NCBI RefSeq assembly: GCF_009749385.1
Contig: NZ_WBIN01000001.1
Coordinates: forward strand, 186,001-250,000
Source of the DNA: Agromyces allii
Lineage (GTDB): Bacteria; Actinomycetota; Actinomycetes; Actinomycetales; Microbacteriaceae
Length of the DNA stretch: 64,000 bases
Direction: 5' to 3'
Every line of letters starts with the position of its first letter. The first letter of the stretch is position 1. Below, piece by piece: positions 1 to 64,000 of the stretch. The notes beneath the pieces are model-generated. The model was given only the letters and a program-made list of their open reading frames with translations, did no database searches and was not told the origin of the DNA. The position numbers were made by a program, and so were the translations under genes.

Positions 1-2
1 TG

Positions 3-914
3 CGGTGGATGCGGGGCCGGGGCGTGCCGTCGGTGCTCGCGACGCTCATCACGCTGCTCACGACCGTGATCCTGCTCGGCGGGCTCGGCTGGCTCATCGT
101 GTGGGCCGTGCGCGACCAGTGGGACGAACTGTACGCGCAGGCCCAAGACGGCTTCGCGCACTTCGCGGCATGGGCGCAGGACCTGCCGTTCTTCCCGACG
201 GCCGACCAGCTCGACGACTGGATCGACCAGCTCACCGCGTTCTTCACGAGTGCGCAGTTCGGATCGGGTGCGATCGCCGGCGTCGGCGCCGTGGCGAGCT
301 TCATCACGGGCTTCGTGCTGCTCGTGACGATCTTGTTCTTCTTCCTCAAGGACGGCCCGCAGATGTGGGAGTTCCTCCTGCGTCCCTTCCGCGGCGAGCA
401 CTACGCGCGTGCGCGTCGGGTCGGCGACAAGACGGTCTCCGTGCTGGGTTCGTACGTGCGCGGCACCGCCGCTGTCGCGGCGGTCGATGCCATCGGCATC
501 CTCATCGGCCTCCTGATCCTGCAGGTGCCCCTCGCCCTCCCGCTCTCGGTGCTCGTGTTCGTGCTGGCGTTCATCCCCATCGTCGGCGCCACGGTCGCCG
601 GCATCCTCGCGGCGCTCGTCGCCCTCGTCGCGAACGACTGGGTCAACGCCCTCGCCGTCGTCGGCGTGGTCGTGCTCGTCAACCAGCTCGAGGGCAATTT
701 CCTCCAGCCCGTGCTCATGGGCCGGTCGATGAAGCTGCACGCCTTCGTGATCCTCGTCGCCCTGACCGTGGGCGCTGCGCTCGGCGGCGTGCTCGGCGCG
801 ATCCTCGCCGTGCCCATCACGGCGGTCGCCTGGGGCGTGGTCCAGGTCTGGGACGGCCCCTCGCTGCCGGCGCGCTGGGCGCGGGCGAAGCGGCAGCCCG
901 ATCGCGTCGGCTGA
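3..914 (+). CDS. AI-2E family (PerM/TqsA-like) membrane permease, 5' end outside window
   Basis: The frame is open to the left edge, so the start codon is outside; about 303 residues remain of the 350-400 usual for the family. Several hydrophobic helices are visible, including one near residues 15-35 and a run of them from about residue 95 to the end. The C-terminal half has the conserved look of PF01594 proteins, with FIPIVG in one helix and the EGNFLQPVLMG stretch before the last helices. Family members are polytopic inner-membrane exporters; a role in AI-2 export is shown for E. coli TqsA only, so the substrate here is unknown. It is followed by about 120 bp without a gene and then a hydrolase; no operon link is evident. 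Confidence 0.85.
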   Translation, partial: RWMRGRGVPSVLATLITLLTTVILLGGLGWLIVWAVRDQWDELYAQAQDGFAHFAAWAQDLPFFPTADQLDDWIDQLTAFFTSAQFGSGAIAGVGAVASFITGFVLLVTILFFFLKDGPQMWEFLLRPFRGEHYARARRVGDKTVSVLGSYVRGTAAVAAVDAIGILIGLLILQVPLALPLSVLVFVLAFIPIVGATVAGILAALVALVANDWVNALAVVGVVVLVNQLEGNFLQPVLMGRSMKLHAFVILVALTVGAALGGVLGAILAVPITAVAWGVVQVWDGPSLPARWARAKRQPDRVG

Positions 915-1037
915 GCGCGCCCACACTTCCGTTCCGGTCGATGACACACGAAATTCACCGTCATCAGGCCGTCTCGCTCTGGCGCGCCACCCGCCCGCGG
1001 GCGTAGGGTTCCCCCGAATCGAGCATTGGGGGATGTC

Positions 1038-1769
1038 ATGACGGATGCCGCGACGAAGCCGACGATCGTGCTGGTGCACGGTGCGTGGGCCGACGGATCG
1101 AGCTGGGACGCGGTCACGCGCGCCTTGCAGGCGCAGGGGTACACGGTGCTCGTCCCGCCGAACCTGCTGCGCGGACTCACCGACGACAGCGCCTACGTGG
1201 CCTCGTTCCTCGCGCAGCGCACGAGCGGCCCGGTCGTGCTGGTCGGGCACTCGTACGGCGGTGCGGTCATCTCGAACGCGGGCACGGCCGGCGATGTGCG
1301 CGCGCTCGTCTACGTCAACGCGTTCATCCCCGACGAGGGCGAGACGGTGGTGCAGCTGCTCGACGGTTCGGGCTCGGCGCTCGGCGTGCCCGATCCGACC
1401 ACGATCTTCGACATCGCCGGGTATCCCGGCGCGCCCGAGGGCGCGGCCGAGGTGTTCCTCAAGCCCGAGGTCGTGCACGCGTCGTTCGCTCAGGACCTCG
1501 ATGAGGCGACCCGGTGGACCATCGCCGCGAGCCAGCGCCCGGCCTCGCTCGTCGCCAACGTGACCCCGTCGGGGCCGCCGGCCTGGAAGTCGATCCCGAG
1601 CTGGGTGGTCATCGGGGTCGACGACCTCGTCATCCCGCCCGACGTGCAGCGGCGCACCGCCGAGCGTGCCGGGTCGACGGTCACCGAGGTGCCCGGATCG
1701 CACGTGTCGATGGTGTCGAACCCCGACGCGACGATCGCCGCGATCCTCGCGGCCGCAGCCACCGTCTGA
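1038..1769 (+). CDS. alpha/beta hydrolase (EstC-like esterase family)
   Basis: A 243-residue single-domain alpha/beta hydrolase. The N-terminal strand and oxyanion loop read VLVHGAW, the nucleophile elbow is GHSYGG with Ser72, and a late Asp (VDDLVIP) and His (GSHVSM) complete a plausible catalytic triad. This spacing resembles small esterases of the EstC/salicylate-esterase type; the substrate cannot be told. No signal peptide or membrane segment is seen, so it is probably cytoplasmic. I chose the ATG at 1038 because a G-rich ribosome site (GGGGGA) lies 4-9 nt upstream; an in-frame TTG at 1026 is possible. A TAGGGT -10-like box sits at 1004-1009, giving a short normal leader. It appears monocistronic. 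Confidence 0.85.
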   Translation: MTDAATKPTIVLVHGAWADGSSWDAVTRALQAQGYTVLVPPNLLRGLTDDSAYVASFLAQRTSGPVVLVGHSYGGAVISNAGTAGDVRALVYVNAFIPDEGETVVQLLDGSGSALGVPDPTTIFDIAGYPGAPEGAAEVFLKPEVVHASFAQDLDEATRWTIAASQRPASLVANVTPSGPPAWKSIPSWVVIGVDDLVIPPDVQRRTAERAGSTVTEVPGSHVSMVSNPDATIAAILAAAATV

Positions 1770-1872
1770 CCGCGCGCACCTCACCGGCCGCGCACGCGGT
1801 CGGCGCGAGGGCGACGCACGGATACCGCGTCGGGGTGATTCGCCCGAGCACCCGACGCGGCAGACTGTCTGC

Positions 1873-3105
1873 ATGACCTCGTCCGCCGACGCGCCCCGTG
1901 ATCCGTCGGATCCGCGCCCGCGCGTGCCCGCGTGGGTCGGCGACGTCGTCGGCGGCATCCTGATCGTCGCCTTCGCGTTCGCGCCGGTGCCCGACGAGCA
2001 CTACGCGCCGCCGAACTGGTTCGCGCTCGCGTTCTCGATGGTCGCCGCGCTCGCCCTGCCGCTGCGACGTCGATGGCCGATCCCCGTGCTCGCCGCCGAC
2101 ATCGCGCTGTTCGGCGCGGCCGCGGCGAGCGGCGCGCTCGCTCCGGGGCTCGGCCTCGCGATGGCGATCGCGATGTTCGGCGTCACGAATCGGGCGCGCG
2201 GCCGCGGCACGGCTGCGATCGTGACCGTGTGCGCCGTGGCATCCGTGGTGCTGCTGTGCCTGCCCGTGACGATCGGCAGCCCGTTCCAGCCCCGCGTGTT
2301 CCAGTACGCCCTCGCGATCGCGTTCGCCGCCGCCGCGGGCGACGCGACGCGCTCGAGGCGGCAGTACATCGTCGCGATCACCGAGCGCGCCGAACGCGCC
2401 GAGCAGACCCGCGAGGCCGAGGCGCGACGGCGCGTCAGCGAGGAACGGCTGCGCATCGCGCGCGACCTGCACGACGCGGTCGCGCACCAGATCTCGGTGA
2501 TCAGCCTCAACGCGGGCGTCGCGTCGTCGGCCATCGAGACCCGGCCCGAGACGGCGAAGGAGTCGCTCGCCACCATCCGGAGCGCGTCGCGCACGGTGCT
2601 CGGCGAGATCGGCGCGCTGCTGCAGGTGCTGCGGGCCGACGACGACGAGGCGCCGACCGCGCCGCAGCCCGGCCTCGACCGGCTCGACGCGCTGACCCGG
2701 CAGATCGGCGAGGCCGGGCTCGACGTCACCGTGCGCGTCGAGGGCGACCTGTCCCGGGTCGTCGGCGCGACCGGGCTCGTGGCCTACCGCGTCGTGCAGG
2801 AGGCCCTGACCAACGCCCACAAGCACGGTGCCGAGCACCGTGCGCACGTGCTGCTCACGGCCGTCGACGCAGCCCTGACCATCGTCGTGACGAACCCGGT
2901 GGGCGTGCGCCCGACCGACCAGGCCGCCCCCGCGCCCGGCGACGCGGCCTCCCCCGGCGACGCCCCGACCCCGGGTTCGCGGCTCGGACTCACCGGGCTC
3001 CGCGAGCGGGTCGCCACCGTCGGCGGCACCGTCGAGACCGGGCCGGCGCCCGGCGGGTGGCGGCTCACCGCGGTGCTGCCGCTGAACGCGGAGGCGTCGT
3101 CATGA
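1873..3105 (+). CDS. NarL-type sensor histidine kinase
   Basis: A 410-residue histidine kinase of the HisKA_3/HATPase_c class. Roughly residues 20-155 form four or five membrane helices with short loops and no large extracellular sensor, as in intramembrane-sensing (DesK/LiaS-like) kinases. A coiled linker leads to the dimerisation helix RIARDLHDAVAHQ with phospho-acceptor His200. An N-box (ALTNAHKHG) and a G-rich box (GLTGLRERV) form the ATP-binding domain; a Pro/Ala/Asp-rich loop of about 25 residues interrupts it. The stop codon overlaps the start of the response regulator (ATGA), so the two are translationally coupled. CAGACT lies 6 nt before the ATG, consistent with a leaderless start. 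The signal sensed is unknown; the ABC exporter downstream is a candidate target. Confidence 0.9.
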   Translation: MTSSADAPRDPSDPRPRVPAWVGDVVGGILIVAFAFAPVPDEHYAPPNWFALAFSMVAALALPLRRRWPIPVLAADIALFGAAAASGALAPGLGLAMAIAMFGVTNRARGRGTAAIVTVCAVASVVLLCLPVTIGSPFQPRVFQYALAIAFAAAAGDATRSRRQYIVAITERAERAEQTREAEARRRVSEERLRIARDLHDAVAHQISVISLNAGVASSAIETRPETAKESLATIRSASRTVLGEIGALLQVLRADDDEAPTAPQPGLDRLDALTRQIGEAGLDVTVRVEGDLSRVVGATGLVAYRVVQEALTNAHKHGAEHRAHVLLTAVDAALTIVVTNPVGVRPTDQAAPAPGDAASPGDAPTPGSRLGLTGLRERVATVGGTVETGPAPGGWRLTAVLPLNAEASS

Positions 3106-3761
3106 CCAGCGTGCTCGTCGTCGACGACCAGGCGCTCATCCGACAGGCCGTCGTCGACATCCTCACCCACGCCGAGGGCGTCACGGTCGCCGGGCAGGCC
3201 GTCGACGGGCGCGAGGCGGTGGCCCTGGCGGCATCCGTGCGCCCCGACGTCGTGCTCATGGACATCCGCATGCCCGAGCTCGACGGCATCGCCGCGACCG
3301 CCGCGATCGCCGCGGACCCCGCACTCGCGGAGACCCGGGTGCTGATCCTCACGACCTTCGAGGAGGACGAGTACGTCGTCGCGGCCCTCCGCGCCGGGGC
3401 GAGCGGCTTCATCGGCAAGGGGTCCGAACCCGACGACATCGTGCGCGCGGTTCGCGCGGTGCACGCGGGCGACGCGCTGCTCTCGGCGAGCGCGATGCAG
3501 GCGCTGATCGCGCGGCACCTCGCCCCGTCACCGGCGGCGCTCGACCGGGCGGTGCTCGACCACCTCACCGAGCGCGAGACCGAGGTGCTGCTGCTCGTCG
3601 CCCGGGGGCGGTCGAACCAGGAGATCGCCGACGACCTGTTCATCTCGCCGCACACCGCGAAGACGCACGTCAATCGCATCATGACGAAGCTGCACGCCCA
3701 CGATCGGGCGCAGCTCGTGATCGTCGCGTACGAGACCGGACTGCTCGCGCCGGGCGGCTGA
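3102..3761 (+). CDS. NarL/FixJ-family response regulator
   Basis: A 219-residue response regulator. The receiver domain has the acidic pocket (VVDDQ), phospho-acceptor Asp54 in VLMDIRMPELDG, a Thr in LILTTFEE and the conserved Lys in GFIGKGSEP. A LuxR-type helix-turn-helix follows from about residue 150 (LTERETEVLLLVARGRSN, then a recognition helix ending TAKTHVNRI). It starts inside the kinase stop codon and is almost certainly its partner. The DNA target is unknown; the ABC exporter genes start 136 bp downstream on the same strand. Confidence 0.93.
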   Translation: MTSVLVVDDQALIRQAVVDILTHAEGVTVAGQAVDGREAVALAASVRPDVVLMDIRMPELDGIAATAAIAADPALAETRVLILTTFEEDEYVVAALRAGASGFIGKGSEPDDIVRAVRAVHAGDALLSASAMQALIARHLAPSPAALDRAVLDHLTERETEVLLLVARGRSNQEIADDLFISPHTAKTHVNRIMTKLHAHDRAQLVIVAYETGLLAPGG

Positions 3762-3897
3762 CCCGGCGCGCGGCGCCGACCCCGCGGCGCCGACCACGCG
3801 ACGCCTGCCCGCGGCATCCGCAAGATACCGCGACCGCGGTACGCGGATGCCACCGCAGGACGATTCGCGACACCGCCGTCGCGGCGAGTCTGGAAGG

Positions 3898-4665
3898 GTG
3901 ACTCCATCCGACTCATCCGTCTCCCCCGTCCTTCGATCGGCGACCCGCACGATCACCACCGAACCCGCTCGCCCGATCATCTCGGCGCGCGACCTGCGCA
4001 AGTCCTACGGCAAGGGCCAGAACCGGTTCGAGGCGCTCAAGGGGGTGAGCTTCGACATCCGCGAGGGCGAATCGGTCGCGATCATCGGCAAGTCCGGTTC
4101 GGGCAAGTCGACCCTGATGCACGTGCTCGCCCTGCTCGACGCACCCGACACGGGCGACCTCGAGCTCGAGGGCGTCGACACGCGCACGCTGCGCGGGGCG
4201 AAGCTGAACCGCACCCGCAACAAGACGTTCGGCTTCGTGTTCCAGCAGTTCTTCCTCACGGGGTCGAACTCGGTGCTCGAGAACGTCGTGCTCCCCATGA
4301 AGATCGCCGGCATCGGCCGTGCAGAGCGCAAGCGTCGGGGCATCGCCGCGCTGGAGCAGCTCGAGCTGGCCGACAAGGCGAGGAACAAGGCGGTGAACCT
4401 CTCGGGAGGGCAGAAGCAGCGCGCCGTCATCGCCCGTGCGCTCGTGAACAACCCGCGCATCATCTTCGCCGACGAGCCCACGGGCAACCTCGACACGAAC
4501 ACCGGCGCGGTCGTCGAGGACATCCTCTTCACCCTGAACCGCGAGCACGGCATCACCCTCATCGTCGTGACGCACGACGAAGACCTGGCGGCGCGCTGCG
4601 ACCGCCGCATCCACATCCGCGACGGACGCATCGTCGACGACTCGGCCGAGGAGCTCGCCGCGTGA
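3898..4665 (+). CDS. ABC transporter ATP-binding protein (LolD/MacB type)
   Basis: A 255-residue ATPase with Walker A GKSGSGKST, a Q-loop (FVFQQFF), signature LSGGQKQR, Walker B IIFADEPTGN and the switch His in VVTHDED. The NLDTNTG stretch after Walker B is typical of exporters paired with FtsX-type permeases. The GTG start has GAGTCT exactly 6 nt upstream, matching the leaderless layout seen elsewhere in the window; an upstream in-frame ATG at 3847 would add 17 unlikely residues. Its stop overlaps the permease start (GTGA), so the two are one unit. About 30 residues precede the ABC fold and look disordered. It may be controlled by the two-component pair just upstream. Confidence 0.9.
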   Translation: MTPSDSSVSPVLRSATRTITTEPARPIISARDLRKSYGKGQNRFEALKGVSFDIREGESVAIIGKSGSGKSTLMHVLALLDAPDTGDLELEGVDTRTLRGAKLNRTRNKTFGFVFQQFFLTGSNSVLENVVLPMKIAGIGRAERKRRGIAALEQLELADKARNKAVNLSGGQKQRAVIARALVNNPRIIFADEPTGNLDTNTGAVVEDILFTLNREHGITLIVVTHDEDLAARCDRRIHIRDGRIVDDSAEELAA

Positions 4666-5966
4666 ACACCGCAGACCTGGTCGGCACCGCCGTCGCCAAC
4701 ACCTTCCGTTCCAAGACCCGCACGATCCTCACCGTGCTCGCGATCTTCGTGGGCGCGTTCACGCTGACGCTCACGAGCGGGCTCGGCACGGGCATCAACG
4801 CCTACATCGACGACACCGTGAGCGCGGTCGGCTCCTCCGACGCCATGACCGTCACGAAGGTGCAGCAGGATGCCGCGGGCGCGACGCCAGGCGGCAGCAC
4901 GGGCCCGACAGAGTACAACCCCGACGCGGTGTCGAGTGGGATCCCCGGCAATACCGTGATCGCGCTGACGCCCGACGACGTCGACACGATCAGCGGGATC
5001 GACGGCGTGCTCGATGTGCACGCAGCCCGCGCCATCTCCCCCGACTACGTGCAGTTCGACGGCGGCACGCGCTTCACCGCGAACGTCGGCAGCCTCGTGC
5101 CCGGGCAGACCACGCTGCTGGCCGCAGGCGACCAGCCCGACGCCGACTCCACCGACCTGCAGGTCGCGATCCCCGACAGCTACGTCGACCCGCTGGGCTT
5201 CTCCAGCGCCGACGAGGCGATCGGCCAGACCGTGCAGATCGCGATCACGGATGCCACGCGCACGCAGCACCTGCTCGACGCCACGGTGGTCGGCGTCACC
5301 GAAGAGAGCCTGACCTCGCCGATGGGTGCGAGCCTGCTGCCGAACGACGCCCTCTCGAACGCGCTGTTCGACGCGCAGAGCACGGGCATCCCCGCCGACG
5401 AGGCCGACCGGTACACGTCGGCCACCGTCTGGTTCGATCCGGCCGCGACCGACGCCGACATCGACGCGCTGAAGGCCGATCTCACCGCGGCCGGGTTCAC
5501 GGGCACGACCGTCGCCGACCAGCTCGGCGCCATCACGACCGTGATCGACGGCATCGTGCTCGTGCTCAACGCGTTCGCGATCATCGCGCTGCTCGCGGCG
5601 AGCTTCGGCATCGTGAACACGCTGCTCATGTCGGTGCAGGAGCGCACCCGCGAGATCGGGCTCATGAAGGCCATGGGCATGGGCAGTGGGCGCGTGTTCA
5701 CGCTGTTCAGCCTCGAGGCGGCGTTCCTGGGCCTGCTCGGCAGCGCGATCGGCGTCGGCATCGCGATGCTCGCGGGCACCGCCCTCAGCGGCGTGCTCGC
5801 GAACGGACTCCTCGCCGACCTCAACGGGCTCACCCTGATCGCGTTCGATCCCGTCTCGGTCGCCACGATCATCGTCGCGGTCATGCTCATCGCGTTCCTC
5901 GCGGGCACGCTGCCCGCGGCGCGCGCGGCGAAGGCCGACCCGGTGGAGTCGCTCCGCTACGAGTAG
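4662..5966 (+). CDS. FtsX/MacB-family ABC transporter permease
   Basis: A 434-residue permease with the usual four-helix FtsX layout: an N-terminal helix (about residues 15-40), a large extracytoplasmic domain to about residue 290, then three C-terminal helices. The cytoplasmic loop carries SVQERTREIGLMKAMG, the family hallmark that contacts the ATPase, and the end (PAARAAKADPVESLRYE) is also typical. The extracytoplasmic part is rich in Asp, Thr and Gly. Such pairs export peptides, lipoproteins or antibiotics, or act as mechanotransmitters; nothing here shows the substrate. It begins inside the ATPase stop codon. A long hairpin follows its stop. Confidence 0.9.
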   Translation: MNTADLVGTAVANTFRSKTRTILTVLAIFVGAFTLTLTSGLGTGINAYIDDTVSAVGSSDAMTVTKVQQDAAGATPGGSTGPTEYNPDAVSSGIPGNTVIALTPDDVDTISGIDGVLDVHAARAISPDYVQFDGGTRFTANVGSLVPGQTTLLAAGDQPDADSTDLQVAIPDSYVDPLGFSSADEAIGQTVQIAITDATRTQHLLDATVVGVTEESLTSPMGASLLPNDALSNALFDAQSTGIPADEADRYTSATVWFDPAATDADIDALKADLTAAGFTGTTVADQLGAITTVIDGIVLVLNAFAIIALLAASFGIVNTLLMSVQERTREIGLMKAMGMGSGRVFTLFSLEAAFLGLLGSAIGVGIAMLAGTALSGVLANGLLADLNGLTLIAFDPVSVATIIVAVMLIAFLAGTLPAARAAKADPVESLRYE

Positions 5967-5967
5967 G

Positions 5968-6011
5968 CCGACGGCCTGCCGGTCGTCCGCAGGCGGCCGG
6001 CAGGCGGTCGG
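5968..6011. terminator. Bidirectional hairpin terminator between convergent genes
   Basis: A 15-bp stem (left arm 5968-5982, right arm 5997-6011, one mismatched pair) closes a 14-nt loop. It starts one base after the permease stop and ends three bases before the LysR stop, so it can end transcripts from both sides. No T-tract is present, as is usual at this GC content. Confidence 0.75.
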
Positions 6012-6014
6012 CGG

Positions 6015-6911
6015 TCAGCCCTGCCCGAGCAGCTCGGCCTCGAAGGCCGCGGTCCGCTCGCGCAGGGCGTCCGCGACGGCGGCGACGGCCGCGAGCCGCA
6101 GCGAGTCGGGCCGCAGCACCATCCAGTACGGCAGGCGCTCGGCGAAGCGCTCCGGCAGCAGTCGCACGAGGTCGTCGTGGCGGTCGGCCATGAAGCAGGG
6201 CAGGAACCCGATGCCGGCGCCGGCCCTGGTCGCCTCGACGTGCACGAAGACGTTCGTCGACGAGACGGAGTCGCGCATCGTCGGCACCAGCCGGCGCGGG
6301 GCGTCGAGGTCGTCGACGAGCAGCATCGAGTCGACGAAGTAGACCAGCGGATGCCGCGTCAACTGCTCGACGGAGCGAGGCTCTCCGTGCTCGGCGAGGT
6401 AGGCCCGCGAGGCGTACATGCCGAGCACGTACTCCCCGAGGCGGAACGCGCTGGCGCGGTGCACCTGCGGCTCGCCGACGACGACCTCGATGTCGAGTCC
6501 GGACCGGTGCTGCCTGGCCCGGCGGGTCACCGTCTCGATCTCGACGGTGATGCCCGGGTGTCGACGGCGAAGCGAAGCGACCGCGGGTGAGGCGATGTAG
6601 GCGCTGAACCCGTCGGTCGCCGACATCCGCACCATGCCGGAGAGCTGCTGCTCGGGCTCGTCCACCGTCGACGAGAGCCGTCCGAGCGCGTTCTCGACCT
6701 GTTCGGCGGCGTGCGTCGCACGGCGGCCGAGCTCGGTGAGCTCCCATCCGCCGACCGAGCGGGCGAGCACATGACCCCCGAGCGACTGCTCGAGGCTCGC
6801 GATGCGACGGGACACGGTGGTGTGGTTCAGGCCGAGGCTCTCGGCCGCGGTCGTGAAGCGGCCCGTGCGCGCGACGGCGAGCAGCACGAGCAGGTCATCC
6901 GGATTCGGCAC
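6015..6911 (-). CDS. LysR-family transcriptional regulator
   Basis: A 298-residue LysR-type regulator. The N-terminal winged helix reads LLVLLAVARTGRFTTAAESLGLNHTTVSRR, followed by the linker helix and a substrate-binding domain from about residue 90. It is divergent from an MHS-family symporter, the classic arrangement for a regulator of a transport gene. I prefer the GTG at 6911, which gives the usual short N terminus and leaves a TGCA-N4-TGCA dyad (6915-6926) just upstream; an ATG at 6929 would add six residues and place the dyad inside the gene. The inducer is unknown. Confidence 0.9.
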   Translation of the reverse strand: MPNPDDLLVLLAVARTGRFTTAAESLGLNHTTVSRRIASLEQSLGGHVLARSVGGWELTELGRRATHAAEQVENALGRLSSTVDEPEQQLSGMVRMSATDGFSAYIASPAVASLRRRHPGITVEIETVTRRARQHRSGLDIEVVVGEPQVHRASAFRLGEYVLGMYASRAYLAEHGEPRSVEQLTRHPLVYFVDSMLLVDDLDAPRRLVPTMRDSVSSTNVFVHVEATRAGAGIGFLPCFMADRHDDLVRLLPERFAERLPYWMVLRPDSLRLAAVAAVADALRERTAAFEAELLGQG

Positions 6912-7062
6912 ATCTGCAATTCTGCACATCGACGTCGCGATGTTGGTCGTTGATGCACGGCGAGTCCGGGGCGACACTCGTTGAGCCCCGCCCGACGGCG
7001 CGGCACGCATCGCGCACCGCGCGCGATCGGGTCAATGACGACACCGAAGGAGACCGACGCCG
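6912..7062. promoter_or_regulatory. LysR / symporter divergent control region
   Basis: This stretch of about 150 bp separates the divergent regulator and symporter genes. It holds a TGCAATTCTGCA dyad at 6915-6926 that fits the T-N10/11-A core bound by LysR proteins, plus a second AT-richer patch near 6940-6960. A ribosome site (AAGGAGA, 7047-7053) lies about 10 nt before the symporter ATG. The box assignment is by eye. Confidence 0.45.
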
Positions 7063-8430
7063 ATGAGCGTTCAGCAGCAGGAGACCGGGGCACCGGATCG
7101 AAGCGCGGAGGCGGGCACCCCGATCTCCGGCCTCAAGAAGATCGTCGCCGCGTCGATGGTCGGCACGGTCGTCGAGTGGTACGAGTTCTTCCTCTACGCG
7201 ACCGCGGCCTCGCTCGTGTTCGGCACGTTCTTCTTCCCCGCCGCCGGCACCCAGCTCGACGGCATCATCGCGGCCTTCCTGACCTACGCGGTCGGCTTCG
7301 TCGCGCGCCCGCTCGGCGGCATCGTGTTCGGCCAGATCGGCGACAGGTTCGGGCGCAAGCACACGCTCCAGGCGACGATCATCCTGGTGGGCGTCGCGAC
7401 GTTCCTCATGGGCTGCCTGCCCGGCTTCGCCAGCATCGGCTACTGGGCGCCCGCGCTCCTCGTGGCCCTGCGCTTCATCCAGGGCTTCGCCGTCGGCGGC
7501 GAGTGGGGCGGCGCCGTGCTGCTCGTCGCCGAGCACAGCCCGAGCCGCAGCCGCGGCTTCTGGGCGAGCTGGCCGCAGTCGGCCGTGCCCGTCGGCAACC
7601 TCCTCGCGACCCTCGTGCTGTTCACGATGTCGTGGCTGCTGCCGAGCGAGCAGTTCCTCAGCTGGGGCTGGCGCGTCGCGTTCTGGCTCTCGGCGGTCAT
7701 CGTGCTCATCGGCTACTACATCCGCACGCACGTCACCGACGCCCCGATCTTCCTCGAGGCGAAGGCCGAGCAGGAGAAGGCCAAGGCCGAGAGCATCGGC
7801 GTCGGCGCCGTCATCCGCCGCTACCCGAAGCAGCTCCTGCAGGCGATGGGCCTGCGCTTCGCCGAGAACATCCTGTACTACATCATCGTGAGCTTCTCGA
7901 TCGTGTACCTCTCCACCGTCGTGGGCTACCAGACGAGCGAGCTGCTGTTCGCGCTCATGATCGCCCACATCGTGCACTTCCTCGTGATCCCCCAGGTCGG
8001 GCGCCTCTCCGACCGGGTCGGACGCAAGCCCGTCTACTTCGCCGGTGCCGTGCTCGGTGCGACGTGGGCGCTCTTCGCCTTCCCGATGTTCGACTCGGCG
8101 AGCCCCGTGCTCATCGTCACGGCCATCACGGTCGGCCTCTGCTTCCACGCGCTGATGTACGCGAGCCAGCCGGCCGTGATGAGCGAGATGTTCCCCACGC
8201 GCATGCGCTACTCGGGCGTCTCGCTCGGCTACCAGGTCACCTCGATCGTCGCGGGCTCGCTCGCTCCGATCATCGCCGTCGCCCTGCTGCAGAACTACGG
8301 CTCCTGGATCCCCGTCGCCGTCTACGTCGCGATCGCGTGCGCCGTCACGGCCGTCACGGTGCTCACCCTGCGCGAGACGAAGGGCATCACGCTGCAGTCG
8401 GTCGACGCGGCCGACGCGGCACGCGCGTAG
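7063..8430 (+). CDS. MHS-family (ShiA/ProP-like) MFS metabolite:H+ symporter
   Basis: A 455-residue transporter with 12 predicted membrane helices and a 25-residue hydrophilic N terminus. The family hallmarks are visible: GTVVEWYEFFLY in helix 1, GQIGDRFGRKHTL in the helix 2-3 loop, RFIQGFAVGGEWGGA in helix 4, and a second RLSDRVGRK loop in the C-terminal half. Members carry shikimate, alpha-ketoglutarate, proline/betaine or aromatic acids; the substrate cannot be read from sequence. It has a good Shine-Dalgarno site. A perfect 17-bp hairpin follows the stop. The divergent LysR gene probably regulates it. Confidence 0.9.
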   Translation: MSVQQQETGAPDRSAEAGTPISGLKKIVAASMVGTVVEWYEFFLYATAASLVFGTFFFPAAGTQLDGIIAAFLTYAVGFVARPLGGIVFGQIGDRFGRKHTLQATIILVGVATFLMGCLPGFASIGYWAPALLVALRFIQGFAVGGEWGGAVLLVAEHSPSRSRGFWASWPQSAVPVGNLLATLVLFTMSWLLPSEQFLSWGWRVAFWLSAVIVLIGYYIRTHVTDAPIFLEAKAEQEKAKAESIGVGAVIRRYPKQLLQAMGLRFAENILYYIIVSFSIVYLSTVVGYQTSELLFALMIAHIVHFLVIPQVGRLSDRVGRKPVYFAGAVLGATWALFAFPMFDSASPVLIVTAITVGLCFHALMYASQPAVMSEMFPTRMRYSGVSLGYQVTSIVAGSLAPIIAVALLQNYGSWIPVAVYVAIACAVTAVTVLTLRETKGITLQSVDAADAARA

Positions 8431-8444
8431 CCCCTGTTCGAGCA

Positions 8445-8484
8445 CGGATGTCGCGCCGACCCCTCCCGGTCGGCGCGACATCCG
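8445..8484. terminator. Perfect 17-bp hairpin terminator, bidirectional
   Basis: Arms 8445-8461 and 8468-8484 are exact complements around a 6-nt loop. The element sits 14 nt after the symporter stop and 4 nt before the stop of the opposing DHA2 gene. The outer part of each arm is the GGATGTC/GACATCC word. Confidence 0.85.
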
Positions 8485-8488
8485 CGTG

Positions 8489-10048
8489 TCAGGCGCCGCG
8501 TCCGGCGGCCGAACTCGTGGCCTCGACCACGTCTGCGGGCGGCGTGAGCGTGTGCGAGGTCGACGCGGCGGCCGCGGCGTACTCGAACTCGGTCGGCTTG
8601 CGGGTGACGCCGCGTGCGACGAGCAGCGCGAGGGCGATGCCGAGCACGCACCAGATGCCCATCGCGATCGACGACCACGAGAAGGCGTCGGCGAGCGCCA
8701 CGCCTTCGGAGGCGCCGTCGGCGATCCGATTCGCCGAGACCGAGCCGTAGACGGATGCCACGATCGCCGTCATCACGGCGGCACCGACGTACCGCGCCAT
8801 GTTCGAGATGCCCGAGGCGGCGCCGACCTCGCGCGGCTCGACGCACGCGGTCGAGATCGACGAGCACGGCCCGTTCTGCAGGCTCATGCCCGCGGCGACG
8901 CCGATGAGCGGCAGCACGAACAGCGCGTACGTCCAGGACTCCGTCACGAACGCGAGCGCCGCGAACGACACCGACATGATGACGAAGCCGACGGCGATCG
9001 TGGTGCGTACGCCGATGCGGCCCACGATCGGGGTGATGAGCGGCGCGAGCACGACGGCCGCTGCGGCGACCGGGAGGGTCGCGAGGCCGGCCTGGAAGGC
9101 GTCCATGTCGAGCGTCGCCGGGTTCTGGAAGTACAGGCTGACGATGAACATGATGCCGTTGACGGTTCCGGAGCCGAGCAGGATCGACAGCGTCGCACCC
9201 ACGAGCACCTTGTTCTTCAGCAGTGCGAGGTCGAGCAGCGGCGCCTTCACGCTGCGCTCCACGAGCACGAACCCGATGGTCGCGCCGATCGTGATGGCGA
9301 AGCATCCGAGGGTCTGGATCGAGCCCCAGCCCCAGGCGCTGCCGTTCGTGAGCGCGAAGATGAGCGGGGCGAGGATCGCGGCGATGAGCACGGTGCCCGC
9401 GATGTCGATCGACCGCGGCCTCGTCGGGTCGCTGGACTCCAGCACGGCGATGAGCGTCACCGGGATGCAGAGCGCGGCGATCGCCGCGTCGATCCAGAAC
9501 AGCCCCTGCCAGCCGAGCGTCGATGCGAGCAGGCCGCCGACCAGCGGCCCGGCTGCAGCCCCGACCGCGGATGCCGCGCCCCACAGGGTGACCGCGCGCA
9601 TCTGCTCCTTGCCGGTGCTCGAGGCCGACAGCAGGCTCATGCCGCACGCGAGGATCGTCGCGCCCGCCGCACCCTGGATGCAGCGGCCGGCGATCACGCC
9701 GATGCCCTCCTGCGAGAGTGCGATGAGCACGCACGAGGCGATGAAGAGGAGCAGACCGCCGAGGAAGATCTTGCGGCGGCCGAACACGTCGCCGAGGGAC
9801 CCTGACGTGACGATCACGGCGGCGCCCACGAGCGAATAGCCCGTCACCGCCCATTGCAACGTGTCGGTCGGCGTGCCCGTGTCGGCCGAGATCGCGGGGA
9901 TCAGGATCGACACCGCCGAGGTGTTCGCGTTCACCACCAATGCCGAGACCGATGTCGCGATCAGCGCGCCGAGCGCACCTCGCCGTGCGGTCGCAGAACC
10001 CGCCGAACCTACCGAAGTCGTTGCGTCGTCCCCCATGGGGATCTTCAT
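8489..10048 (-). CDS. DHA2-family MFS efflux transporter (14 helices)
   Basis: About 519 residues with some 14 hydrophobic helices, the DHA2 drug:H+ antiporter layout. The motif-A-like loop is GSLGDVFGRRKIFLGG, motif C-like G/P-rich helices follow, and the second half contains long hydrophobic pairs. The C terminus is a 40-residue hydrophilic tail rich in Ala and Thr. Known relatives export dyes, antiseptics, antibiotics or small metabolites. I placed the start at ATG 10048; an in-frame ATG at 10036 is close, and neither has a clear ribosome site. It lies 88 bp downstream of the alcohol dehydrogenase on the same strand and may be the last gene of that transcript, or separate. Confidence 0.88.
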   Translation of the reverse strand: MKIPMGDDATTSVGSAGSATARRGALGALIATSVSALVVNANTSAVSILIPAISADTGTPTDTLQWAVTGYSLVGAAVIVTSGSLGDVFGRRKIFLGGLLLFIASCVLIALSQEGIGVIAGRCIQGAAGATILACGMSLLSASSTGKEQMRAVTLWGAASAVGAAAGPLVGGLLASTLGWQGLFWIDAAIAALCIPVTLIAVLESSDPTRPRSIDIAGTVLIAAILAPLIFALTNGSAWGWGSIQTLGCFAITIGATIGFVLVERSVKAPLLDLALLKNKVLVGATLSILLGSGTVNGIMFIVSLYFQNPATLDMDAFQAGLATLPVAAAAVVLAPLITPIVGRIGVRTTIAVGFVIMSVSFAALAFVTESWTYALFVLPLIGVAAGMSLQNGPCSSISTACVEPREVGAASGISNMARYVGAAVMTAIVASVYGSVSANRIADGASEGVALADAFSWSSIAMGIWCVLGIALALLVARGVTRKPTEFEYAAAAASTSHTLTPPADVVEATSSAAGRGA

Positions 10049-10136
10049 ACCACCGCGGCGGGCGGCAGTGCCGGAAGCGCGCGCACGGCGGGCACCGGTT
10101 CGAGCGCGCCTTCGCGCGGGTGCAGCGGCAGATGCG

Positions 10137-11150
10137 TCAACGCCGCGGGTCGACGTGGATCTTCGGGCCGAGGCCCGCACCCTCCGGTCGACCGCCGGCG
10201 AGCACGTCGCCGACCTCGTCGAGGCCGATGGTCGCCGCGACGAGCGGCCTCGGGTCGACGGCGCCCGAGGCGTAGCGGTCGATCGTGCCGGCGAGCCCGG
10301 GCGACGCGCTCAGCACGCCGACGGCGGTGACGTCCTTGAGGGCCAGCATCCGGGTGTCGACGAGGCTGGGGCTTCCGGCGAGACCGATGTAGACGACTCG
10401 ACCCGAGGGCTCGACGAGGTCGAGCGCCCTGGCCGGCAGCGCCGGCGCGTTCGAGGCGTCGATGACGGCGTCCCACGGCAGCTCCGGCAGGTCGCCATCG
10501 GTCCAGACGCCGTCGAACCCGAGCGATCCGGCGTAGTCGAGCGAGCGTCGCGACCGCCCCATGAGGTGCACTTCGGCACCCTGCGACTGCGCGAACATCG
10601 CGGCGAGCAGGCCGATCGTGCCGGGGCCGAGCACGAGCACGCGGTCGCCCTCCGAGACCTCCGCACCCCGCACGGAACGCAGTGCGTTGCCGCCCGGCTC
10701 CACGAGCGCGCCGAGCCTGTCGTCGACCGTGTCGGGCAGCGCGTGCAGCGCGGAGACGGGCATCGCCAGCTGCTCGGCGAGGGCACCCGGGAAGCCGTTG
10801 CGGATGCCGACCTCGTCGCGGAACTCGCACACGTGCTGATGCCCGGCGAGGCAGCGCCGGCATCGACCGCACCCGAGCATGGTGTCGCCGGTGACGCGAC
10901 GACCGATCCACCCCGGATCGACGCCGTCGCCGGCCGCGACCACTGTGCCCATCCACTCGTGGCCGAGCCGCAGCGGGTACTCCGCATGCCCCTCGTGGAG
11001 GTACTGCATCTCGCCGGTGTAGAACTCGACGTCCGTGCCGCACACCCCGACGCGCGCGACGTCGATCACGACGTGTCCGGCCGCCGCGACGGGCGGCGCG
11101 ACATCCTGAATCTCGAACTCGCGCGGCCCGCTGAGCACGAAGGCGCGCAT
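10137..11150 (-). CDS. Zinc-dependent alcohol/polyol dehydrogenase (MDR family)
   Basis: A 337-residue medium-chain dehydrogenase. Catalytic zinc ligands are in GVCGTD and GHEWMG; the structural zinc loop has four Cys (CGRCRRCLAGHQHVC). The Rossmann fold has LGPGTIGLLAA. Relatives include threonine, sorbitol, galactitol and sugar dehydrogenases. Its ATG overlaps the lactonase stop (TGATG), so the two are translated together. With the lactonase and the divergent dehydratase this suggests an oxidative sugar or sugar-acid pathway, with this enzyme doing the first oxidation or a later alcohol oxidation. The exact sugar is not determined. Confidence 0.88.
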   Translation of the reverse strand: MRAFVLSGPREFEIQDVAPPVAAAGHVVIDVARVGVCGTDVEFYTGEMQYLHEGHAEYPLRLGHEWMGTVVAAGDGVDPGWIGRRVTGDTMLGCGRCRRCLAGHQHVCEFRDEVGIRNGFPGALAEQLAMPVSALHALPDTVDDRLGALVEPGGNALRSVRGAEVSEGDRVLVLGPGTIGLLAAMFAQSQGAEVHLMGRSRRSLDYAGSLGFDGVWTDGDLPELPWDAVIDASNAPALPARALDLVEPSGRVVYIGLAGSPSLVDTRMLALKDVTAVGVLSASPGLAGTIDRYASGAVDPRPLVAATIGLDEVGDVLAGGRPEGAGLGPKIHVDPRR

Positions 11151-12070
11151 CAGGCGCGCCCGGTTTCGGTGGCGCTGAAGACAGTGAGGGCGGATGTCGC
11201 CCACGAGGTGGTGGGAACGCCCCGGGTCGCCACCTCCGCGAGGAACAGCCGCCCGGCGTCGGGGTACCGTCGTCGCTCCCCGTCGTCCAGATCGCGCGAG
11301 GCGGTCGTGATGAGCAGCCGATCGAGGTCATCGCCCACGAAGGCGACGCTCGAGACGTGCGGCGCCGCAACGCGCACCGTGTCGGCCGGCACGCCGTCGG
11401 GCGTGAACGAGCGCACCTCGCCACCGCCCCAGATCGCCACCCAGAGATGGCCGCGAACGTCGACGCAGATGCCGTCGGGGTAGCCGTCCTCGACGTGCAG
11501 GTGCCGTCGGCGGGGTCCGACCCCGCCGGTCGCGGCGTCGTAGTCGCGAACCCAGACGATGCCGGGCATCGTGTCGGTGCTGTACATCAGCGTGCCGTCG
11601 GGCGACCAGGCGATGCCGTTCGAGAGATCGAGGTCGGCGTCGAGCGTGGTGAGCGCCCCGTCGTGCTCGAGCCGGAGGAGTCGTTCGCCGCCGCCTCGGT
11701 CGTCGAGCGCGAGCGTGCCGACCACGAATCGACCGTCGGGATCGCAGGCGCCGTCGTTCGATCGGCTGTCGATGCCGGGCGCGACGATGATCGGCCCGTC
11801 GAGGCGCTCGCCGTCGGCCGTCACGAAGACGAACCGATCGTGCGCGGCGACGAGCAGACCGCCATCGACTGCGGGCACGGCAGCCCCGACCCGGCCGTCG
11901 AAGCGCACCTGCCGGGTCGGCCGGATCCCGTCGCCGTCGAGGCGGCCCTCGAACACGATGCCGAGCTCGACGTCGATCCACAGCACGGTCGACGTCTCGG
12001 CGATCCAGACCGGACCTTCGGCGAGCACGTGGGTGTCCGGCGACGCGGGCACGGCGTGGAACTCGGTCAC
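11150..12070 (-). CDS. SMP-30/gluconolactonase family sugar lactonase
   Basis: A 306-residue six-bladed beta-propeller of the SMP-30/regucalcin family. The metal-site Glu is in VLAEGPVW, the Asn ligands in RSNDGACDPDGRFVVGT and LSNGIAWSPDG, and the Asp in YPDGICVD. Members open sugar lactones to acids. It starts at a GTG and is translationally coupled to the dehydrogenase, so the pair plausibly oxidises an aldose and hydrolyses the lactone. No signal peptide is visible, so a cytoplasmic location is likely. Confidence 0.9.
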   Translation of the reverse strand: MTEFHAVPASPDTHVLAEGPVWIAETSTVLWIDVELGIVFEGRLDGDGIRPTRQVRFDGRVGAAVPAVDGGLLVAAHDRFVFVTADGERLDGPIIVAPGIDSRSNDGACDPDGRFVVGTLALDDRGGGERLLRLEHDGALTTLDADLDLSNGIAWSPDGTLMYSTDTMPGIVWVRDYDAATGGVGPRRRHLHVEDGYPDGICVDVRGHLWVAIWGGGEVRSFTPDGVPADTVRVAAPHVSSVAFVGDDLDRLLITTASRDLDDGERRRYPDAGRLFLAEVATRGVPTTSWATSALTVFSATETGRA

Positions 12071-12139
12071 GACGGGGGCCTCTTCGATCCGCCGTCGACG
12101 AGAAGGGGCAGCCGCATCGCCCCGACGGCGGGGTCGACC

Positions 12140-12173
12140 TTGGCGTTCATGGTGCTCCAGATGTTATGCATAA
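12140..12173. promoter_or_regulatory. Dehydratase promoter with perfect 10-bp palindromic operator
   Basis: Between the divergent lactonase and dehydratase genes lies TTATGCATAA (12164-12173), a perfect palindrome that is very AT-rich for this genome. A -35-like TTGGCG (12140-12145) is 19 bp upstream of TATGCA (12165-12170), so the palindrome overlaps the likely -10. This is the layout expected of a repressor site, for example a GntR/FCD-type regulator; no such regulator is encoded next to it. Confidence 0.55.
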
Positions 12174-12198
12174 GTCCTGACCTACGGAAGAAGACCCC

Positions 12199-13914
12199 GT
12201 GACCGAGCATCGCAGCTCCGAGTGGTACGCCGGCACCGACCGCAACGCCTACATCCATCGCGCGTGGATGCGGCGCGGTCTGCCCGAGAACGCGTTCGAC
12301 GGCCGCCCGCACATCGCGATCGCGAACACCGCCTCCGACCTGACGCCGTGCAACGCGCACCTGAACGAGGTCATGGAGTCGGTCAAGGCCGGGATCTTCG
12401 AAGCCGGCGGCATTCCGCTGAACCTGCCCGTCGTCTCGCTCGGCGAGACCCAGGTGCGCCCGACCGCGATGCTCTGGCGGAACATGGCGGCGATGGCGAC
12501 CGAGGAGATGCTGCGCGCCAACCCGATCGACGGCGTCGTCCTGCTCGGAGGCTGCGACAAGACCATCCCGAGCCTGCTGATGGCCGCGGCATCCGTCGAC
12601 CTGCCCGCGATCGTCGTGCCCGGCGGGCCGATGAAGACCGGCACGTTCCAGGGCGTGCCGCTCGGCTGCGGCACCGACGTCTGGCGACTCAGCGAGGAGG
12701 TGCGTGCCGGAACCCTGAGCGAGGAGCAGTTCCTGAAGAGCGAGTCCTCGATGATCAGCAGCCGGGGCCATTGCAACACGATGGGCACGGCCTCGACGAT
12801 GGCGCTCGTCGCCGAGGCGCTCGGCACGATCATCCCGGGCCTGGCCGGCACGTCGGCCGTCGACAGCCGCCTGCTCGAGCAGTCCCACGAGACCGGACGC
12901 CTCATCGTCGACCTCGTCGAGGCCGACCGACGGCCGAGCTCCTTCCTCACGAAGGGCTCGTTCCGGAACGCCATCGTGGCGCTCGCGGCGATCGGCGGAT
13001 CGACGAACGCCGTCGTGCACCTGCTCGCGATCGCCGGACGGCTCGGCATCGACCTCACGCTCGACGACTTCGACGCGATCGGGTCCGGCGTGCCGCTCCT
13101 GGTCGACCTGCAGCCCGCCGGCCGGTTCCTCATGGACGACTTCCAGCGCGCAGGCGGCCTGCTCTCGGTACTGCGCGAGGTGCAGGACCTCCTCGACCCG
13201 ACCGCGCTGACGGTGACCGGCAGGCCGCTCGTCGACGCCCTCGGCAGCGCGCGCATCTGGGACCACGAGGTCATCCGCGTTCGAGAGACCCCCCTGATTC
13301 CGGATGCCGGCATCGCCGTGCTCCGCGGCAACCTCGCGCCCGACGGCGCGATCATCAAGCCCGCCGCGGCCTCGGCGCACCTGCTCTCGCACCGCGGCCG
13401 CGCCGTGGTCTTCGACAGCATCGAGGACCTGCACGCCCGCATCGACGACCCCGACCTCGACGTGGACGCCGACTCGATCCTCGTGCTCCGCGGATGCGGG
13501 CCCAGGGGCTACCCCGGCATGCCCGAGGTCGCGAACATGCCGCTGCCGAAGAAACTGCTCGAACAGGGCCTTCGCGACATGGTGCGCATCTGCGACGGCC
13601 GCATGAGCGGCACCGCCTACGGCACCGTCGTGCTCCACGTCACCCCGGAGGCCGCAGCGGGCGGGCCGCTCGGCATCGTGCAGACGGGCGACTGGATCAC
13701 GCTCGACGTGCCGAACCGCACGCTCGACCTCGACGTCGACCCCGACGAACTCGACCGACGCCGCCCCGATCGGGCCACCGCCGACGGCTTCGCGAACCCC
13801 CGGCGCGGATGGGAGCGCCTCTACGTCGACCATGTGATGCAGGCCGACACGGGCGCCGACCTCGATTTCCTGCGGGGGTCCAGCGGCGACCGGGTCTCCC
13901 GCGAGTCGCACTAG
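12199..13914 (+). CDS. IlvD/EDD-family sugar-acid dehydratase
   Basis: A 571-residue dehydratase of the IlvD/EDD superfamily. The three Fe-S cluster Cys positions are in TPCNAHL, GGCDKTIPS and GHCNTMGTAST; GGSTNAVVH, GCGPRGYPGMPE and CDGRMSGTAYG are the other family blocks. The C-terminal region differs from branched-chain IlvD and resembles arabonate, xylonate or galactonate dehydratases, which turn sugar acids into 2-keto-3-deoxy acids. The divergent lactonase and dehydrogenase support that role. A GTG start follows an A/G-rich ribosome site. Branched-chain dihydroxy-acid dehydratase is the less likely alternative, because no ilv gene is nearby. No keto-deoxy-acid aldolase is in the window. 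Confidence 0.88.
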   Translation: MTEHRSSEWYAGTDRNAYIHRAWMRRGLPENAFDGRPHIAIANTASDLTPCNAHLNEVMESVKAGIFEAGGIPLNLPVVSLGETQVRPTAMLWRNMAAMATEEMLRANPIDGVVLLGGCDKTIPSLLMAAASVDLPAIVVPGGPMKTGTFQGVPLGCGTDVWRLSEEVRAGTLSEEQFLKSESSMISSRGHCNTMGTASTMALVAEALGTIIPGLAGTSAVDSRLLEQSHETGRLIVDLVEADRRPSSFLTKGSFRNAIVALAAIGGSTNAVVHLLAIAGRLGIDLTLDDFDAIGSGVPLLVDLQPAGRFLMDDFQRAGGLLSVLREVQDLLDPTALTVTGRPLVDALGSARIWDHEVIRVRETPLIPDAGIAVLRGNLAPDGAIIKPAAASAHLLSHRGRAVVFDSIEDLHARIDDPDLDVDADSILVLRGCGPRGYPGMPEVANMPLPKKLLEQGLRDMVRICDGRMSGTAYGTVVLHVTPEAAAGGPLGIVQTGDWITLDVPNRTLDLDVDPDELDRRRPDRATADGFANPRRGWERLYVDHVMQADTGADLDFLRGSSGDRVSRESH

Positions 13915-13982
13915 GCGCCGACGGCCTCGGCCGGCGCGGCAACGGCAGCTGCAGCGGCCGGCGCGCGGCGTGCCGCAACGCA

Positions 13983-14020
13983 GAAGAGGCCGGAACGACT
14001 CTCGTCGTTCCGGCCTCTTC
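13983..14020. terminator. Perfect 16-bp hairpin terminator (tRNA-fMet copy 1 / dehydratase)
   Basis: Arms 13983-13998 and 14005-14020 are exact complements with a 6-nt loop. It lies 25 nt downstream of the minus-strand tRNA and about 70 nt after the dehydratase stop, so it can serve both. The outer arm shares the AGAAGAGGCC word with the terminator of the second tRNA-fMet copy. Confidence 0.85.
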
Positions 14021-14044
14021 GATTCGGCATCTGATGCCGTTTCG

Positions 14045-14118
14045 TTGCGGGGACAGGATTTGAACCTGCGACCTCTGGGTTATGAGCCCAGCGAGCTACC
14101 GAACTGCTCCACCCCGCG
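14045..14118 (-). tRNA. Initiator tRNA-fMet (CAU), copy 1
   Basis: The 74-nt gene folds as a full cloverleaf with anticodon CAU. Two initiator hallmarks are present: the unpaired C1/A72 at the top of the acceptor stem (CGCGGGG against CCCCGCA) and three G-C pairs (GGG/CCC) closing the anticodon stem. CCA is not encoded. It differs from the second copy by two bases, both in the T stem, where each copy has one wobble pair at a different position. Confidence 0.96.
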
Positions 14119-14202
14119 CCGTCGGCCCGGGTGAACGGGCCTCTGCTCGATTTCACTGGCCGGGCTGGATGCTCCCGGTCAGGTCTTCGTTGCGCTTCCT
14201 CC

Positions 14203-14208
14203 AGTATA
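14203..14208 (-). promoter_or_regulatory. Candidate -10 box for tRNA-fMet copy 1
   Basis: On the minus strand this reads TATACT, close to the consensus -10 and rare in such GC-rich DNA. It would give a leader of about 75 nt before the tRNA. I see no good -35 hexamer, so the call is tentative. The DNA between here and the tRNA holds no credible gene. Confidence 0.4.
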
Positions 14209-14285
14209 CGGGCTCCGCGAGGGCTCTCCGACCACTCCCGCGCTTCGCCGCCGTCGCCGGTGCCGTCGAAGGCGGTGCCGACGAC

Positions 14286-14540
14286 TCAGTCGCCCGCGCG
14301 CGTGAACAGTCGGGCGATGCGGTTCTGCCAGCTCACCAGCACCCGAGGCGGCCGACCGTGCGCCGGAGCCGAGCCTCGCGGGGAACCGTCGCCGCCATGC
14401 CGCTGCGTGCGAGCCTGGAACGACTCACCGTGACGGCTCGCGCGCTGATGCCCCGTCGGAGCCTCGTGATGCTCGGGAACCCCCGGAATGCGATGCGTCG
14501 CCTCGTGCAGCGCGGCCTCCACCGTGCGATCTCTCGACAT
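14286..14540 (-). CDS. Small basic protein divergent from TetR, unknown function
   Basis: An 84-residue hydrophilic protein rich in Arg, His and Gly, ending WQNRIARLFTRAGD. I do not recognise a family. It looks real because its ATG has a good ribosome site (AAGGGG, 5-6 nt spacing), its codon third positions are GC-rich, and it faces the TetR gene across tandem tetO-like operators. In Tn10-like systems the divergent gene is a tetracycline efflux pump; this protein has no membrane helix and cannot be one. It could be a small DNA/RNA-binding or stress protein, or a remnant. Confidence 0.6.
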   Translation of the reverse strand: MSRDRTVEAALHEATHRIPGVPEHHEAPTGHQRASRHGESFQARTQRHGGDGSPRGSAPAHGRPPRVLVSWQNRIARLFTRAGD

Positions 14541-14583
14541 GGCGCCCCTTCTCTCGTTCGTCGATGGCGGTAGGACCATCGCC

Positions 14584-14618
14584 CTCTACCAGTGATAGAG
14601 AATCTACCACTGATAGAG
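14584..14618. promoter_or_regulatory. Tandem tetO-like operators in TetR divergent promoter
   Basis: Site 1 (14584-14600) reads CTCTACCAGTGATAGAG, one base from the symmetric tetO core CTCTATCAGTGATAGAG. Site 2 (14602-14618) reads ATCTACCACTGATAGAG, with one half-site perfect. Their centres are 18 bp apart. TAGAGT (14614-14619) is a -10 candidate for tetR, and TAGATT on the other strand (14601-14606) for the small divergent gene, so both promoters lie inside the operators. Confidence 0.85.
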
Positions 14619-14651
14619 TCGGAGTTCGCCATACACGTCGAAAGGTCTCCG

Positions 14652-15272
14652 ATGACGCTGGACCGGCAGCAGGTCGTCGCCGAGGCGGTCGCCCTCCTCG
14701 ACGCCGACGGACTCGACGGCGTGACGACCCGCAAGCTCGCCGCCCGCCTCGGCGTGCAGTCGCCGACCCTCTATTGGCACGTGCCGAACAAGGCCGCCCT
14801 CGTCACCGCGATCGCCGACGCGATCCTCGCCGATCTCGTGGGGCGGATGTCGCCGCCCACGCCCGGCGAGACCTGGCAGCAGTGGCTGGCCGACCTCGCA
14901 CGGGCCCTCAGGCGCGCACTGTTGGCGCATCCCGACGGGGCGCGCGTGATCTCCGCCGCGCAACTGTCCGTGTCGATGAACGCCATCTCCGAGCTCGTCA
15001 TGAGCTCGCTCGTCGCCGACGGGGTGCCGCTGCGCCAGGCCCGCGTCATCACCCTCGCCACCGAGCGGTTCACCATCGGGTACGTGCTCGAGGAACAGGC
15101 GCCGCGCCCAGACGAGAAGGCGCTCGAGGGCTGGGATCTCGCCGAGTTCAGCGCCGCGCACCCCACCCTGATCGCCGGGATCACCGACTACTTCGCCGAC
15201 GGTCGCACACCCGACGACCTCTTCGACGACTGCCTCGGCGTCGTCATCGCAGGGGCGGCGGCCACCGCCTGA
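14652..15272 (+). CDS. TetR-family repressor, classical tetracycline-repressor type
   Basis: A 206-residue repressor. The N-terminal HTH (GVTTRKLAARLGVQSPTLYWHV) is almost the recognition region of Tn10-type TetR, and a TetR_C-like domain follows (DGARVISAA, then FTIGYVLEEQ). Aligning from memory, the His100 that helps bind Mg-tetracycline appears replaced by Glu in ATERFTIG, so the ligand may not be tetracycline. The ATG at 14652 follows a GAAAGG ribosome site; an upstream in-frame GTG lies inside operator 1 and is unlikely. It probably represses itself and the divergent small gene. Confidence 0.92.
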   Translation: MTLDRQQVVAEAVALLDADGLDGVTTRKLAARLGVQSPTLYWHVPNKAALVTAIADAILADLVGRMSPPTPGETWQQWLADLARALRRALLAHPDGARVISAAQLSVSMNAISELVMSSLVADGVPLRQARVITLATERFTIGYVLEEQAPRPDEKALEGWDLAEFSAAHPTLIAGITDYFADGRTPDDLFDDCLGVVIAGAAATA

Positions 15273-15355
15273 GGCGGTCCGCGCCGCGCGGCTCGCAGCC
15301 CGCGCCATCCGTCCATCGTTTGCGGAGCATTCAGCACGCCGTCGTCGCGCTGCCG

Positions 15356-15361
15356 TAACAT
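15356..15361 (+). promoter_or_regulatory. Leaderless -10 box for the helix-bundle/PPTase operon
   Basis: TAACAT lies 7 nt before the ATG at 15369, so transcription would begin at or next to the start codon. No ribosome site is present, which fits leaderless translation. Confidence 0.6.
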
Positions 15362-15368
15362 CCTCGCC

Positions 15369-15575
15369 ATGGATCAGAAGAAGGTGTCCGAAGAGAACGC
15401 CGTCGCCGAGGTCGTCGATCGCCTCGCCGAGAGATTCCCATCGGTCGAGAAGACCGAGATCACCCGGATCGTCGCCGATGAGTACGGCGCGTTCGAAGGT
15501 CGGCCGGTCCGAGATTTCGTCCCGGTGCTCACCGAGAAGGGTGCCAAGGAACGCGTGCGGCTGCTCGTCGGGTGA
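15369..15575 (+). CDS. Three-helix-bundle dimerization domain small protein
   Basis: A 68-residue protein with heptad-like helices (VSEENAVAEVVDRLAERFP, then EITRIVADEYGAFEG, then VRDFVPVLTEKGAKERVR). It matches the small actinobacterial three-helix-bundle proteins (DUF3562-like); relatives often sit alone and their role is not known. The stop overlaps the GTG of the PPTase (GTGA), so the two are co-translated. A dimeric partner or regulator role is possible but not shown. Confidence 0.8.
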   Translation: MDQKKVSEENAVAEVVDRLAERFPSVEKTEITRIVADEYGAFEGRPVRDFVPVLTEKGAKERVRLLVG

Positions 15576-16201
15576 TCCGGGCCGATTCGGCGGCGTCGAT
15601 GCGCAGCGTGCGATCGGCGATCGCGACGGCCCGACATCCGCCCCTTCCCGACGACGGCGGCGCACATGACCTGGCACTGCTGAGCGAGGCCGACCTCGAG
15701 CGCTTCGAACGGATGCCGCAAAGCTCGCGCGGCGGCTTTCTGGCGGGTCGTTCGGCGCTCCGCAGCGCAGTGTCACGGCTCACCGGCACGCCTCCGTCGC
15801 AGATCCGGTTCGCGGCATCGTGTCCGGACTGCGGTGAGCAGCACGGACGGCCGACGGTCGTCGGACTCCCGGGAACGCAGGTGAGCCTCGCGCACGCCTC
15901 CGGACTGGCTGTGGCGGTGGCGGCGAACGTCCGCGTCGGAATCGATGCGGAGTCCTCGGCGACCTCGAAGGAGCGGGTCGAGGCGATCCGAGAGGTGACG
16001 CGCCTCCGATCCGGTGACGCCCTGCGTCACTGGGTGCGGATCGAGGCCGTGCTCAAGGCCGATGGGCGAGGCCTGCGAGTCGATCCGGCGGACGTGCGGG
16101 TTCGAGGCTCGATCGCGAACCTGTCGGATTCCGCCCTCCGATACCGACTCCGCCCGGTCGTGCTCAAGGGTCGGGTCTGCGCGGTCGCGTTCGAGGCCTG
16201 A
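15572..16201 (+). CDS. 4'-phosphopantetheinyl transferase, Sfp-type
   Basis: A 209-residue Sfp/AcpT-like enzyme that would move phosphopantetheine from CoA to a carrier-protein Ser. Visible motifs: SLAHASGLAVAV, the Mg-binding GIDAE with Asp125 and Glu127, and the WxxxEAxxKA motif WVRIEAVLKA with Trp154, Glu158 and Lys162. The usual Lys before Glu158 is Ile here. Near residues 80-90 is a CPDCGEQHGRP loop common to this class. It is coupled to the helix-bundle gene and converges with the M1 peptidase-synthetase operon (10-bp gap), so its likely client is the carrier domain of that synthetase (Ser557). Confidence 0.85.
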   Translation: MIRADSAASMRSVRSAIATARHPPLPDDGGAHDLALLSEADLERFERMPQSSRGGFLAGRSALRSAVSRLTGTPPSQIRFAASCPDCGEQHGRPTVVGLPGTQVSLAHASGLAVAVAANVRVGIDAESSATSKERVEAIREVTRLRSGDALRHWVRIEAVLKADGRGLRVDPADVRVRGSIANLSDSALRYRLRPVVLKGRVCAVAFEA

Positions 16202-16210
16202 CGCAGCGGG

Positions 16211-17530
16211 CTACGGGAACGCCGGCAGCCGCTTGGACGACAACCACGCGTCGAAGAGCGAGTCCAACGGAACGGGCGAGTACCGCGCCGCATGCGATCG
16301 GAACTCCGCCGTCGACACGACTCCGCCCCGGTGATCTCCGATCCAGGCCCGGATCATGTCGAAGAATCGTTCGTCGCCGATGGTTCGACGAAGCGCGTGC
16401 AGGGTGCAGGCGCCGCGCTTGTAGACCCGGTCGTCGAACATGTGCTCGGGGCCCGGGTCGTCGAGCACGAGGTCCTGCGGCTTCAGCCGGAGCGCGACGT
16501 GGTGCGCTCGCGCGTGCTGGTCGGCCGTGCGCCCACCGGCCGCCTCCGACCACAACCACTCGGCGTAACAGGCGAAGCCCTCGTTCAGCCAGATGTCGCG
16601 CCATCCGGCCACGCCGACGCTGTTGCCGAACCACTGGTGCGAGAGCTCGTGCGCGATCAGGCGCTCCGACCCGCCACGACCGTCGGCATGGTTGGCGCCG
16701 AACGTGGCCATGCCCTGTGCTTCGATCGGGATCTCGAGGTCGTCGTCGGTCACGACGACCGTGTACGTCGGGAACGGGTACGGTCCGAACGCCGTCTGGA
16801 AGTACGCCATCATGCCGCTCAGGGCCGCGAAATCGGCGTGCACGGGTTGGCTGAGCGCCGGCGGGTACGCGAACACGGTGTCGACGCCGTCGAGGTGCCG
16901 CGGTTCGAGCGCGTAGCGCCCGATCTGCACGGTCGCGAGGTAGGTGGCCGTCGGCTCGGCCTGCAGGTAGGTCCACGTGGCCCGACCCGACGCCACGACG
17001 CGGTCGACCAGGACGCCGTTCGCGATCACCGTGTACGCCTGCTCTGCGGAGACCGCGATGCGATACCTCGCCTTGTCGGACGGGCGGTCGTTGCAGGGGA
17101 ACCAGGTCGGCGCCCCCGACGGTTGCGACGCGACGAGCACGCCGTCGGTGAGCTCCTCCCAGCCGAGGGTGCCCCAGCGCGATCGGCGAGGCGTCGGCGA
17201 ACCGGCGTACTCGATCTCGAGGGTGAACGGCTCCCCCGGCCCGATCGGCGCCGGAGCCTGCACCACCAGGTGGGTCGCCGACTGGGTGAACCGAACTCGG
17301 CGATCTCCGTCGAGACGCACCTTCTTCGCTCGGAGGTTCACCAGATCGAGGACGATGCTCGTCAGGCGAGCGTTCGCACGCCCGGCGACGACGGCCGTGC
17401 CGTCGAGCCGGTTGGTCGACACCTTGTACCTGAGGTCGAGGTCGTACGACTCGACCCGGTACGCATCGGTGCCGGAGCGCGGCAGGTAGGTGTGCGCGGT
17501 CGTGGGCGCGTCCGGTGCTGAGTTCGACAT
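16211..17530 (-). CDS. M1-family zinc metallopeptidase (short form)
   Basis: A 439-residue M1 peptidase. Zinc ligands are His294 and His298 of HELSH and Glu317 of WLNEGFA, with the catalytic Glu295. The exopeptidase loop, usually GAMEN, reads QGMATFGAN. It ends after the catalytic domain and lacks the C-terminal helical domain of 850-residue aminopeptidases, a common actinobacterial short form. No signal peptide is visible. Its ATG overlaps the stop of the Pls-type synthetase (TGATG), so the two are made together. From memory, epsilon-poly-lysine-degrading enzymes of Streptomyces are zinc aminopeptidases, which makes trimming or turnover of the synthetase product a reasonable role. Confidence 0.88.
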   Translation of the reverse strand: MSNSAPDAPTTAHTYLPRSGTDAYRVESYDLDLRYKVSTNRLDGTAVVAGRANARLTSIVLDLVNLRAKKVRLDGDRRVRFTQSATHLVVQAPAPIGPGEPFTLEIEYAGSPTPRRSRWGTLGWEELTDGVLVASQPSGAPTWFPCNDRPSDKARYRIAVSAEQAYTVIANGVLVDRVVASGRATWTYLQAEPTATYLATVQIGRYALEPRHLDGVDTVFAYPPALSQPVHADFAALSGMMAYFQTAFGPYPFPTYTVVVTDDDLEIPIEAQGMATFGANHADGRGGSERLIAHELSHQWFGNSVGVAGWRDIWLNEGFACYAEWLWSEAAGGRTADQHARAHHVALRLKPQDLVLDDPGPEHMFDDRVYKRGACTLHALRRTIGDERFFDMIRAWIGDHRGGVVSTAEFRSHAARYSPVPLDSLFDAWLSSKRLPAFP

Positions 17531-20500
17531 CAGCGGCCGTGGTACTTGCCGACGACGACGTCGCGCCACGGTCCGATGGGGTTGCCGCTCCAGCGGGACC
17601 CCTCCGGCACGACCTCGCCGCGCATCACGAGCGATGCCGGGCCCACGGTCGCGTTCGCACCGATGCGCGCTGCGGGGAGGATGACGCTGTGCGGCCCGAT
17701 CGTGCTGCCTGCGTCGAGCGCGACGGAATCCATGCTCATGATTCGATCATGGAACAGGTGCGTCTGCACGACGCATCCCCGATTGACCGTCGACGCGTCG
17801 GCGAGTCGGACGAGATCGGCCTCGGGCAGCCAATAGCTGTCCACCCACGCCCCCCGACCGATCGAGGCGCCGAGGCTGCGGAGCCACCAGACCAGAGACG
17901 GCGTTCCGGCCGCCGAGCGTGCGAACCAGGGCGCCGCGACCATCTCGGTGAACGTGTCGGACACCTCGCTGCGCCAGACGAACGACGACCACAACGGATG
18001 CTCTCCGACCCGGATGCGCCCGATGAGGATCCATTTCGCCGCGGTGCTCACGATCGCGGCCACCGCGCCCGCGAAAACGAGCACGATGCCGCTGAAGAGC
18101 GCAGCCGGGAGCGCGCCCCATGCATCCGTCGCCCAGGCGAGGGCGAGCAGCACGCCGAGACCGATGCCCGTGGTCACGAAGACCGGCACGATGCGCAGCA
18201 GTTCCCACACGGTACGCGCCACGCGCAGGGCGGTGGGCGGCCGGTAGGTGCGCGACTCGTCGGTGCTCTGCGTCCGCCTTCGGAGCTTCACCGGAGGCGA
18301 CCCGAGCCATGAGGAGCCGGCCTTGCCCTTGCGCGGGGCGGCGGAGAGCACGGCGACGAGTCCATCCCGCGGGACGCGGTGCCCGGCGACGGCCATGCCC
18401 GAGTTGCCGAGGAATGCGCGCGAGCCGATCTCGGCTCGCGCGAGCCGGACGTATCCGCCGCCGAGTTCGTACGAGGCGATGAGCGTGTCGTCGGCGAGGA
18501 AGGCGCCGTCGCCGATCGTCGTCATGGTCGGCAGGAGCAGCACCGTCGAGGCCTCGACGTCACGGCCGACGGTGGCGCCCAGCATCCGGAGCCAGATCGG
18601 CGTGAAGAGGCTCGAGTAGAGCGGGAAGAGCACCGTTCGGGACAGGTCGAGCAGGCGCTCGATCGACCACGCCTGCCAGCCCTGTCGGCCCCGCACCGGA
18701 TGGATGCCGGGCTCGAGCCCGACACCCAGCGCCCGCACGAGCAGCACGACGAGAACCGCGAGCACGACCCCCGCGACGAGCGTCGCCGGAACGAGGGCGC
18801 CGAACGCCCGAAGGGCCGCGGCGTCGGGCGACGGGGCGTGTCGGACGACCGCAGCGACGACGGCCCCGCCGGCCACGATCGCGGCGACGGGCACGAGCGA
18901 CACGGCGACCGAGGCCGCAGCATAGGCCGCGACCCAGCGAGTGCGACGCGGCGGGCGCTCCGCCGGCCACCAGTCGGTCGACCGGCCGACCCGCACCGCG
19001 GGCGAACCCGCCCAGTTCTGACCGGCCGGGACTCGGCCGAAGACCGAGGAACCCGGTGCGACGGTCGCGTGCTTGCCGATGCGGGCGCCCGGCATGAGCG
19101 AGGATCGGGCTCCGACCGTGCTGCCCGCACCGATGCGGATGGGGCCGATGCGCACGTGGTCGCCGTCGATCCAGTACCCGGCCAGGTCGACCTCGGGTTC
19201 GATCGAGGCGCCGTCACCGACGGTGAGCATGCCGGTGACCGGAGGGAGCGTGTGCATGTCGACGTCGGAGCCGACGCGGGCGCCGAGTGCGCGCGCGTAG
19301 TACGAGATCCAGGGTGCGCCGGCGAGGCTCGCGGCCCCGATCTGATGCGCGACCTGCTCGGCGAGCCAGAGTCGGAGGTGCACCCCGCCGCCCCGCGGGT
19401 AGTCTCCCGGCCGGATGTCGACGAGCAGCAGGCGTGCGAAGACGACCGCGATCGCCATCCGCCCCCACGGCGTGACGAAGACGAGCAGGCCCACGAGCAG
19501 CAGCCAGACATCGACCTCCGGCAGGAAGTCGAATCCGCCGAGCGGCCGGAGGATCGCGCTCGCCGTCAGCAGGTAGATCAGCCAGCGCACGCCGTTGAGG
19601 ATGTAGAGCGGAACACCGAGGAGCGTCTGGAGCCACTGCATCGACGCCGGCGTCGGAGCGACCGTGTGCGTCGAGACGGGGAGATCGTCCTGGTCGGGTT
19701 GGTCGGCGACCGCGTCGGCCATGGCGCCGAGGCGGGGGTGGGCGTAGATGTCGGCGACCGTGAACTCAGGATCCGTCGCCCGGATCAGGGAGACGAGCTG
19801 GGCCGCCGCCAGCGAGCCACCGCCGAGGTCGAAGAAGTTGTCGTCGGGGTCGGTCACCGGCACGCCCAGTACGGCCCGCCAATGCTCGGCGAGCATCGCC
19901 TCGGCCTGGCTGAGGCCGCCCGCCTCGAGGTCGACGTCGGACTCGAGCGGCCACGGGAGGGCGGCCTTGTCGACCTTGCCCGAGGTGCGCGCCGGCAGCT
20001 CCTCGAGCACCGCGAGCACCGGCACGAGCGCCGCCGGAAGCTCCTCGCGCAGGCGCGCGAGCGCGACGGTCCGGTCGAATCCGGTGCGATCGGGCACCGC
20101 GAGGTACCCGACGAGCACGTCGTTTCCGGTCGGGCTCTTGCGTACGGCGACCGCGGCCGCGGAGACCCCGTCGAGTTCGTGCAGCGCAGCCTCGATCTCG
20201 CCGAGCTCGATGCGCCGGCCACCGACCTTCACCTGGTCGTCGGCGCGACCCTGATACAGCAGTCCCCGCCGATCGAAGCGCACGAGGTCGCCGCTGCGGT
20301 ACGCACGCTCCCACCCGAGGCTCGGCATCGGCGCGTACTTCTCGGCGTCCTTCGCCGGGTCGAGGTACCGGGCGAGGCCCACACCGCCGATCACGAGTTC
20401 GCCGACCTCGCCGTCGTCGACGGGTTCGCCCGCGGCATCCACGACCGCGAGATCCCAGCCGTCGAGCGGAAGGCCGATGCTGACCGGCTCACCGGCGACG

Positions 20501-21483
20501 ACCGCCGTGCCGCACGCGACGACCGTCGCCTCGGTCGGGCCGTAGGTGTTCCACACCTCCCGGCCGTCGATCGCGAGCCGGTTCACGAGCTCCGGCGGGC
20601 AGGCCTCGCCGCCGAAGATGAGCAGCCGCACGCTGTCGAGCGCCTCGGACGGCCAGAGCGCCGCGAGCGTCGGCACCGTGGAGACGACCGAGATCCGACG
20701 GGCCGCGAGCCACGGGCCGAGGTCGGCGCCGCTCCGGACGAGCGATCGCGGCGCGGGCACGAGGCAGGCGCCGTTGCGCCAGGCCAGCCACATCTCCTCG
20801 CACGACGCGTCGAACGCGACCGAGAGGCCCGCGAGCACGCGGTCGTCGGCCGTGATCGGGTCGTCGGGAAGGAAGAGCCGCGCCTCCGCATCGACGAACG
20901 CGGCGGCCGACCGGTGGCGCACCGCGACACCCTTCGGCGTACCGGTCGAGCCCGACGTGAAGATGATCCACGCATCGTCGTCGACGGTGGGCGGCTCCGT
21001 GAGAGGCGTCGATGCGGTGCTCGCATGAGGTCCCGGGCCGACGAACAGCGCGGAGTCCGCGTCGAGCCGATCCTCGGCCGCCGCGCCCGGAGCGGGCTCG
21101 AAGCGCCCTCGGCCCTCGATCACCCCTCGCACCCGCGCCTCGGAGAACACGAGATCCGCGCGCTCCTGCGGATCGTCGGCGTCGACCGGAACGTACGCGG
21201 CACCTGCCACGAGGATGCCGAGGATCGCGACGTAGAGCTCGCGAGACCCCGACTCCATCCGCACGCCGACCCGGTCGCCCCGCCCGACGCCGGCAGCCTG
21301 CAGGCGCGCGGCGACGGAGATCGCTCGCGCCATCAGCTCCCGGTAGCTGAGAGCACCGTGCGCATCCTCGATCGCGGATGCCTCGGGGTGGCGGGCGACC
21401 GTGTCGCGGAAGATGTCGACGAGTGTCCGGGGGTCGGGTGCCGACGCCGAACGACTGATGACACCGCGGGGGGAATTCGTCAC
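17530..21483 (-). CDS. Pls/PosA-family single-module NRPS (poly-amino-acid synthetase)
   Basis: A 1317-residue protein, nearly the length I remember for Streptomyces epsilon-poly-lysine synthetase (about 1319). Order: adenylation domain (residues 1-500; IIFTSGSTGTPKG, NTYGPTEAT, YRSGDLVR, GRADDQVKVGGRRIELGE, C-terminal Lys in SGKVDK); carrier domain (LGGGS, Ser557); then six or so membrane helices interleaved with three hexapeptide-repeat domains near residues 720-820, 960-1070 and 1190-1310. These tandem domains replace a condensation domain; there is no HHxxxDG motif and no thioesterase. Such enzymes link one amino acid into an isopeptide polymer at the membrane. The binding-pocket region FDASCEEM implies an amino acid with a conserved alpha-amino contact (the Asp); lysine, diaminobutyrate or another basic residue is likely but unproven. 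The GTG start has an AGGAG site. Confidence 0.92.
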   Translation of the reverse strand: MTNSPRGVISRSASAPDPRTLVDIFRDTVARHPEASAIEDAHGALSYRELMARAISVAARLQAAGVGRGDRVGVRMESGSRELYVAILGILVAGAAYVPVDADDPQERADLVFSEARVRGVIEGRGRFEPAPGAAAEDRLDADSALFVGPGPHASTASTPLTEPPTVDDDAWIIFTSGSTGTPKGVAVRHRSAAAFVDAEARLFLPDDPITADDRVLAGLSVAFDASCEEMWLAWRNGACLVPAPRSLVRSGADLGPWLAARRISVVSTVPTLAALWPSEALDSVRLLIFGGEACPPELVNRLAIDGREVWNTYGPTEATVVACGTAVVAGEPVSIGLPLDGWDLAVVDAAGEPVDDGEVGELVIGGVGLARYLDPAKDAEKYAPMPSLGWERAYRSGDLVRFDRRGLLYQGRADDQVKVGGRRIELGEIEAALHELDGVSAAAVAVRKSPTGNDVLVGYLAVPDRTGFDRTVALARLREELPAALVPVLAVLEELPARTSGKVDKAALPWPLESDVDLEAGGLSQAEAMLAEHWRAVLGVPVTDPDDNFFDLGGGSLAAAQLVSLIRATDPEFTVADIYAHPRLGAMADAVADQPDQDDLPVSTHTVAPTPASMQWLQTLLGVPLYILNGVRWLIYLLTASAILRPLGGFDFLPEVDVWLLLVGLLVFVTPWGRMAIAVVFARLLLVDIRPGDYPRGGGVHLRLWLAEQVAHQIGAASLAGAPWISYYARALGARVGSDVDMHTLPPVTGMLTVGDGASIEPEVDLAGYWIDGDHVRIGPIRIGAGSTVGARSSLMPGARIGKHATVAPGSSVFGRVPAGQNWAGSPAVRVGRSTDWWPAERPPRRTRWVAAYAAASVAVSLVPVAAIVAGGAVVAAVVRHAPSPDAAALRAFGALVPATLVAGVVLAVLVVLLVRALGVGLEPGIHPVRGRQGWQAWSIERLLDLSRTVLFPLYSSLFTPIWLRMLGATVGRDVEASTVLLLPTMTTIGDGAFLADDTLIASYELGGGYVRLARAEIGSRAFLGNSGMAVAGHRVPRDGLVAVLSAAPRKGKAGSSWLGSPPVKLRRRTQSTDESRTYRPPTALRVARTVWELLRIVPVFVTTGIGLGVLLALAWATDAWGALPAALFSGIVLVFAGAVAAIVSTAAKWILIGRIRVGEHPLWSSFVWRSEVSDTFTEMVAAPWFARSAAGTPSLVWWLRSLGASIGRGAWVDSYWLPEADLVRLADASTVNRGCVVQTHLFHDRIMSMDSVALDAGSTIGPHSVILPAARIGANATVGPASLVMRGEVVPEGSRWSGNPIGPWRDVVVGKYHGR

Positions 21484-21576
21484 TGCCTACTCCTCTGACC
21501 CGCGCTTCCGGCACGAGGGCACACGGCAGCCGACCCTATCGGGGGCAGGTTATGCAGAGGTGAACGACGCTCGGGA

Positions 21577-22086
21577 TCACGCGAGTGCGTCGATGAGCGC
21601 GGCCTTGTTCATGCGCGAGTACCCCGGGATCGCACGCCGCTTCGCCTCCTCGCGGAGTTCGCGGAACGAGGGGCCCTGAGCCGGTTCGGTCGGAGCCGGT
21701 TCGCTCGGAGCCCGCTCGCCGTCGGGCCCGGCGTCCGGGGCGCTCTCGGACCGCGCGGTCTCAACGACGGGGGCATCCGGTCGGTGCGTCACGATCGACC
21801 TCGCCTCGGCGACGCGCTCCGCGGCGTACTCCTCGGACTCCACCGCGAGCGCAGCGGCCGATTCCGCGACCTTCGCGGCCTTGTCGACCTTTCGACTCGC
21901 ACGGTCGACCCGCTTCGCCGACTTGGCCGCGTCCTTCGCGAGCTCCGCGACCTCGGCCTCGAGCTTCTTCACGCGTCGCTTCGCCGTGCGATCCAGCTTG
22001 CGCACGGCCTTGGCCGCGTCATCGACGGCGTCGCGGGCATTCGCGATCGCCTTCTTGGCCGCCTTCTCGATCTTCTTCTTGGCCAC
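21577..22086 (-). CDS. Lys/Ala-rich coiled-coil protein with Rho_N/SAP-like C terminus
   Basis: A 169-residue protein in three parts: a strongly basic Lys/Ala helix (residues 1-95) resembling histone-H1-like or coiled-coil proteins, an acidic Pro/Glu linker (100-140), and a C-terminal helix pair (FRELREEAKRRAIPGYSRMNK, then AALIDALA) like a Rho N-terminal or SAP domain, which bind nucleic acid. The GTG start has a strong GAGGGGG site. It is 93 bp upstream of the synthetase on the same strand and could be co-transcribed. DNA or RNA binding is likely by composition; a link to polymer synthesis is only positional. Confidence 0.8.
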   Translation of the reverse strand: MAKKKIEKAAKKAIANARDAVDDAAKAVRKLDRTAKRRVKKLEAEVAELAKDAAKSAKRVDRASRKVDKAAKVAESAAALAVESEEYAAERVAEARSIVTHRPDAPVVETARSESAPDAGPDGERAPSEPAPTEPAQGPSFRELREEAKRRAIPGYSRMNKAALIDALA

Positions 22087-22270
22087 AGCGCCCCCTCGAG
22101 GTTCGGCGTCCGTTGGCGGGCACCTGCGACGACCCTACTCCGCGGACCGGCGTCGACGCGCCCGACATCGAGCGCGGATCCATGCGACGGAGAGGGCTCA
22201 CGAGCCGGATCGGCCGGCTCGGAGGCAGCCGCATGGTGCGGCGGTGAACGTCTCGCCACGCAGCAGAATG

Positions 22271-22314
22271 CAGAAGAGGCCGGGATCGAATTGCTTCGAT
22301 CCCGGCCTCTTCTG
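22271..22314 (-). terminator. Perfect 20-bp hairpin terminator of tRNA-fMet copy 2
   Basis: Arms 22271-22290 and 22295-22314 are exact complements around a 4-nt loop, the strongest hairpin in the window. It lies 23 nt downstream of the minus-strand tRNA. The remaining DNA between it and the basic-protein start holds only that gene's upstream region. Confidence 0.9.
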
Positions 22315-22337
22315 GGCGGTATTTCATACCGCTTCGG

Positions 22338-22411
22338 TTGCGGGGGCAGGATTTGAACCTACGACCTCTGGGTTATGAGCCCAGCGAGCTACCGAACTGC
22401 TCCACCCCGCG
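22338..22411 (-). tRNA. Initiator tRNA-fMet (CAU), copy 2
   Basis: A 74-nt cloverleaf with anticodon CAU, the C1/A72 mismatch and GGG/CCC anticodon-stem pairs of initiator tRNAs; CCA is not encoded. It matches copy 1 at 72 of 74 positions and has the same orientation, about 8.3 kb away. Confidence 0.96.
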
Positions 22412-22423
22412 GCACAAGAGATA

Positions 22424-22452
22424 AACCTAGCATGGCTCTCGAGACGTCACAA
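22424..22452 (-). promoter_or_regulatory. Promoter of tRNA-fMet copy 2
   Basis: On the minus strand TTGTGA (22447-22452) is followed after exactly 17 bp by TAGGTT (22424-22429), a housekeeping-sigma pattern. The transcript would start a few nt before the tRNA 5' end. Copy 1 does not have this promoter at the equivalent place. Confidence 0.7.
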
Positions 22453-22530
22453 ATCGGGGCGGATGTCGCGCGCAGGCGCCGCGTCGACGACCCGTCGCCC
22501 TCCGCCACCCGCCACTGACATCCGCTCGGC

Positions 22531-22561
22531 CGCATGTTGCGACATGCGCACATACCTGTGC
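22531..22561. promoter_or_regulatory. Adjacent inverted repeats upstream of chitinase
   Basis: The 305-bp gap between the tRNA and the chitinase holds two neighbouring dyads: CGCATGT-N4-ACATGCG (22531-22548) and GCACA-N4-TGTGC (22548-22561). A ribosome site (GAGGA) precedes the chitinase ATG. The dyads may be operator sites for carbon-source control, but they do not match a DasR site I can recall. I see nothing else in this gap. Confidence 0.4.
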
Positions 22562-22716
22562 ATTCGCTATGGAGGCCCGACAGCGACATCCGCGATCCAT
22601 TGGGATTCCCGCAGTATTCGTGAGGACTCCTTCCTAACCCGGATCCGCCATTGATAGCGTCGCCGCAATCGCACGCGCGCCGTGCGCGTGCGGGCAACCG
22701 ATCGATGAGGATTCAC

Positions 22717-24141
22717 ATGCCGAAGCGTCACCTGATCAGAACCGCGGTGCTCACCGCCGCCGCGACCGCGCTCGTCGCGACATCCGCCGTCTCCCCCGCT
22801 CTCGCCCATGGCGGCGACGGTCGCGACGACCGTGACGATCGCGGAAACCACGACCAAGAGCGCGACCGGCACAAGGACGAGCGCAAGCATCCGCGCTCCG
22901 CGGGGCCGGAGGACATCAACGGCTACCGTGCCGTCGGGTACCTCATGGCCGACACCCCGGTGACGCGCGACTACCAGATCGAGGACCTGTTCATCACGGG
23001 CGCGATCAAGGACATCACGCACATCAACTACGCGTTCGGCAACGTCACCTCGAACCTGACGTGCGAGATCACGAACACGCCCGGCGAGGGCGACGCGCAG
23101 AACGACTACCTGCGACTCGTCTCGGCGGCCGACTCCGTCGACGGCAAGAAGGACTCGAAGAACCAGCGGCTCGCGGGCAACTTCAACCAGCTGCTGAAGC
23201 TCAAGGAGAAGAGCCCCGACACGAAGATCCTCGTCTCGCTCGGCGGGTGGACCTGGTCCGACAACTTCGCCGCCGCGGCAGCGACTCCCGAGAGCCGTGC
23301 GAAGCTCGTGTCGAGCTGCATCGACGTCTACTTGAAGGGCAATCTGCCGGTCGTCGGCAAGCAGGGCGGCAAGGGCGTCGCCAAGGGCATCTTCGACGGC
23401 ATCGACATCGACTGGGAGTGGCCCGTCACCGGCGGCGAGGTGCCGAGCTCGAGCCCCGACCCCTCGGTCGACAAGGAGAACTTCCTGGCGCTCATGGAGG
23501 AGTTCCGCACGCAGCTCGACGCCTACGGCAAGAAGACCCATGAGGACTACCTCCTCACGGCCTTCGCCCCGGCGGGCGGGTGGAACGCCGGACAGGGCGG
23601 ATGGCTCGACCCGCGCCTGTTCGCGTCGGTCGACTTCCTCAACGTGCAGGGCTACGACTTCCACGGCGGATGGGTTCCGACGAAGACCGGCCACCAGGGC
23701 AACCTGCACCCCGACGGCACCGAGAACTGGGGCCTCGGCCTCGACGGCGCGGTCGGCATGTACCTGAACGCGGGCGCAGCGCCCGAACAGCTGAACGCCG
23801 GACTCGCGGCCTACGGCACCGGCTGGACCGGAGTCACCGTCGGCGACGACGCGTGGCAGCCCGCCACCGGGTGGATCGGCACCAAGCCCTATTACGACCT
23901 GCGCGAGGTCGGCACCGGGTACTTCGACCCCGCCGTGGGAGCCTCGTGGCGCTACGACGCGGCGACGGGCGACTGGTGGAGCCTCGACGACCCGACGTCG
24001 GTCACGGCCAAGGCCGAATGGCTGGCGCAGGCCGGCTACGGCGGCGCCATGTGGTGGGACCTCTCGGGCGACTACCGCAACGAGCTCGGCGACTCGCTCG
24101 GTGACGCCCTGCGCAACGCGCCCGAGGGGCCGCTCGACTGA
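22717..24141 (+). CDS. Secreted GH18 chitinase
   Basis: A 474-residue exported glycosidase. Residues 1-33 are a signal peptide (Lys/Arg, Ala/Thr-rich core, ending SPALA). An unusual 30-residue charged stretch of alternating Asp, Arg, His, Lys and Glu follows. The GH18 barrel starts near residue 68 (YRAVGYLMAD) and has the catalytic DxxDxDxE motif with Asp227, Asp230, Asp232 and acid/base Glu234; SLGGWTWS and the late AMWWDLSGD strand are also typical. No carbohydrate-binding or fibronectin module is attached. It should hydrolyse chitin or related GlcNAc polymers outside the cell. ATG 22717 was chosen because the signal peptide starts there. Confidence 0.92.
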   Translation: MPKRHLIRTAVLTAAATALVATSAVSPALAHGGDGRDDRDDRGNHDQERDRHKDERKHPRSAGPEDINGYRAVGYLMADTPVTRDYQIEDLFITGAIKDITHINYAFGNVTSNLTCEITNTPGEGDAQNDYLRLVSAADSVDGKKDSKNQRLAGNFNQLLKLKEKSPDTKILVSLGGWTWSDNFAAAAATPESRAKLVSSCIDVYLKGNLPVVGKQGGKGVAKGIFDGIDIDWEWPVTGGEVPSSSPDPSVDKENFLALMEEFRTQLDAYGKKTHEDYLLTAFAPAGGWNAGQGGWLDPRLFASVDFLNVQGYDFHGGWVPTKTGHQGNLHPDGTENWGLGLDGAVGMYLNAGAAPEQLNAGLAAYGTGWTGVTVGDDAWQPATGWIGTKPYYDLREVGTGYFDPAVGASWRYDAATGDWWSLDDPTSVTAKAEWLAQAGYGGAMWWDLSGDYRNELGDSLGDALRNAPEGPLD

Positions 24142-24214
24142 GCCCCTCGGCATGACGTGCTGACACGAGTGCGGAGCCCGCCGCACGAACAGCCGCACGC
24201 ACACGTGCACACGA

Positions 24215-24246
24215 CGATGGCCGGCAGGATCCCCTGCCGGCCATCG
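24215..24246. terminator. 14-bp hairpin terminator, chitinase / UPF0182
   Basis: Arms 24215-24228 and 24233-24246 are exact complements with a 4-nt loop. The hairpin lies between convergent genes and can end both transcripts. Confidence 0.85.
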
Positions 24247-24264
24247 GTCGTGTTCGCGCCGCGG

Positions 24265-27177
24265 TTACTGACCGGAGTCGGCCAGCGCCAGCATCTTCGC
24301 GATCGTCTCGGCGAGCTGCGCGTCGGCCGCCCCGTACGCCGCCCAGTCGCCGTCGGCGAGGGCCGCCTGCTTCGCCTTCAGGAACCCGGACGCATCGCGC
24401 AGCAGTTGCTGCATCTCGGCGCTCTGGCCCGTGCCGCCGTCGGTCGGCGGCGGAGTGGTGCCGTCGCCCTCGGTCGGAGTCTCGGGCGGGGCATTCGGGT
24501 CGACCTCGTTGTCACCGGCATCCGCCCCGGAATCGCCGCCGAACAGCACGTCGAGCGCGAGGTCGAGGGTGTCCTGGAAGGCGATGTCGTCGCCGAACGC
24601 CACGAGCACCTTCTGCAGCAGCGGATAGCTCGTGTTGCCCGTGGACTTCACGAAGACCGGCTGCACGTACAGCAGACCGCCGCCGACGGGCACCGTGAGC
24701 AGGTTGCCGTTGATCACGTCGGACTGTCCCTGTTTCAGCAGGTTGAGCGACTGCGACACCGTCGGATCGGAGTTGAACGTCGCCTGCACCTGACCCGGGC
24801 CCGGCACGTTGTCGTCTTCGGGCAGCGTGAGCAATCGCAGCTTGCCGTACCCCTCGGCCCGTTTGCCGTCGGTGCTGCCGGCGTCGGCGTCGACCGCGAG
24901 GTAGCCGCGGAGCACGTTGCGGCTCTGGTCGCCGCTCGCCTCGGGGATGAACGTCGTGTACAGCGAGTACGACGGGGCGTCCTGGCCGGGCATCTGCATC
25001 GTCAGGTAGTACGGCGGCTGCAGCAGCGTGGTGTTGGCGGGCTCGGTCGGCTCCTTCGGCGTCGTCCACGCGTCTTCACGCGAGTAGAAGGCGCCGGCGT
25101 CGGTCACGTGGTAGCGGCCGAGCACCGCGCGCTGCATCTTGAACAGGTCGGCCGGGTAGCGCACGTGGGTCATCAGCTCGCCCGACATCTCGCTCATCGG
25201 CTTGACCGTGGTGGGGAACACCTTCTGCCAGGTCTTGAGGATCGGGTCCTCGTCGTCCCAGGCGTAGAGGGTGACCGAGCCGTCGTAGGCGTCGACGGTG
25301 GCCTTGACCGAGTTGCGGATGTAGTTGACCTCGTCGAACGGCAGGGTCTGCGGGAGGGTCTCGCTGTCGGCGATCGCCTCGCTCATGCTGACCTTGTTCG
25401 AGTACGGGTACTGGTCGGTCAGCGTGTACGCGTCGACGATCCAGACGACACGGCCGTCGACGACCGACGGGTACGCGTCGGAGTCGGGCGTGAGGTACGG
25501 GGCGGCCTTGCGCACGCGCTCGATCGGGTCGCGGTCGTAGAGGATCTGCGACGACGTGTTCACGGCGTCGGAGAGGAAGATCTGCTCCGACTGGAACTTC
25601 AGGGCGTAGACGAGCTTCGTGAAGACGTTGTCGAGCTTCGGTCCGCCGTCGCCGGTGAACGTGGTCTGCGTCTGCTCGTCGTTCTCACCGCCGGCCGGGT
25701 AGTCGAGCTCGACGGGCTTCGTGTCCTTCGGAGCACCGACGATCGAGTAGTCGGGCGAGGTCTCGCCGAAGTAGACGCGCGGCTCGAACTCGCCGAGCGC
25801 GCCCGTCGAGGGGATGCCGGACTGCAGGAACACCGGCTGGCCGCCCGCGGAGCGCTGGTTGCCCGCGGCCGCGACGAGGCCGTAGCCGTGCGTGTAGACG
25901 ATGTGCGAGTTGTACCAGGTCTCGGCGTCACCGAGGCCCGAGACCTTCAGGTCGCGCACCGCGACGACCGTGTCCTGGGTCTTGCCGTCGATCTCGTAGC
26001 GGTCGACGTCGAGCGCGTCGGGGAACTGGTAGTACTGGCGGAACTGCTCGAGCTGCTGGAACGCCGGGCTGATCACCAGCGGGTCCATGAGGCGGATGTT
26101 CGCCGTCGTCTCGGCGTCGGCGCGGAGCGCGCCCGGCTCGGCCGTGGTCTGCGCCTCGAACGGGATCTCCTCGGCGTCGGCGATGCCGTACGCGTCGCGC
26201 GTGAGGTCGATGTTGCGCTGGATGTACTCCGCCTCGAGCGTGCGGGGGCTCGGGTCGACCTGGAACCGCTGCACGACCCACGGGTAGAGCGAGCCGATGA
26301 GCAGGCTCGAGACGACGAGGAGGGCGACGCCGACGAGCGGCAGGCGCCAGCGGCCGATGATGGCCGTCACGATGAACAGCACGGCCACGATCGCCGCCGC
26401 GACGGCGAGGATCTGGCGGCCCGGGATGACGGCGTGCACGTCGGTGTAGGCGGCACCCGTGATGAGCGAGCCCGTCTCGGTGACCGTCGCGTACTGGTCG
26501 AGCCAGATGCTGACGCCCTGCAGCAGCAGGTAGAGGCCCGCGGTGATCGCGATCTGCACGCGCGCCGACTTCGAGATGACGACCTCGCGGCCGTTCACGC
26601 GGATCGCGCCGTAGAGGTAGTTGGTGGCCGCGACGAGCAGGAGCGAGAGCAGCACGACGGCCGACGCGAAGCCCACGATCGAGCGGTAGAACGGCAGCTC
26701 GAAGACGTAGAAGCCGAGGTCGAACCCGAACTGCGGGTCGGTCGAGCCGAAGGGCGTGCGGTTCAGCCAGGTGAGGGTGAGATCCCACCGGCTCGAGGTC
26801 GAGACGCCCGCGAAGATGCCGAGCACGACGGGCACGCCGTACATGGCGAGGCGGCGCAGGGGCTCGAAGACCTCCTGGTAGCGGTCGAGCTGCGAGTTGA
26901 ACTTCGCGTAGACGGGCCGCGTGCGGTAGGCGATCTGGATCGACGCCCACACGGGCACGGCCATCGCGAGGAAGCCGATGACGAAGAGCACCGTGCGAGC
27001 GATCCACTGCGTGGTCAGCACCTCGAGGAACCCGAGCTGGTCGTACCAGAGCACGTCGGCGTAGAGTCCGGTGAACACGAAGAATGCGATCACCAGCACG
27101 GCCAACACCCCGATCGTCAGGGCGATCGGCGCACGGCGGCGCGAAATCCTCGGTTCTTGCGGCTGTGTTGCTGACAC
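24265..27177 (-). CDS. UPF0182 family large membrane protein
   Basis: A 970-residue protein matching the actinobacterial UPF0182 (COG1615) family, whose members have about this length (Mycobacterium Rv3193c from memory). Seven or so membrane helices lie in the first 330 residues, with the motif TGLYADVLWYDQLGF in the first extracellular loop, then a large extracytoplasmic domain and an acidic Pro/Thr/Gly-rich stretch (near residues 870-915) before a helical C terminus. Function is unknown. It is next to the PDZ protease, an order conserved across Actinobacteria. A GTG start is used. Confidence 0.92.
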   Translation of the reverse strand: MSATQPQEPRISRRRAPIALTIGVLAVLVIAFFVFTGLYADVLWYDQLGFLEVLTTQWIARTVLFVIGFLAMAVPVWASIQIAYRTRPVYAKFNSQLDRYQEVFEPLRRLAMYGVPVVLGIFAGVSTSSRWDLTLTWLNRTPFGSTDPQFGFDLGFYVFELPFYRSIVGFASAVVLLSLLLVAATNYLYGAIRVNGREVVISKSARVQIAITAGLYLLLQGVSIWLDQYATVTETGSLITGAAYTDVHAVIPGRQILAVAAAIVAVLFIVTAIIGRWRLPLVGVALLVVSSLLIGSLYPWVVQRFQVDPSPRTLEAEYIQRNIDLTRDAYGIADAEEIPFEAQTTAEPGALRADAETTANIRLMDPLVISPAFQQLEQFRQYYQFPDALDVDRYEIDGKTQDTVVAVRDLKVSGLGDAETWYNSHIVYTHGYGLVAAAGNQRSAGGQPVFLQSGIPSTGALGEFEPRVYFGETSPDYSIVGAPKDTKPVELDYPAGGENDEQTQTTFTGDGGPKLDNVFTKLVYALKFQSEQIFLSDAVNTSSQILYDRDPIERVRKAAPYLTPDSDAYPSVVDGRVVWIVDAYTLTDQYPYSNKVSMSEAIADSETLPQTLPFDEVNYIRNSVKATVDAYDGSVTLYAWDDEDPILKTWQKVFPTTVKPMSEMSGELMTHVRYPADLFKMQRAVLGRYHVTDAGAFYSREDAWTTPKEPTEPANTTLLQPPYYLTMQMPGQDAPSYSLYTTFIPEASGDQSRNVLRGYLAVDADAGSTDGKRAEGYGKLRLLTLPEDDNVPGPGQVQATFNSDPTVSQSLNLLKQGQSDVINGNLLTVPVGGGLLYVQPVFVKSTGNTSYPLLQKVLVAFGDDIAFQDTLDLALDVLFGGDSGADAGDNEVDPNAPPETPTEGDGTTPPPTDGGTGQSAEMQQLLRDASGFLKAKQAALADGDWAAYGAADAQLAETIAKMLALADSGQ

Positions 27178-27331
27178 TCTCGGGCCTCATTCGGTCGCGA
27201 CGGGATCGAATCTCCATCCTACGTTCGTCGAACGGGGCTGAAGCCGCGTGAGGGCGCCCTCCGGCTGGGAACTTCGTAACGAATCGAGGGTCGGATGCCG
27301 CGTGCCGCATGTGTTCGGCGACGCGAGACCT

Positions 27332-28456
27332 TCAGGACGCCGGGCAGGTGGCGAAGTCGCCCAGGTCGGCTCCCTCGCCCGCGGCCTCGACGACCGCGCG
27401 GGCCTGGTCGAGCGTCTCGACGGCGAACACGTCGACGCCGTCGGGGACGTTGCCGGTGACCTCGTCGCAGTTCGACTCGGGCGCGAGGAAGACGGTGGCA
27501 CCGGCATCCTTCGCCCCCCAGAGCTTCTGACGGATGCCGCCGATGGGGCCGACCGCGCCCGCGGAGTCGATGGTGCCCGTGCCGGCGACGATCTCGCCGC
27601 CGGTCATGGCGCCGGGCGTCAGCTCGTCGACGATGCCGAGGGCGAACATCATGCCCGCGCTCGGCCCGCCGACGTCGTCGAGCTGCAGCTCGACGTCGAT
27701 CGGGAACTCGTAGACCATGCGCACGCCGACGCCGAGCACGAACACGCCCGAGTTGTCGGAGGGCGTGACCTCGAGCGAGACCGCGGCGCCGTCGCGCAGC
27801 ACCTGCAGTTCGGCGGGGGTGTCGCCGCCGTTCTCCTGCACGGCCGCGCGCAGTTCGTCGATGGAGAAGACGTCGACGCCGTTGACCTGCTGGATGACGT
27901 CGTCGTCTTCGAGCACGCCCTCAGCGGGCGACCCCTCGGCCACGCCGGAGACCGTGACCTCTCGTGGGAAGTCGTAGCCGAGCTCGACGAGCGCGGCGGC
28001 GATCGCGTCTTGCTGGGAGTCGACCATGGCCGCCGCGTTCTGCGCGTCGCGGTCCTCGTCGGTGACGCCGGCCGGGAAGACCGCCTCGACGGGGATGACC
28101 GACTGCCGGACGTCGAACCAGGCCCGCATGACCTCGAACCAGCTGGGCGTCGCGCCCGGCCGCCCCACGACCGAGACGGTGAGCAGGTTGAGCTCGCCCT
28201 CGGTGGGGTAGGTCTTCTCGTCGGGGATGGCGATGAGCGGGATCTCCTCGCCGTCGTGCTCGGCCGTGCCGAGCGTGTCGTACACGGGGCCCGGCCGCTC
28301 GATCACGTACGGCGACGGCAGCAGCGCGAACAGTGCGGCGATCACGACCGCGACCACGGCCGCCCAGCCGCCGAAGCGCTCGCGGAACGGGCGGGGCTCT
28401 GCGACGTGGGCCGGTTCGTCGGGGCTCGGCGAGTGGTCGTCGGCGAAGAGTGCCAT
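27332..28456 (-). CDS. PDZ-domain Lon-like serine protease (YlbL type)
   Basis: A 374-residue membrane-anchored protease. One N-terminal helix (near residues 28-48) leads to a PDZ domain (about 145-225; VAEGSPAEGVLEDDDVIQQVNG) and a Lon-type domain with the Ser/Lys dyad: Ser in GGPSAGMMFALGI and Lys in GGIRQKLWGAKDAGA. No AAA domain is present. Relatives include B. subtilis YlbL and Mycobacterium Rv3194c; substrates are largely unknown. Start ATG 28456 has a GGAAGGAA site. It lies upstream of UPF0182 on the same strand. Confidence 0.92.
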   Translation of the reverse strand: MALFADDHSPSPDEPAHVAEPRPFRERFGGWAAVVAVVIAALFALLPSPYVIERPGPVYDTLGTAEHDGEEIPLIAIPDEKTYPTEGELNLLTVSVVGRPGATPSWFEVMRAWFDVRQSVIPVEAVFPAGVTDEDRDAQNAAAMVDSQQDAIAAALVELGYDFPREVTVSGVAEGSPAEGVLEDDDVIQQVNGVDVFSIDELRAAVQENGGDTPAELQVLRDGAAVSLEVTPSDNSGVFVLGVGVRMVYEFPIDVELQLDDVGGPSAGMMFALGIVDELTPGAMTGGEIVAGTGTIDSAGAVGPIGGIRQKLWGAKDAGATVFLAPESNCDEVTGNVPDGVDVFAVETLDQARAVVEAAGEGADLGDFATCPAS

Positions 28457-28614
28457 CGATGGTTCCTTCCGGACGGTGCTGACGCCGAGATCCGCCGGAT
28501 GCCGCACCTGTTCGCGACAGGCGGACACCGGGAACGCCCAGCTTAAGCCATTTCCCAGCCTCCCGTCCGCACCACGGCGCTACGGTGGAGAGAACTTGAC
28601 AGGAGGTGGCTCAC

Positions 28615-30030
28615 GTGGCCGATCGGGACGACGAGCCGGGCGACAAGAACTCCGAAGAGGAGTTCCGCGAGATGCTGCGCAATCTGCTCTCGGGCGGGGG
28701 CGGCATCGATCCGGCCCAGTTGGCGGGCGCCGCAGGGCTGCCGAACGATCCGGCGAGCGTGGCCGCGCTGTTCAGCCAGCTCCAGCAGGCCATGAACCAC
28801 GCCGACGACGGCATCGACTGGAGCGCAGCCCTTCGCCAGGGCGAGCAGCGCGCGGCATCCGCCCAGTTGCAGGTCACCGACGAGGAGCGCGCACGTCTCG
28901 ACCAGGCGCTGCAGGTCGCTTCGCTCTGGCTCGACGAGGCCGTCGTGTTCGGCCGGCTGCCCGACTCCCCCGAGCTGCTCACGCGCCGGGGCTGGGTCGC
29001 CGCGACGATGCCGATCTGGACCCAGCTCGCCGAACCGGTCGCGCTCAGCATCGCCGACGCCCTCACCCGGGTCATGCGCGAGCAGGCGCCCGAGGAGATG
29101 CAGTCGATGATCGCCGGCGCGAGCAAGCTCATGCGCGGCATCGGCGGCGCGATGTTCGCCATGCAGCTCGGACAGGTCGTCGGCCAGCTCGCGTCCGAGG
29201 TGGTCTCGGGCGGCGACGTCGGCATCCCGCTGCAGGCCGACGGGCGCGCGGCGCTCATCCCGCAGAACGTCGCCGAGTTCGGCGCCGACCTCGACATCCC
29301 GTCGACCGAGATCGAGCTGTACCTCGCCGTGCGCGAGCTCGCGCACGCGCGCCTCTTCCGGCACGCGCGCTGGCTCCGGCTCAACCTCATCAGCGCGATC
29401 ACGGCGTACGCGCGCGGCATCGAGATCGACACCGAGCGCCTCGAGCAGCTCGCCGAGGGCTTCGACCCGTCCAACCCGACGAACACCGACGAGCTTCGCC
29501 ACGCCGTCGAGTCGGGCGCGCTCATCAGCGCGAAGAGCGATGCGCAGCAGGAGGCGCTCGCACGGCTCGAGACCATGCTCGCGCTCATCGAGGGCTGGGT
29601 CGACCAGGCCACGGCCGACGCGACGAGCCGCCTGCCGAAGTCCGACGCGATCGCCGAGACCATCCGGCGCCGCCGTGCGACGGGCGGCCCGGCCGAGTCC
29701 GCGTTCGCGACCCTCGTCGGTCTCGAGATCCGCCCTCGACGCATGCGCGAGGCCGCGGCCATGTGGCGCGCGGTCACCGACGCCGTCGGCATCGAGCAGC
29801 GCGACGCGCTCTGGGCCCACCCCGACCTCCTGCCGACCAGCGAAGACCTCGACGACCCGAGTCGGCTCATCGCGCGGCTCACGGGCGCCGAGTCCGCGGT
29901 CAGCGAGGCCGATGACGAGTTCGACCAGGCCCTCGAGGCGCTGCTGCGCGGCGAGACGCCCGCGGCCCCGGGCGAGGGCGGCGAGGCCCCCCAGACGCCG
30001 GAGGCCGACGGCGGGCCGTCCCCCGTCTGA
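28615..30030 (+). CDS. DUF2342 zincin-like putative metallohydrolase
   Basis: A 471-residue protein of the DUF2342 family (F420-biosynthesis-associated or zinc-dependent metalloprotease in annotation). The defining segment is YLAVRELAHARLFRHARWL, where His residues on one helix and an upstream Glu would bind zinc. A Gly/Asp-rich start and an acidic Pro/Gly-rich tail flank the fold. The GTG at 28615 follows a perfect AGGAGG with 8-nt spacing, so I rejected the GTG inside the ribosome site. It is divergent from the PDZ protease, the order I remember for Rv3194c-Rv3195. The true activity is unknown. Confidence 0.85.
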   Translation: MADRDDEPGDKNSEEEFREMLRNLLSGGGGIDPAQLAGAAGLPNDPASVAALFSQLQQAMNHADDGIDWSAALRQGEQRAASAQLQVTDEERARLDQALQVASLWLDEAVVFGRLPDSPELLTRRGWVAATMPIWTQLAEPVALSIADALTRVMREQAPEEMQSMIAGASKLMRGIGGAMFAMQLGQVVGQLASEVVSGGDVGIPLQADGRAALIPQNVAEFGADLDIPSTEIELYLAVRELAHARLFRHARWLRLNLISAITAYARGIEIDTERLEQLAEGFDPSNPTNTDELRHAVESGALISAKSDAQQEALARLETMLALIEGWVDQATADATSRLPKSDAIAETIRRRRATGGPAESAFATLVGLEIRPRRMREAAAMWRAVTDAVGIEQRDALWAHPDLLPTSEDLDDPSRLIARLTGAESAVSEADDEFDQALEALLRGETPAAPGEGGEAPQTPEADGGPSPV

Positions 30031-30071
30031 CCGGCGGGCAACCGGGCACCGAGCCCCGAGCACTGAGAACT

Positions 30072-30112
30072 GCGCCGCCGCATCCCTTCCCTGTGGACGG
30101 ATGCGGCGGCGC
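30072..30112 (+). terminator. 14-bp hairpin between DUF2342 and E1-like genes
   Basis: Arms 30072-30085 and 30099-30112 are perfect complements with a 13-nt loop, 42 nt after the DUF2342 stop. It probably terminates that gene and separates it from the next start. Confidence 0.7.
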
Positions 30113-30139
30113 GGTCGTCCGATCGGGCAAGCTCGCCGC

Positions 30140-31114
30140 ATGACGCTCCGGCTGGATCCCGCGCTCCCCCTCGTCTGGCGCACGCCCGAAGACCTGCAGG
30201 TCGGCGCGGCCGCCCCGGTCGCGGTGTTCGAACGCGCCGGCGACGTCGAGGCCGGCCTCATCGCGGCGCTCCGGCACGGCGTGAGCCTCACGACGCTCGT
30301 CACGATCGGCTCGGGCCTCGACGCCTCGCCCGAGCGGGTGCACGAGGTCGTCGAACGCCTGGCGCCGGCGTTCGTGGGCGAGCCGTCGCCGTCGGCTTCC
30401 CGAGGTGATCACGGCCGAGCGGATGCCGCGGTGCGGCGTACGCGAACGGTGGCCGTCGACGGCACCGGCCCGCTCGCCGACCTCATCGCCGCGAACCTCG
30501 CGGCGTTCGGACACTTCGTGCTGCGGCTCGAGCCGCCCGCGCCCGGCGGGGCCCCGGCGAGCACCGACCTTCCCGAACCCGACCTCGTCGTCATCGTCGC
30601 CGCCTGGGCCGTCACGCCCGCACGTCACCTGCCGTGGCTCCGCCGCGACCTGCCGCACCTCGCCGTCGTGAGCGACGACGCCGGCATCCGCGTCGGACCG
30701 TTCGTCGAACCCGGCCGCGGCCCCTGCCTGCGCTGCCTCGACCTCGCTGCTCGAGATGCGGATGCCGCGTGGCCCGTGATCGCCGCGCAGCTCGCCGGGC
30801 GACCGGCCCCCGCCGACACCTCGCGGTTGCGGTTCGACGCCGCCGCACTCGCGGCGACCGTCGTCGACGACCGGTTCAGCGAACAGCTCGAGGGCCGGCC
30901 CGCCCCCGACGCCGCGTCGTCGGCCCGGCACGACCTGACCGCGGCATCCGTCAGGTTCGACCGGCGGGGGTCCTCTGGTCGCCGCCTCGCGCACGCGGAG
31001 CATCCGGCGTGCGGCTGCCGAGCTCCCGCAGGAATCGCGATTCCTCTCGCACTGCCCGCTGCTGGCCGCCGAGCCGCGCCCAGCTCAGCGACAGCCGTCG
31101 CCGAGCGCGCGTGA
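30140..31114 (+). CDS. E1/ThiF-like cyclodehydratase-related protein, unknown function
   Basis: A 324-residue protein. A winged-helix-like N terminus (residues 1-90) is followed by a Rossmann-like half (VAVDGTGPLADLIAANLAAFG) and two Cys pairs, C196-x2-C199 (GPCLRCLD) and C291-x-C293 (HPACGC), that could bind one zinc as in E1-like proteins linked to thiazole/oxazole-modified peptides. No precursor peptide or YcaO gene is near. It occupies the slot of Rv3196-type genes in the conserved block. CAAGCT sits 6 nt before the ATG, suggesting a leaderless start. The last 55 codons, including the second Cys pair, overlap the end of uvrD2 on the other strand. Confidence 0.75.
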   Translation: MTLRLDPALPLVWRTPEDLQVGAAAPVAVFERAGDVEAGLIAALRHGVSLTTLVTIGSGLDASPERVHEVVERLAPAFVGEPSPSASRGDHGRADAAVRRTRTVAVDGTGPLADLIAANLAAFGHFVLRLEPPAPGGAPASTDLPEPDLVVIVAAWAVTPARHLPWLRRDLPHLAVVSDDAGIRVGPFVEPGRGPCLRCLDLAARDADAAWPVIAAQLAGRPAPADTSRLRFDAAALAATVVDDRFSEQLEGRPAPDAASSARHDLTAASVRFDRRGSSGRRLAHAEHPACGCRAPAGIAIPLALPAAGRRAAPSSATAVAERA

Positions 31115-32696
31115 CGCCCACGTAGAACAGGCGGCGCTCCTCGTCGATCGCGTCGAGGCCCTTCGCGTAGGCGATCGGGAGCATGCCCTCGGTGAGCCCG
31201 ACGATGTGCACCTCGTCCCACTCGAGACCCTTCGCCGAGTGCAGGGTCGCGAGCGTGACGGCCTGCACGGTGGGCTCGTGCTGGGCCTCGGCGCGGGCCC
31301 GGAGGTCGTCGGCGAACGCGCGGAACGTGGTGCCGGCCGGGGCGTCGTCGACGAGTCGGGCGAGCGCGTTCAGCGACTCCCACCGCCCGCGCACCGCACC
31401 GGGGCCGTCGGGCGCCTGCGCGGTCCATCCGAGCGAGCGCAGGACGTCGCTCACCGACTTGAAGAGCGGCTCGTTCGCGATCGTGAGCGCTGCGGCGCGC
31501 AGCGCCTGCACCGCCTGGCGCACCTCGGGCTGGTCGAAGAACCGCACGTTGCCGCGGATCCGAGACGCCACGCCCACCTCGTCGAGCGCGTGCTCGAGCA
31601 TCGCCGACTGCGAGTTGACGCGCATGAGCACGGCGATCTGCTCGGGCGCCGCACCCGCGTCGATGCGGTTTCGGATCACCGTCGCGACGCCGCGCGCCTC
31701 GGCCAGCTCATCGGCGTACGACGTGATCGCGGGTTCCTCGCCGAGCTTCTCCGCGGTCGCCGCCCGCAGCTGCAGCGCGCCGGTGCGACCGCGCATGAGC
31801 CGGTTGGCGGCCTCGACGATGGGCTCGACCGAACGATAGTTGCGCTCGAGACGCACGATCGTGGCATCCGCGAACCGACGTTCGAACCCGAGCAGGTACT
31901 CGGGCGTCGCGCCCGCGAACGAGTAGATGGTCTGGCTCGCGTCGCCGACGACGCAGAGCTCGCTGCGATCGCCGAGCCACAGGTCGAGCAGGTGCTGCTG
32001 CGCGGGCGAGACGTCCTGGTACTCGTCGACGACGAAGTGGCGGTAGCTCTCGTGCACCTGCATGGCGACGGACGCCTCGGCCTCGACCATGCCCGAGGTC
32101 GCGAGCAGCACGTCCTCGAAGTCGAGCTGGCGGCGCTCGTCCTTGATGCGCTCGTACGCGGCGACCAGGTCGTGGAACTGGTCGGGCTCGAGCGAGCCGG
32201 GCGCGCCGCGCGCGGCCAGCCGCGCTTCGTAGGCCGCGGGCGTCAGCAGGCCGACCTTGCGCCACTCGATCTCGGCCGCGACGTCGCGGAGCGTGGGCTG
32301 GTCGACGCGCAGGCGGATCGACTCGGCCGCCGCACCCAGCAGCCGCCCCTTGTACTCGAGCACGCGGGGCGCGGCACCGCCGACGACCAGCGGCCAGAAG
32401 TGGTTCAGCTGCGCGAGCGCGGCCGCGTGGAACGTGCGCACCGGCACGCCGCCCGCGCCGAGCAGGCGCAGCCGCTCGCGGAGCTCGGCCGCCGCGCGAG
32501 ACGTGAACGTGAGCGCCATGACGCGCGCCGGATCGTAGGTGCCGCTCGCGACGCCGTAGGCGATGCGATGCGTGATCGCCCGGGTCTTGCCCGTGCCCGC
32601 ACCCGCGAGGATGCAGACCGGCCCGAGCAGCGCCTCGGCCGCGACGCGTTGCTCGTCGTCGAGATCGGCGAGCAGGGGGTCGGATGCCGCGCTCAC
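30951..32696 (-). CDS. uvrD2: UvrD2-type superfamily 1 DNA helicase (short form)
   Basis: A 581-residue SF1A helicase with Walker A AGAGTGKT, motif Ia (ALTFTSRAA), motif II VVDEYQDVS, motif III CVVGDASQTIYSF, motif V (TLHSAKGLEWDEVHIV) and motif VI (YVGVTRARRRL). From memory, mycobacterial UvrD2 is about 700 residues and carries HRDC and four-Cys C-terminal regions; this protein ends soon after motif VI and lacks both. The GTG start overlaps the nudC stop (GTGA), so it is co-translated with nudC. A role in DNA repair or fork clearance is inferred from the family. Confidence 0.9.
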   Translation of the reverse strand: MSAASDPLLADLDDEQRVAAEALLGPVCILAGAGTGKTRAITHRIAYGVASGTYDPARVMALTFTSRAAAELRERLRLLGAGGVPVRTFHAAALAQLNHFWPLVVGGAAPRVLEYKGRLLGAAAESIRLRVDQPTLRDVAAEIEWRKVGLLTPAAYEARLAARGAPGSLEPDQFHDLVAAYERIKDERRQLDFEDVLLATSGMVEAEASVAMQVHESYRHFVVDEYQDVSPAQQHLLDLWLGDRSELCVVGDASQTIYSFAGATPEYLLGFERRFADATIVRLERNYRSVEPIVEAANRLMRGRTGALQLRAATAEKLGEEPAITSYADELAEARGVATVIRNRIDAGAAPEQIAVLMRVNSQSAMLEHALDEVGVASRIRGNVRFFDQPEVRQAVQALRAAALTIANEPLFKSVSDVLRSLGWTAQAPDGPGAVRGRWESLNALARLVDDAPAGTTFRAFADDLRARAEAQHEPTVQAVTLATLHSAKGLEWDEVHIVGLTEGMLPIAYAKGLDAIDEERRLFYVGVTRARRRLSLSWARLGGQQRAVREESRFLRELGSRTPDAPRARGGDQRTPAGRT

Positions 32697-33724
32697 GCGC
32701 CCCAGCCCTGCGGCGAGGACTCGATCGGACCGCCGAACCACTGCTCGAGCATCCACCCCGCGATCGACGTGCGGCCCGGGAACCCGACCTCGGGCAGCGC
32801 GGCCGCGAGTTCGTCGCGGCTGAACCAGCGCAGTTCGAGGATCTCCTCGCCGTCGGGCGCGACGGCGGCGGCCGCCTCGGCCGAGACCGCCCGCGCCGTG
32901 AACCCGAGCATGAGGCTCGCCGGGAACGGCCACGGCTGCGACGCCACGTACGCGACGTCGACGACCTCGAGCCCGGCCTCCTCGCCGATCTCGCGCACGA
33001 CCGCGGACTCGAGCGACTCCCCCGGCTCGACGAACCCGGCGAGCAGCGAGAAGCGGTTGGACTGCCACATGGCGTTCGATCCGAGCAGCACGCGATCGTC
33101 GGCATCGGTCACGAGCACGATGACCGCGGCATCCGTTCTCGGGAACACCTGACCGCCGTCGTTCGTGCACCGGCGCGACCATCCGGACTCGATCGGCTCG
33201 GTCGGGGCGCCGCAGCGCGGGCAGAACCCGCTCGCCCGGTGCCAGTTCGCGATCGCGACGGCCTGCGTGAAGAGGCCCGCATCGCGATCGGAGAGCATCG
33301 GCGCGGCCTGGCGGAGGCCCGCCCACCGCGCCTCCTCCGGCTCGAGCAGCATCGCCGCGGACTCGTCGAGCACCCAGGCCTCGATGGGGGCACCCGCGTG
33401 CGCAGAACCCTCCTCGTCGAGGGCGCGACCGAGGTACACGCGGAGCGCATCCGGTGCCACCGGCCCGGCGCCCTCGTCGGTCGCACCGGCATCGGAACGC
33501 CCGGCAGCGGACACGGCCGCCGAGACCTCGGACGGCGGGCGCAGGTCGAGCACGGGCGAAGCACCCTCCACCCGCTCGGTGAGCAGTGCCCGGCCGTCGC
33601 GCAGCAGGAGCACGCGGGCGTCGGGATCCGCGTCGAACCGCGCGGAACGATCAGCGGCACCACGGCCGATGCCGTCGCGATCGAGGTGCGCCCGAGCGAG
33701 GGGCGGGGGTGTCGATTCGCGCAC
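32693..33724 (-). CDS. nudC: NudC-type NAD+/NADH diphosphatase (NUDIX)
   Basis: A 343-residue NUDIX hydrolase. The Nudix box GFVEPGESLESAVVREIGEE is complete, and the SQPWPFPASLM motif that marks NudC NADH-pyrophosphatases follows it. Upstream is a zinc ribbon with CPRC and one more Cys (RRCTN); the fourth expected Cys is missing. The N-terminal domain is the usual beta-rich NudC one. Members cleave NAD(H) and remove NAD caps from RNA. It heads the nudC-uvrD2 unit and is divergent from the phosphotransferase-fold gene. GTG 33724 was chosen by length; ATG 33793 would add an unlikely basic tail. Confidence 0.9.
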   Translation of the reverse strand: MRESTPPPLARAHLDRDGIGRGAADRSARFDADPDARVLLLRDGRALLTERVEGASPVLDLRPPSEVSAAVSAAGRSDAGATDEGAGPVAPDALRVYLGRALDEEGSAHAGAPIEAWVLDESAAMLLEPEEARWAGLRQAAPMLSDRDAGLFTQAVAIANWHRASGFCPRCGAPTEPIESGWSRRCTNDGGQVFPRTDAAVIVLVTDADDRVLLGSNAMWQSNRFSLLAGFVEPGESLESAVVREIGEEAGLEVVDVAYVASQPWPFPASLMLGFTARAVSAEAAAAVAPDGEEILELRWFSRDELAAALPEVGFPGRTSIAGWMLEQWFGGPIESSPQGWGA

Positions 33725-33798
33725 GGCGTCTCTCTCTCGCGTCGGGCCGGAGTCGGCGGCAAGGCGTGGCGCTCGCCGCGGCGACCGAATCACCTGCT

Positions 33799-33804
33799 TA
33801 AGCT
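33799..33804 (+). promoter_or_regulatory. Leaderless -10 box of the pseudokinase gene
   Basis: TAAGCT lies 7 nt before the ATG at 33812 with no ribosome site in between, the leaderless layout. Confidence 0.6.
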
Positions 33805-33811
33805 GTTGGCC

Positions 33812-35056
33812 ATGGCCAGACCCACTCTCACTCTAGCCGCGTTGGCCACGGCGGCAGTCCCCGGCCTCGAGGTCTCCGCGGCCCGCCCCCGCACCAGGCA
33901 CTCCGGCGGCGCGTTCGACGCCGTCGAGCTGCACGCGACCGACGGCCGCCACCTGATCCTCCGCATTCCACGAACCCAGAGCGCCGAGACCGAGCAGTCC
34001 GCCGACCTCGTCGCACTCCGCGCGATGACCACCGGCATCCGTTCGCGCCTCCCGTTCGACGCGCCCGTCTTCGTCGGTCAGGCGCCGTTCGGCGGCACGC
34101 GCGCGATCGTCACGGAGTTCCTGGACGGTCACGTGCTGAACGCCGACGAACTCACGGCCCACGACCGGCTGGCCGAGTCGGTCGGAACGTCGATCGCGGC
34201 GATCCACTCGCTGCCCTCCGGGTTCGTGGGCGATGCCGGCCTCACCCGCGAGAGCGACGGCGAGGCTCGCGACGCGGTCGTCGAGCTCATCGGCCGCGCC
34301 GCCGACACCGGCCGCCTGCCCGCCGCGCTGCTCCGACGGTGGGAGGAGGCGACCGACGACGAGTCGCTCTGGCGCTTCCGGACGACCGTCGTCAACGGCG
34401 CGCTGTCCTCCGACTCCTTCATCGTCGACGAGGAGCGCGTCTCGGCGATCATCGGCTGGTCGGCACTCGCGGTCGGCGACCCCGCCCGCGACCTGCACTG
34501 GCTGCTCACCTCTCGCGGACCGTCCGCGGAACGCGCACTCGAGGCGTACACGGTCGGCCGCAGCGGCGGTGCCGACGCCGCCCTGCCGCAGCGCGCCCTG
34601 CTCTACGGCGAGCTCGAACTCGCCCGTTGGCTGCTGCACGGCGTCGAGGCGCGCGACGAGGCGATCATCGACGATGCGGTCGGCATGCTCGACGAGCTCG
34701 TCGCGAACGTGCACGACCGCACGAGCGAGACGCTCTCGCACCACACGGGTCCGATCCTCACGGTCGACGGCGTCGAACGCCTGCTCGACGAGACGCCCCG
34801 CACGACGCCCGCCCGCGACGCCTCTGGTCGCGAGACGTCCTCGGCACTGCTGACCGACAGCTACGACTTCTCGGAGCTCGAGTTGAGCGAGCGCGGCGAA
34901 CGGTCGTCGGCCCTCGCCGACGCGACGGCGCCGATCCCGCTCGATCTCAGCGACTGGGGCGATGCGACACCCGGCGACGCGGCGTCAGGCGGTCGGGCGG
35001 ATGCCGCGGCCGACGAGTCCGACGCCGACGAGCGTCCGAGCCGCACCGGGTCCTGA
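33812..35056 (+). CDS. APH-fold phosphotransferase homologue, probable pseudokinase
   Basis: A 414-residue protein whose first 310 residues follow the aminoglycoside/macrolide phosphotransferase fold: a substrate-recognition lobe, SFIVDEERVSAIIGW, then GDPARDLHWLL. The catalytic residues are gone. Where active members have HGD...N and IDW, this one has Asn195-Gly-Ala197, Ser in place of the metal-binding Asn, and Ile214-Gly215-Trp216. It is therefore unlikely to transfer phosphate. A 100-residue acidic tail (Asp/Ser/Ala-rich) follows. It is divergent from nudC and converges on adnB with a 46-bp gap, so it sits within a DNA-repair neighbourhood. A ligand-binding or scaffolding role is possible. 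Confidence 0.8.
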   Translation: MARPTLTLAALATAAVPGLEVSAARPRTRHSGGAFDAVELHATDGRHLILRIPRTQSAETEQSADLVALRAMTTGIRSRLPFDAPVFVGQAPFGGTRAIVTEFLDGHVLNADELTAHDRLAESVGTSIAAIHSLPSGFVGDAGLTRESDGEARDAVVELIGRAADTGRLPAALLRRWEEATDDESLWRFRTTVVNGALSSDSFIVDEERVSAIIGWSALAVGDPARDLHWLLTSRGPSAERALEAYTVGRSGGADAALPQRALLYGELELARWLLHGVEARDEAIIDDAVGMLDELVANVHDRTSETLSHHTGPILTVDGVERLLDETPRTTPARDASGRETSSALLTDSYDFSELELSERGERSSALADATAPIPLDLSDWGDATPGDAASGGRADAAADESDADERPSRTGS

Positions 35057-35102
35057 TCCGAACAGTCGGGCCGGCCGACGTCGATCCGGACGTCGGCCGC
35101 GC

Positions 35103-38100
35103 TCAGCTCTGGACGGCGGCCGCCCAGGCCCGGCGCAGTTCGGCCTCGTCGTAGAGCTCGTCGGGCCTGATCACCCGGTCGTCCTCGACGAAGTAGAACA
35201 CGGCGTCGACCTCCTCGGGAGGGATTCCGGCCCAGGCCGCATAGGCGAGGCGGTACAACGCGAGCTGCGTCTGCTTGAGCTCGAGGTCGCGCGCATTGCG
35301 GGGTGCGCGGCCGGTCTTCCAGTCGACGACCTGGTAGCGGATGCCTCTCGCGGCCAGTTCGCCGCCCTCGGGAACGTCGTAGACGGCGTCGAGCTTGCAC
35401 ACGAACACGTGCTCGTCGACGGGCAGGTGCAGCTCGATCTCGACCTCGACCGGCCGACGCGAACCCCACTCGGAGGCCTCGAACGTCGCCCGGAGCGCCG
35501 CCATGCGGTCGAGGCTCTCGGCGCCCGCGCCCGTCTGAGCGCCGAGGACGCCGTCGTCGCCTCGGCCGGACTCGACGAGCTCGCCGGGGTCGGCCGCGCC
35601 GAGCAGCTCGACGCCGAAGAGGCCGTCGTCGAGCGCGGCCGCTGCCGACTCGCCGGTGGAGCGGTGCTCGACCCATTCGTGGAACAGCGTGCCGAGTCGG
35701 GTCGCCCGATAGGGGCGCTGCGGCATGGGACGACGCAGCTGCGCGGCGACGGCTTCGGGGTCGTCGAGGTAGTCCTTGAACCGCGACGCGGGCACACGAG
35801 AGGGAATCGGCGTCGGCCCGGGGCCGGCCTGGCGGCGTCGACGCTCCTCGATGAGCAGCGTCAGCTCCGACGACAGCTGCGGGCCGATGCCGGCGCCGCT
35901 GGGGCCCTCGGCGGCCTGTCGAACGGCGTCGGCCGCCCGCACCACGCCCGGCCGGCGCGCACCGAGCGGATCGAGCGGCCACTGCACCCGGGCATCAGCC
36001 TCGGCACGCGGGTTCTCGCTGTCTCCGGGCGCGGTCGGGAGCAGCTCGGGCTCGATGACGCCCGCGACCGCGAGCTCCCGCAGAAACGCGCTCGGCGGGC
36101 GCGCCGTCTTCTGCGTCGACCACCACGACCCGCTGAGCAGCAGGTCGGAGCGGGTGCGGGTGACGGCGACGTACGCGAGACGACGCTCCTCGTCGGCGTG
36201 ACGCTCGCGGTTCTCCTCGGCGAACGCCGTGACCGCCTCGTCGAACTCACGTTGGCTCTGCACCCCGCGCCAGCCCAGCTCGGGCAGTTCGTCGCGGTCG
36301 CCCTTGAACTCGTTCGGCAGCTCGCCGAACGCGAGCCAGCCCTTCGCCGACCGCGGCTTGGACGGGATCTCCTGATCGACCATGCGCGGCACCGCGACGA
36401 CGTCCCACTCGAGGCCCTTCGACCCGTGGATCGAGAGCACCTGCACGGCGCCCGGCTCTGGCTCGTCTTGACGGGGCGACAGCCGGTCGCGCTGCTCCGC
36501 CTCGGTGAGCCAGCTGAGGAAGGCGCCGAGCGTCGGGTGCTCGGAGTCGTCGGCGAAGCCCGCGAGCAGTTCGTCGAAGGCCTCGAGGCTGGGCCGGCCC
36601 AGCGGCTGGTCGGCATTCGCGGCGACCTCGATGTCGAGCAGCAGCTCCTGCTGCACGAGGTGCACGAAGTCGATGAGGCCGAGCCCCGCTCTGCGGCGGA
36701 GCGCCTGCAACTGGGTGCCCGCGCGTCGGAGGCGCGCGAGCCCGGAAGCGCTGATGCCGGCCAGCGCTCGGTGGTCGTCGGGCGCCGTGAGCACGAAGTC
36801 GAGCGCGTCGACGATCGACGGGGACTCCTCGGCCGCGGTCGAGGCCCGCAGCTCGCGCCGCACGTCGTCGTCGAGCCGACGACGCGCGAGGTCGCGGTCG
36901 ACGAGCCACCTCGCGACGTCTCTGAGACCCGAGAGGTCGGCCGGGCCGATGCGCCACCTGGCGCCGCCGAGCACACGGACGAGCTCCGCGCCCGCCGTGG
37001 GATCGTGCAGGACGCGGAGCACGCACACGAGGTCGGCGATCACGGGCTGGTCGAGCAGGCCCGCCATGCCGAGCACGTGCACGGGCACGCCGTGCGCGCG
37101 CAGGGCCTGCGTGAAGACGCCGACGTTGGCGAACGTCCGGCAGAGCAGCGCACCGCTCCTGGCCGCCGCGGCAGGATCGGGCGCGGTTCCGGGTCGACGG
37201 CTGCGCCCGAGCCGGTCCGCGAACCAGCGTGCGACCTGGTCGGCCTCGTCGTCGATGGTCTCGCCCCAGGCGACGTCGAGCCGGCCCGCGCCGGCGAACG
37301 GCGAGGGCGCGAGCGGCGCCTTGGGGATGCCGGCGTCGAGCGAGGCGATGAGCGTGTTCGCCGCATCGAGCACGATGCGCGGGTTCCGCCAGCTGGTCGA
37401 CAGGTGGTAGACCGACGCGGCCCCCTTGCCGAAGTCGCGGTCGAATCGGGCGAGGTTGGCGGCGCTCGCGCCGCGCCATCCGTAGATCGACTGGTCGGGG
37501 TCGCCGACCGCCATGACGGGGTGCCCCTCGAAGAGCGACGCGAGCAGTCGCGTCTGCACGACGCTCGTGTCCTGATACTCGTCGAGCAGCACGGTGCGCG
37601 AGCGCTCCCGGTGCTCGGCGACGACGTCGGGGTGCTCGACGCAGATCTGCAGCGCGAGGGCGACCTGATCGGAGAACTCGACGTACCCGCGCTCGCGCTT
37701 GGCGGCCGCGTACGCGTCGGCGAGTTCGAGCAGGGGCGGGAGTGCGTCGACCACGCCGAGCGCGCCGACGAACGATTCGAAGTCGGTGCGTTTGCGGGGC
37801 GCCTCGATGGGCAGCCCGCGCATGGCGAGGAAGTCGCGGGCGAAGGCGCGCACATCGCGGCTGTCGGCCACGTTCTCGGCGAGGGCGCGGCTCAACGAGA
37901 GCGCCGCTCCGGTGACGCGGTCGAGGGAGGCGTCGAGCTCGATGAGCCGGTCGTCGGCCGACGCGCTCACGACCGAACGGGCCAGCAGCCACGCGGACGC
38001 CTCGCCGAGCACGGTCGCGTCGGGTTCGCGCCCGATGCGCATCGCGTGCTCGCGATAGATCGCGCTCGCGAACGAGTGATAGGTGCTGACGGTCGCCGAC

Positions 38101-38444
38101 TCGAGCGGATCGATGACGAGGTCGGCGATGCCCTCGTGCACGAGTTGCGCGACGCGCTCGCGCACGCGCTCGGCGAGCTCGCCGGCGGCCTTTCGCGTGA
38201 AGGTCAGGCCGAGCACGTCGGCGACGCCCACGTGCCCGTTGGCGAGCAGCCACACGACCCGGTTGGCCATGGTCTCGGTCTTGCCGCTGCCCGCACCGGC
38301 GACGACGATGCTCGCGCCGTGCGGGTCTGCCTCGATGACCGCCTGCTGCTCAGGCGTGGGAACGTGCAGGCCCAGTCGCGTCGCGATCTCGGCCGCGCTC
38401 AGGCGGTTCACGACCGGACTCGCGCCATTCGCCCCGGCGCTCAC
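35103..38444 (-). CDS. adnB: AdnB subunit of AdnAB helicase-nuclease
   Basis: A 1113-residue SF1 helicase with a C-terminal nuclease. Motor motifs: AGAGSGKTET (Walker A), GLTFTRKAA, LLDEYQDTS (motif II), GDPDQSIYGWRG, SIHGSKGLEWDVVAV and YVAVTRTRSDL. The C-terminal 250 residues carry the RecB-type nuclease motif VVDWKTGR and YRLAYAAW. In mycobacteria AdnB is the lead motor of the AdnAB double-strand-break resection machine. The GTG start overlaps the adnA stop (GTGA). Length matches mycobacterial AdnB (about 1100). An AddA name would also be used by some annotators. Confidence 0.92.
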   Translation of the reverse strand: MSAGANGASPVVNRLSAAEIATRLGLHVPTPEQQAVIEADPHGASIVVAGAGSGKTETMANRVVWLLANGHVGVADVLGLTFTRKAAGELAERVRERVAQLVHEGIADLVIDPLESATVSTYHSFASAIYREHAMRIGREPDATVLGEASAWLLARSVVSASADDRLIELDASLDRVTGAALSLSRALAENVADSRDVRAFARDFLAMRGLPIEAPRKRTDFESFVGALGVVDALPPLLELADAYAAAKRERGYVEFSDQVALALQICVEHPDVVAEHRERSRTVLLDEYQDTSVVQTRLLASLFEGHPVMAVGDPDQSIYGWRGASAANLARFDRDFGKGAASVYHLSTSWRNPRIVLDAANTLIASLDAGIPKAPLAPSPFAGAGRLDVAWGETIDDEADQVARWFADRLGRSRRPGTAPDPAAAARSGALLCRTFANVGVFTQALRAHGVPVHVLGMAGLLDQPVIADLVCVLRVLHDPTAGAELVRVLGGARWRIGPADLSGLRDVARWLVDRDLARRRLDDDVRRELRASTAAEESPSIVDALDFVLTAPDDHRALAGISASGLARLRRAGTQLQALRRRAGLGLIDFVHLVQQELLLDIEVAANADQPLGRPSLEAFDELLAGFADDSEHPTLGAFLSWLTEAEQRDRLSPRQDEPEPGAVQVLSIHGSKGLEWDVVAVPRMVDQEIPSKPRSAKGWLAFGELPNEFKGDRDELPELGWRGVQSQREFDEAVTAFAEENRERHADEERRLAYVAVTRTRSDLLLSGSWWSTQKTARPPSAFLRELAVAGVIEPELLPTAPGDSENPRAEADARVQWPLDPLGARRPGVVRAADAVRQAAEGPSGAGIGPQLSSELTLLIEERRRRQAGPGPTPIPSRVPASRFKDYLDDPEAVAAQLRRPMPQRPYRATRLGTLFHEWVEHRSTGESAAAALDDGLFGVELLGAADPGELVESGRGDDGVLGAQTGAGAESLDRMAALRATFEASEWGSRRPVEVEIELHLPVDEHVFVCKLDAVYDVPEGGELAARGIRYQVVDWKTGRAPRNARDLELKQTQLALYRLAYAAWAGIPPEEVDAVFYFVEDDRVIRPDELYDEAELRRAWAAAVQS

Positions 38445-41400
38445 GCCGAGACCGCCGGCACGAGGTGCACGCGGTACTGCCACGAGCCGAACCTGGATCG
38501 TTGCCCCGGCTCGGTCGACCCCTCGAAGCTCGATCCGGCCATCACCCGACCGACCTCGGCGAGCCGTTCTCGGAACGCGGCCTCGGCCTCGTCGTCGAAC
38601 GGTTGCTGGGCGCGTTCGGTGTACGCGAGCCCGCGCGACGGCGTCGCGACGTAGACGAGCTTCGCGCCGCCGAGCACACCCGCCGACGGCACGGCCTGCT
38701 GACGCGCCGCCAGCTGGTACGCGGCGAGCTGCGGATGCGCGGCCGTCTGCGGATACGTCGGCGGCGTGCGGCCGGTCTTGATGTCGACGATCACGGTCGT
38801 GCCGTCGGCCGATGCCTCGATGCGGTCGATGGTGCCGGTGATGCGCACCCGGTCGATGGTGATGGTGAACTTCCCTTCGGCGCCGAGCAGCACCTTCGCG
38901 TCGTCGTCGAACGAGCCCAGGTACTCGGCCGCTCCCTCGGCCATGCGCCGAGCACCGCGCCGCTCGCGTTCGGCAACCCAGCCGGCCTCGAAGCGCACGC
39001 CCTTCAGCCGCTCCTCGACCGCCGCCCAGATCGCCTCGACGTCGGTCGCGCCGTCGTCTCGACCGCCGACCTCTTCGACGACGGCGTGCACGATCGTGCC
39101 GATCGATGCCGCGACGCCCGACGGCGGGGACGCGATGTGGTCGACGAACCAGCCGAGAGGCGACTCCTCGACGCGGTCGATCTGCGAGGGCGACACCTGG
39201 ACGGATGCCTCGGGGTCGCCCTGGAGGTCGACGAGCGGCGCCTCGCTCGAGAGGTCGGAGAGTCCGTACCACTCGGCCGGGTTCGCACCGGGCACGCCCT
39301 CTTCGGCGAGGAGCGCCAGCGCGGCCGCGGACTCGGGGTCGCCCGTGACGGCCTCGCGCCGCAGCGCACCGACGAGCGCGCGGAGCTGAAGCGGCCGACG
39401 GCGCGGGCGCACGCGTTCGCGGGCGTAGCCCATGAGGACCGACGGCTGCTCGTCGTCGTTCGCCGTGCAGGCGAGCACGAGCTGTCGCCGAGCCCGCGAG
39501 ACGGCGAGCACGAACATGCGCAGCTCGTCGTCGCGCACCGCGGCGCGGACCTCGGCCGGCGTCTCGACGCCGGGCAGCGGCGAACCGGATCGCGCGGCCT
39601 GCGCCACGCGCGGCAGGAGACCGGCGTGCAGCAGCGTGCCTCGCGGCCGGAGGTTGGGCCAGACGGCGTCTTGCAGACCGGCGACGACGACCACGTCGAA
39701 CTCGCGGCCGACCACGCCCTGCGGGGTGGTCACGAGCACGGTCTCGGTGGTGCGCCGCGGCGCGAGCGAGTCTTCGGGCAACTCGCTCGCGAGCACCTCG
39801 TCGACGAACCGCACGGCGGGAGCGTCGGGTTCGCGTTCGACGAACCGGGTGGCGGCGGAGAACAGGGCGACCGCGGCATCGAGCGAACGGTCGGCCTCAT
39901 CGGCCAGCACGCCGGTGCCCGCCGCCTGCCGCCCCCACTCGGTGCCGAGTCCGCCGCCCTCCCACAGCGACCAGAGCACCTCTTCGACGGTGCCGCCGCC
40001 GCGGGCGACCCGGATCGCATCGTCGAGCACGGATGCGAGCCTCGCCGCGCGACGGCCCGGCGCCGCGTCGATCGTCACGAACCCGCCGGGCGCGGAGAGC
40101 GCGTCGACGAGCAGTTCGTCGCCGGTGCGCGCGCCGCCGGCCGCGAGCTCCTCATGCCGGAGCGCGAGACGCAGACGTCGGAGCCCGATGCCGTCGAGCC
40201 GGCCGATCGGGCCGGTGAGCAGGGTGACGGCGAGCTCGGCCGTGAGCGGCTCGCGGCCGAGCACGAACGAGCAGGCCGTGAGCAGCGCAGCCGCCGCGGG
40301 CGCATCGCGCAGCGCGAGCCCCGTCGCGGCGCCCGCCGTCGGAACGTCGGCGAGCGCGAGCGCGCGCTCGACGGTCGGCACGTCGCCGCCCGAGCGGAGC
40401 ACGACCGCCATCTGCGACCACGGCACGCCGTCGAGCAGATGGCGCTCGCGCAGCAGCGCCGCGATCGCCTGGTACTCGGCCGCGCCCGAGACGGCTTCGA
40501 TGCCGAGCACGGGCGTCAACGGGTCGACCGCGGCAGAGCCGGCGACCGGCTCGGAGGCCGCATCGGCGCCCGCCAGCCGTGCTGAGCGATGCGTGCCGCC
40601 GAGCGCCGTGCCGATATGGGTGCGCACGCCGGAGACGACCTCGGCGATCTCGGACCGCCCGCGGTGCACGATCGGCAGCTCGAGGCGCCGAACGGGGGCG
40701 CCCTCGAGCATCGAGCTGAGCGATCCGAGCAGTTCGGGCCGGCCGCCGCGGAACCCGTTGCTCGCGACATCGGGGTCGCCGATCGCGACGATCTGCACCC
40801 CGCACGCGGCGAACGCGGCGATGAGCGAGGCCGACGCCTCGGTGGTCTCCTGCGCGTCGTCGACGACGAGCAGGCGCAGCCCCGCGAGCGGCCCCAGCGC
40901 GACGGACGCCTCGGGGTCGGTTCGACTGCGGCGCACGATCGCCGCCGCGAACGCGCCGAGTTCGGCCGAGTCGAACTGGTTCGGCCGCACCTGGTCCTTC
41001 ACGTCGGCGTACTCGGCCATGAAGTCGGCCGCGGACACCCACTCCGGGCGACCGGCGGCCTCGCCGAGGCGGGCGAGCTCGCCCTCGTCGACGCCGAGTT
41101 CGACCGCGCGCATGAGAAGGTCGCGCAGTTCGGTGCGGAACCCCCTGAGCCCCCGCACCTCGGGCGTGAGCGGCTCGGGCCAGGCGGGGCCGAAGCCGTC
41201 GCGGATGCCGCCCTCGACGAGGTCGGCGACGATGCGGTCGTGCTCGCCGCCCGTCAGCAGCGTGACGGGCGCCGCCGTGTAGGCGCGCACGAGCTGGAAG
41301 GCCATGGAGTTCGCAGTGCGCGCGAGCGGACCGCGCGTGGTGACGCCGAGCCGCACCGCGATGCGATCGCGCAGCGCGGTGGCCGTGGACCGGCTCGAAC

Positions 41401-41614
41401 AGAGCACGAGCACGTCGTCGACCCCGTAGCCGAGGCGCGCGACGCGGTCGGCGACGAGCTCGACCGCGAGCGTCGTCTTGCCAGAGCCCGGGGCCCCGAA
41501 CACCGCGTGGTGCAGGCCCTCGGAGATGCCCTCGGCGAGCTGCGCCGCCTGCCTCGCGGACTCGGGTGCGACGAGGGTCGCATCGGGCTGCGACGGGGCG
41601 GTGGGGCTGGGCAT
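38441..41614 (-). CDS. adnA: AdnA subunit of AdnAB helicase-nuclease
   Basis: A 1057-residue subunit with Walker A GAPGSGKTTLAVE, motif II LLVVDDAQE (Asp where most helicases have Glu), motif V-like VTTPQGVVGREFDVVVVAG, and a C-terminal RecB-type nuclease domain (TVIVDIKTGRTPP, then QLAAYQLAARQ). The weakened motor motif fits AdnA acting as the non-lead motor in mycobacteria. It is first in the adnA-adnB unit. ATG 41614 is preceded at exactly 6 nt by TAACGT, so a leaderless transcript is likely; GTG 41620 would lie between that box and the ATG. Confidence 0.92.
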   Translation of the reverse strand: MPSPTAPSQPDATLVAPESARQAAQLAEGISEGLHHAVFGAPGSGKTTLAVELVADRVARLGYGVDDVLVLCSSRSTATALRDRIAVRLGVTTRGPLARTANSMAFQLVRAYTAAPVTLLTGGEHDRIVADLVEGGIRDGFGPAWPEPLTPEVRGLRGFRTELRDLLMRAVELGVDEGELARLGEAAGRPEWVSAADFMAEYADVKDQVRPNQFDSAELGAFAAAIVRRSRTDPEASVALGPLAGLRLLVVDDAQETTEASASLIAAFAACGVQIVAIGDPDVASNGFRGGRPELLGSLSSMLEGAPVRRLELPIVHRGRSEIAEVVSGVRTHIGTALGGTHRSARLAGADAASEPVAGSAAVDPLTPVLGIEAVSGAAEYQAIAALLRERHLLDGVPWSQMAVVLRSGGDVPTVERALALADVPTAGAATGLALRDAPAAAALLTACSFVLGREPLTAELAVTLLTGPIGRLDGIGLRRLRLALRHEELAAGGARTGDELLVDALSAPGGFVTIDAAPGRRAARLASVLDDAIRVARGGGTVEEVLWSLWEGGGLGTEWGRQAAGTGVLADEADRSLDAAVALFSAATRFVEREPDAPAVRFVDEVLASELPEDSLAPRRTTETVLVTTPQGVVGREFDVVVVAGLQDAVWPNLRPRGTLLHAGLLPRVAQAARSGSPLPGVETPAEVRAAVRDDELRMFVLAVSRARRQLVLACTANDDEQPSVLMGYARERVRPRRRPLQLRALVGALRREAVTGDPESAAALALLAEEGVPGANPAEWYGLSDLSSEAPLVDLQGDPEASVQVSPSQIDRVEESPLGWFVDHIASPPSGVAASIGTIVHAVVEEVGGRDDGATDVEAIWAAVEERLKGVRFEAGWVAERERRGARRMAEGAAEYLGSFDDDAKVLLGAEGKFTITIDRVRITGTIDRIEASADGTTVIVDIKTGRTPPTYPQTAAHPQLAAYQLAARQQAVPSAGVLGGAKLVYVATPSRGLAYTERAQQPFDDEAEAAFRERLAEVGRVMAGSSFEGSTEPGQRSRFGSWQYRVHLVPAVSA

Positions 41615-41620
41615 GCCCAC

Positions 41621-41626
41621 ACGTTA
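41621..41626 (-). promoter_or_regulatory. Leaderless -10 box of adnA
   Basis: TAACGT on the minus strand with 6 nt to the adnA ATG. It shares an intergenic gap of about 90 bp with the divergent DUF3107 gene. Confidence 0.65.
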
Positions 41627-41706
41627 ACCCGTTCCGCCGACAGTGAACGTGCCCCGAGCCCCGCGAGCCGTGTCATAGTGTGGACGCACGGACAGAAAGG
41701 CCCACT

Positions 41707-41931
41707 GTGGACGTACGGATCGGCATTCAGAACTCCCCCCGCGAACTCTCCTTCGAGTCGTCGCAGTCGGCAGAGGAGGTCCAGACCCAGGTCGCCGCAG
41801 CACTCGCCGGCGACGCGAAGTCGCTGAAGTTCATCGACGCGAAGGGCAGCGTCTTCCTCGTGCCCGCCGCAGCGCTCGCCTACGTCGAGATCGGCTCCGA
41901 GGAGTCGCGCCGCGTCGGATTCGTGGCCTGA
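41707..41931 (+). CDS. DUF3107 small conserved protein
   Basis: A 74-residue protein (VDVRIGIQNSPRELSFES...) that matches the DUF3107 family found next to adnA in many Actinobacteria (Mycobacterium TB9.4 from memory). Function unknown. The GTG follows an AGAAAGG ribosome site, and TAGTGT lies further upstream as a -10 candidate. The next gene starts one base after its stop, so the two form a unit. Confidence 0.88.
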   Translation: MDVRIGIQNSPRELSFESSQSAEEVQTQVAAALAGDAKSLKFIDAKGSVFLVPAAALAYVEIGSEESRRVGFVA

Positions 41932-41932
41932 C

Positions 41933-42259
41933 GTGGAGCTGCTCTTCGTCGTGCTCGGCGGCGCCATCCTCGGCCTCGCCGCGCGCTACCTGCTGCCGCT
42001 TCGGCACACGCACGGCGTGCTGCTGATCCCCTCGATCGGCGCGGGCGTCGCGGCGATCGTGTGGGTCGCCCTGACGTGGCTCGGCATGGCATGGGACGGC
42101 GCGTGGATCTGGGTGATCTCGCTCGCGGTCGCAGGACTGGCCGCCGCGGCATCCGCGTACCTGATCGGCCCGAAGCGCGATCGCGCCGACACCGCGCTCT
42201 TCGCGCGGCTCTCGAGCCCGCGCACGGCGGCCCCGGCACGCGCGAGCAGCGCCCGCTGA
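41933..42259 (+). CDS. Small integral membrane protein
   Basis: A 108-residue protein with three likely helices (residues 2-18, 28-50 and 58-80) and a basic, disordered tail. I do not recognise a named family. It is in an operon with the DUF3107 gene (1-bp gap) and is followed by a terminator hairpin. Confidence 0.75.
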   Translation: MELLFVVLGGAILGLAARYLLPLRHTHGVLLIPSIGAGVAAIVWVALTWLGMAWDGAWIWVISLAVAGLAAAASAYLIGPKRDRADTALFARLSSPRTAAPARASSAR

Positions 42260-42276
42260 CCCGAACGCACGACTCG

Positions 42277-42306
42277 ACGGCGCCTTCCCCACGGGGAGGG
42301 CGCCGT
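42277..42306 (+). terminator. Intrinsic terminator with short T-tract
   Basis: A 14-bp stem with one mismatch and a 2-nt loop (arms 42277-42290 and 42293-42306), followed by TTT. It ends the DUF3107 operon 20 nt before the stop of the opposing ferritin-like gene. Confidence 0.8.
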
Positions 42307-42325
42307 TTCGCGTGCCGGCCGACCC

Positions 42326-43039
42326 TCAGGCCGTGAGGCCGAGCGCGTCCATGCGGCGGGTGTGGTCGGCGATGAGCTCGGTGAAGATCGGCTCGACGCG
42401 CTCCTCGAGGCCGCGCGCGTCGGACGCGCGCAACGCAGAGCGGGCGATGAGCAGCGTGTCGCCGACGAGGCTGCGGCCCCAGAGCGCGAGACGGTCGGCG
42501 AGCCCCGGCTGCTCGGCGATCGCGAGGGAGAGCTCGCGTTCGAGCACGGCGGCCGAGCCAGCCTCGTCGAGGATCGCGCGAACGCGGCGCGCGAGGTCGG
42601 CGTGCAGTCCGTTCGAGAGGCGCGAGAAGTACCCGTCGAGCATGCCGGAGGTCACGTGGATCGCGAGCAGGAGCTCCTCCCAGTCGCCCCCGCGCGAGGC
42701 CGACTCGAGCCGCACGGTCGCCGGCGCGAACGGCGCCATGACGTCGACCGGCTCGACGCCCTGCAGTCGCAGTTCGGCGATGAGGGCGTGATGCTTGCGG
42801 AGGGCGACGCCGGCGGCGGCGCTCAGTCCCTCTTTGGCGCGGAGTGTGGGAGCGGTCTGCACCGCGAGTGCGAGCCCCTCGAAGAACACCAGCTGGATGT
42901 ACGCGGCCTGGCCGAGGAACGGCACCGGTTCGGGCACCAGCTCGGTGAAGTCGACCCGCGTCAGCTCGGTCGGCGCGACGCGCGGTCGCTGCCGCGGCGC
43001 CTCGGGGCGGGCAGCGCGACGATTGATCCAGGACACCAC
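42326..43039 (-). CDS. Ferritin-like-fold protein
   Basis: A 237-residue, mostly helical protein. Segments such as FFEGLALAVQ, LRKHHALIAEL and FTELIADHTRRMDAL resemble the four-helix bundle of ferritin-like/MiaE-type proteins. Candidate metal ligands (Glu, His) are present but the full di-iron set is not obvious, so iron binding is uncertain. It corresponds to the Rv3210c position next to the RhlE-like helicase. TAGGCT lies 7 nt before the GTG at 43039, a leaderless layout; the next codon is also GTG. Confidence 0.75.
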   Translation of the reverse strand: MVSWINRRAARPEAPRQRPRVAPTELTRVDFTELVPEPVPFLGQAAYIQLVFFEGLALAVQTAPTLRAKEGLSAAAGVALRKHHALIAELRLQGVEPVDVMAPFAPATVRLESASRGGDWEELLLAIHVTSGMLDGYFSRLSNGLHADLARRVRAILDEAGSAAVLERELSLAIAEQPGLADRLALWGRSLVGDTLLIARSALRASDARGLEERVEPIFTELIADHTRRMDALGLTA

Positions 43040-43046
43040 GGCACAC

Positions 43047-43052
43047 AGCCTA
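43047..43052 (-). promoter_or_regulatory. Leaderless -10 box of the ferritin-like gene
   Basis: TAGGCT on the minus strand, 7 nt before the GTG at 43039; no ribosome site. Confidence 0.55.
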
Positions 43053-43170
43053 ACCGAGGCGTTCAGGCTCTCTCCGATAAGCTGGAGGTCGCATGCGGGC
43101 ATCGGACCCGCAGCCGTGCGCCTGAGGACAAGCAGCGCGCACCTCTCCAGCTGAACCGACAGGCAGATAC

Positions 43171-44709
43171 TTGACTACTTTCGCAGAACTCGGCGTCGCG
43201 TCCGACATCGTCGACGCGCTCGCAACCAAGGGCATCTTCGATGCCTTCCCCATCCAGGAGCAGACGATCCCCCTCGCCCTCTCGGGCCAGGACATCATCG
43301 GCCAGGCCAAGACGGGCACCGGCAAGACCTTCGGGTTCGGCCTGCCGATCATCCAGCGCCTCGGCGACGACCCCGAGCCCGGTGTCAAGGCGCTCGTCGT
43401 CGTGCCGACCCGCGAACTCTGCGTCCAGGTCACCGAAGACCTCGAGCTGGCCACCTCGAACCGCGCCACCAAGGTCGTCTCGATCTACGGCGGCAAGGCG
43501 TACGAGGGCCAGATCGAGCAGATCAAGGCCGGTGCGCAGATCGTCGTGGGCACCCCCGGGCGCCTCCTCGACCTCGCCTCGCAGCGACTGCTGTCGCTGA
43601 AGAACGTGCAGGAGGTCGTGCTCGACGAGGCCGACAAGATGCTCGACCTCGGCTTCCTCTCCGACATCGAGAAGATCTTCGCGCAGACGCCCGCGGTGCG
43701 TCACACCATGCTCTTCTCGGCCACCATGCCCGGCCCGATCGTGGCGCTCGCGCGCCGCTTCATGTCGAAGCCGATCCACATCCGCGCGACCGACCCCGAC
43801 GAGGGCCTCACGCAGGCGAACATCAAGCACCTCGTCTACCGGGCGCACTCGCTCGACAAGGACGAGGTCATCTCGCGCATCCTCCAGGCCGACGGCCGCG
43901 GCAAGACCGTGATCTTCACGCGCACGAAGCGCGCGGCGGCCAAGCTCGTCGAGGAGCTGAACGACCGCGGCTTCAACGCCGCTGCCGTGCACGGCGACCT
44001 CAACCAGGACCAGCGCGAGCGCGCCATGGCCGCGTTCAAGGCGGGCAAGAAGGACATCCTCATCGCAACGGATGTCGCGGCACGAGGCATCGACGTCGAC
44101 GACGTCACGCACGTGATCAACCACACCATCCCCGACGACGACAAGACATACCTGCACCGTGCGGGCCGCACGGGCCGCGCCGGCAAGACCGGTATCGCCG
44201 TCACGTTCGTCGACTGGGACGACCTGCACAAGTGGGCGCTCATCAACCGCGCGCTCGAGTTCGGCCAGCCCGAGCCCACCGAGACGTACTCGTCGAGCCC
44301 GCACCTGTTCACCGACCTCGACATCCCCGCCGGCACGAAGGGCCGTCTGAAGCCGTCGGCCGTGGCCGCCGCACCGACCCGGTCGAGCACCGCTGGTCGC
44401 ACCGAGGGCTCCTCGGGCGCTCGCGGCGAGGCGCGCCAAGGCGACGCCGAGCGCGCACCGCGCAGCAGCCGTTCGCGTCAGCGCACCCGCGGCGGACGCC
44501 CCGCCGGCGAGGGTGCGTCGGTCGAGGCCGGCACGCCTGCGGCATCCGATTCCGGCGACGCCGCGACGGCGACCGTGCGCGAGCCCGGCACCGGCACGCA
44601 CGACGGCGGCGGCAGCGAGCACCACGACGGCAATGCGGCTCCTCGCCGTCGCCGTCGTCGCCGGGGCCCGCGTCCGGCCGGCTCGGCGGGCGCAGCGCCC
44701 CAGGCCTGA
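43171..44709 (+). CDS. DEAD-box RNA helicase (RhlE-like)
   Basis: A 512-residue helicase with a Q motif (AFPIQEQTIP), AKTGTGKT, PTRELCVQV, TPGRLLD, DEAD in VLDEADKMLD, SAT, TRTKRAAAKL, ATDVAARGIDV and HRAGRTGRAG. The last 130 residues are a disordered Arg/Gly/Ala/Pro tail ending in a run of Arg residues, which would bind RNA without sequence specificity. It likely unwinds structured RNA in ribosome assembly or decay. The start is a TTG; an AGGCAG site lies about 5 nt upstream. Confidence 0.93.
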   Translation: MTTFAELGVASDIVDALATKGIFDAFPIQEQTIPLALSGQDIIGQAKTGTGKTFGFGLPIIQRLGDDPEPGVKALVVVPTRELCVQVTEDLELATSNRATKVVSIYGGKAYEGQIEQIKAGAQIVVGTPGRLLDLASQRLLSLKNVQEVVLDEADKMLDLGFLSDIEKIFAQTPAVRHTMLFSATMPGPIVALARRFMSKPIHIRATDPDEGLTQANIKHLVYRAHSLDKDEVISRILQADGRGKTVIFTRTKRAAAKLVEELNDRGFNAAAVHGDLNQDQRERAMAAFKAGKKDILIATDVAARGIDVDDVTHVINHTIPDDDKTYLHRAGRTGRAGKTGIAVTFVDWDDLHKWALINRALEFGQPEPTETYSSSPHLFTDLDIPAGTKGRLKPSAVAAAPTRSSTAGRTEGSSGARGEARQGDAERAPRSSRSRQRTRGGRPAGEGASVEAGTPAASDSGDAATATVREPGTGTHDGGGSEHHDGNAAPRRRRRRRGPRPAGSAGAAPQA

Positions 44710-44732
44710 CCCGGTCGATCGAACGACCCGCA

Positions 44733-44770
44733 CGAAGGGGGCGGATGCCACGCGGCATCCGCCCCCTTCG
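44733..44770. terminator. Perfect 17-bp hairpin terminator, helicase / PHP gene
   Basis: Arms 44733-44749 and 44754-44770 with a 4-nt loop between convergent genes. The stem contains GGATGCC/GGCATCC. Confidence 0.9.
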
Positions 44771-44797
44771 TCGTCGGTCGCCTCGCCCGAGCGTCGG

Positions 44798-45682
44798 CTA
44801 CGGCAGCACGGGCGCCGTGCCGGTGCCCTCGGCGAGGATGCGCGCCACCACGTCGGCGCGCGTGCGCTCCTCGCCGAGGCGGTTCGGCTTGCCGGTGCCG
44901 TGGTAGTCGCTCGAACCCGTGACGGCGAGGCCGAACTCGCGCGCGAGTGCGTGCAGTCGGGGCTTGGAGGCCGGGTCGTTCTCGGGGTGGTCGATCTCGA
45001 GGCCGAAGAGCCCGGCGTCGACGAGCTGCCGAAGACGCTCGGGCGACACGACGTACTCCTCGCCGCGGGCCCCGGGATGCGCGAGCACCGGAACCCCTCC
45101 GGCCGCGCGGATGAGGCGCACGCCCGTGAGCGGGTCGGGCGCGTAGTGCGGTCGGGCGTAGCCGTGACGCGGATGGAGGATGCCCGCGAAGGCGGCCGAG
45201 CGCGTGTTCGCGTGCCCACGAGCCACGAGCGCGTCGGCGATGTGGGGGCGGCCGACGGTCGCGCCGGCCGCGGTCTGGGCGACCACGTCGTCCCAGGTGA
45301 GCGGGTAGTCGCGCGAGATGCGCCGAACGATCTCCTCGGCCCGGGTGAGCCTCGACTCGCGGATGCGCGTCGTCTCGGCGAGCAGCGGCTCGTCGAACGG
45401 GTCGATGAGGTAGGCGAGCACGTGCACGCTCGTGTACTGCTCGCGCGTCGAGAGCTCCATGCCCGGAATGAGGGCGACGCCGGTGGCGGGCACGGCCGAG
45501 GCGGCCTCGGCCCACCCGGCCGTCGAGTCGTGGTCGGTGAGCGCGATGGCCGACAGGCCCGCCTCGGCCGCCTCGACGAGGAGTTCGGCCGGGGCCCCGG
45601 TGCCGTCGGAGACGGTCGAGTGCACATGCAGGTCGGCCTCGCCCATCACGAACCCGTGCGCGGATGCCGACGACGTAGCCAT
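44798..45682 (-). CDS. PHP-domain phosphoesterase (nucleoside bisphosphate phosphatase / RNase AM type)
   Basis: A 294-residue PHP enzyme with metal-binding motifs DLHVHSTVSDG, ALTDHDST, PGMELST, HVLAY, PVLAHPG and the late SSDYHG. This set fits bacterial PHP enzymes that dephosphorylate 3',5'-nucleotides or act as 5'-3' exonucleases on RNA or DNA ends; the exact substrate is not shown. It is divergent from the EEP-family gene. TAGCAT lies 6 nt before the ATG, suggesting a leaderless mRNA. Confidence 0.88.
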   Translation of the reverse strand: MATSSASAHGFVMGEADLHVHSTVSDGTGAPAELLVEAAEAGLSAIALTDHDSTAGWAEAASAVPATGVALIPGMELSTREQYTSVHVLAYLIDPFDEPLLAETTRIRESRLTRAEEIVRRISRDYPLTWDDVVAQTAAGATVGRPHIADALVARGHANTRSAAFAGILHPRHGYARPHYAPDPLTGVRLIRAAGGVPVLAHPGARGEEYVVSPERLRQLVDAGLFGLEIDHPENDPASKPRLHALAREFGLAVTGSSDYHGTGKPNRLGEERTRADVVARILAEGTGTAPVLP

Positions 45683-45688
45683 GCCCCC

Positions 45689-45694
45689 ATGCTA
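45689..45694 (-). promoter_or_regulatory. Leaderless -10 box of the PHP gene
   Basis: TAGCAT on the minus strand, 6 nt before the ATG at 45682. Confidence 0.65.
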
Positions 45695-45787
45695 GGCCGC
45701 GCCGCCGACCTACCAGACGCGTGCGACGCGCGATCGCCGACACGCGAACCACCCGCCGCCTCGCGGCCACGGCACAGAATCCTGCCC

Positions 45788-45793
45788 TAGCTT
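45788..45793 (+). promoter_or_regulatory. Leaderless -10 box of the EEP-family gene
   Basis: TAGCTT, 6 nt before the ATG at 45800. With the PHP promoter it forms a divergent leaderless pair about 95 bp apart. Confidence 0.65.
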
Positions 45794-45799
45794 GGTGGG

Positions 45800-46825
45800 A
45801 TGCTCCCCCGCATCCTCGGCTGGCTCGTCGTCATCGTGTCGGCGATCATCGCCGTCGTCCTGCTCTGGCCGCAGGGGTTCGGCCTGCAGAACCAGTGGAT
45901 CGCCACGCACATCGTCGCGCTCCGCGGCTCCGCGGCGCTCGTCGGCATCCTCGCGGCCGCCCTCTTCGCCCTGCTGGCCATCCCCCGGCGCTCGCGCCGC
46001 TTCGCACTCGCGATGGTGATCGTGCTCGCGGTGTTCGCGGCGGGCAACGTCGCGGTGCTCGCCGTGCGCGGACTCGGAGGGTCGGATGCCGCGGCCGCCG
46101 CGTCATCCGACACGGTCACCGTGCTGTCGTGGAACACGCTCGGCGAGGTGCCCGATGCCTCGACCATCACCGAGCTCGCGCTCGCGGAGGGCGCCGACGT
46201 GGTCGTGCTGCCCGAGACGACCGAGCCGCTCGGCGAGGAGGTCGCGGTCGCGATGCGCGAGGGCGGCCGCCCGATGTGGGTGCACACCCGGGCGTTCGAC
46301 GAGATCGCGAAGGCCCGTTCGACGACGATCCTCATCTCGCCCGAGCTCGGCGACTACGAGGTCGTGTCGGCCGAGGTGCCCGGCCCGCCCGGCAACACGA
46401 ACACGCTGCCGTCGGTCGTCGCCGACCCCGTCTCGGGCGACGGCCCGCGCATCGTCGCGGTGCACGCCGTCGCGCCGATCCGCTGGGAGCTGCGCAACTG
46501 GCGCAGCGACCTCGACTGGCTCGCCGAGCAGTGCACGGGCGAGAACGTGATCATGGCGGGCGACTTCAACGCGACGGTCGACCACTTCGCGGGTCGCGGC
46601 ATCGACGGCGGCGACCTCGGCCGGTGCGCGGACGCCGCGGTGCAGGGCGGTGCGGGCGGACTCGGCACCTGGCCGACCGACCTGCCCGAGATCCTGGGCA
46701 GCCCGATCGACCACGTGCTGGCCACGCCGGGTTGGCACGTCGACGCCTTCCGCGTGATCGGCGAGGTCGACGGCTCGGGCAGCGACCACCGCCCGGTCGT
46801 CGCGACCCTCTCGCGCACGGATTGA
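45800..46825 (+). CDS. Membrane-anchored endonuclease/exonuclease/phosphatase family protein
   Basis: A 341-residue protein. Three hydrophobic helices (about residues 5-25, 37-58 and 67-90) precede an EEP domain with LSWNTLGE, MAGDFNATVDHF and GSDHRPVVATL, the Asn, Asp/Asn and Asp-His active-site elements. The domain probably faces outside. Relatives include DNases, phosphodiesterases and lipid phosphatases; no more precise call is possible. Confidence 0.88.
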   Translation: MLPRILGWLVVIVSAIIAVVLLWPQGFGLQNQWIATHIVALRGSAALVGILAAALFALLAIPRRSRRFALAMVIVLAVFAAGNVAVLAVRGLGGSDAAAAASSDTVTVLSWNTLGEVPDASTITELALAEGADVVVLPETTEPLGEEVAVAMREGGRPMWVHTRAFDEIAKARSTTILISPELGDYEVVSAEVPGPPGNTNTLPSVVADPVSGDGPRIVAVHAVAPIRWELRNWRSDLDWLAEQCTGENVIMAGDFNATVDHFAGRGIDGGDLGRCADAAVQGGAGGLGTWPTDLPEILGSPIDHVLATPGWHVDAFRVIGEVDGSGSDHRPVVATLSRTD

Positions 46826-46864
46826 GGCGGGCCGCTCGACGACTCCGGTGAGAGAATGGAGCAC

Positions 46865-48436
46865 ATGGACACGAGCGACACCTCCACCACCGAGACGACG
46901 GCCGCGGCGACCTCCGCAGACGAGAGCGGGCGCAACGCGAACCGTTCGACGACGCCCGGTTCCGAGGGATTCAAGGACTTCATCAGCAACGGCTGGGCGG
47001 CGCGCGACGAGGCGCTGCCGTCGGCCCGCGAGCAGGCCTCGTTCGCCGCGGCACGTCGCAGCGCCGTCTCGGCGGCGTTCCCCGGCATCCGCCTGGTGAT
47101 CCCGGCGGGCGACATGAAGCAGCGCGCCAACGACACCGACTACCCGTACCGGGCCCACTCGGCGTTCGCGCACCTCACGGGCTGGGGCTCCGACAGCGAG
47201 CCCGGCGCCGTGCTCGTCCTCGAGCCCGAGGGCGGCGAGGGCCACGTCGCCACCGTGTACTTCCGCGAGCGCGCGGGCCGCGACTCCGAGGAGTTCTACG
47301 CGAACCCGGCGATCGGCGAGTTCTGGATCGGCGCCCGCCCGTCGCTCGAGCACGTCTCGGCCGACCTGGCGATCGGCACGCGCGGGCTCGACGAGTTCGA
47401 CGCCGTCGTCGGCAGGGTCGACACGTCGACGCTCGTGCTCCGCGAGGCCGACGCCGCGATCACCGAGCGCATCGACCACGCCCGCATCCGCTTCGCCGCA
47501 GAGGAGGCGCTGTCGACGAACGCGCAGGACGCGCCGTTCTCGCTCGAGTTCGGGGGCGACCACGAGCCCGACGCCGACCTCGCCCGCGTCCTCTCCGAGC
47601 TCCGCCTCGTGAAGGACGCGTTCGAGCTCGGCGAGATGCGCGCGGCCGTCGACGCGACGAAGCGCGGCTTCACCGAGGTCTTCGAGGAGCTCCCCCGCAT
47701 CACGTCGGAGGTGCGCGGCGAGCGCGTGATCGAGGGCGTGTTCGCCACCCGCGCCCGCCTCGACGGCAACGACGTCGGCTACGGCTCGATCGCCGCCGCC
47801 GGCCCGCATGCGACGATCCTGCACTGGACCCGCAACGACGGCCCCGTCGTGCCCGGCGACCTCGTGCTGCTCGACGCGGGCGTCGAGATGGACTCGTACT
47901 ACACGGCCGACATCACGCGCACGTTCCCGGTCAACGGCACGTTCTCCGACGTGCAGCGCCAGGTCTACGAGGCGGTGCTCGAGGCTGCGGATGCCGCGTT
48001 CGCCGTCGTGCGTCCCGGCGCGATCTTCCGCGAGGTGCACGCCGCCGCGATGGCCGTGATCGCGCGCAGGACCGCCGAGTGGGGCTTCCTGCCGGTCTCG
48101 GCCGAAGAGTCGCTGCAGCCCGAGAACCAGTTCCACCGCCGCTACATGGTGCACGGCACGAGCCACCACCTCGGCCTCGACGTGCACGACTGCGCGCAGG
48201 CCCGCCGCGAGATGTACATGGACGGCGTGCTCGAGGCCGGCATGGTCTTCACGATCGAGCCCGGGCTCTACTTCCAGCCCGACGACCTCACGGTGCCGGC
48301 GGAGTTCCGCGGCATCGGCGTGCGCATCGAGGATGACATCGTGGTCACGGCCGACGGCGCCGAGAACCTCTCGGCGGGCATCCCGCGCACGGTCGCCGAG
48401 GTCGAGGCCTGGGTGCAGGGGGCTCAGCGGGCCTGA
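46865..48436 (+). CDS. Xaa-Pro aminopeptidase (M24B, aminopeptidase P)
   Basis: A 523-residue M24 peptidase. A 50-residue disordered Ser/Thr/Glu-rich start precedes the AMP_N domain and the pita-bread catalytic domain. Metal ligands are the two Asp in LLDAGVEMDSYYTADITRTFP, His in GTSHHLGLDVHD, Glu in TIEPGLYF and Glu in VRIEDDIVVT. It removes N-terminal residues before Pro. An in-frame ATG at 46856 is also possible; I prefer 46865, which has GGAG just upstream and GAGAAT 7 nt before it. Confidence 0.92.
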   Translation: MDTSDTSTTETTAAATSADESGRNANRSTTPGSEGFKDFISNGWAARDEALPSAREQASFAAARRSAVSAAFPGIRLVIPAGDMKQRANDTDYPYRAHSAFAHLTGWGSDSEPGAVLVLEPEGGEGHVATVYFRERAGRDSEEFYANPAIGEFWIGARPSLEHVSADLAIGTRGLDEFDAVVGRVDTSTLVLREADAAITERIDHARIRFAAEEALSTNAQDAPFSLEFGGDHEPDADLARVLSELRLVKDAFELGEMRAAVDATKRGFTEVFEELPRITSEVRGERVIEGVFATRARLDGNDVGYGSIAAAGPHATILHWTRNDGPVVPGDLVLLDAGVEMDSYYTADITRTFPVNGTFSDVQRQVYEAVLEAADAAFAVVRPGAIFREVHAAAMAVIARRTAEWGFLPVSAEESLQPENQFHRRYMVHGTSHHLGLDVHDCAQARREMYMDGVLEAGMVFTIEPGLYFQPDDLTVPAEFRGIGVRIEDDIVVTADGAENLSAGIPRTVAEVEAWVQGAQRA

Positions 48437-48455
48437 TCGCGACGGGCGGCGGCGC

Positions 48456-48809
48456 TCAGGCGGCGCCGCCCGCAGCGGCCTTGGCGGCACGCCGGGCCTG
48501 CCACCACGCCCAGAAGCGGGCGAGCTGGCGCTTGGCGAACACCGCGAGCCGTCGCGCCCACGCGAACTCGGAGCCGAGGATCGCGAGACCGAGGAACACG
48601 ACGAGCCACCCCGGGCCGGGCAACGGCACGAGCGCGAGTCCGACGACGGCGATCGTGCCGCCGAGCACGCCGACGAGCACGCGGTAGGTGCGTCGCAGCA
48701 CCGGGCGATCGTGGATGCGGCGGCGGAGTGCCCGCAGCCACCGTCGGATCGGGCGGTCGGGCCGTTCGGCCGCGACGATGTCGCGGGAGAGTTCCTGCTC
48801 GGTCACCAT
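48456..48809 (-). CDS. TIGR02611/PGPGW family membrane protein
   Basis: A 117-residue protein with two helices around the conserved PLPGPGWLVVFLGLAILGSEF segment that defines this family, and a basic Ala/Arg-rich C terminus. Function unknown. TATCGT lies 7 nt before the ATG within a palindromic CGATATATCG (48818-48827), so the promoter is leaderless and may carry an operator. Confidence 0.88.
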   Translation of the reverse strand: MVTEQELSRDIVAAERPDRPIRRWLRALRRRIHDRPVLRRTYRVLVGVLGGTIAVVGLALVPLPGPGWLVVFLGLAILGSEFAWARRLAVFAKRQLARFWAWWQARRAAKAAAGGAA

Positions 48810-48816
48810 GCAAGAC

Positions 48817-48822
48817 ACGATA
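48817..48822 (-). promoter_or_regulatory. Leaderless -10 box within a palindrome (PGPGW gene)
   Basis: TATCGT, 7 nt before the ATG at 48809. It lies in the self-complementary CGATATATCG, which is strikingly AT-rich here. Confidence 0.6.
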
Positions 48823-48897
48823 TATCGCGAGTCGCCGGTCTGCGCTCGGACTCAGGGACCTCGCAGCAAGGGCGGGCACCCGTTCAGAATGCCGCGG

Positions 48898-49707
48898 TCA
48901 GGCGTCTCCACCCGACCGACGCCGCTCCCGCTCCTTGCGACGAGCCGCATCGAGCGCCTCGCCGTAGGTGAGCCCCTGCGGCTCGGCCGGCTCGGTCTCG
49001 GCCGGTGCGGCCTCCTCGCCGCCGGCATCGGTCGCGGCACCGTCGACCGCCGGGGCGGATGCCTCGTCGGCCCCGTCCTCGCCTGCCGGCGCCTCTGCCG
49101 CGGTCGTGGCATCCGGAGCCATCGCCCCGTACCGAGGCGCCGTCGGCGTCGAGGCCGTCGCGACCGGGACGCCGGGCGCGGGAGCCGACACGGGCGTCGG
49201 AATCGCCGGCGCCGGCGCCTCGGTCACGCCGAGCACCTGGCGCGCGCGCTCGACGTGCGCCGTCTCGGCGACGATCGAGTAGCTCGTGGCGAGCACCTGC
49301 GCGACCGACGTGAAGTCGCGGCGCCGACGGTTGACCGAGTAGGAGACGACGCTGAAGATCATGCCGAAGCCGGCGCCGATGAGCACGGCGGAGATCAGGA
49401 TGCCGACCGACGACGTGGTCGGCGCGAAGATGAAGAAGAGCAGGCCGAGGAAGGTGCCGAACCACGCGCCCGAGAGCGCACCGGCGCCGGCGGCCCGACC
49501 CCACGTGAGCTTGCCCGTGATGCGCTCCACGCTCGTGAGCCCCGTGCCGACGATCGCGAGTTCCTTCAGGGGGAACTCGGCCTTGGCGAGCGCGTCGACT
49601 CCGGCCTGCGCCTCGGCGTAGGTCTCGAAGCTCGCGACCGTCTCGCCCTGCGGCAGCGTCGGGAAGACTCTGGACATGCGGCCGCCGAACGGCGATGGGG
49701 TGCTCAC
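48898..49707 (-). CDS. General-stress-protein-17M-like membrane protein
   Basis: A 269-residue protein. Residues 15-65 (ETVASFETYAEAQAGVDALAK, then LKELAIVGTGL) match the GSP17M/DUF1269-type domain, followed by two membrane helices (about 72-125, with Gly-rich turns) and a long Ala/Pro/Glu/Thr-rich disordered region before a basic end (RRKERERRRSG). Function unknown. It is divergent from the MgtE_N gene with only 32 bp between starts. The GTG at 49707 has GGAGG and GAGGAT just upstream. Confidence 0.82.
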   Translation of the reverse strand: MSTPSPFGGRMSRVFPTLPQGETVASFETYAEAQAGVDALAKAEFPLKELAIVGTGLTSVERITGKLTWGRAAGAGALSGAWFGTFLGLLFFIFAPTTSSVGILISAVLIGAGFGMIFSVVSYSVNRRRRDFTSVAQVLATSYSIVAETAHVERARQVLGVTEAPAPAIPTPVSAPAPGVPVATASTPTAPRYGAMAPDATTAAEAPAGEDGADEASAPAVDGAATDAGGEEAAPAETEPAEPQGLTYGEALDAARRKERERRRSGGDA

Positions 49708-49727
49708 CCCCTCATCCTCCCACGGGC

Positions 49728-49733
49728 TAAGTT
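49728..49733 (+). promoter_or_regulatory. Leaderless -10 box of the MgtE_N gene
   Basis: TAAGTT, 6 nt before the GTG at 49740. The divergent stress-protein start is 32 bp away, so the two promoters must overlap. Confidence 0.65.
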
Positions 49734-49739
49734 GGTACC

Positions 49740-51074
49740 GTGAGCGCAACGAGAGTCTTCGTCGCCCGTCTCGCCGGATGCGCCGTCTTCGACCCCGCCG
49801 GTGATCGGGTCGGAAAAGTGCGCGACGTTCTCGTCGTGTACCGACGCAACGACCCCCCGCGGGTCGTCGGACTCATCGTCGAGGTCCCCGGCAAACGCCG
49901 CGTGTTCCTGTCGATCGGTCGCGTGACGTCGATCGGCGGCGGGCAGATCATCACGACGGGCCTCATCAACCTGCGCCGCTTCGAGCAGCGCGGCGGCGAG
50001 GTGCGCGTGATCGCCGAGATGCTCGGCCGCAAGGTCTCCTTCAACGACGGCTCGGGCGTGGCCTCCATCGAGGACGTCTCGATCGAAGAACGCGAGCCCG
50101 GCGAGTGGGAGGTCGAGCAGCTCTTCGTGCGTCGCCCCAAGGGCGCCTCCCCGTTCTCGAAGGGCCAGTCGGCCTACGTCACGTGGCGCGAGGTGAGCGA
50201 GATCGCCGCCTCCGGCGAGGCCCAGTCGGCCGAACAGCTCATCGCGACCTACTCCGAGCTGAAGCCCGCCGACCTCGCGAACACGCTCCTCGACCTGCCC
50301 GTGGCGCGCCGCCAGGAGGTCGCCGAAGAGCTCTCCGACGACCGCCTCGCCGACGTGCTCGAAGAGATGCCCGAGTCCGACCAGGTCGAGATCCTCTCTG
50401 GCCTCGGCGACGACCGCGCCGCCGACGTGCTCGACCACATGCAGCCCGACGACGCCGCCGACCTCATCGCGCAGCTGCCCGAGGAGCGCGGCGAGCACCT
50501 CCTCGAGCTCATGGAGCCCGAAGAGGCCGAAGACGTGCGCATGCTGCTCTCGTACGGCCCCGACTCGGCCGGCGGGCTCATGACGACCGAACCGATCATC
50601 GTCTCGGCCGACGCCACCGTGGCCGAGGGGTTGGCGCTCATCCGCCGGCACGACCTGCCGCCGGCGCTCGGGGCCGCCGTGTGCGTCACCCTGCCGCCGT
50701 ACGAGGCCCCCACCGGGCGGTTCCTCGGCGTCGTGCACTTCCAGCGCATGCTCCGCTACCCGCCGCACGAACGTCTCGGCACCCTGATCGACCAGGGCCT
50801 CGAACCGGTCGGAGCCGACACCTCGGCTGCCGAGGTGAGCCGCATCCTCGCGAGCTACGACCTCGTCTCGGTGCCGGTCATCGACGAGAAGCACCGACTC
50901 GTCGGCGTGGTCACGATCGACGACGTGCTCGACTACCTGCTGCCCGATGATTGGCGAAGTCATCCCGAAGACGACGACGAGGTGAGCAAACGCGCGACCG
51001 CCCGCGCACAACTGACGACGGGCAGCATCCCGATCCCGAGCAACGCAAGGAGGGCAGCAGATGGCACGCGTTAA
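49740..51074 (+). CDS. MgtE N-domain/CBS/PRC-barrel protein without transporter core
   Basis: A 444-residue soluble protein: a PRC-barrel-like start (ARLAGCAVFDPAGDRVGKVRDVLV, residues 5-110), an MgtE_N superhelix (about 165-270, repeats such as LADVLEEMPESDQVEILSGL) and two CBS domains (about 280-415). The five-helix Mg channel of MgtE is absent, so it can be a Mg or nucleotide sensor but not a transporter alone. The stop overlaps the DUF1003 gene by 14 bp. This order with DUF1003 and mrp is conserved in Actinobacteria (Rv1232c region, from memory). Confidence 0.9.
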   Translation: MSATRVFVARLAGCAVFDPAGDRVGKVRDVLVVYRRNDPPRVVGLIVEVPGKRRVFLSIGRVTSIGGGQIITTGLINLRRFEQRGGEVRVIAEMLGRKVSFNDGSGVASIEDVSIEEREPGEWEVEQLFVRRPKGASPFSKGQSAYVTWREVSEIAASGEAQSAEQLIATYSELKPADLANTLLDLPVARRQEVAEELSDDRLADVLEEMPESDQVEILSGLGDDRAADVLDHMQPDDAADLIAQLPEERGEHLLELMEPEEAEDVRMLLSYGPDSAGGLMTTEPIIVSADATVAEGLALIRRHDLPPALGAAVCVTLPPYEAPTGRFLGVVHFQRMLRYPPHERLGTLIDQGLEPVGADTSAAEVSRILASYDLVSVPVIDEKHRLVGVVTIDDVLDYLLPDDWRSHPEDDDEVSKRATARAQLTTGSIPIPSNARRAADGTR

Positions 51075-51591
51075 CACCGCCGACGAACGGCGCTTCGACA
51101 CCCCGAAGGGCAGCCGTCGTGCACCCTTCCGCCGCGGCAACCCCGACAAGGACCGCTTCGGCCGCTTCACCGAATGGGTCGCGCGCGCGATGGGCACCCC
51201 CGCGTTCCTCGCCGGACTCTCGCTGTTCGTGCTCGCCTGGCTGCTCTGGAACACGTACGCCCCCGAGCAGTGGCGCTTCGACTCGCAGATCTACGGGTTC
51301 ACGGTGCTCACGCTCGTGCTCAGTCTGCAGGCCTCGTACGCCGCACCCCTGATCCTGCTCGCGCAGAACCGTCAGGACGACCGCGACCGCGTGCAGATCG
51401 AACAGGACCGCCAGCGCGCCGAGCGCAACCTCGCCGACACCGAGTACCTCGCGCGCGAGGTCGTCGCCCTGCGGCTGGCCATGCGCGACCTCGCATCGAA
51501 GGAGTTCATCCGGTCCGAACTCCGCGCCGTGCTCGAAGAGCTCGATCGGAACCACGACGAGGATGCCGCGAATGCCGCCCCTCGCTCCTGA
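51061..51591 (+). CDS. DUF1003 membrane protein
   Basis: A 176-residue protein with two membrane helices (about residues 48-68 and 80-102) and a coiled C-terminal part (DDRDRVQIEQDRQRAERNLA) as in DUF1003 proteins. Function unknown; it could be the membrane partner of the MgtE_N protein. The ATG has a clear GGAGG site, and both ends overlap neighbouring genes, so the three are one operon. Confidence 0.9.
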   Translation: MARVNTADERRFDTPKGSRRAPFRRGNPDKDRFGRFTEWVARAMGTPAFLAGLSLFVLAWLLWNTYAPEQWRFDSQIYGFTVLTLVLSLQASYAAPLILLAQNRQDDRDRVQIEQDRQRAERNLADTEYLAREVVALRLAMRDLASKEFIRSELRAVLEELDRNHDEDAANAAPRS

Positions 51592-52747
51592 CGAGCTCGA
51601 GGCGGCCGTGCGCCGTGCCCTCGAGTCCGTGATCGATCCCGAGATCCGCAAGCCCATCACCGAGCTCGACATGCTCGAGTCGGTGCAGGTTTCGGGCGAT
51701 CGCGTGCAGGTCGTCGTGCGGCTCACGATCGTCGGCTGCCCGGCATCCGATCGCATCGAACGAGACGTGCGTCAGGCCGCAGAGACGGTCGCGGGCGAGG
51801 GCCTCGTCGACGTGACGCTCACGGTCATGACGCCAGCGCAGCGCACGGCACTGACCGAGCGCCTGCGCGGCGCCAAGGCGGGTCGTACCAACCCGTTCGG
51901 CCCCGGCACGCTGACGCGCGTCATCGCGGTCACGAGCGGCAAGGGCGGCGTCGGCAAGTCGACGCTCACGGCGAACCTCGCCGTGGCGCTCGCGGCGCGC
52001 GGGCTCTCGGTGGGGCTCATCGACGCCGACGTGCACGGGTTCTCGATCCCGGCCCTGCTCGGCCTCGTCGACGACGACGGCCTCGCGGCCCGGCCGACGC
52101 AGGTCAACGACATGATCCTGCCGCCCGTCGCGCACGGCGTGAAGGTCATCTCGATCGGCATGTTCGTCGAGCCGGCCGAACCCGGCGCCAGAGCGTCGTC
52201 GACCGCGGTCGCCTGGCGCGGGCCGATGCTGCATCGCACGCTGAACCAGTTCCTCACCGACGTGTACTTCGGCGACCTCGACGTGCTGCTCGTCGACCTG
52301 CCGCCGGGCACGGGCGACATCGCGATCTCGCTCGGGCAGCTGCTGCCGAACGCCGAGGTGCTCGTCGTCACGACCCCGCAGCCCGCCGCGGCCGACGTCG
52401 CCGAGCGGTCGGGCGTCGTCGCACGCCAGACCGGCCAGCGCATCATCGGCGTGGTCGAGAACATGGCCGGGCTCCCGGGCGCCGACGGCACCGTGCTCGA
52501 CCTGTTCGGCTCCGGCGGCGGCGACGAGGTCGCGCGACGCCTGTCGGTCGGGCAGGCCGAGGCCGTGCCGCTCATCGCGAGCGTGCCGCTCAGCATCGCG
52601 CTGCGCCAGGGCGGCGACATCGGCACTCCGGTCGTGGCCGGCGCACCCGACGACCCCGCGGCCCGCGCCATCGAGCGCGTCGCCGAGGCCGTCGCGACCC
52701 GTCCGCGCCAGCTCTCGGGCCGACGGCTCGACGTCTCCGTGCGGTGA
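51572..52747 (+). CDS. mrp: Mrp/ApbC-type P-loop ATPase (Fe-S cluster carrier family)
   Basis: A 391-residue protein with an N-terminal MIP18/DUF59 domain (residues 5-95) and a MinD-like ATPase with the deviant Walker A SGKGGVGKST, DADVHGFSIP and LLVDLPPGTGD. The CxxC pair that holds the cluster in ApbC/Nbp35 is not present in ENMAGLPGADGTVLDLFG; I recall the same for other actinobacterial Mrp proteins, so cluster transfer is not certain. I chose ATG 51572 because GAGG lies 9 nt upstream; ATG 51563 is too close to it. Confidence 0.9.
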   Translation: MPPLAPDELEAAVRRALESVIDPEIRKPITELDMLESVQVSGDRVQVVVRLTIVGCPASDRIERDVRQAAETVAGEGLVDVTLTVMTPAQRTALTERLRGAKAGRTNPFGPGTLTRVIAVTSGKGGVGKSTLTANLAVALAARGLSVGLIDADVHGFSIPALLGLVDDDGLAARPTQVNDMILPPVAHGVKVISIGMFVEPAEPGARASSTAVAWRGPMLHRTLNQFLTDVYFGDLDVLLVDLPPGTGDIAISLGQLLPNAEVLVVTTPQPAAADVAERSGVVARQTGQRIIGVVENMAGLPGADGTVLDLFGSGGGDEVARRLSVGQAEAVPLIASVPLSIALRQGGDIGTPVVAGAPDDPAARAIERVAEAVATRPRQLSGRRLDVSVR

Positions 52748-53700
52748 TCCGGATGCCGCGCGCCGCCGTTCCCCGCACGGAGCGGCGTGTGCGCGGGCGG
52801 CTCGTGCTGCCGCGCCTGCTGTCGGCGGCGCTCGTGCTCGCCGGCGTCGCCGCGACCGCCGCCTGCACGGCGCAGCCGGGCGACCCCGCCGCATCCGGCC
52901 CGGCGGCCACCGCGGCCCTGCCCGACGGCATCACCGCGAGCGTCCTGCAGAGCCGGCAGGACGTCGTCGACGGCAAGCTCGTGGTGCAGCTCGACAACGG
53001 CACCGGCGCCGCACTGGAGTTCGGGTCGTTCGACGTCGAAGCGCCGGGCCTCGAACCCGGCCTGCACTTCGACGGCCCGCGCACCATTCCCGACGGGCGG
53101 TCGGTGCAGTACCGGGTCGAGCTGGGCGGCACCCGCTGCGAGGGCGAGGCCGGGCCGGCCGAGATCATGCTCGAAGCCGTCGTCGCCGACGGCGCCACCG
53201 CGGTCGGCACCGTCGAGGCCGACGATCCCTACGACACGCTCCCCCGGCTGCAGAACAGCGGATGCCTCGCGGGAGCCGTCGAAGACGTCGCCACGTTCAC
53301 CCTCGCCGAACACCTGCGCTCGACCGGGTCGGGCACCGATCGCCGCGCCTTCCTCGACATCGCGGTCGAACCCACCGGTGCGGCATCCGGATCGGTGGAT
53401 CTCTCGGAGGTGCTCGGCACGACGCTGCTGTCGGCCGAGGACGGCCTGAACTGGTCGACCACCACCGCCCACGTCGAGGCATCCGACGACCCGTCGACGT
53501 TCTCGCTCCCGGTTCGACCGGCGCGCTGCGACCCGCACGCGGGCGCGGAGGACAAGCGCGGCACGATCCTGCCGCTCGTCGTGACGACGAGCGAGGGCTG
53601 GTCGGGCCAGTACGAGGTGCGCGCGTCGGCGACGTTGAAGCAGGACCTGTTCGCGTACTTCACCGAGCGGTGCGGGCTGCCCAGCGCGCCGGTCGAATAG
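52744..53700 (+). CDS. Putative lipoprotein, unknown function
   Basis: A 318-residue protein with a basic start, a hydrophobic core and a lipobox (TAAC, Cys41), so it is probably a membrane-anchored extracytoplasmic lipoprotein. The mature part is beta-rich with paired Cys residues near its middle and end. I do not recognise a family. Its GTG overlaps the mrp stop (GTGA), so it is translated with mrp. It converges on the PLP-enzyme gene across about 50 bp, where an imperfect hairpin can be drawn (CGTATCG at 53706 against CGATACG at 53736). Confidence 0.75.
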   Translation: MIRMPRAAVPRTERRVRGRLVLPRLLSAALVLAGVAATAACTAQPGDPAASGPAATAALPDGITASVLQSRQDVVDGKLVVQLDNGTGAALEFGSFDVEAPGLEPGLHFDGPRTIPDGRSVQYRVELGGTRCEGEAGPAEIMLEAVVADGATAVGTVEADDPYDTLPRLQNSGCLAGAVEDVATFTLAEHLRSTGSGTDRRAFLDIAVEPTGAASGSVDLSEVLGTTLLSAEDGLNWSTTTAHVEASDDPSTFSLPVRPARCDPHAGAEDKRGTILPLVVTTSEGWSGQYEVRASATLKQDLFAYFTERCGLPSAPVE

Positions 53701-53754
53701 CGCAGCGTATCGAGACCCATCCGAGCGTCGGGCCCCGATACGGCGCTGCTGCGC

Positions 53755-55296
53755 CTACTCGACCGGCGAGACCGGCTCGACCACGCGCGCCAGCAGCTCC
53801 ACGAGCAGGCGCCCGGTCAGCTCGGACGGCAGCGCCTCGACGAGGGCGAGCACCGGCGCGAGCTGCGACGGAAGCCCGCCGCCCTCGCCGCCGAGCAGGC
53901 CGATCGCGCCGAGGAGGCCCGCCGCGGTGTCGGAGTCGAGACCTCCGGATGCCGCGAGCAGGGGCTCGACGCCGCCGGGCAGTGCGTCGGCGAGGCCGGC
54001 CAGCACGAGCTGCCCGTCGACCTGCGGAACCCCGCGCACGGCGTCGGCCGCCGCGACGAGCGCGGTCGAGAGCTCGTCGACGACCTGCTCGGTCACGGGC
54101 GTGATCGTGAGGTGGGTGGTGTGCGGCAGCCGCGTGCCGTCGGGCTGGGCGAGCCCCGGCTGCAGCTGCAGGAACCAGCCGGAGCCGCGCGCGGCATCCG
54201 CCCAGTGATGCGGGTCGACCCGGCGCTCGGGCTCGACCGACGCATCGGTCGCGACCGCGAAGAGCGGACCGGTGGGCACGCCGACGACACGCAGGCCCTC
54301 GATGCCCTCGACGACCTCGCGCAGCGCCGTCGTGGCGCGGGCGGTCTTCGCCAAGAGCTCCGCGAATCCGTCCTCGCCGAGCACTTCGGTGATCGACCAG
54401 GCGGCCGCGAGCGGACCGGCGGGCTTCGAGCCGGTCATCGTGGGGTTGACGACCGGGTAGCCGGGCCAGCCCGTCGTGCGGAAGTACTGGTGGCGCTGAC
54501 GGTCGCGCCCGCGCGTGAGGAGCACCGAGACGCCCTTCGGCGCGTACCCGTACTTGTGCAGGTCGGCCGAGAGGCTCGTGACGCCGGGCACGCGGAAGTC
54601 CCAGGCCGGCAGCTCGTCGGGCCAGAACCCGAGCGCGAAGCCGCCGATGCAGGCGTCGACGTGCAGGGCGATGCCGCGCGCACGGCAGACCGCCGCGACA
54701 TCCGCGACGGGGTCGAGGCTCGCGAAGGGGTACGACGGCGCCGAGACGACGACGAGCGCGACGTCGTCGCCCAGTCGGTCCTCGATGGCGGAGGCCGCGA
54801 GCGTGCCCGTGGCCGGGTCGACGGGCACGAGGTCGAGCACGAGCCCGAAGTACTCGGCCGCCTTGTGGAACGCGGCGTGGACCGTGATCGGGGCGACGAT
54901 GCGCGGCATGCGCGGGGTGCCTACGCGCGCGGCGCGCCACACGTCGCGCGCGGTCTTGACCGCGAGCAGGCAGCTCTCGGTGCCGCCCGAGGTGACCGTG
55001 CCGACGACGACCTCGGCCGAGTCCGAGCCGTCGGTCTCGCCGTGGAACACGCGTCGCGCGAAGCCCACGACTCCGGCCTCCATGGCGGCGACCGAGGTGA
55101 ACGTGGTCGGGTCGAGGCCGTTCACGGGCTGCACGAGGCGCGCGGCCGCCGCGGACAGCTCGTCGAGTTCGGCCAGGCCCGAGTCGTACACGTACGAGAG
55201 CACCCGGCCGCCGTGCGTGGGCGCGTCGCCCTCGCGCAGAGCGGCGAGCTCGGCCAGCACCTCGGCGGGGTCGCGTCGGAAGTCGTTCATGGTCAC
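53755..55296 (-). CDS. PLP-dependent lyase/decarboxylase, sphingosine-1-phosphate-lyase-like
   Basis: A 513-residue fold-type I PLP enzyme. The cofactor Lys248 lies in SADLHKYGYAPKG, and TSGGTESCLLAVK, HVDACIGGF and a WPGYPVVNPTMTGSKPAG stretch also resemble S1P lyase and group II decarboxylases. The last 80 residues, rich in Leu and Gly, extend beyond the usual end. Likely chemistry is decarboxylation of an amino acid or C-C cleavage of a phospho-amino-alcohol; the substrate is unknown. The GTG overlaps the symporter stop (GTGA), so enzyme and transporter are co-translated; an ATG two codons later is also possible. A GGAGA site favours the GTG. Confidence 0.85.
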   Translation of the reverse strand: MTMNDFRRDPAEVLAELAALREGDAPTHGGRVLSYVYDSGLAELDELSAAAARLVQPVNGLDPTTFTSVAAMEAGVVGFARRVFHGETDGSDSAEVVVGTVTSGGTESCLLAVKTARDVWRAARVGTPRMPRIVAPITVHAAFHKAAEYFGLVLDLVPVDPATGTLAASAIEDRLGDDVALVVVSAPSYPFASLDPVADVAAVCRARGIALHVDACIGGFALGFWPDELPAWDFRVPGVTSLSADLHKYGYAPKGVSVLLTRGRDRQRHQYFRTTGWPGYPVVNPTMTGSKPAGPLAAAWSITEVLGEDGFAELLAKTARATTALREVVEGIEGLRVVGVPTGPLFAVATDASVEPERRVDPHHWADAARGSGWFLQLQPGLAQPDGTRLPHTTHLTITPVTEQVVDELSTALVAAADAVRGVPQVDGQLVLAGLADALPGGVEPLLAASGGLDSDTAAGLLGAIGLLGGEGGGLPSQLAPVLALVEALPSELTGRLLVELLARVVEPVSPVE

Positions 55297-56708
55297 ACCG
55301 TCTCCTGCGTGTCGTTCCGGGGGTTCTGCGTCGACGGGGAGGCCGCCGCAGCGGGCGCGGCCGCGACATCCGCATCGATGTCGTGGCGGCGGAGCGCGTA
55401 CCGCGAGAGCGGCACGAGGCTGAGAAACACGAGCAGCGCGGGCAGTGCGCTGAAGCTCACGGCGATGCCCGCGACCGCCGCCGCGGGCTGGATCACGACC
55501 GTCGACCCGGTCGACTCGAGGTAGCCGGTCAGCGCGAGCACGATCGTGAGCACGGTCGCACCAAGCGCCATGCCCGCGGTCTCCCCGGCCGTCCAGATGC
55601 CGCCGAAACTGCCGGCGCGCCCCTCGCCGTGCTCGCGGGCGTCGTGCGAGATGACGTCGGGCAGCATGGCCATGGGCAGCGTCTGCATGCCCGCGTAGGC
55701 GGCCCCCGCGAGCGCGACGGGCAGGTACACCCAGGCGCCGGGCGCCCAGATCATGCCGATCATGCTGAGCGAGGCCACTGCGAACAGCACGCTCGCCCAC
55801 TGGAATGCGCGCTCCTTTCCGACCCGCCGCGAGATGCGGCTCCACAGGGGGGCGCAGAGCACGGCCGGGGCGATGAGCGCGACGAAGAGCAGCGTGAGCG
55901 CGTCTTCGCTGTCGAGCACCCAGACCGCCACGTAGTTCGCACCGGCGAGCATGACGCCCGTGGCGAGGCCCTGCAGCACGAACGTCGCGAGCAGCGCGCG
56001 GAACGGGGCGCTGCGCCGCAGTGCCGCGAATCCCTCGGCATAGGCCGCACGGATGCCGCGGCGCGGCGCCTGCACGCCCGGCAGGCCGCGCGGGGCCGTC
56101 GTGACCGCGACGAGCATGCCCGCCCCGATGACGAGGCCCGCCACGATCGCCATCACGAGGTAGCCGGTGGCCTCGTCGTCGCCCATGCGGCGCAGCATCG
56201 GACCGCCCGCGCCGAAGAGCAGGATGGCCAGGCTCAGCACCACGACGCGCCACGACAGCAGCCGCGTGCGGGCGTCGTAGTCGGAGGTCAGTTCGGCGGG
56301 CAGGGCGATGTAGGGCACCTGGAACAGGCTGAACGCCGTCGCCGTCGCGAGGAAGGCGAGGAACACCCAGACGCCGGATGCCGCGGGCGCGAGTCCGGCC
56401 GGAACCGCGAAGGTCAGCACGAACCCGACCGGCAGCGCGATGGCTCCGATGCGCATCCACGTGCGGCGCGACCCCGTACGGGCGAGCGCCCGGTCGCTGT
56501 GCTCCCCGATCCACGGATCGATGACGACGTCCCACACCTTCGCCGCCGTCACCACGAGACCGGCGAAGAGCGCGGTGACGCCGAGGGTGTCGGTCATGTA
56601 GAAGACGAGGACGAGTCCGGGCAGCGTCGCGAACCCACCGGTCCCGAGGGAACCGATGGCATACCGGGTGACGATGCCGCGGGAGAGGGGGCGCTCCAGT
56701 GCGGTCAT
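55293..56708 (-). CDS. GPH-family (MelB-like) cation symporter
   Basis: A 471-residue transporter with about 12 helices. The family marks are the N-terminal YAIGSLGTGGF, WDVVIDPWIGEHSDR in the helix 2-3 loop, and QVPYIALPAEL in helix 4-5. GPH members carry sugars, glucuronides or, less often, other organic solutes with Na+ or H+. It is upstream of and coupled to the PLP enzyme, so the cargo may be that enzyme's substrate. TACACT lies 8 nt before the ATG. Confidence 0.88.
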   Translation of the reverse strand: MTALERPLSRGIVTRYAIGSLGTGGFATLPGLVLVFYMTDTLGVTALFAGLVVTAAKVWDVVIDPWIGEHSDRALARTGSRRTWMRIGAIALPVGFVLTFAVPAGLAPAASGVWVFLAFLATATAFSLFQVPYIALPAELTSDYDARTRLLSWRVVVLSLAILLFGAGGPMLRRMGDDEATGYLVMAIVAGLVIGAGMLVAVTTAPRGLPGVQAPRRGIRAAYAEGFAALRRSAPFRALLATFVLQGLATGVMLAGANYVAVWVLDSEDALTLLFVALIAPAVLCAPLWSRISRRVGKERAFQWASVLFAVASLSMIGMIWAPGAWVYLPVALAGAAYAGMQTLPMAMLPDVISHDAREHGEGRAGSFGGIWTAGETAGMALGATVLTIVLALTGYLESTGSTVVIQPAAAVAGIAVSFSALPALLVFLSLVPLSRYALRRHDIDADVAAAPAAAASPSTQNPRNDTQETV

Positions 56709-56766
56709 GGAGGCATAGTGTAATCCGCTCGGCGAGACCGGTGGAACCAGAGTGGGTCAACTGTCC

Positions 56767-56772
56767 TAGACT
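56767..56772 (+). promoter_or_regulatory. Leaderless -10 box of the aldehyde dehydrogenase gene
   Basis: TAGACT, 7 nt before the ATG at 56780. The divergent symporter start is 71 bp away. Confidence 0.65.
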
Positions 56773-56779
56773 GTGCCGC

Positions 56780-58330
56780 ATGCGCGCCACCCTGGCCTCC
56801 CCCGACCTGTACGCCCGCCTCACCGCCGAGATCGTCGCTTCGGGCGACGCCACGGTCGAGGTGCCGACGCCGAGCACCGGCGAGACGCTGCACTCGCTGC
56901 CGCAGTCCAGTGCCGCCGACGTGCTCGACGCGACCGCGAGAGCCCGCATCGCCCAGCTCGCCTGGGCCCGCGCGGGCTTCGCCGAACGTCGCCGCATCCT
57001 GCTGCGCGCGCACGACCTCGTGCTCGAACGCCGCGAACTCCTGCTCGACCTCATCCAGCTCGAGAGCGGCAAGACGCGCGGGCAGGCGTTCGAGGAGGTG
57101 TTCCAGGCGGCCTCCGTCACGCGCTACAACGCGCTCGAGGCACGCCGGACGCTGCGCGGCGGCCCCCGCCGCGGCGGCATCCCGACCGTGCTCACCGCGA
57201 GCGTGCGGTACCGGCCGAAGGGCGTCGCGGGCGTCATCACCCCTTGGAACTACGCGCTCAGCCTGGCCGCCATGGACGTCGTGCCCGCGCTCGCGGCCGG
57301 CTGCGCGGTCGTGCAGAAGGCCGACGACCAGGGCGCACTGTCGATCCTCGCGCTGCGTCGGGCGTTCATCGACGCGGGTGTCCCCGAGGCGCTCTGGGCG
57401 GTCGTCACCGGCCCGGCGGCAGAGGTCGGCGAAGCGGTGACGGATGTCGCCGACTACATCTGCTTCACGGGTTCGACGGCCACCGGGCGCAAGGTCGCCG
57501 AGAAGGCCGGCCGCCGCCTCGTGGGCGCGTCGCTCGAACTCGGCGGCAAGAACGCCCTGCTCGTGCTCGACGACGCGGATCCCGTCGACGCCGCCCGCGG
57601 CGCCGCGCACGCCGCGTTCTCGGCCATGGGCCAGCTCTGCGTCTCGGTCGAGCGCCTCTACGTCGACCGCAAGGTCGCGGGCGAGTTCCAGCGCGAGCTC
57701 GTCACGCGTCTGCAGGGTGCCGCGCTCGGTTCCGCACTCGAGTTCGGGGCCGACTTCGGCTCGCTCACGAGCGCCGCGCAGCTCGCGCGCGTGCAGGCCC
57801 ACCTCGACGACGCCGTCGCGAAGGGCGCGACCGTGCTCGTCGGCGGCCGGGCCCGCCCCGACCTCGGCCCGTGGTTCTTCGAGCCGACCGTGCTCACGGG
57901 CGTCACCCCCGAGATGAGCGTCTACGCCGACGAGACGTTCGGCGCCATCGCGTCGCTCTACCTCGTCGACGGCGATGCAGAGGCGATCGTCGCCGCGAAC
58001 CAGAGCCAGTACGGCCTGAACGCGTCGATCTTCTCCGGTTCGCTGCGCCACGCCGGCCGCGTCGCAGACGCGCTCGAAGCCGGCAGCATCAACATCAACG
58101 AGGGCTACCGCGGCTCGTTCTCGGCCGTCTCGGCGCCCATGGGCGGCGTCAAGCAGTCGGGCGTCGGCCGTCGCAACGGCCGCGAGGGTCTGCTGCGCTT
58201 CGTCGAACCGATCACGGTCGCCCGCTCGACCGGCCTCATCCCGCTGCCGCGCACGGGCGCCGAGTACCGCACGCTCGTGCCGGTCATGGTGCTGGTGTCG
58301 CAGGCGCTCAAGGCCATCCGCCGCGCCTGA
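56780..58330 (+). CDS. NAD(P)-dependent succinate-semialdehyde-type dehydrogenase
   Basis: A 516-residue aldehyde dehydrogenase. FTGSTATGRKVAEKAG binds the cofactor, Glu253 (LELGGKN) is the general base and Cys287 (MGQLCVSVER) the nucleophile; a late GGVKQSGVGRRNG loop is typical. The family section resembles actinobacterial succinate-semialdehyde dehydrogenases. It is divergent from the GPH symporter-PLP lyase pair, which suggests decarboxylation followed by aldehyde oxidation, although no transaminase is encoded here. Confidence 0.88.
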   Translation: MRATLASPDLYARLTAEIVASGDATVEVPTPSTGETLHSLPQSSAADVLDATARARIAQLAWARAGFAERRRILLRAHDLVLERRELLLDLIQLESGKTRGQAFEEVFQAASVTRYNALEARRTLRGGPRRGGIPTVLTASVRYRPKGVAGVITPWNYALSLAAMDVVPALAAGCAVVQKADDQGALSILALRRAFIDAGVPEALWAVVTGPAAEVGEAVTDVADYICFTGSTATGRKVAEKAGRRLVGASLELGGKNALLVLDDADPVDAARGAAHAAFSAMGQLCVSVERLYVDRKVAGEFQRELVTRLQGAALGSALEFGADFGSLTSAAQLARVQAHLDDAVAKGATVLVGGRARPDLGPWFFEPTVLTGVTPEMSVYADETFGAIASLYLVDGDAEAIVAANQSQYGLNASIFSGSLRHAGRVADALEAGSININEGYRGSFSAVSAPMGGVKQSGVGRRNGREGLLRFVEPITVARSTGLIPLPRTGAEYRTLVPVMVLVSQALKAIRRA

Positions 58331-58359
58331 CGGCTCCCCCGCGGCATCCGTCACGTTCT

Positions 58360-58387
58360 CAGGACGGATGCCGCGGCATCCGTCCTG
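58360..58387. terminator. Perfect 28-nt palindromic terminator, aldehyde dehydrogenase / tatB
   Basis: A completely self-complementary 28-nt sequence made of GGATGCC next to its own complement. It sits between convergent genes and can fold from either strand. Confidence 0.75.
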
Positions 58388-58390
58388 CGC

Positions 58391-58455
58391 GAGCTCGGGT
58401 CACCGCGAGCTCAGGTCACCGCGAGCTCAGGTCGCCTCGGGGCTCAGGTCGCCTC
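58391..58455. repeat. Four tandem 16-bp repeats overlapping the tatB 3' end
   Basis: Units of the form GAGCTCAGGTCACCGC begin at 58391, 58407, 58423 and 58440 (one extra base before the last). They differ by one to three bases, mainly ACCGC against GCCTC at the end. The last unit contains the tatB stop codon, so the array looks like repeated copying of the tatB 3' end. Confidence 0.8.
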
Positions 58456-58833
58456 TGAGTCGAACGGGGCCGCGTCGCCCGCGCCGAGGGCCTCGCGCTT
58501 GCGCTTGCGCTGCAGGTAGGCGGAGTTCTCGTTGACGGCGGCTCTGGCCACGACCGGCGTCGCCGGCTCGGCGAACGGGTCGGCGTCGCTCAGCGCGTCG
58601 CGGATGATGCGGCGCGGGTCGTACTGGCGCGGGTCGAGCTTCTGCCAGTCGACGTCGTCGAACTCGGGGCCCATCTCCTCGCGCATGCGGTCCTTCGCGC
58701 CATTCGCGAAGTCGCGCACCGAGCGCACGAACTTGCCGAGCATCGCTGCGTAATGCGGCAGGCGTTCGGGGCCGAGCAGGAACACGGCGATCACCCCGAT
58801 GATGAGGAGTTTCTCGAACGTCAGACCGAACAC
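58444..58833 (-). CDS. tatB: Sec-independent protein translocase TatB
   Basis: A 129-residue protein: a short N-terminal helix (FEKLLIIGVIAVFLLGPERLP) with the Glu and GPERLP hinge of TatB, an amphipathic helix (MLGKFVRSVRDFANGAKDRM) and a charged tail. It would form the twin-arginine receptor complex with TatC, which is not in this window. TATCCT lies 6 nt before the GTG at 58833, so the mRNA is probably leaderless. Confidence 0.92.
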   Translation of the reverse strand: MFGLTFEKLLIIGVIAVFLLGPERLPHYAAMLGKFVRSVRDFANGAKDRMREEMGPEFDDVDWQKLDPRQYDPRRIIRDALSDADPFAEPATPVVARAAVNENSAYLQRKRKREALGAGDAAPFDSEAT

Positions 58834-58839
58834 CGTTAC

Positions 58840-58845
58840 AGGATA
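58840..58845 (-). promoter_or_regulatory. Leaderless -10 box of tatB
   Basis: TATCCT on the minus strand, 6 nt before the GTG at 58833, in the 89-bp gap shared with the divergent O-methyltransferase gene. Confidence 0.65.
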
Positions 58846-58922
58846 GTCGGCGGCGAGGCGTACGAAACGCACGCTCGGCTGGCCGTAGGCTTGGCAGCTG
58901 AGAGAGTGCCGGGAGCCGCATC

Positions 58923-59555
58923 GTGTCCGAACGTGACCTGAACTGGAAGTACGTCGACGAATCCGTCGTCGAGAGCGAGGCCGTCGCCCGCGCGCGCCAG
59001 CAGTCCATCGAACTCGGCATCGAACCCGTCTCGCCCGCCGTCGGCGCGCAGCTCGCCGTCGTGTCCGCCGCTGCGCGGGCCGAATCGATCATCGAGATCG
59101 GCACGGGCGTCGGCGTCTCGGGCCTGTGGATGCTGCAGGCCGCCCGCGGCGCGCTGCTCACCTCGATCGACACCGAGAACGAATACCTCCAGGCCGCCCG
59201 CGAGAACTTCGCGGACGCCGGCGTGGCCGCCGCCCGCGTGCGGCTCATCGCGGGGCGTGCGAGCGAGGTCCTCCCCCGCATGAACGAGAACTCCTACGAC
59301 GTCGTGTTCATCGACGCCGACGCCGGCTCCGTCATCGAGTACGTCGAGCACGGCCTGCGGCTCGCGAAGCCGACCGGCTCGGTGCTCGTGGCGCGGGCGC
59401 TCTGGCGCGGCCGCGTCGCCGACCCCGCGCGCCGCGACGACGAGGCGACGGCCTTCCGCGCCCTCATCTCCGAACTCTCCGCCTCGGCGGCCGTGGCCAC
59501 GGCGGTCTCGCCGTCCGGCGACGGACTCCTGCAGATCGTCAAGCTCGGCGCCTGA
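58923..59555 (+). CDS. SAM-dependent O-methyltransferase
   Basis: A 210-residue methyltransferase of the catechol-O-methyltransferase-like family. SAM-binding motif I is IIEIGTGVGVSGLWM, then the acidic SIDTE and the metal-site VVFIDADAG. It corresponds to Rv1220c next to tatB in other Actinobacteria. The acceptor is unknown. The GTG has a GGGAG site at 8-nt spacing. Confidence 0.9.
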   Translation: MSERDLNWKYVDESVVESEAVARARQQSIELGIEPVSPAVGAQLAVVSAAARAESIIEIGTGVGVSGLWMLQAARGALLTSIDTENEYLQAARENFADAGVAAARVRLIAGRASEVLPRMNENSYDVVFIDADAGSVIEYVEHGLRLAKPTGSVLVARALWRGRVADPARRDDEATAFRALISELSASAAVATAVSPSGDGLLQIVKLGA

Positions 59556-59647
59556 CCCGGAACGAACGCCCCACCGCGTTCCCGCTCGAACGCCTGCTCG
59601 CGCTCACGAGCGCCCGCGCCGCGGCATCCGGAACGCTCTGAGAACGA

Positions 59648-59683
59648 CGGATGCCGCGTCACGACCTCGTGACGCGGCATCCG
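59648..59683. terminator. 17-bp hairpin terminator, methyltransferase / DUF3117
   Basis: Arms 59648-59664 and 59667-59683 are perfect complements; in RNA the innermost pair would open to a 4-nt loop. The outer stem is GGATGCC/GGCATCC. The rest of the 219-bp gap holds no other feature I can support. Confidence 0.85.
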
Positions 59684-59774
59684 CCTTCTGCGTACTCGCC
59701 CGAGCGCCGAGGCGCTCGGCGGGCATGCCTCGAGCCGAGCACCGCACGCGGGCTCGGCTCGAAACTGGAACTGA

Positions 59775-59948
59775 TCAGGCCGGGTTGACGACGCCGCCGA
59801 GCACGTCGTAGAGCTCCTTGGCCTCAGCATCGTTCACCGAGACGACAAGGCGTCCGCCGCCTTCGAGCGGTACCCGCACGATGATCAGACGACCCTCCTT
59901 CACAGCCTCCATAGGCCCGTCTCCGGTGCGTGGCTTCATGGCCGCCAT
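59775..59948 (-). CDS. DUF3117 small conserved protein
   Basis: A 57-residue protein (MAAMKPRTGDGPMEAVKEG...) nearly invariant across Actinobacteria; function unknown. It folds as a small beta-rich domain by composition (RLIIVRVPLEGGGRLVVSV). The ATG follows a GAAAGGGG site. Its position near the O-methyltransferase gene is conserved. Confidence 0.93.
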   Translation of the reverse strand: MAAMKPRTGDGPMEAVKEGRLIIVRVPLEGGGRLVVSVNDAEAKELYDVLGGVVNPA

Positions 59949-60062
59949 TGAGCTACCCCTTTCGTGGCTGTATGCATCCATTATCGTTCATCGGAAGCAG
60001 TCCTGAGAAATCGCCGGGAGCCTGTGGATGACGCAGAGCGACCAACGACGCCTCGAGGCGAC

Positions 60063-61316
60063 TCACGGCGGCGTCCAGTCGCTCCCGTCGATGCCCCACG
60101 CGATGAGGAGCCAGCCGACCTGCAGGGCCAGGAAGAGCACGACGACGCTCCAGCGGTACCACCTCGACCGCGGAATCGCCAACGCGCCCACGAGCGGGAA
60201 CAACGGCGACGCGATGCGGAACACGCTCGACTGCGGGAAGAACACCGCGAGCAGGTACAGCGCGTAGCTCGCCGACCACAGCCGGATGTCGACGCCGAGC
60301 CGTCGCACGGCGGGCGTGAAGAGCAGGAGTGCGAACCCGAGCACGAGCGCCACGACGGCGATCGCGCCGAGCGGCTGCCCGAGCCACCATCCGCCCGACT
60401 CGAACCAGGCCGTGAACGGCACGAGTTCGCCGTACCCGATGTACGCGGCCCGCCAGGCGAGCTCGGTGTCGGTGTACGCGTGCAGGTCGCCGGTGCCGAT
60501 CGCGGCCACGAGCAGCCAGCCGAAGCCGAAGAGCACCGCGAAGGCGGTGACGGATGCCGCGAGCACGCGTTCGCGCAGCGGGAACGGGTCGTCGCGCCGC
60601 CGCCACCAGCGCCAGAGCCAGTGCAGCCCCAGCGTCAACGCGAACGCGAGCGCACCCGGCCGGGTGAACGACCACAGTGCGATCACCGGGAACAGCCATC
60701 CGTAGCGCCGGTCGACGAGCAGCAGCAGGGCCGTGGCGAGCAGCAGGTAGCCGAGCGACTCGGCGTAGCCGAACTGCTTGATCGGCGACACCGGCGCGAC
60801 GCAGAACAGCACGACGGCGAACATCGCCCGATCGGGTTCGAGGAACCGCGACATGAGGCGGTGCAGCACGAGCGCGGCCCCGAGGCCTGCGGCGAGGGAG
60901 ACGACGACCGAGGCGATGTTCCACGGCACCTGGAACCAGGTGAGCATGCCGACGAACGCCGGATACACCGGCATGAACGCCCACGCGTTCTCGGCGACAT
61001 GGCCGTCGACCGTCTGCGGCAGCACGCCCGGATACCCCGAGAGCAGGATGATCTGGTACCAGCGGGCGTCCCACATGTTCGCGAACTCGAAGTAGCCGGG
61101 CCTCGCGGCCGTCCAGGGGTTCGCGCCCTGCACGCTCGCGAGCGCGAGCACGAACACCGTCGTGATCGCGCGGGCGCCCACGAAGATGAGCACGACGCGC
61201 AGCCACCACGGCGCGAGACGCCACCGCACGCGCGGCGACCACCGCGTCGTCCGGAACGGGTCGGGCTCATGGCCGGGCTCCCGCTCGGGCCCGCGCTCGG
61301 TCTGCGCCGTCGTCAT
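60063..61316 (-). CDS. PIG-V-like membrane mannosyltransferase (GT-C fold)
   Basis: A 417-residue polytopic protein with about 10-11 helices. FEFANMWDARWYQIILLSGYP after the first helix is the typical PIG-V/DUF2029-like catalytic loop, with the Asp of WDARWY as catalytic candidate. Bacterial relatives add mannose from a polyprenyl phosphate donor to lipids or cell-wall glycans. It starts 7 bp after dapE and is on the same strand, so it is probably co-transcribed with it. Confidence 0.8.
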   Translation of the reverse strand: MTTAQTERGPEREPGHEPDPFRTTRWSPRVRWRLAPWWLRVVLIFVGARAITTVFVLALASVQGANPWTAARPGYFEFANMWDARWYQIILLSGYPGVLPQTVDGHVAENAWAFMPVYPAFVGMLTWFQVPWNIASVVVSLAAGLGAALVLHRLMSRFLEPDRAMFAVVLFCVAPVSPIKQFGYAESLGYLLLATALLLLVDRRYGWLFPVIALWSFTRPGALAFALTLGLHWLWRWWRRRDDPFPLRERVLAASVTAFAVLFGFGWLLVAAIGTGDLHAYTDTELAWRAAYIGYGELVPFTAWFESGGWWLGQPLGAIAVVALVLGFALLLFTPAVRRLGVDIRLWSASYALYLLAVFFPQSSVFRIASPLFPLVGALAIPRSRWYRWSVVVLFLALQVGWLLIAWGIDGSDWTPP

Positions 61317-61323
61317 CGGCGGA

Positions 61324-62415
61324 TCAGGCCCCGGTCAGCCACGACCGCAGGCCGATCTCGCACGCGAGGATCGCATCGAGGCGCACGCGCTCGTCATCTG
61401 TGTGCGCGAGGCTCGGGTCGCCCGGCCCGTAGTTGACCGCGGGCACGCCGAGGGCGCTGAAGCGCGCGACGTCCGTCCAGCCGTACTTGGGCCGCGCCTC
61501 GGCGCCCACCGCCGCGAGGAACCCCTGCACGAACGGGTCGTCGAGCCCCGGCCGGGCGCCCGCCGAGGCATCCGTCACCGTCACGTCGTACTCGGGGAAC
61601 AGCGTGCGCATGGCCTGGATCGCCTCGTCGACCGTGCGGCTGGGGGCGAACCGGTAGTTGACCGTGAGCACGGCCTCGTCGGGCACGACGTTGCCGGCCA
61701 CGCCGCCGCCGATGCCGACCGCGCTGAGCCCCTCGCGGTAGGCGAGCCCCTCGACGTCGACCGTCTCGGCCTCGAAGGCGGCGAGCCGCTCGAGCGCGGG
61801 GGCCAGCGCATGGATCGCGTTCACGCCCATCCACGGGCGCGAGGTGTGGGCGCGCGTGCCGGTCGCGCGGAGCTCGACGCGCAGCGTGCCGTTGCACCCG
61901 CCCTCGACCTGCCCGTTCGAGGATTCCCCGAGGATGGCGAAGTCGGCCTCGAACAGGTCGGGCCGCGCCTCGGCGAGGCGCTTCAACCCGTTCAGGTCGG
62001 CCGCGACCTCCTCGTGGTCGTAGAACATCCAGGTGACGTCGTAGACCGGGTCGGCGAGTTCGACGGCGAGCTTCAGCGCGACGGCGACGCCGCCCTTCAT
62101 GTCGGTGGTGCCGCGGCCCCAGAGGTAGTCGACGCCGTCCTCGGTCTCGAACCGGGTCGGCACGTTGCCGTTGATCGGCACGGTGTCGAGGTGCCCGGCG
62201 ATCACGACCCGGCGCTCGCGCCCGAGGTTCGTGCGCGCGACGATCGTGTCGCCGTCGCGGTGCAGCTCCAGGTGGGATGCCGCGGCGAGCGCCTGCTCGA
62301 CGAGATCGGCGAGCACCGTCTCGTCGCCCGACACGCTCGGGATGTCGCAGATCGCCTTCGTGAGCGTCACCGAGTCGGCGGTCGGGTCGAGCGGGGCTGG
62401 CGTCTCGTCGGGCAT
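61324..62415 (-). CDS. dapE: Succinyl-diaminopimelate desuccinylase
   Basis: A 363-residue M20 metalloenzyme. The metal ligands are His in [11 protein letters not shown], Asp in [10 protein letters not shown] and Glu in YDHEEV, with later His residues in the lid and catalytic domains. It hydrolyses N-succinyl-LL-diaminopimelate in lysine and peptidoglycan synthesis. It is divergent from dapD, the pathway's succinyltransferase, across 103 bp. TAGACT lies 6 nt before the ATG. Confidence 0.93.
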
Positions 62416-62421
62416 TCCCCG

Positions 62422-62427
62422 AGTCTA
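62422..62427 (-). promoter_or_regulatory. Leaderless -10 box of dapE
   Basis: TAGACT on the minus strand, 6 nt before the ATG at 62415. Confidence 0.7.
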
Positions 62428-62506
62428 TTCGGGGCGCCCCCGTGACGCCGTGGCCGCGTCGCGAAGCCGCGCGCGTCGCCCCGCGTCATCCGCCCGCCCC
62501 GGTCGG

Positions 62507-62512
62507 TACCCT
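62507..62512 (+). promoter_or_regulatory. Leaderless -10 box of dapD
   Basis: TACCCT, 6 nt before the ATG at 62519. A GGAG lies in the 6-nt gap but is too close to act as a normal ribosome site if transcription starts at the ATG. Confidence 0.65.
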
Positions 62513-62518
62513 TGGAGC

Positions 62519-63466
62519 ATGCCCGCGAACGAGACCGCCATCGCCCCTGCCCGCACCGCCGCCGCCACCGGTCTCACGACCGTCGCCGGCGACGGCACCG
62601 TGCTCGACGCCTGGTTCCCGGCGCCGCGCGTCGGCGCAGCGGCCGCACCGCTGGCGCCCGAGCACGCCGCGCTCGCGGGCGAGGACGCCCGCCGCAACGT
62701 CCGGATCGAGGCGATCGAGCTCGAGATCGACCTCGACGCCGCCCCGGCGAGCACGGCCGACGCGTACCTCCGCCTGCACGTGCTCTCGCACCTGCTCGCG
62801 GCGCCGAACACGATCAACCTCGACGGCGTCTTCGGGCACCTGCCCGCCGTGGTCTGGACGAACGCGGGCCCGGTGCACCCGGCCGACTTCGACCGTCTCC
62901 GCCCCGCCCTGCTGCGCGCGGGCATCCACGCGACGGGCCTCGACAAGTTCCCCCGCCTGCTCGACTACGTCACGCCCGAGCGCGTGCGCATCGCCGACGC
63001 CTCGCGCGTGCGCCTCGGCGCGCACCTCGCACCGGGCACCACGGTCATGCACGAGGGCTTCGTGAACTTCAACGCCGGCACGCTCGGCACCTCGATGGTC
63101 GAGGGGCGCGTGTCGCAGGGCGTCGTGGTCGGCGACGGCTCCGACATCGGCGGCGGCGCCTCGATCATGGGCACGCTCTCGGGCGGCGGCACCCAGCGCG
63201 TGTCGATCGGCGAGCGTGCGCTGCTCGGCGCGAACTCGGGCATCGGCATCTCGATCGGCGACGACACGGTCGTCGAGGCCGGCCTCTACGTCACCGCCGG
63301 CACGAAGGTCGCCGTGCTCGGAAGCGGCACCGACCGCACCGTCAAGGCGGTCGAGCTCTCGGGCGTCCCCAACCTGCTGTTCCGCCGCAACTCGGTCAAC
63401 GGCCGGGTCGAGGTGCTCTCGCGCGACGGCCACGGCGTCACCCTGAACACGGCGCTCCACGCCTGA
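62519..63466 (+). CDS. dapD: Tetrahydrodipicolinate N-succinyltransferase
   Basis: A 315-residue enzyme of the actinobacterial DapD type. A helical N-terminal half is followed by a left-handed beta-helix ([55 protein letters not shown]). It succinylates tetrahydrodipicolinate in the lysine/diaminopimelate pathway, the step before the aminotransferase and dapE. It is divergent from dapE. Confidence 0.94.
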
Positions 63467-63565
63467 GTTCCGACGGGCCGTTCGCACGGCCCGCCCGCTC
63501 CATTACAGTTGTGCCTCAGGTCGCCGGGCGGCGGCCATCGCCGTGGGCGAGCACGAAGGAGTGAC

Positions 63566-64000
63566 GTGGGCACCGACGCACCCAGAACCCGACACCACCG
63601 CTGGCTGAGAGCGCTCACCTGGACGCTCGCGGTCGTGCTGCTCCTCGTGCTCGCGGCAGGCGGCGTCGGGTGGTGGATCGTGCAGCGCTCGTTCCCCACG
63701 ACGAGCGGGCGCATCGACGCTCCCGGCCTCATCGCGGCCGTGAGCGTGTACCGCGACGACGCGGGCATCCCCCAGATCGTCGCCGAGAACGACCACGACC
63801 TCTTCTACGCCCAGGGCTTCGTGCACGCGCAGGACCGGTTCTGGGAGATGGACTTCCGCCGCCACGTCACCGCCGGTCGGCTCGCCGAGCTCTTCGGGGC
63901 TTCGCAGGTCGGCACCGACACGTTCATCCGCACCCTGAACTGGCGCGGCGTCGCCGAGCAGGAGTACGAGCTGCTCGACGAATCCTCCCGCGCCTACTAC
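63566..64000 (+). CDS. Penicillin acylase family Ntn-hydrolase, 3' end outside window
   Basis: The first 145 residues of a long frame that runs off the right edge. A membrane anchor or signal (about residues 16-40) precedes the penicillin-amidase A-chain start: VSVYRDDAGIPQIVAENDHDLFYAQGFVHAQDRFWEMDF, then RHVTAGRLAELFG. Family members are extracytoplasmic amidases or acylases that act on beta-lactams or acyl-homoserine lactones; the autocatalytic Ser lies beyond the window. The GTG follows an AAGGAG site at 5-nt spacing. TACAGT near 63505 is a -10 candidate. Confidence 0.88.
   Translation, partial: MGTDAPRTRHHRWLRALTWTLAVVLLLVLAAGGVGWWIVQRSFPTTSGRIDAPGLIAAVSVYRDDAGIPQIVAENDHDLFYAQGFVHAQDRFWEMDFRRHVTAGRLAELFGASQVGTDTFIRTLNWRGVAEQEYELLDESSRAYY

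Follow-up and report, generated by a model that had tools for sequence, protein, structure and literature searches.

What keeps a gene with the fold of an antibiotic kinase, and none of the residues for its chemistry, in one place in the genome? The question is raised by a protein of 414 residues encoded between nudC and adnAB in the window analysed here, a stretch of 64,000 nucleotides from Agromyces allii (Table 1). Literature searches on the gene or its neighbourhood found no paper on the family.

Kinase fold and lost catalytic residues

The protein matches the Pfam APH family (PF01636) with 62.6 bits against a curated cut-off of 23.2, and AlphaFold2 predicts an Mph/APH(2'') kinase fold for residues 1-303. 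The model was built from an alignment of 81 window and related sequences. Its mean pLDDT is 84.2, and almost every residue from 41 to 300 exceeds 90. It matches MphH (5uxb) with a Z score of 26.4 over 282 residues and MphA with Z scores of 24.5-26.1, at 24-26% identity across the two. The Pfam score and this full-length fold match place the protein in the APH/CAK fold, with the macrolide kinases MphA and MphH as its nearest solved relatives. It does not belong to a named type of macrolide 2'-phosphotransferase (best NCBIfam score 58 bits, compared with 550 for MphA), and NCBIfam holds no curated family for it.

In the phmmer alignment to MphA, VVNGALSSDSF lies under VVHGDLYVGHV and IIGW under MIDW. 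The catalytic His is replaced by N195, the catalytic Asp by A197 and the metal Asp by G215, which confirms the losses and the residue numbering of the original prediction. All three signatures are indeed lost together, but that list was incomplete, as it missed a fourth loss, S202 at the second metal ligand, a position held by His in Mph and by Asn in most kinases. The catalytic residues named by the authors of the MphH structure, Glu196, His201 and Asp214 (PMC5760710), align to A197, S202 and G215. Without a catalytic Asp/Glu or a metal Asp/His/Asn at these three positions, the protein is not an active kinase of the Mph/APH type as these are defined. The fold motifs around the lost residues had been described as intact, and the model agrees (core pLDDT above 90 over most of its length, Z 26 to MphH). 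As modelled, the Agromyces protein keeps the kinase fold while the residues for the chemistry are gone.

The C-terminal tail had been taken for an acidic addition of 100 residues. It is acidic (24 D+E, 9 K+R) but comprises 111 residues (304-414), and its proximal segment (~305-330) is conserved in many Microbacteriaceae, while the rest is variable. Short family members of ~330 residues end just after this segment.

Table 1. Features of the pseudokinase locus, in coordinates of the window.
Feature	Position	Strand	Evidence
APH/Mph-fold pseudokinase gene, 414 aa (stop included)	33812..35056	+	ORF, Pfam APH 6e-17, AF2 pLDDT 84.2, Z 26.4 to MphH 5uxb
Kinase-fold core, residues 1-303	33812..34720	+	AF2, VIA-align range 4-303, dN/dS
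Degenerate catalytic loop VVNGALSSDSF, residues 193-203 (N195, A197, S202)	34388..34420	+	alignments
Degenerate metal-Asp motif IIGW, residues 213-216 (G215)	34448..34459	+	alignments
Conserved C-terminal segment, residues 305-330, TGPILxVxDVExML; predicted helix 318-327	34724..34801	+	conservation, AF2
Acidic, poorly conserved, predicted disordered tail, residues 331-414	34802..35053	+	conservation, composition, AF2
GGCGTGGCG box upstream of the gene	33763..33771	+	conserved in Microbacteriaceae; one match with such spacing in the genome
-10 element TAAGCT at -13 from the ATG	33799..33804	+	TANNNT conservation
nudC, NAD+ diphosphatase, divergent neighbour	32693..33724	-	NF001299 216 bits, cut-off 158
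uvrD2-type helicase, in a block with nudC	30951..32696	-	Pfam UvrD-helicase 1e-49
AdnB-type UvrD helicase with PD-(D/E)XK nuclease, convergent neighbour	35103..38411	-	domain matches, synteny
AdnA-type helicase-nuclease	38441..41620	-	domain matches, synteny

Distribution, locus and upstream region

Whole-genome searches found an orthologue in 119 of 120 Microbacteriaceae genomes and in 145 of 149 genomes of the order; the assemblies of the five genomes lacking one are all fragmented, with 240 to 1060 contigs. Reduced genomes of ~0.8-0.93 Mb keep the gene. An even more degenerate loop, VVKKNFSMDSF, was seen at the same locus in a genome of 927,303 bases (L083, G015). Outside the order but within the class, match scores drop sharply.

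The naming of nudC and adnAB as neighbours proved correct: NudC scores above its NCBIfam cut-off, and UvrD2 and two UvrD/PD-(D/E)XK proteins adjoin, the latter named AdnA and AdnB here by analogy to mycobacteria. With these neighbours as tblastn queries, the arrangement uvrD2(-) nudC(-) gene(+) adnB(-) adnA(-) was recovered throughout the order, the gene nearly always occupying the divergent slot between uvrD2-nudC and adnAB. At several loci (L081-L085, L088 and L089) nudC is missing and the gene adjoins uvrD2, which it also does at L101-L103, with neither nudC nor a detectable adnB at the locus. No uvrD2 or nudC turned up in the vicinity of L109-L111, and two of these loci have adnB next to the gene. 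In some families (L101-L103 and L113) the protein is very long or highly diverged (510-613 aa). Outside the order, most Actinomycetes possess nudC and adnAB but lack the gene, and a profile search around the 29 nudC loci examined there yielded no orthologue. Where the slot between adnAB and nudC was inspected by eye in other orders, it apparently holds an M20 peptidase, an endonuclease/exonuclease/phosphatase-like protein or an ion-channel-like protein. As uvrD2, nudC and adnB can each be missing at the locus, and other genes fill the slot elsewhere, the synteny marks an old block and designates no single partner. The gene always runs opposite to its neighbours and is therefore not co-transcribed with them.

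Two types of related gene were also observed. In two genomes from outside the order (G273, locus L203, and G285, locus L201), an APH gene with intact HGD and DW motifs is convergent to an AdnB-type gene, and this may represent either the ancestral state of the family or an independent arrival. In addition, a second APH/Mph-like gene, more distantly related and possibly MphH-like, lies elsewhere in some of the order's genomes (G262:C1:1223234-1223992, G163:C8:38369-39094 and G208:C3:57712-58404).

Comparison of the upstream regions of L001-L120 and L206-L285 revealed a TANNNT element at -12/-13 in 161 of 169 distinct regions (shuffled mean 1.5). This conservation across the order implies a leaderless transcript, as judged from sequence, and backs the ATG at 33812 as the start; a longer ORF of 790 aa over the gene is GC-rich read-through. 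A GCGTGGC-type box ~47 bases upstream is found in 121/127 Microbacteriaceae regions and in 2/42 others. It was ruled out as a regulon marker, as with the spacing to the -10 element it marks only the pseudokinase gene in the genome.

Residue conservation and selection

The residue comparison covered 117 sequences from the family genomes and 80 named records, to which 62 sequences were added from the order's other families. Both the catalytic and the metal Asp are absent from 162 of the 185 distinct Microbacteriaceae sequences; the metal Asp only is kept in 13, the catalytic Asp only in four, and in six either of the positions is taken by Glu. None of the 185 has both, and the substitutions are lineage-wide in this family. 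A few of the members retaining one Asp may have residual activity. Sister species with intact HGD and IDW would, in the original prediction, have pointed to a decaying copy: no such form occurs among the Microbacteriaceae sequences compared, and intact forms are confined to the order's other families, where 19 of 61 distinct sequences have both Asp.

Other residues hardly vary. H132, W177, D223, D227 and R261 are invariant in all 259 sequences, with P170 and E267 nearly so, and among the 197 Microbacteriaceae sequences R51 is found in 188, as is an acid at position 65 (~95%). D223 and D227 belong to the DPAxD motif common to MphA and MphH. The pair R261/E267 has no conserved counterpart in MphA when the two are aligned and appears specific to the order-wide pseudokinase family; its helix appears to match the substrate-pocket helix of MphH (PMC5760710). 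The inactive bacterial spore kinases (BSKs) also keep a His/Asp pair that stabilises the C-lobe (PMC2860764), and H132 and D227 would fit this pair, judging by motif position.

The core is under strong purifying selection, with dN/dS of ~0.02-0.16 in close pairs, compared with mostly 0.1-0.6 for the tail; these values come from pairs with dS under ~0.35, the all-pairs medians (0.44 for the core) being saturated and not used. With the catalytic Asp lost, H132 and D227 present in 259/259 sequences and selection maintained, the protein is a pseudokinase of the APH/CAK fold. On a gene tree from which the motif columns had been left out, at least nine changes of state were counted for the catalytic Asp/Glu and at least 22 for the metal Asp, long branches making the exact counts unsure. 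The main loss spans nearly all Microbacteriaceae and a few long-branch sequences; a separate family shows additional ones. Given these repeated changes, the constant role of the protein seems to have no need for phosphotransfer. The natural reading would be a weak constraint on catalysis across the order and a strong constraint on another function.

A probable conserved role without catalysis and its alternatives

The retained non-catalytic role proposed originally is thus well supported by the lineage-wide substitutions, the strong purifying selection and the near-universal presence of the gene, and we consider it probable that the order-wide family has a conserved function of this kind. Counted against this reading is the precedent of kinases with unusual catalytic residues, namely MphH, with Glu for Asp, and CASK, whose kinase activity is cation-independent (PMC4718504). 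An Mph/APH(2'')-type small-molecule kinase would have given rise to an order-wide family at a single locus, the Agromyces gene being its Microbacteriaceae version. The non-catalytic function would have stayed constant, with phosphate transfer dispensable and repeatedly lost. The Agromyces protein would then act as a binding module. A nucleotide or a small ligand may still be bound in its two-lobed fold because the β3 Arg51 and the αC acid at 65 are kept, which for nucleotide binding is only suggestive. Its state could be passed to a partner through the C-lobe, by way of the helix carrying the invariant R261 and E267, with the conserved C-terminal helix 318-327 as a possible second output route.

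UvrD2, AdnAB and NudC are the first candidates for this partner, although the chance that it is among the three together is well below even. The DNA repair or NAD capping link proposed for the gene holds as to its adjoining position; it is weakened by the persistence of the gene without nudC or adnAB, by its antiparallel orientation and by nudC and adnAB occurring elsewhere without it. Because the gene persists where either is lost, the links to NudC and AdnAB are positional only. A more specific scheme sees in the protein a regulator that defines the order and is universally retained: on sensing a nucleotide or metabolite, the kinase fold would control DNA processing by UvrD2/AdnAB via the C-lobe and the C-terminal helix, activity having been lost several times independently as only binding mattered. 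This scheme is a speculative one that we hold to be unlikely.

Among the alternatives, the protein could be a stoichiometric binder that sequesters an antibiotic-like molecule and gives intrinsic tolerance without chemistry. Macrolide kinases are its closest solved structures, and the invariant R261/E267 helix appears to match a wall of the MphH substrate pocket (PMC5760710); however, even the Mph enzymes differ from one another in their macrolide pocket (PMC6109786) and universal retention in very reduced genomes hardly suggests an antibiotic role, which leaves this explanation improbable. A cryptic enzyme, catalysing another reaction (e.g., AMP transfer) or phosphotransfer with non-canonical residues, is a shade more doubtful. 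D223, D227, R261 and E267, all invariant or nearly so, could serve other chemistry, and SelO is one apparent pseudokinase with activity that offers a precedent. CASK is another (PMC4718504). Against this, D223 and D227 are shared with MphA and MphH and so are probably structural, and what fills positions 197, 202 and 215 varies between species, which is not the pattern of a new active site. We give still less credence to a dedicated regulator of NudC or of NAD-capped RNA: nudC is the divergent neighbour and shares a conserved upstream region with the gene, but the gene is kept at the loci devoid of nudC and most other Actinomycetes have nudC without the gene. Finally, the reading of the gene as the relic of a macrolide or aminoglycoside kinase nearing loss, to which the missing catalytic residues and the variable tail might point, is strongly disfavoured and can be rejected, as 119 of the 120 family genomes have the gene at this locus, genomes of 0.8-0.93 Mb keep it and its core is constrained.

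Sequence searches would label the gene a macrolide or aminoglycoside phosphotransferase; being near-universal and strongly constrained in a whole order, and devoid of a complete catalytic set throughout the Microbacteriaceae, it should not count as a resistance gene. Moreover, intact and degenerate orthologues at one locus provide a natural experiment on a kinase fold without chemistry.

Several known systems resemble the Agromyces protein in part. With MphH of Brachybacterium faecium and MphA it shares the whole core fold, the R-x-P-R β3 motif, RW...W and DPAxD. It differs from them in lacking the catalytic Asp/Glu, the metal His/Asn and the metal Asp, in the R261/E267 helix and C-terminal tail added by the pseudokinase family, and in being encoded by a chromosomal, order-wide gene and not by a resistance cassette. 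ActPs1, ActPs2 and ActPs3 are likewise actinobacterial with degenerate kinase motifs (PMC12599244), but these are members of the Ser/Thr protein kinase family, often membrane-associated, whereas the protein described here is of the APH/Mph type. The main text of that 2025 survey of actinobacterial Ser/Thr pseudokinase families does not mention APH or macrolide kinases, save aminoglycoside kinases as drug targets (PMC12599244). The closest precedent is found in the BSKs (YtaA/CotI, CotS, YutH and YsxE), also of the APH/choline-kinase group, in which catalysis was lost repeatedly and independently with the folding residues kept, and for which the authors infer a common non-enzymatic function (PMC2860764). 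The BSKs are spore-coat proteins of Firmicutes, while the present family is actinobacterial and lies beside uvrD2-nudC-adnAB; nor is its Agromyces member a BSK by profile, the only match being TIGR02904 (YsxE) at E 0.026, with 13.8 bits against a cut-off of 263.55. APH/CAK pseudokinases with repeated loss of catalysis were thus already known from the BSKs, and what is new is an order-wide actinobacterial family at the adnAB locus.
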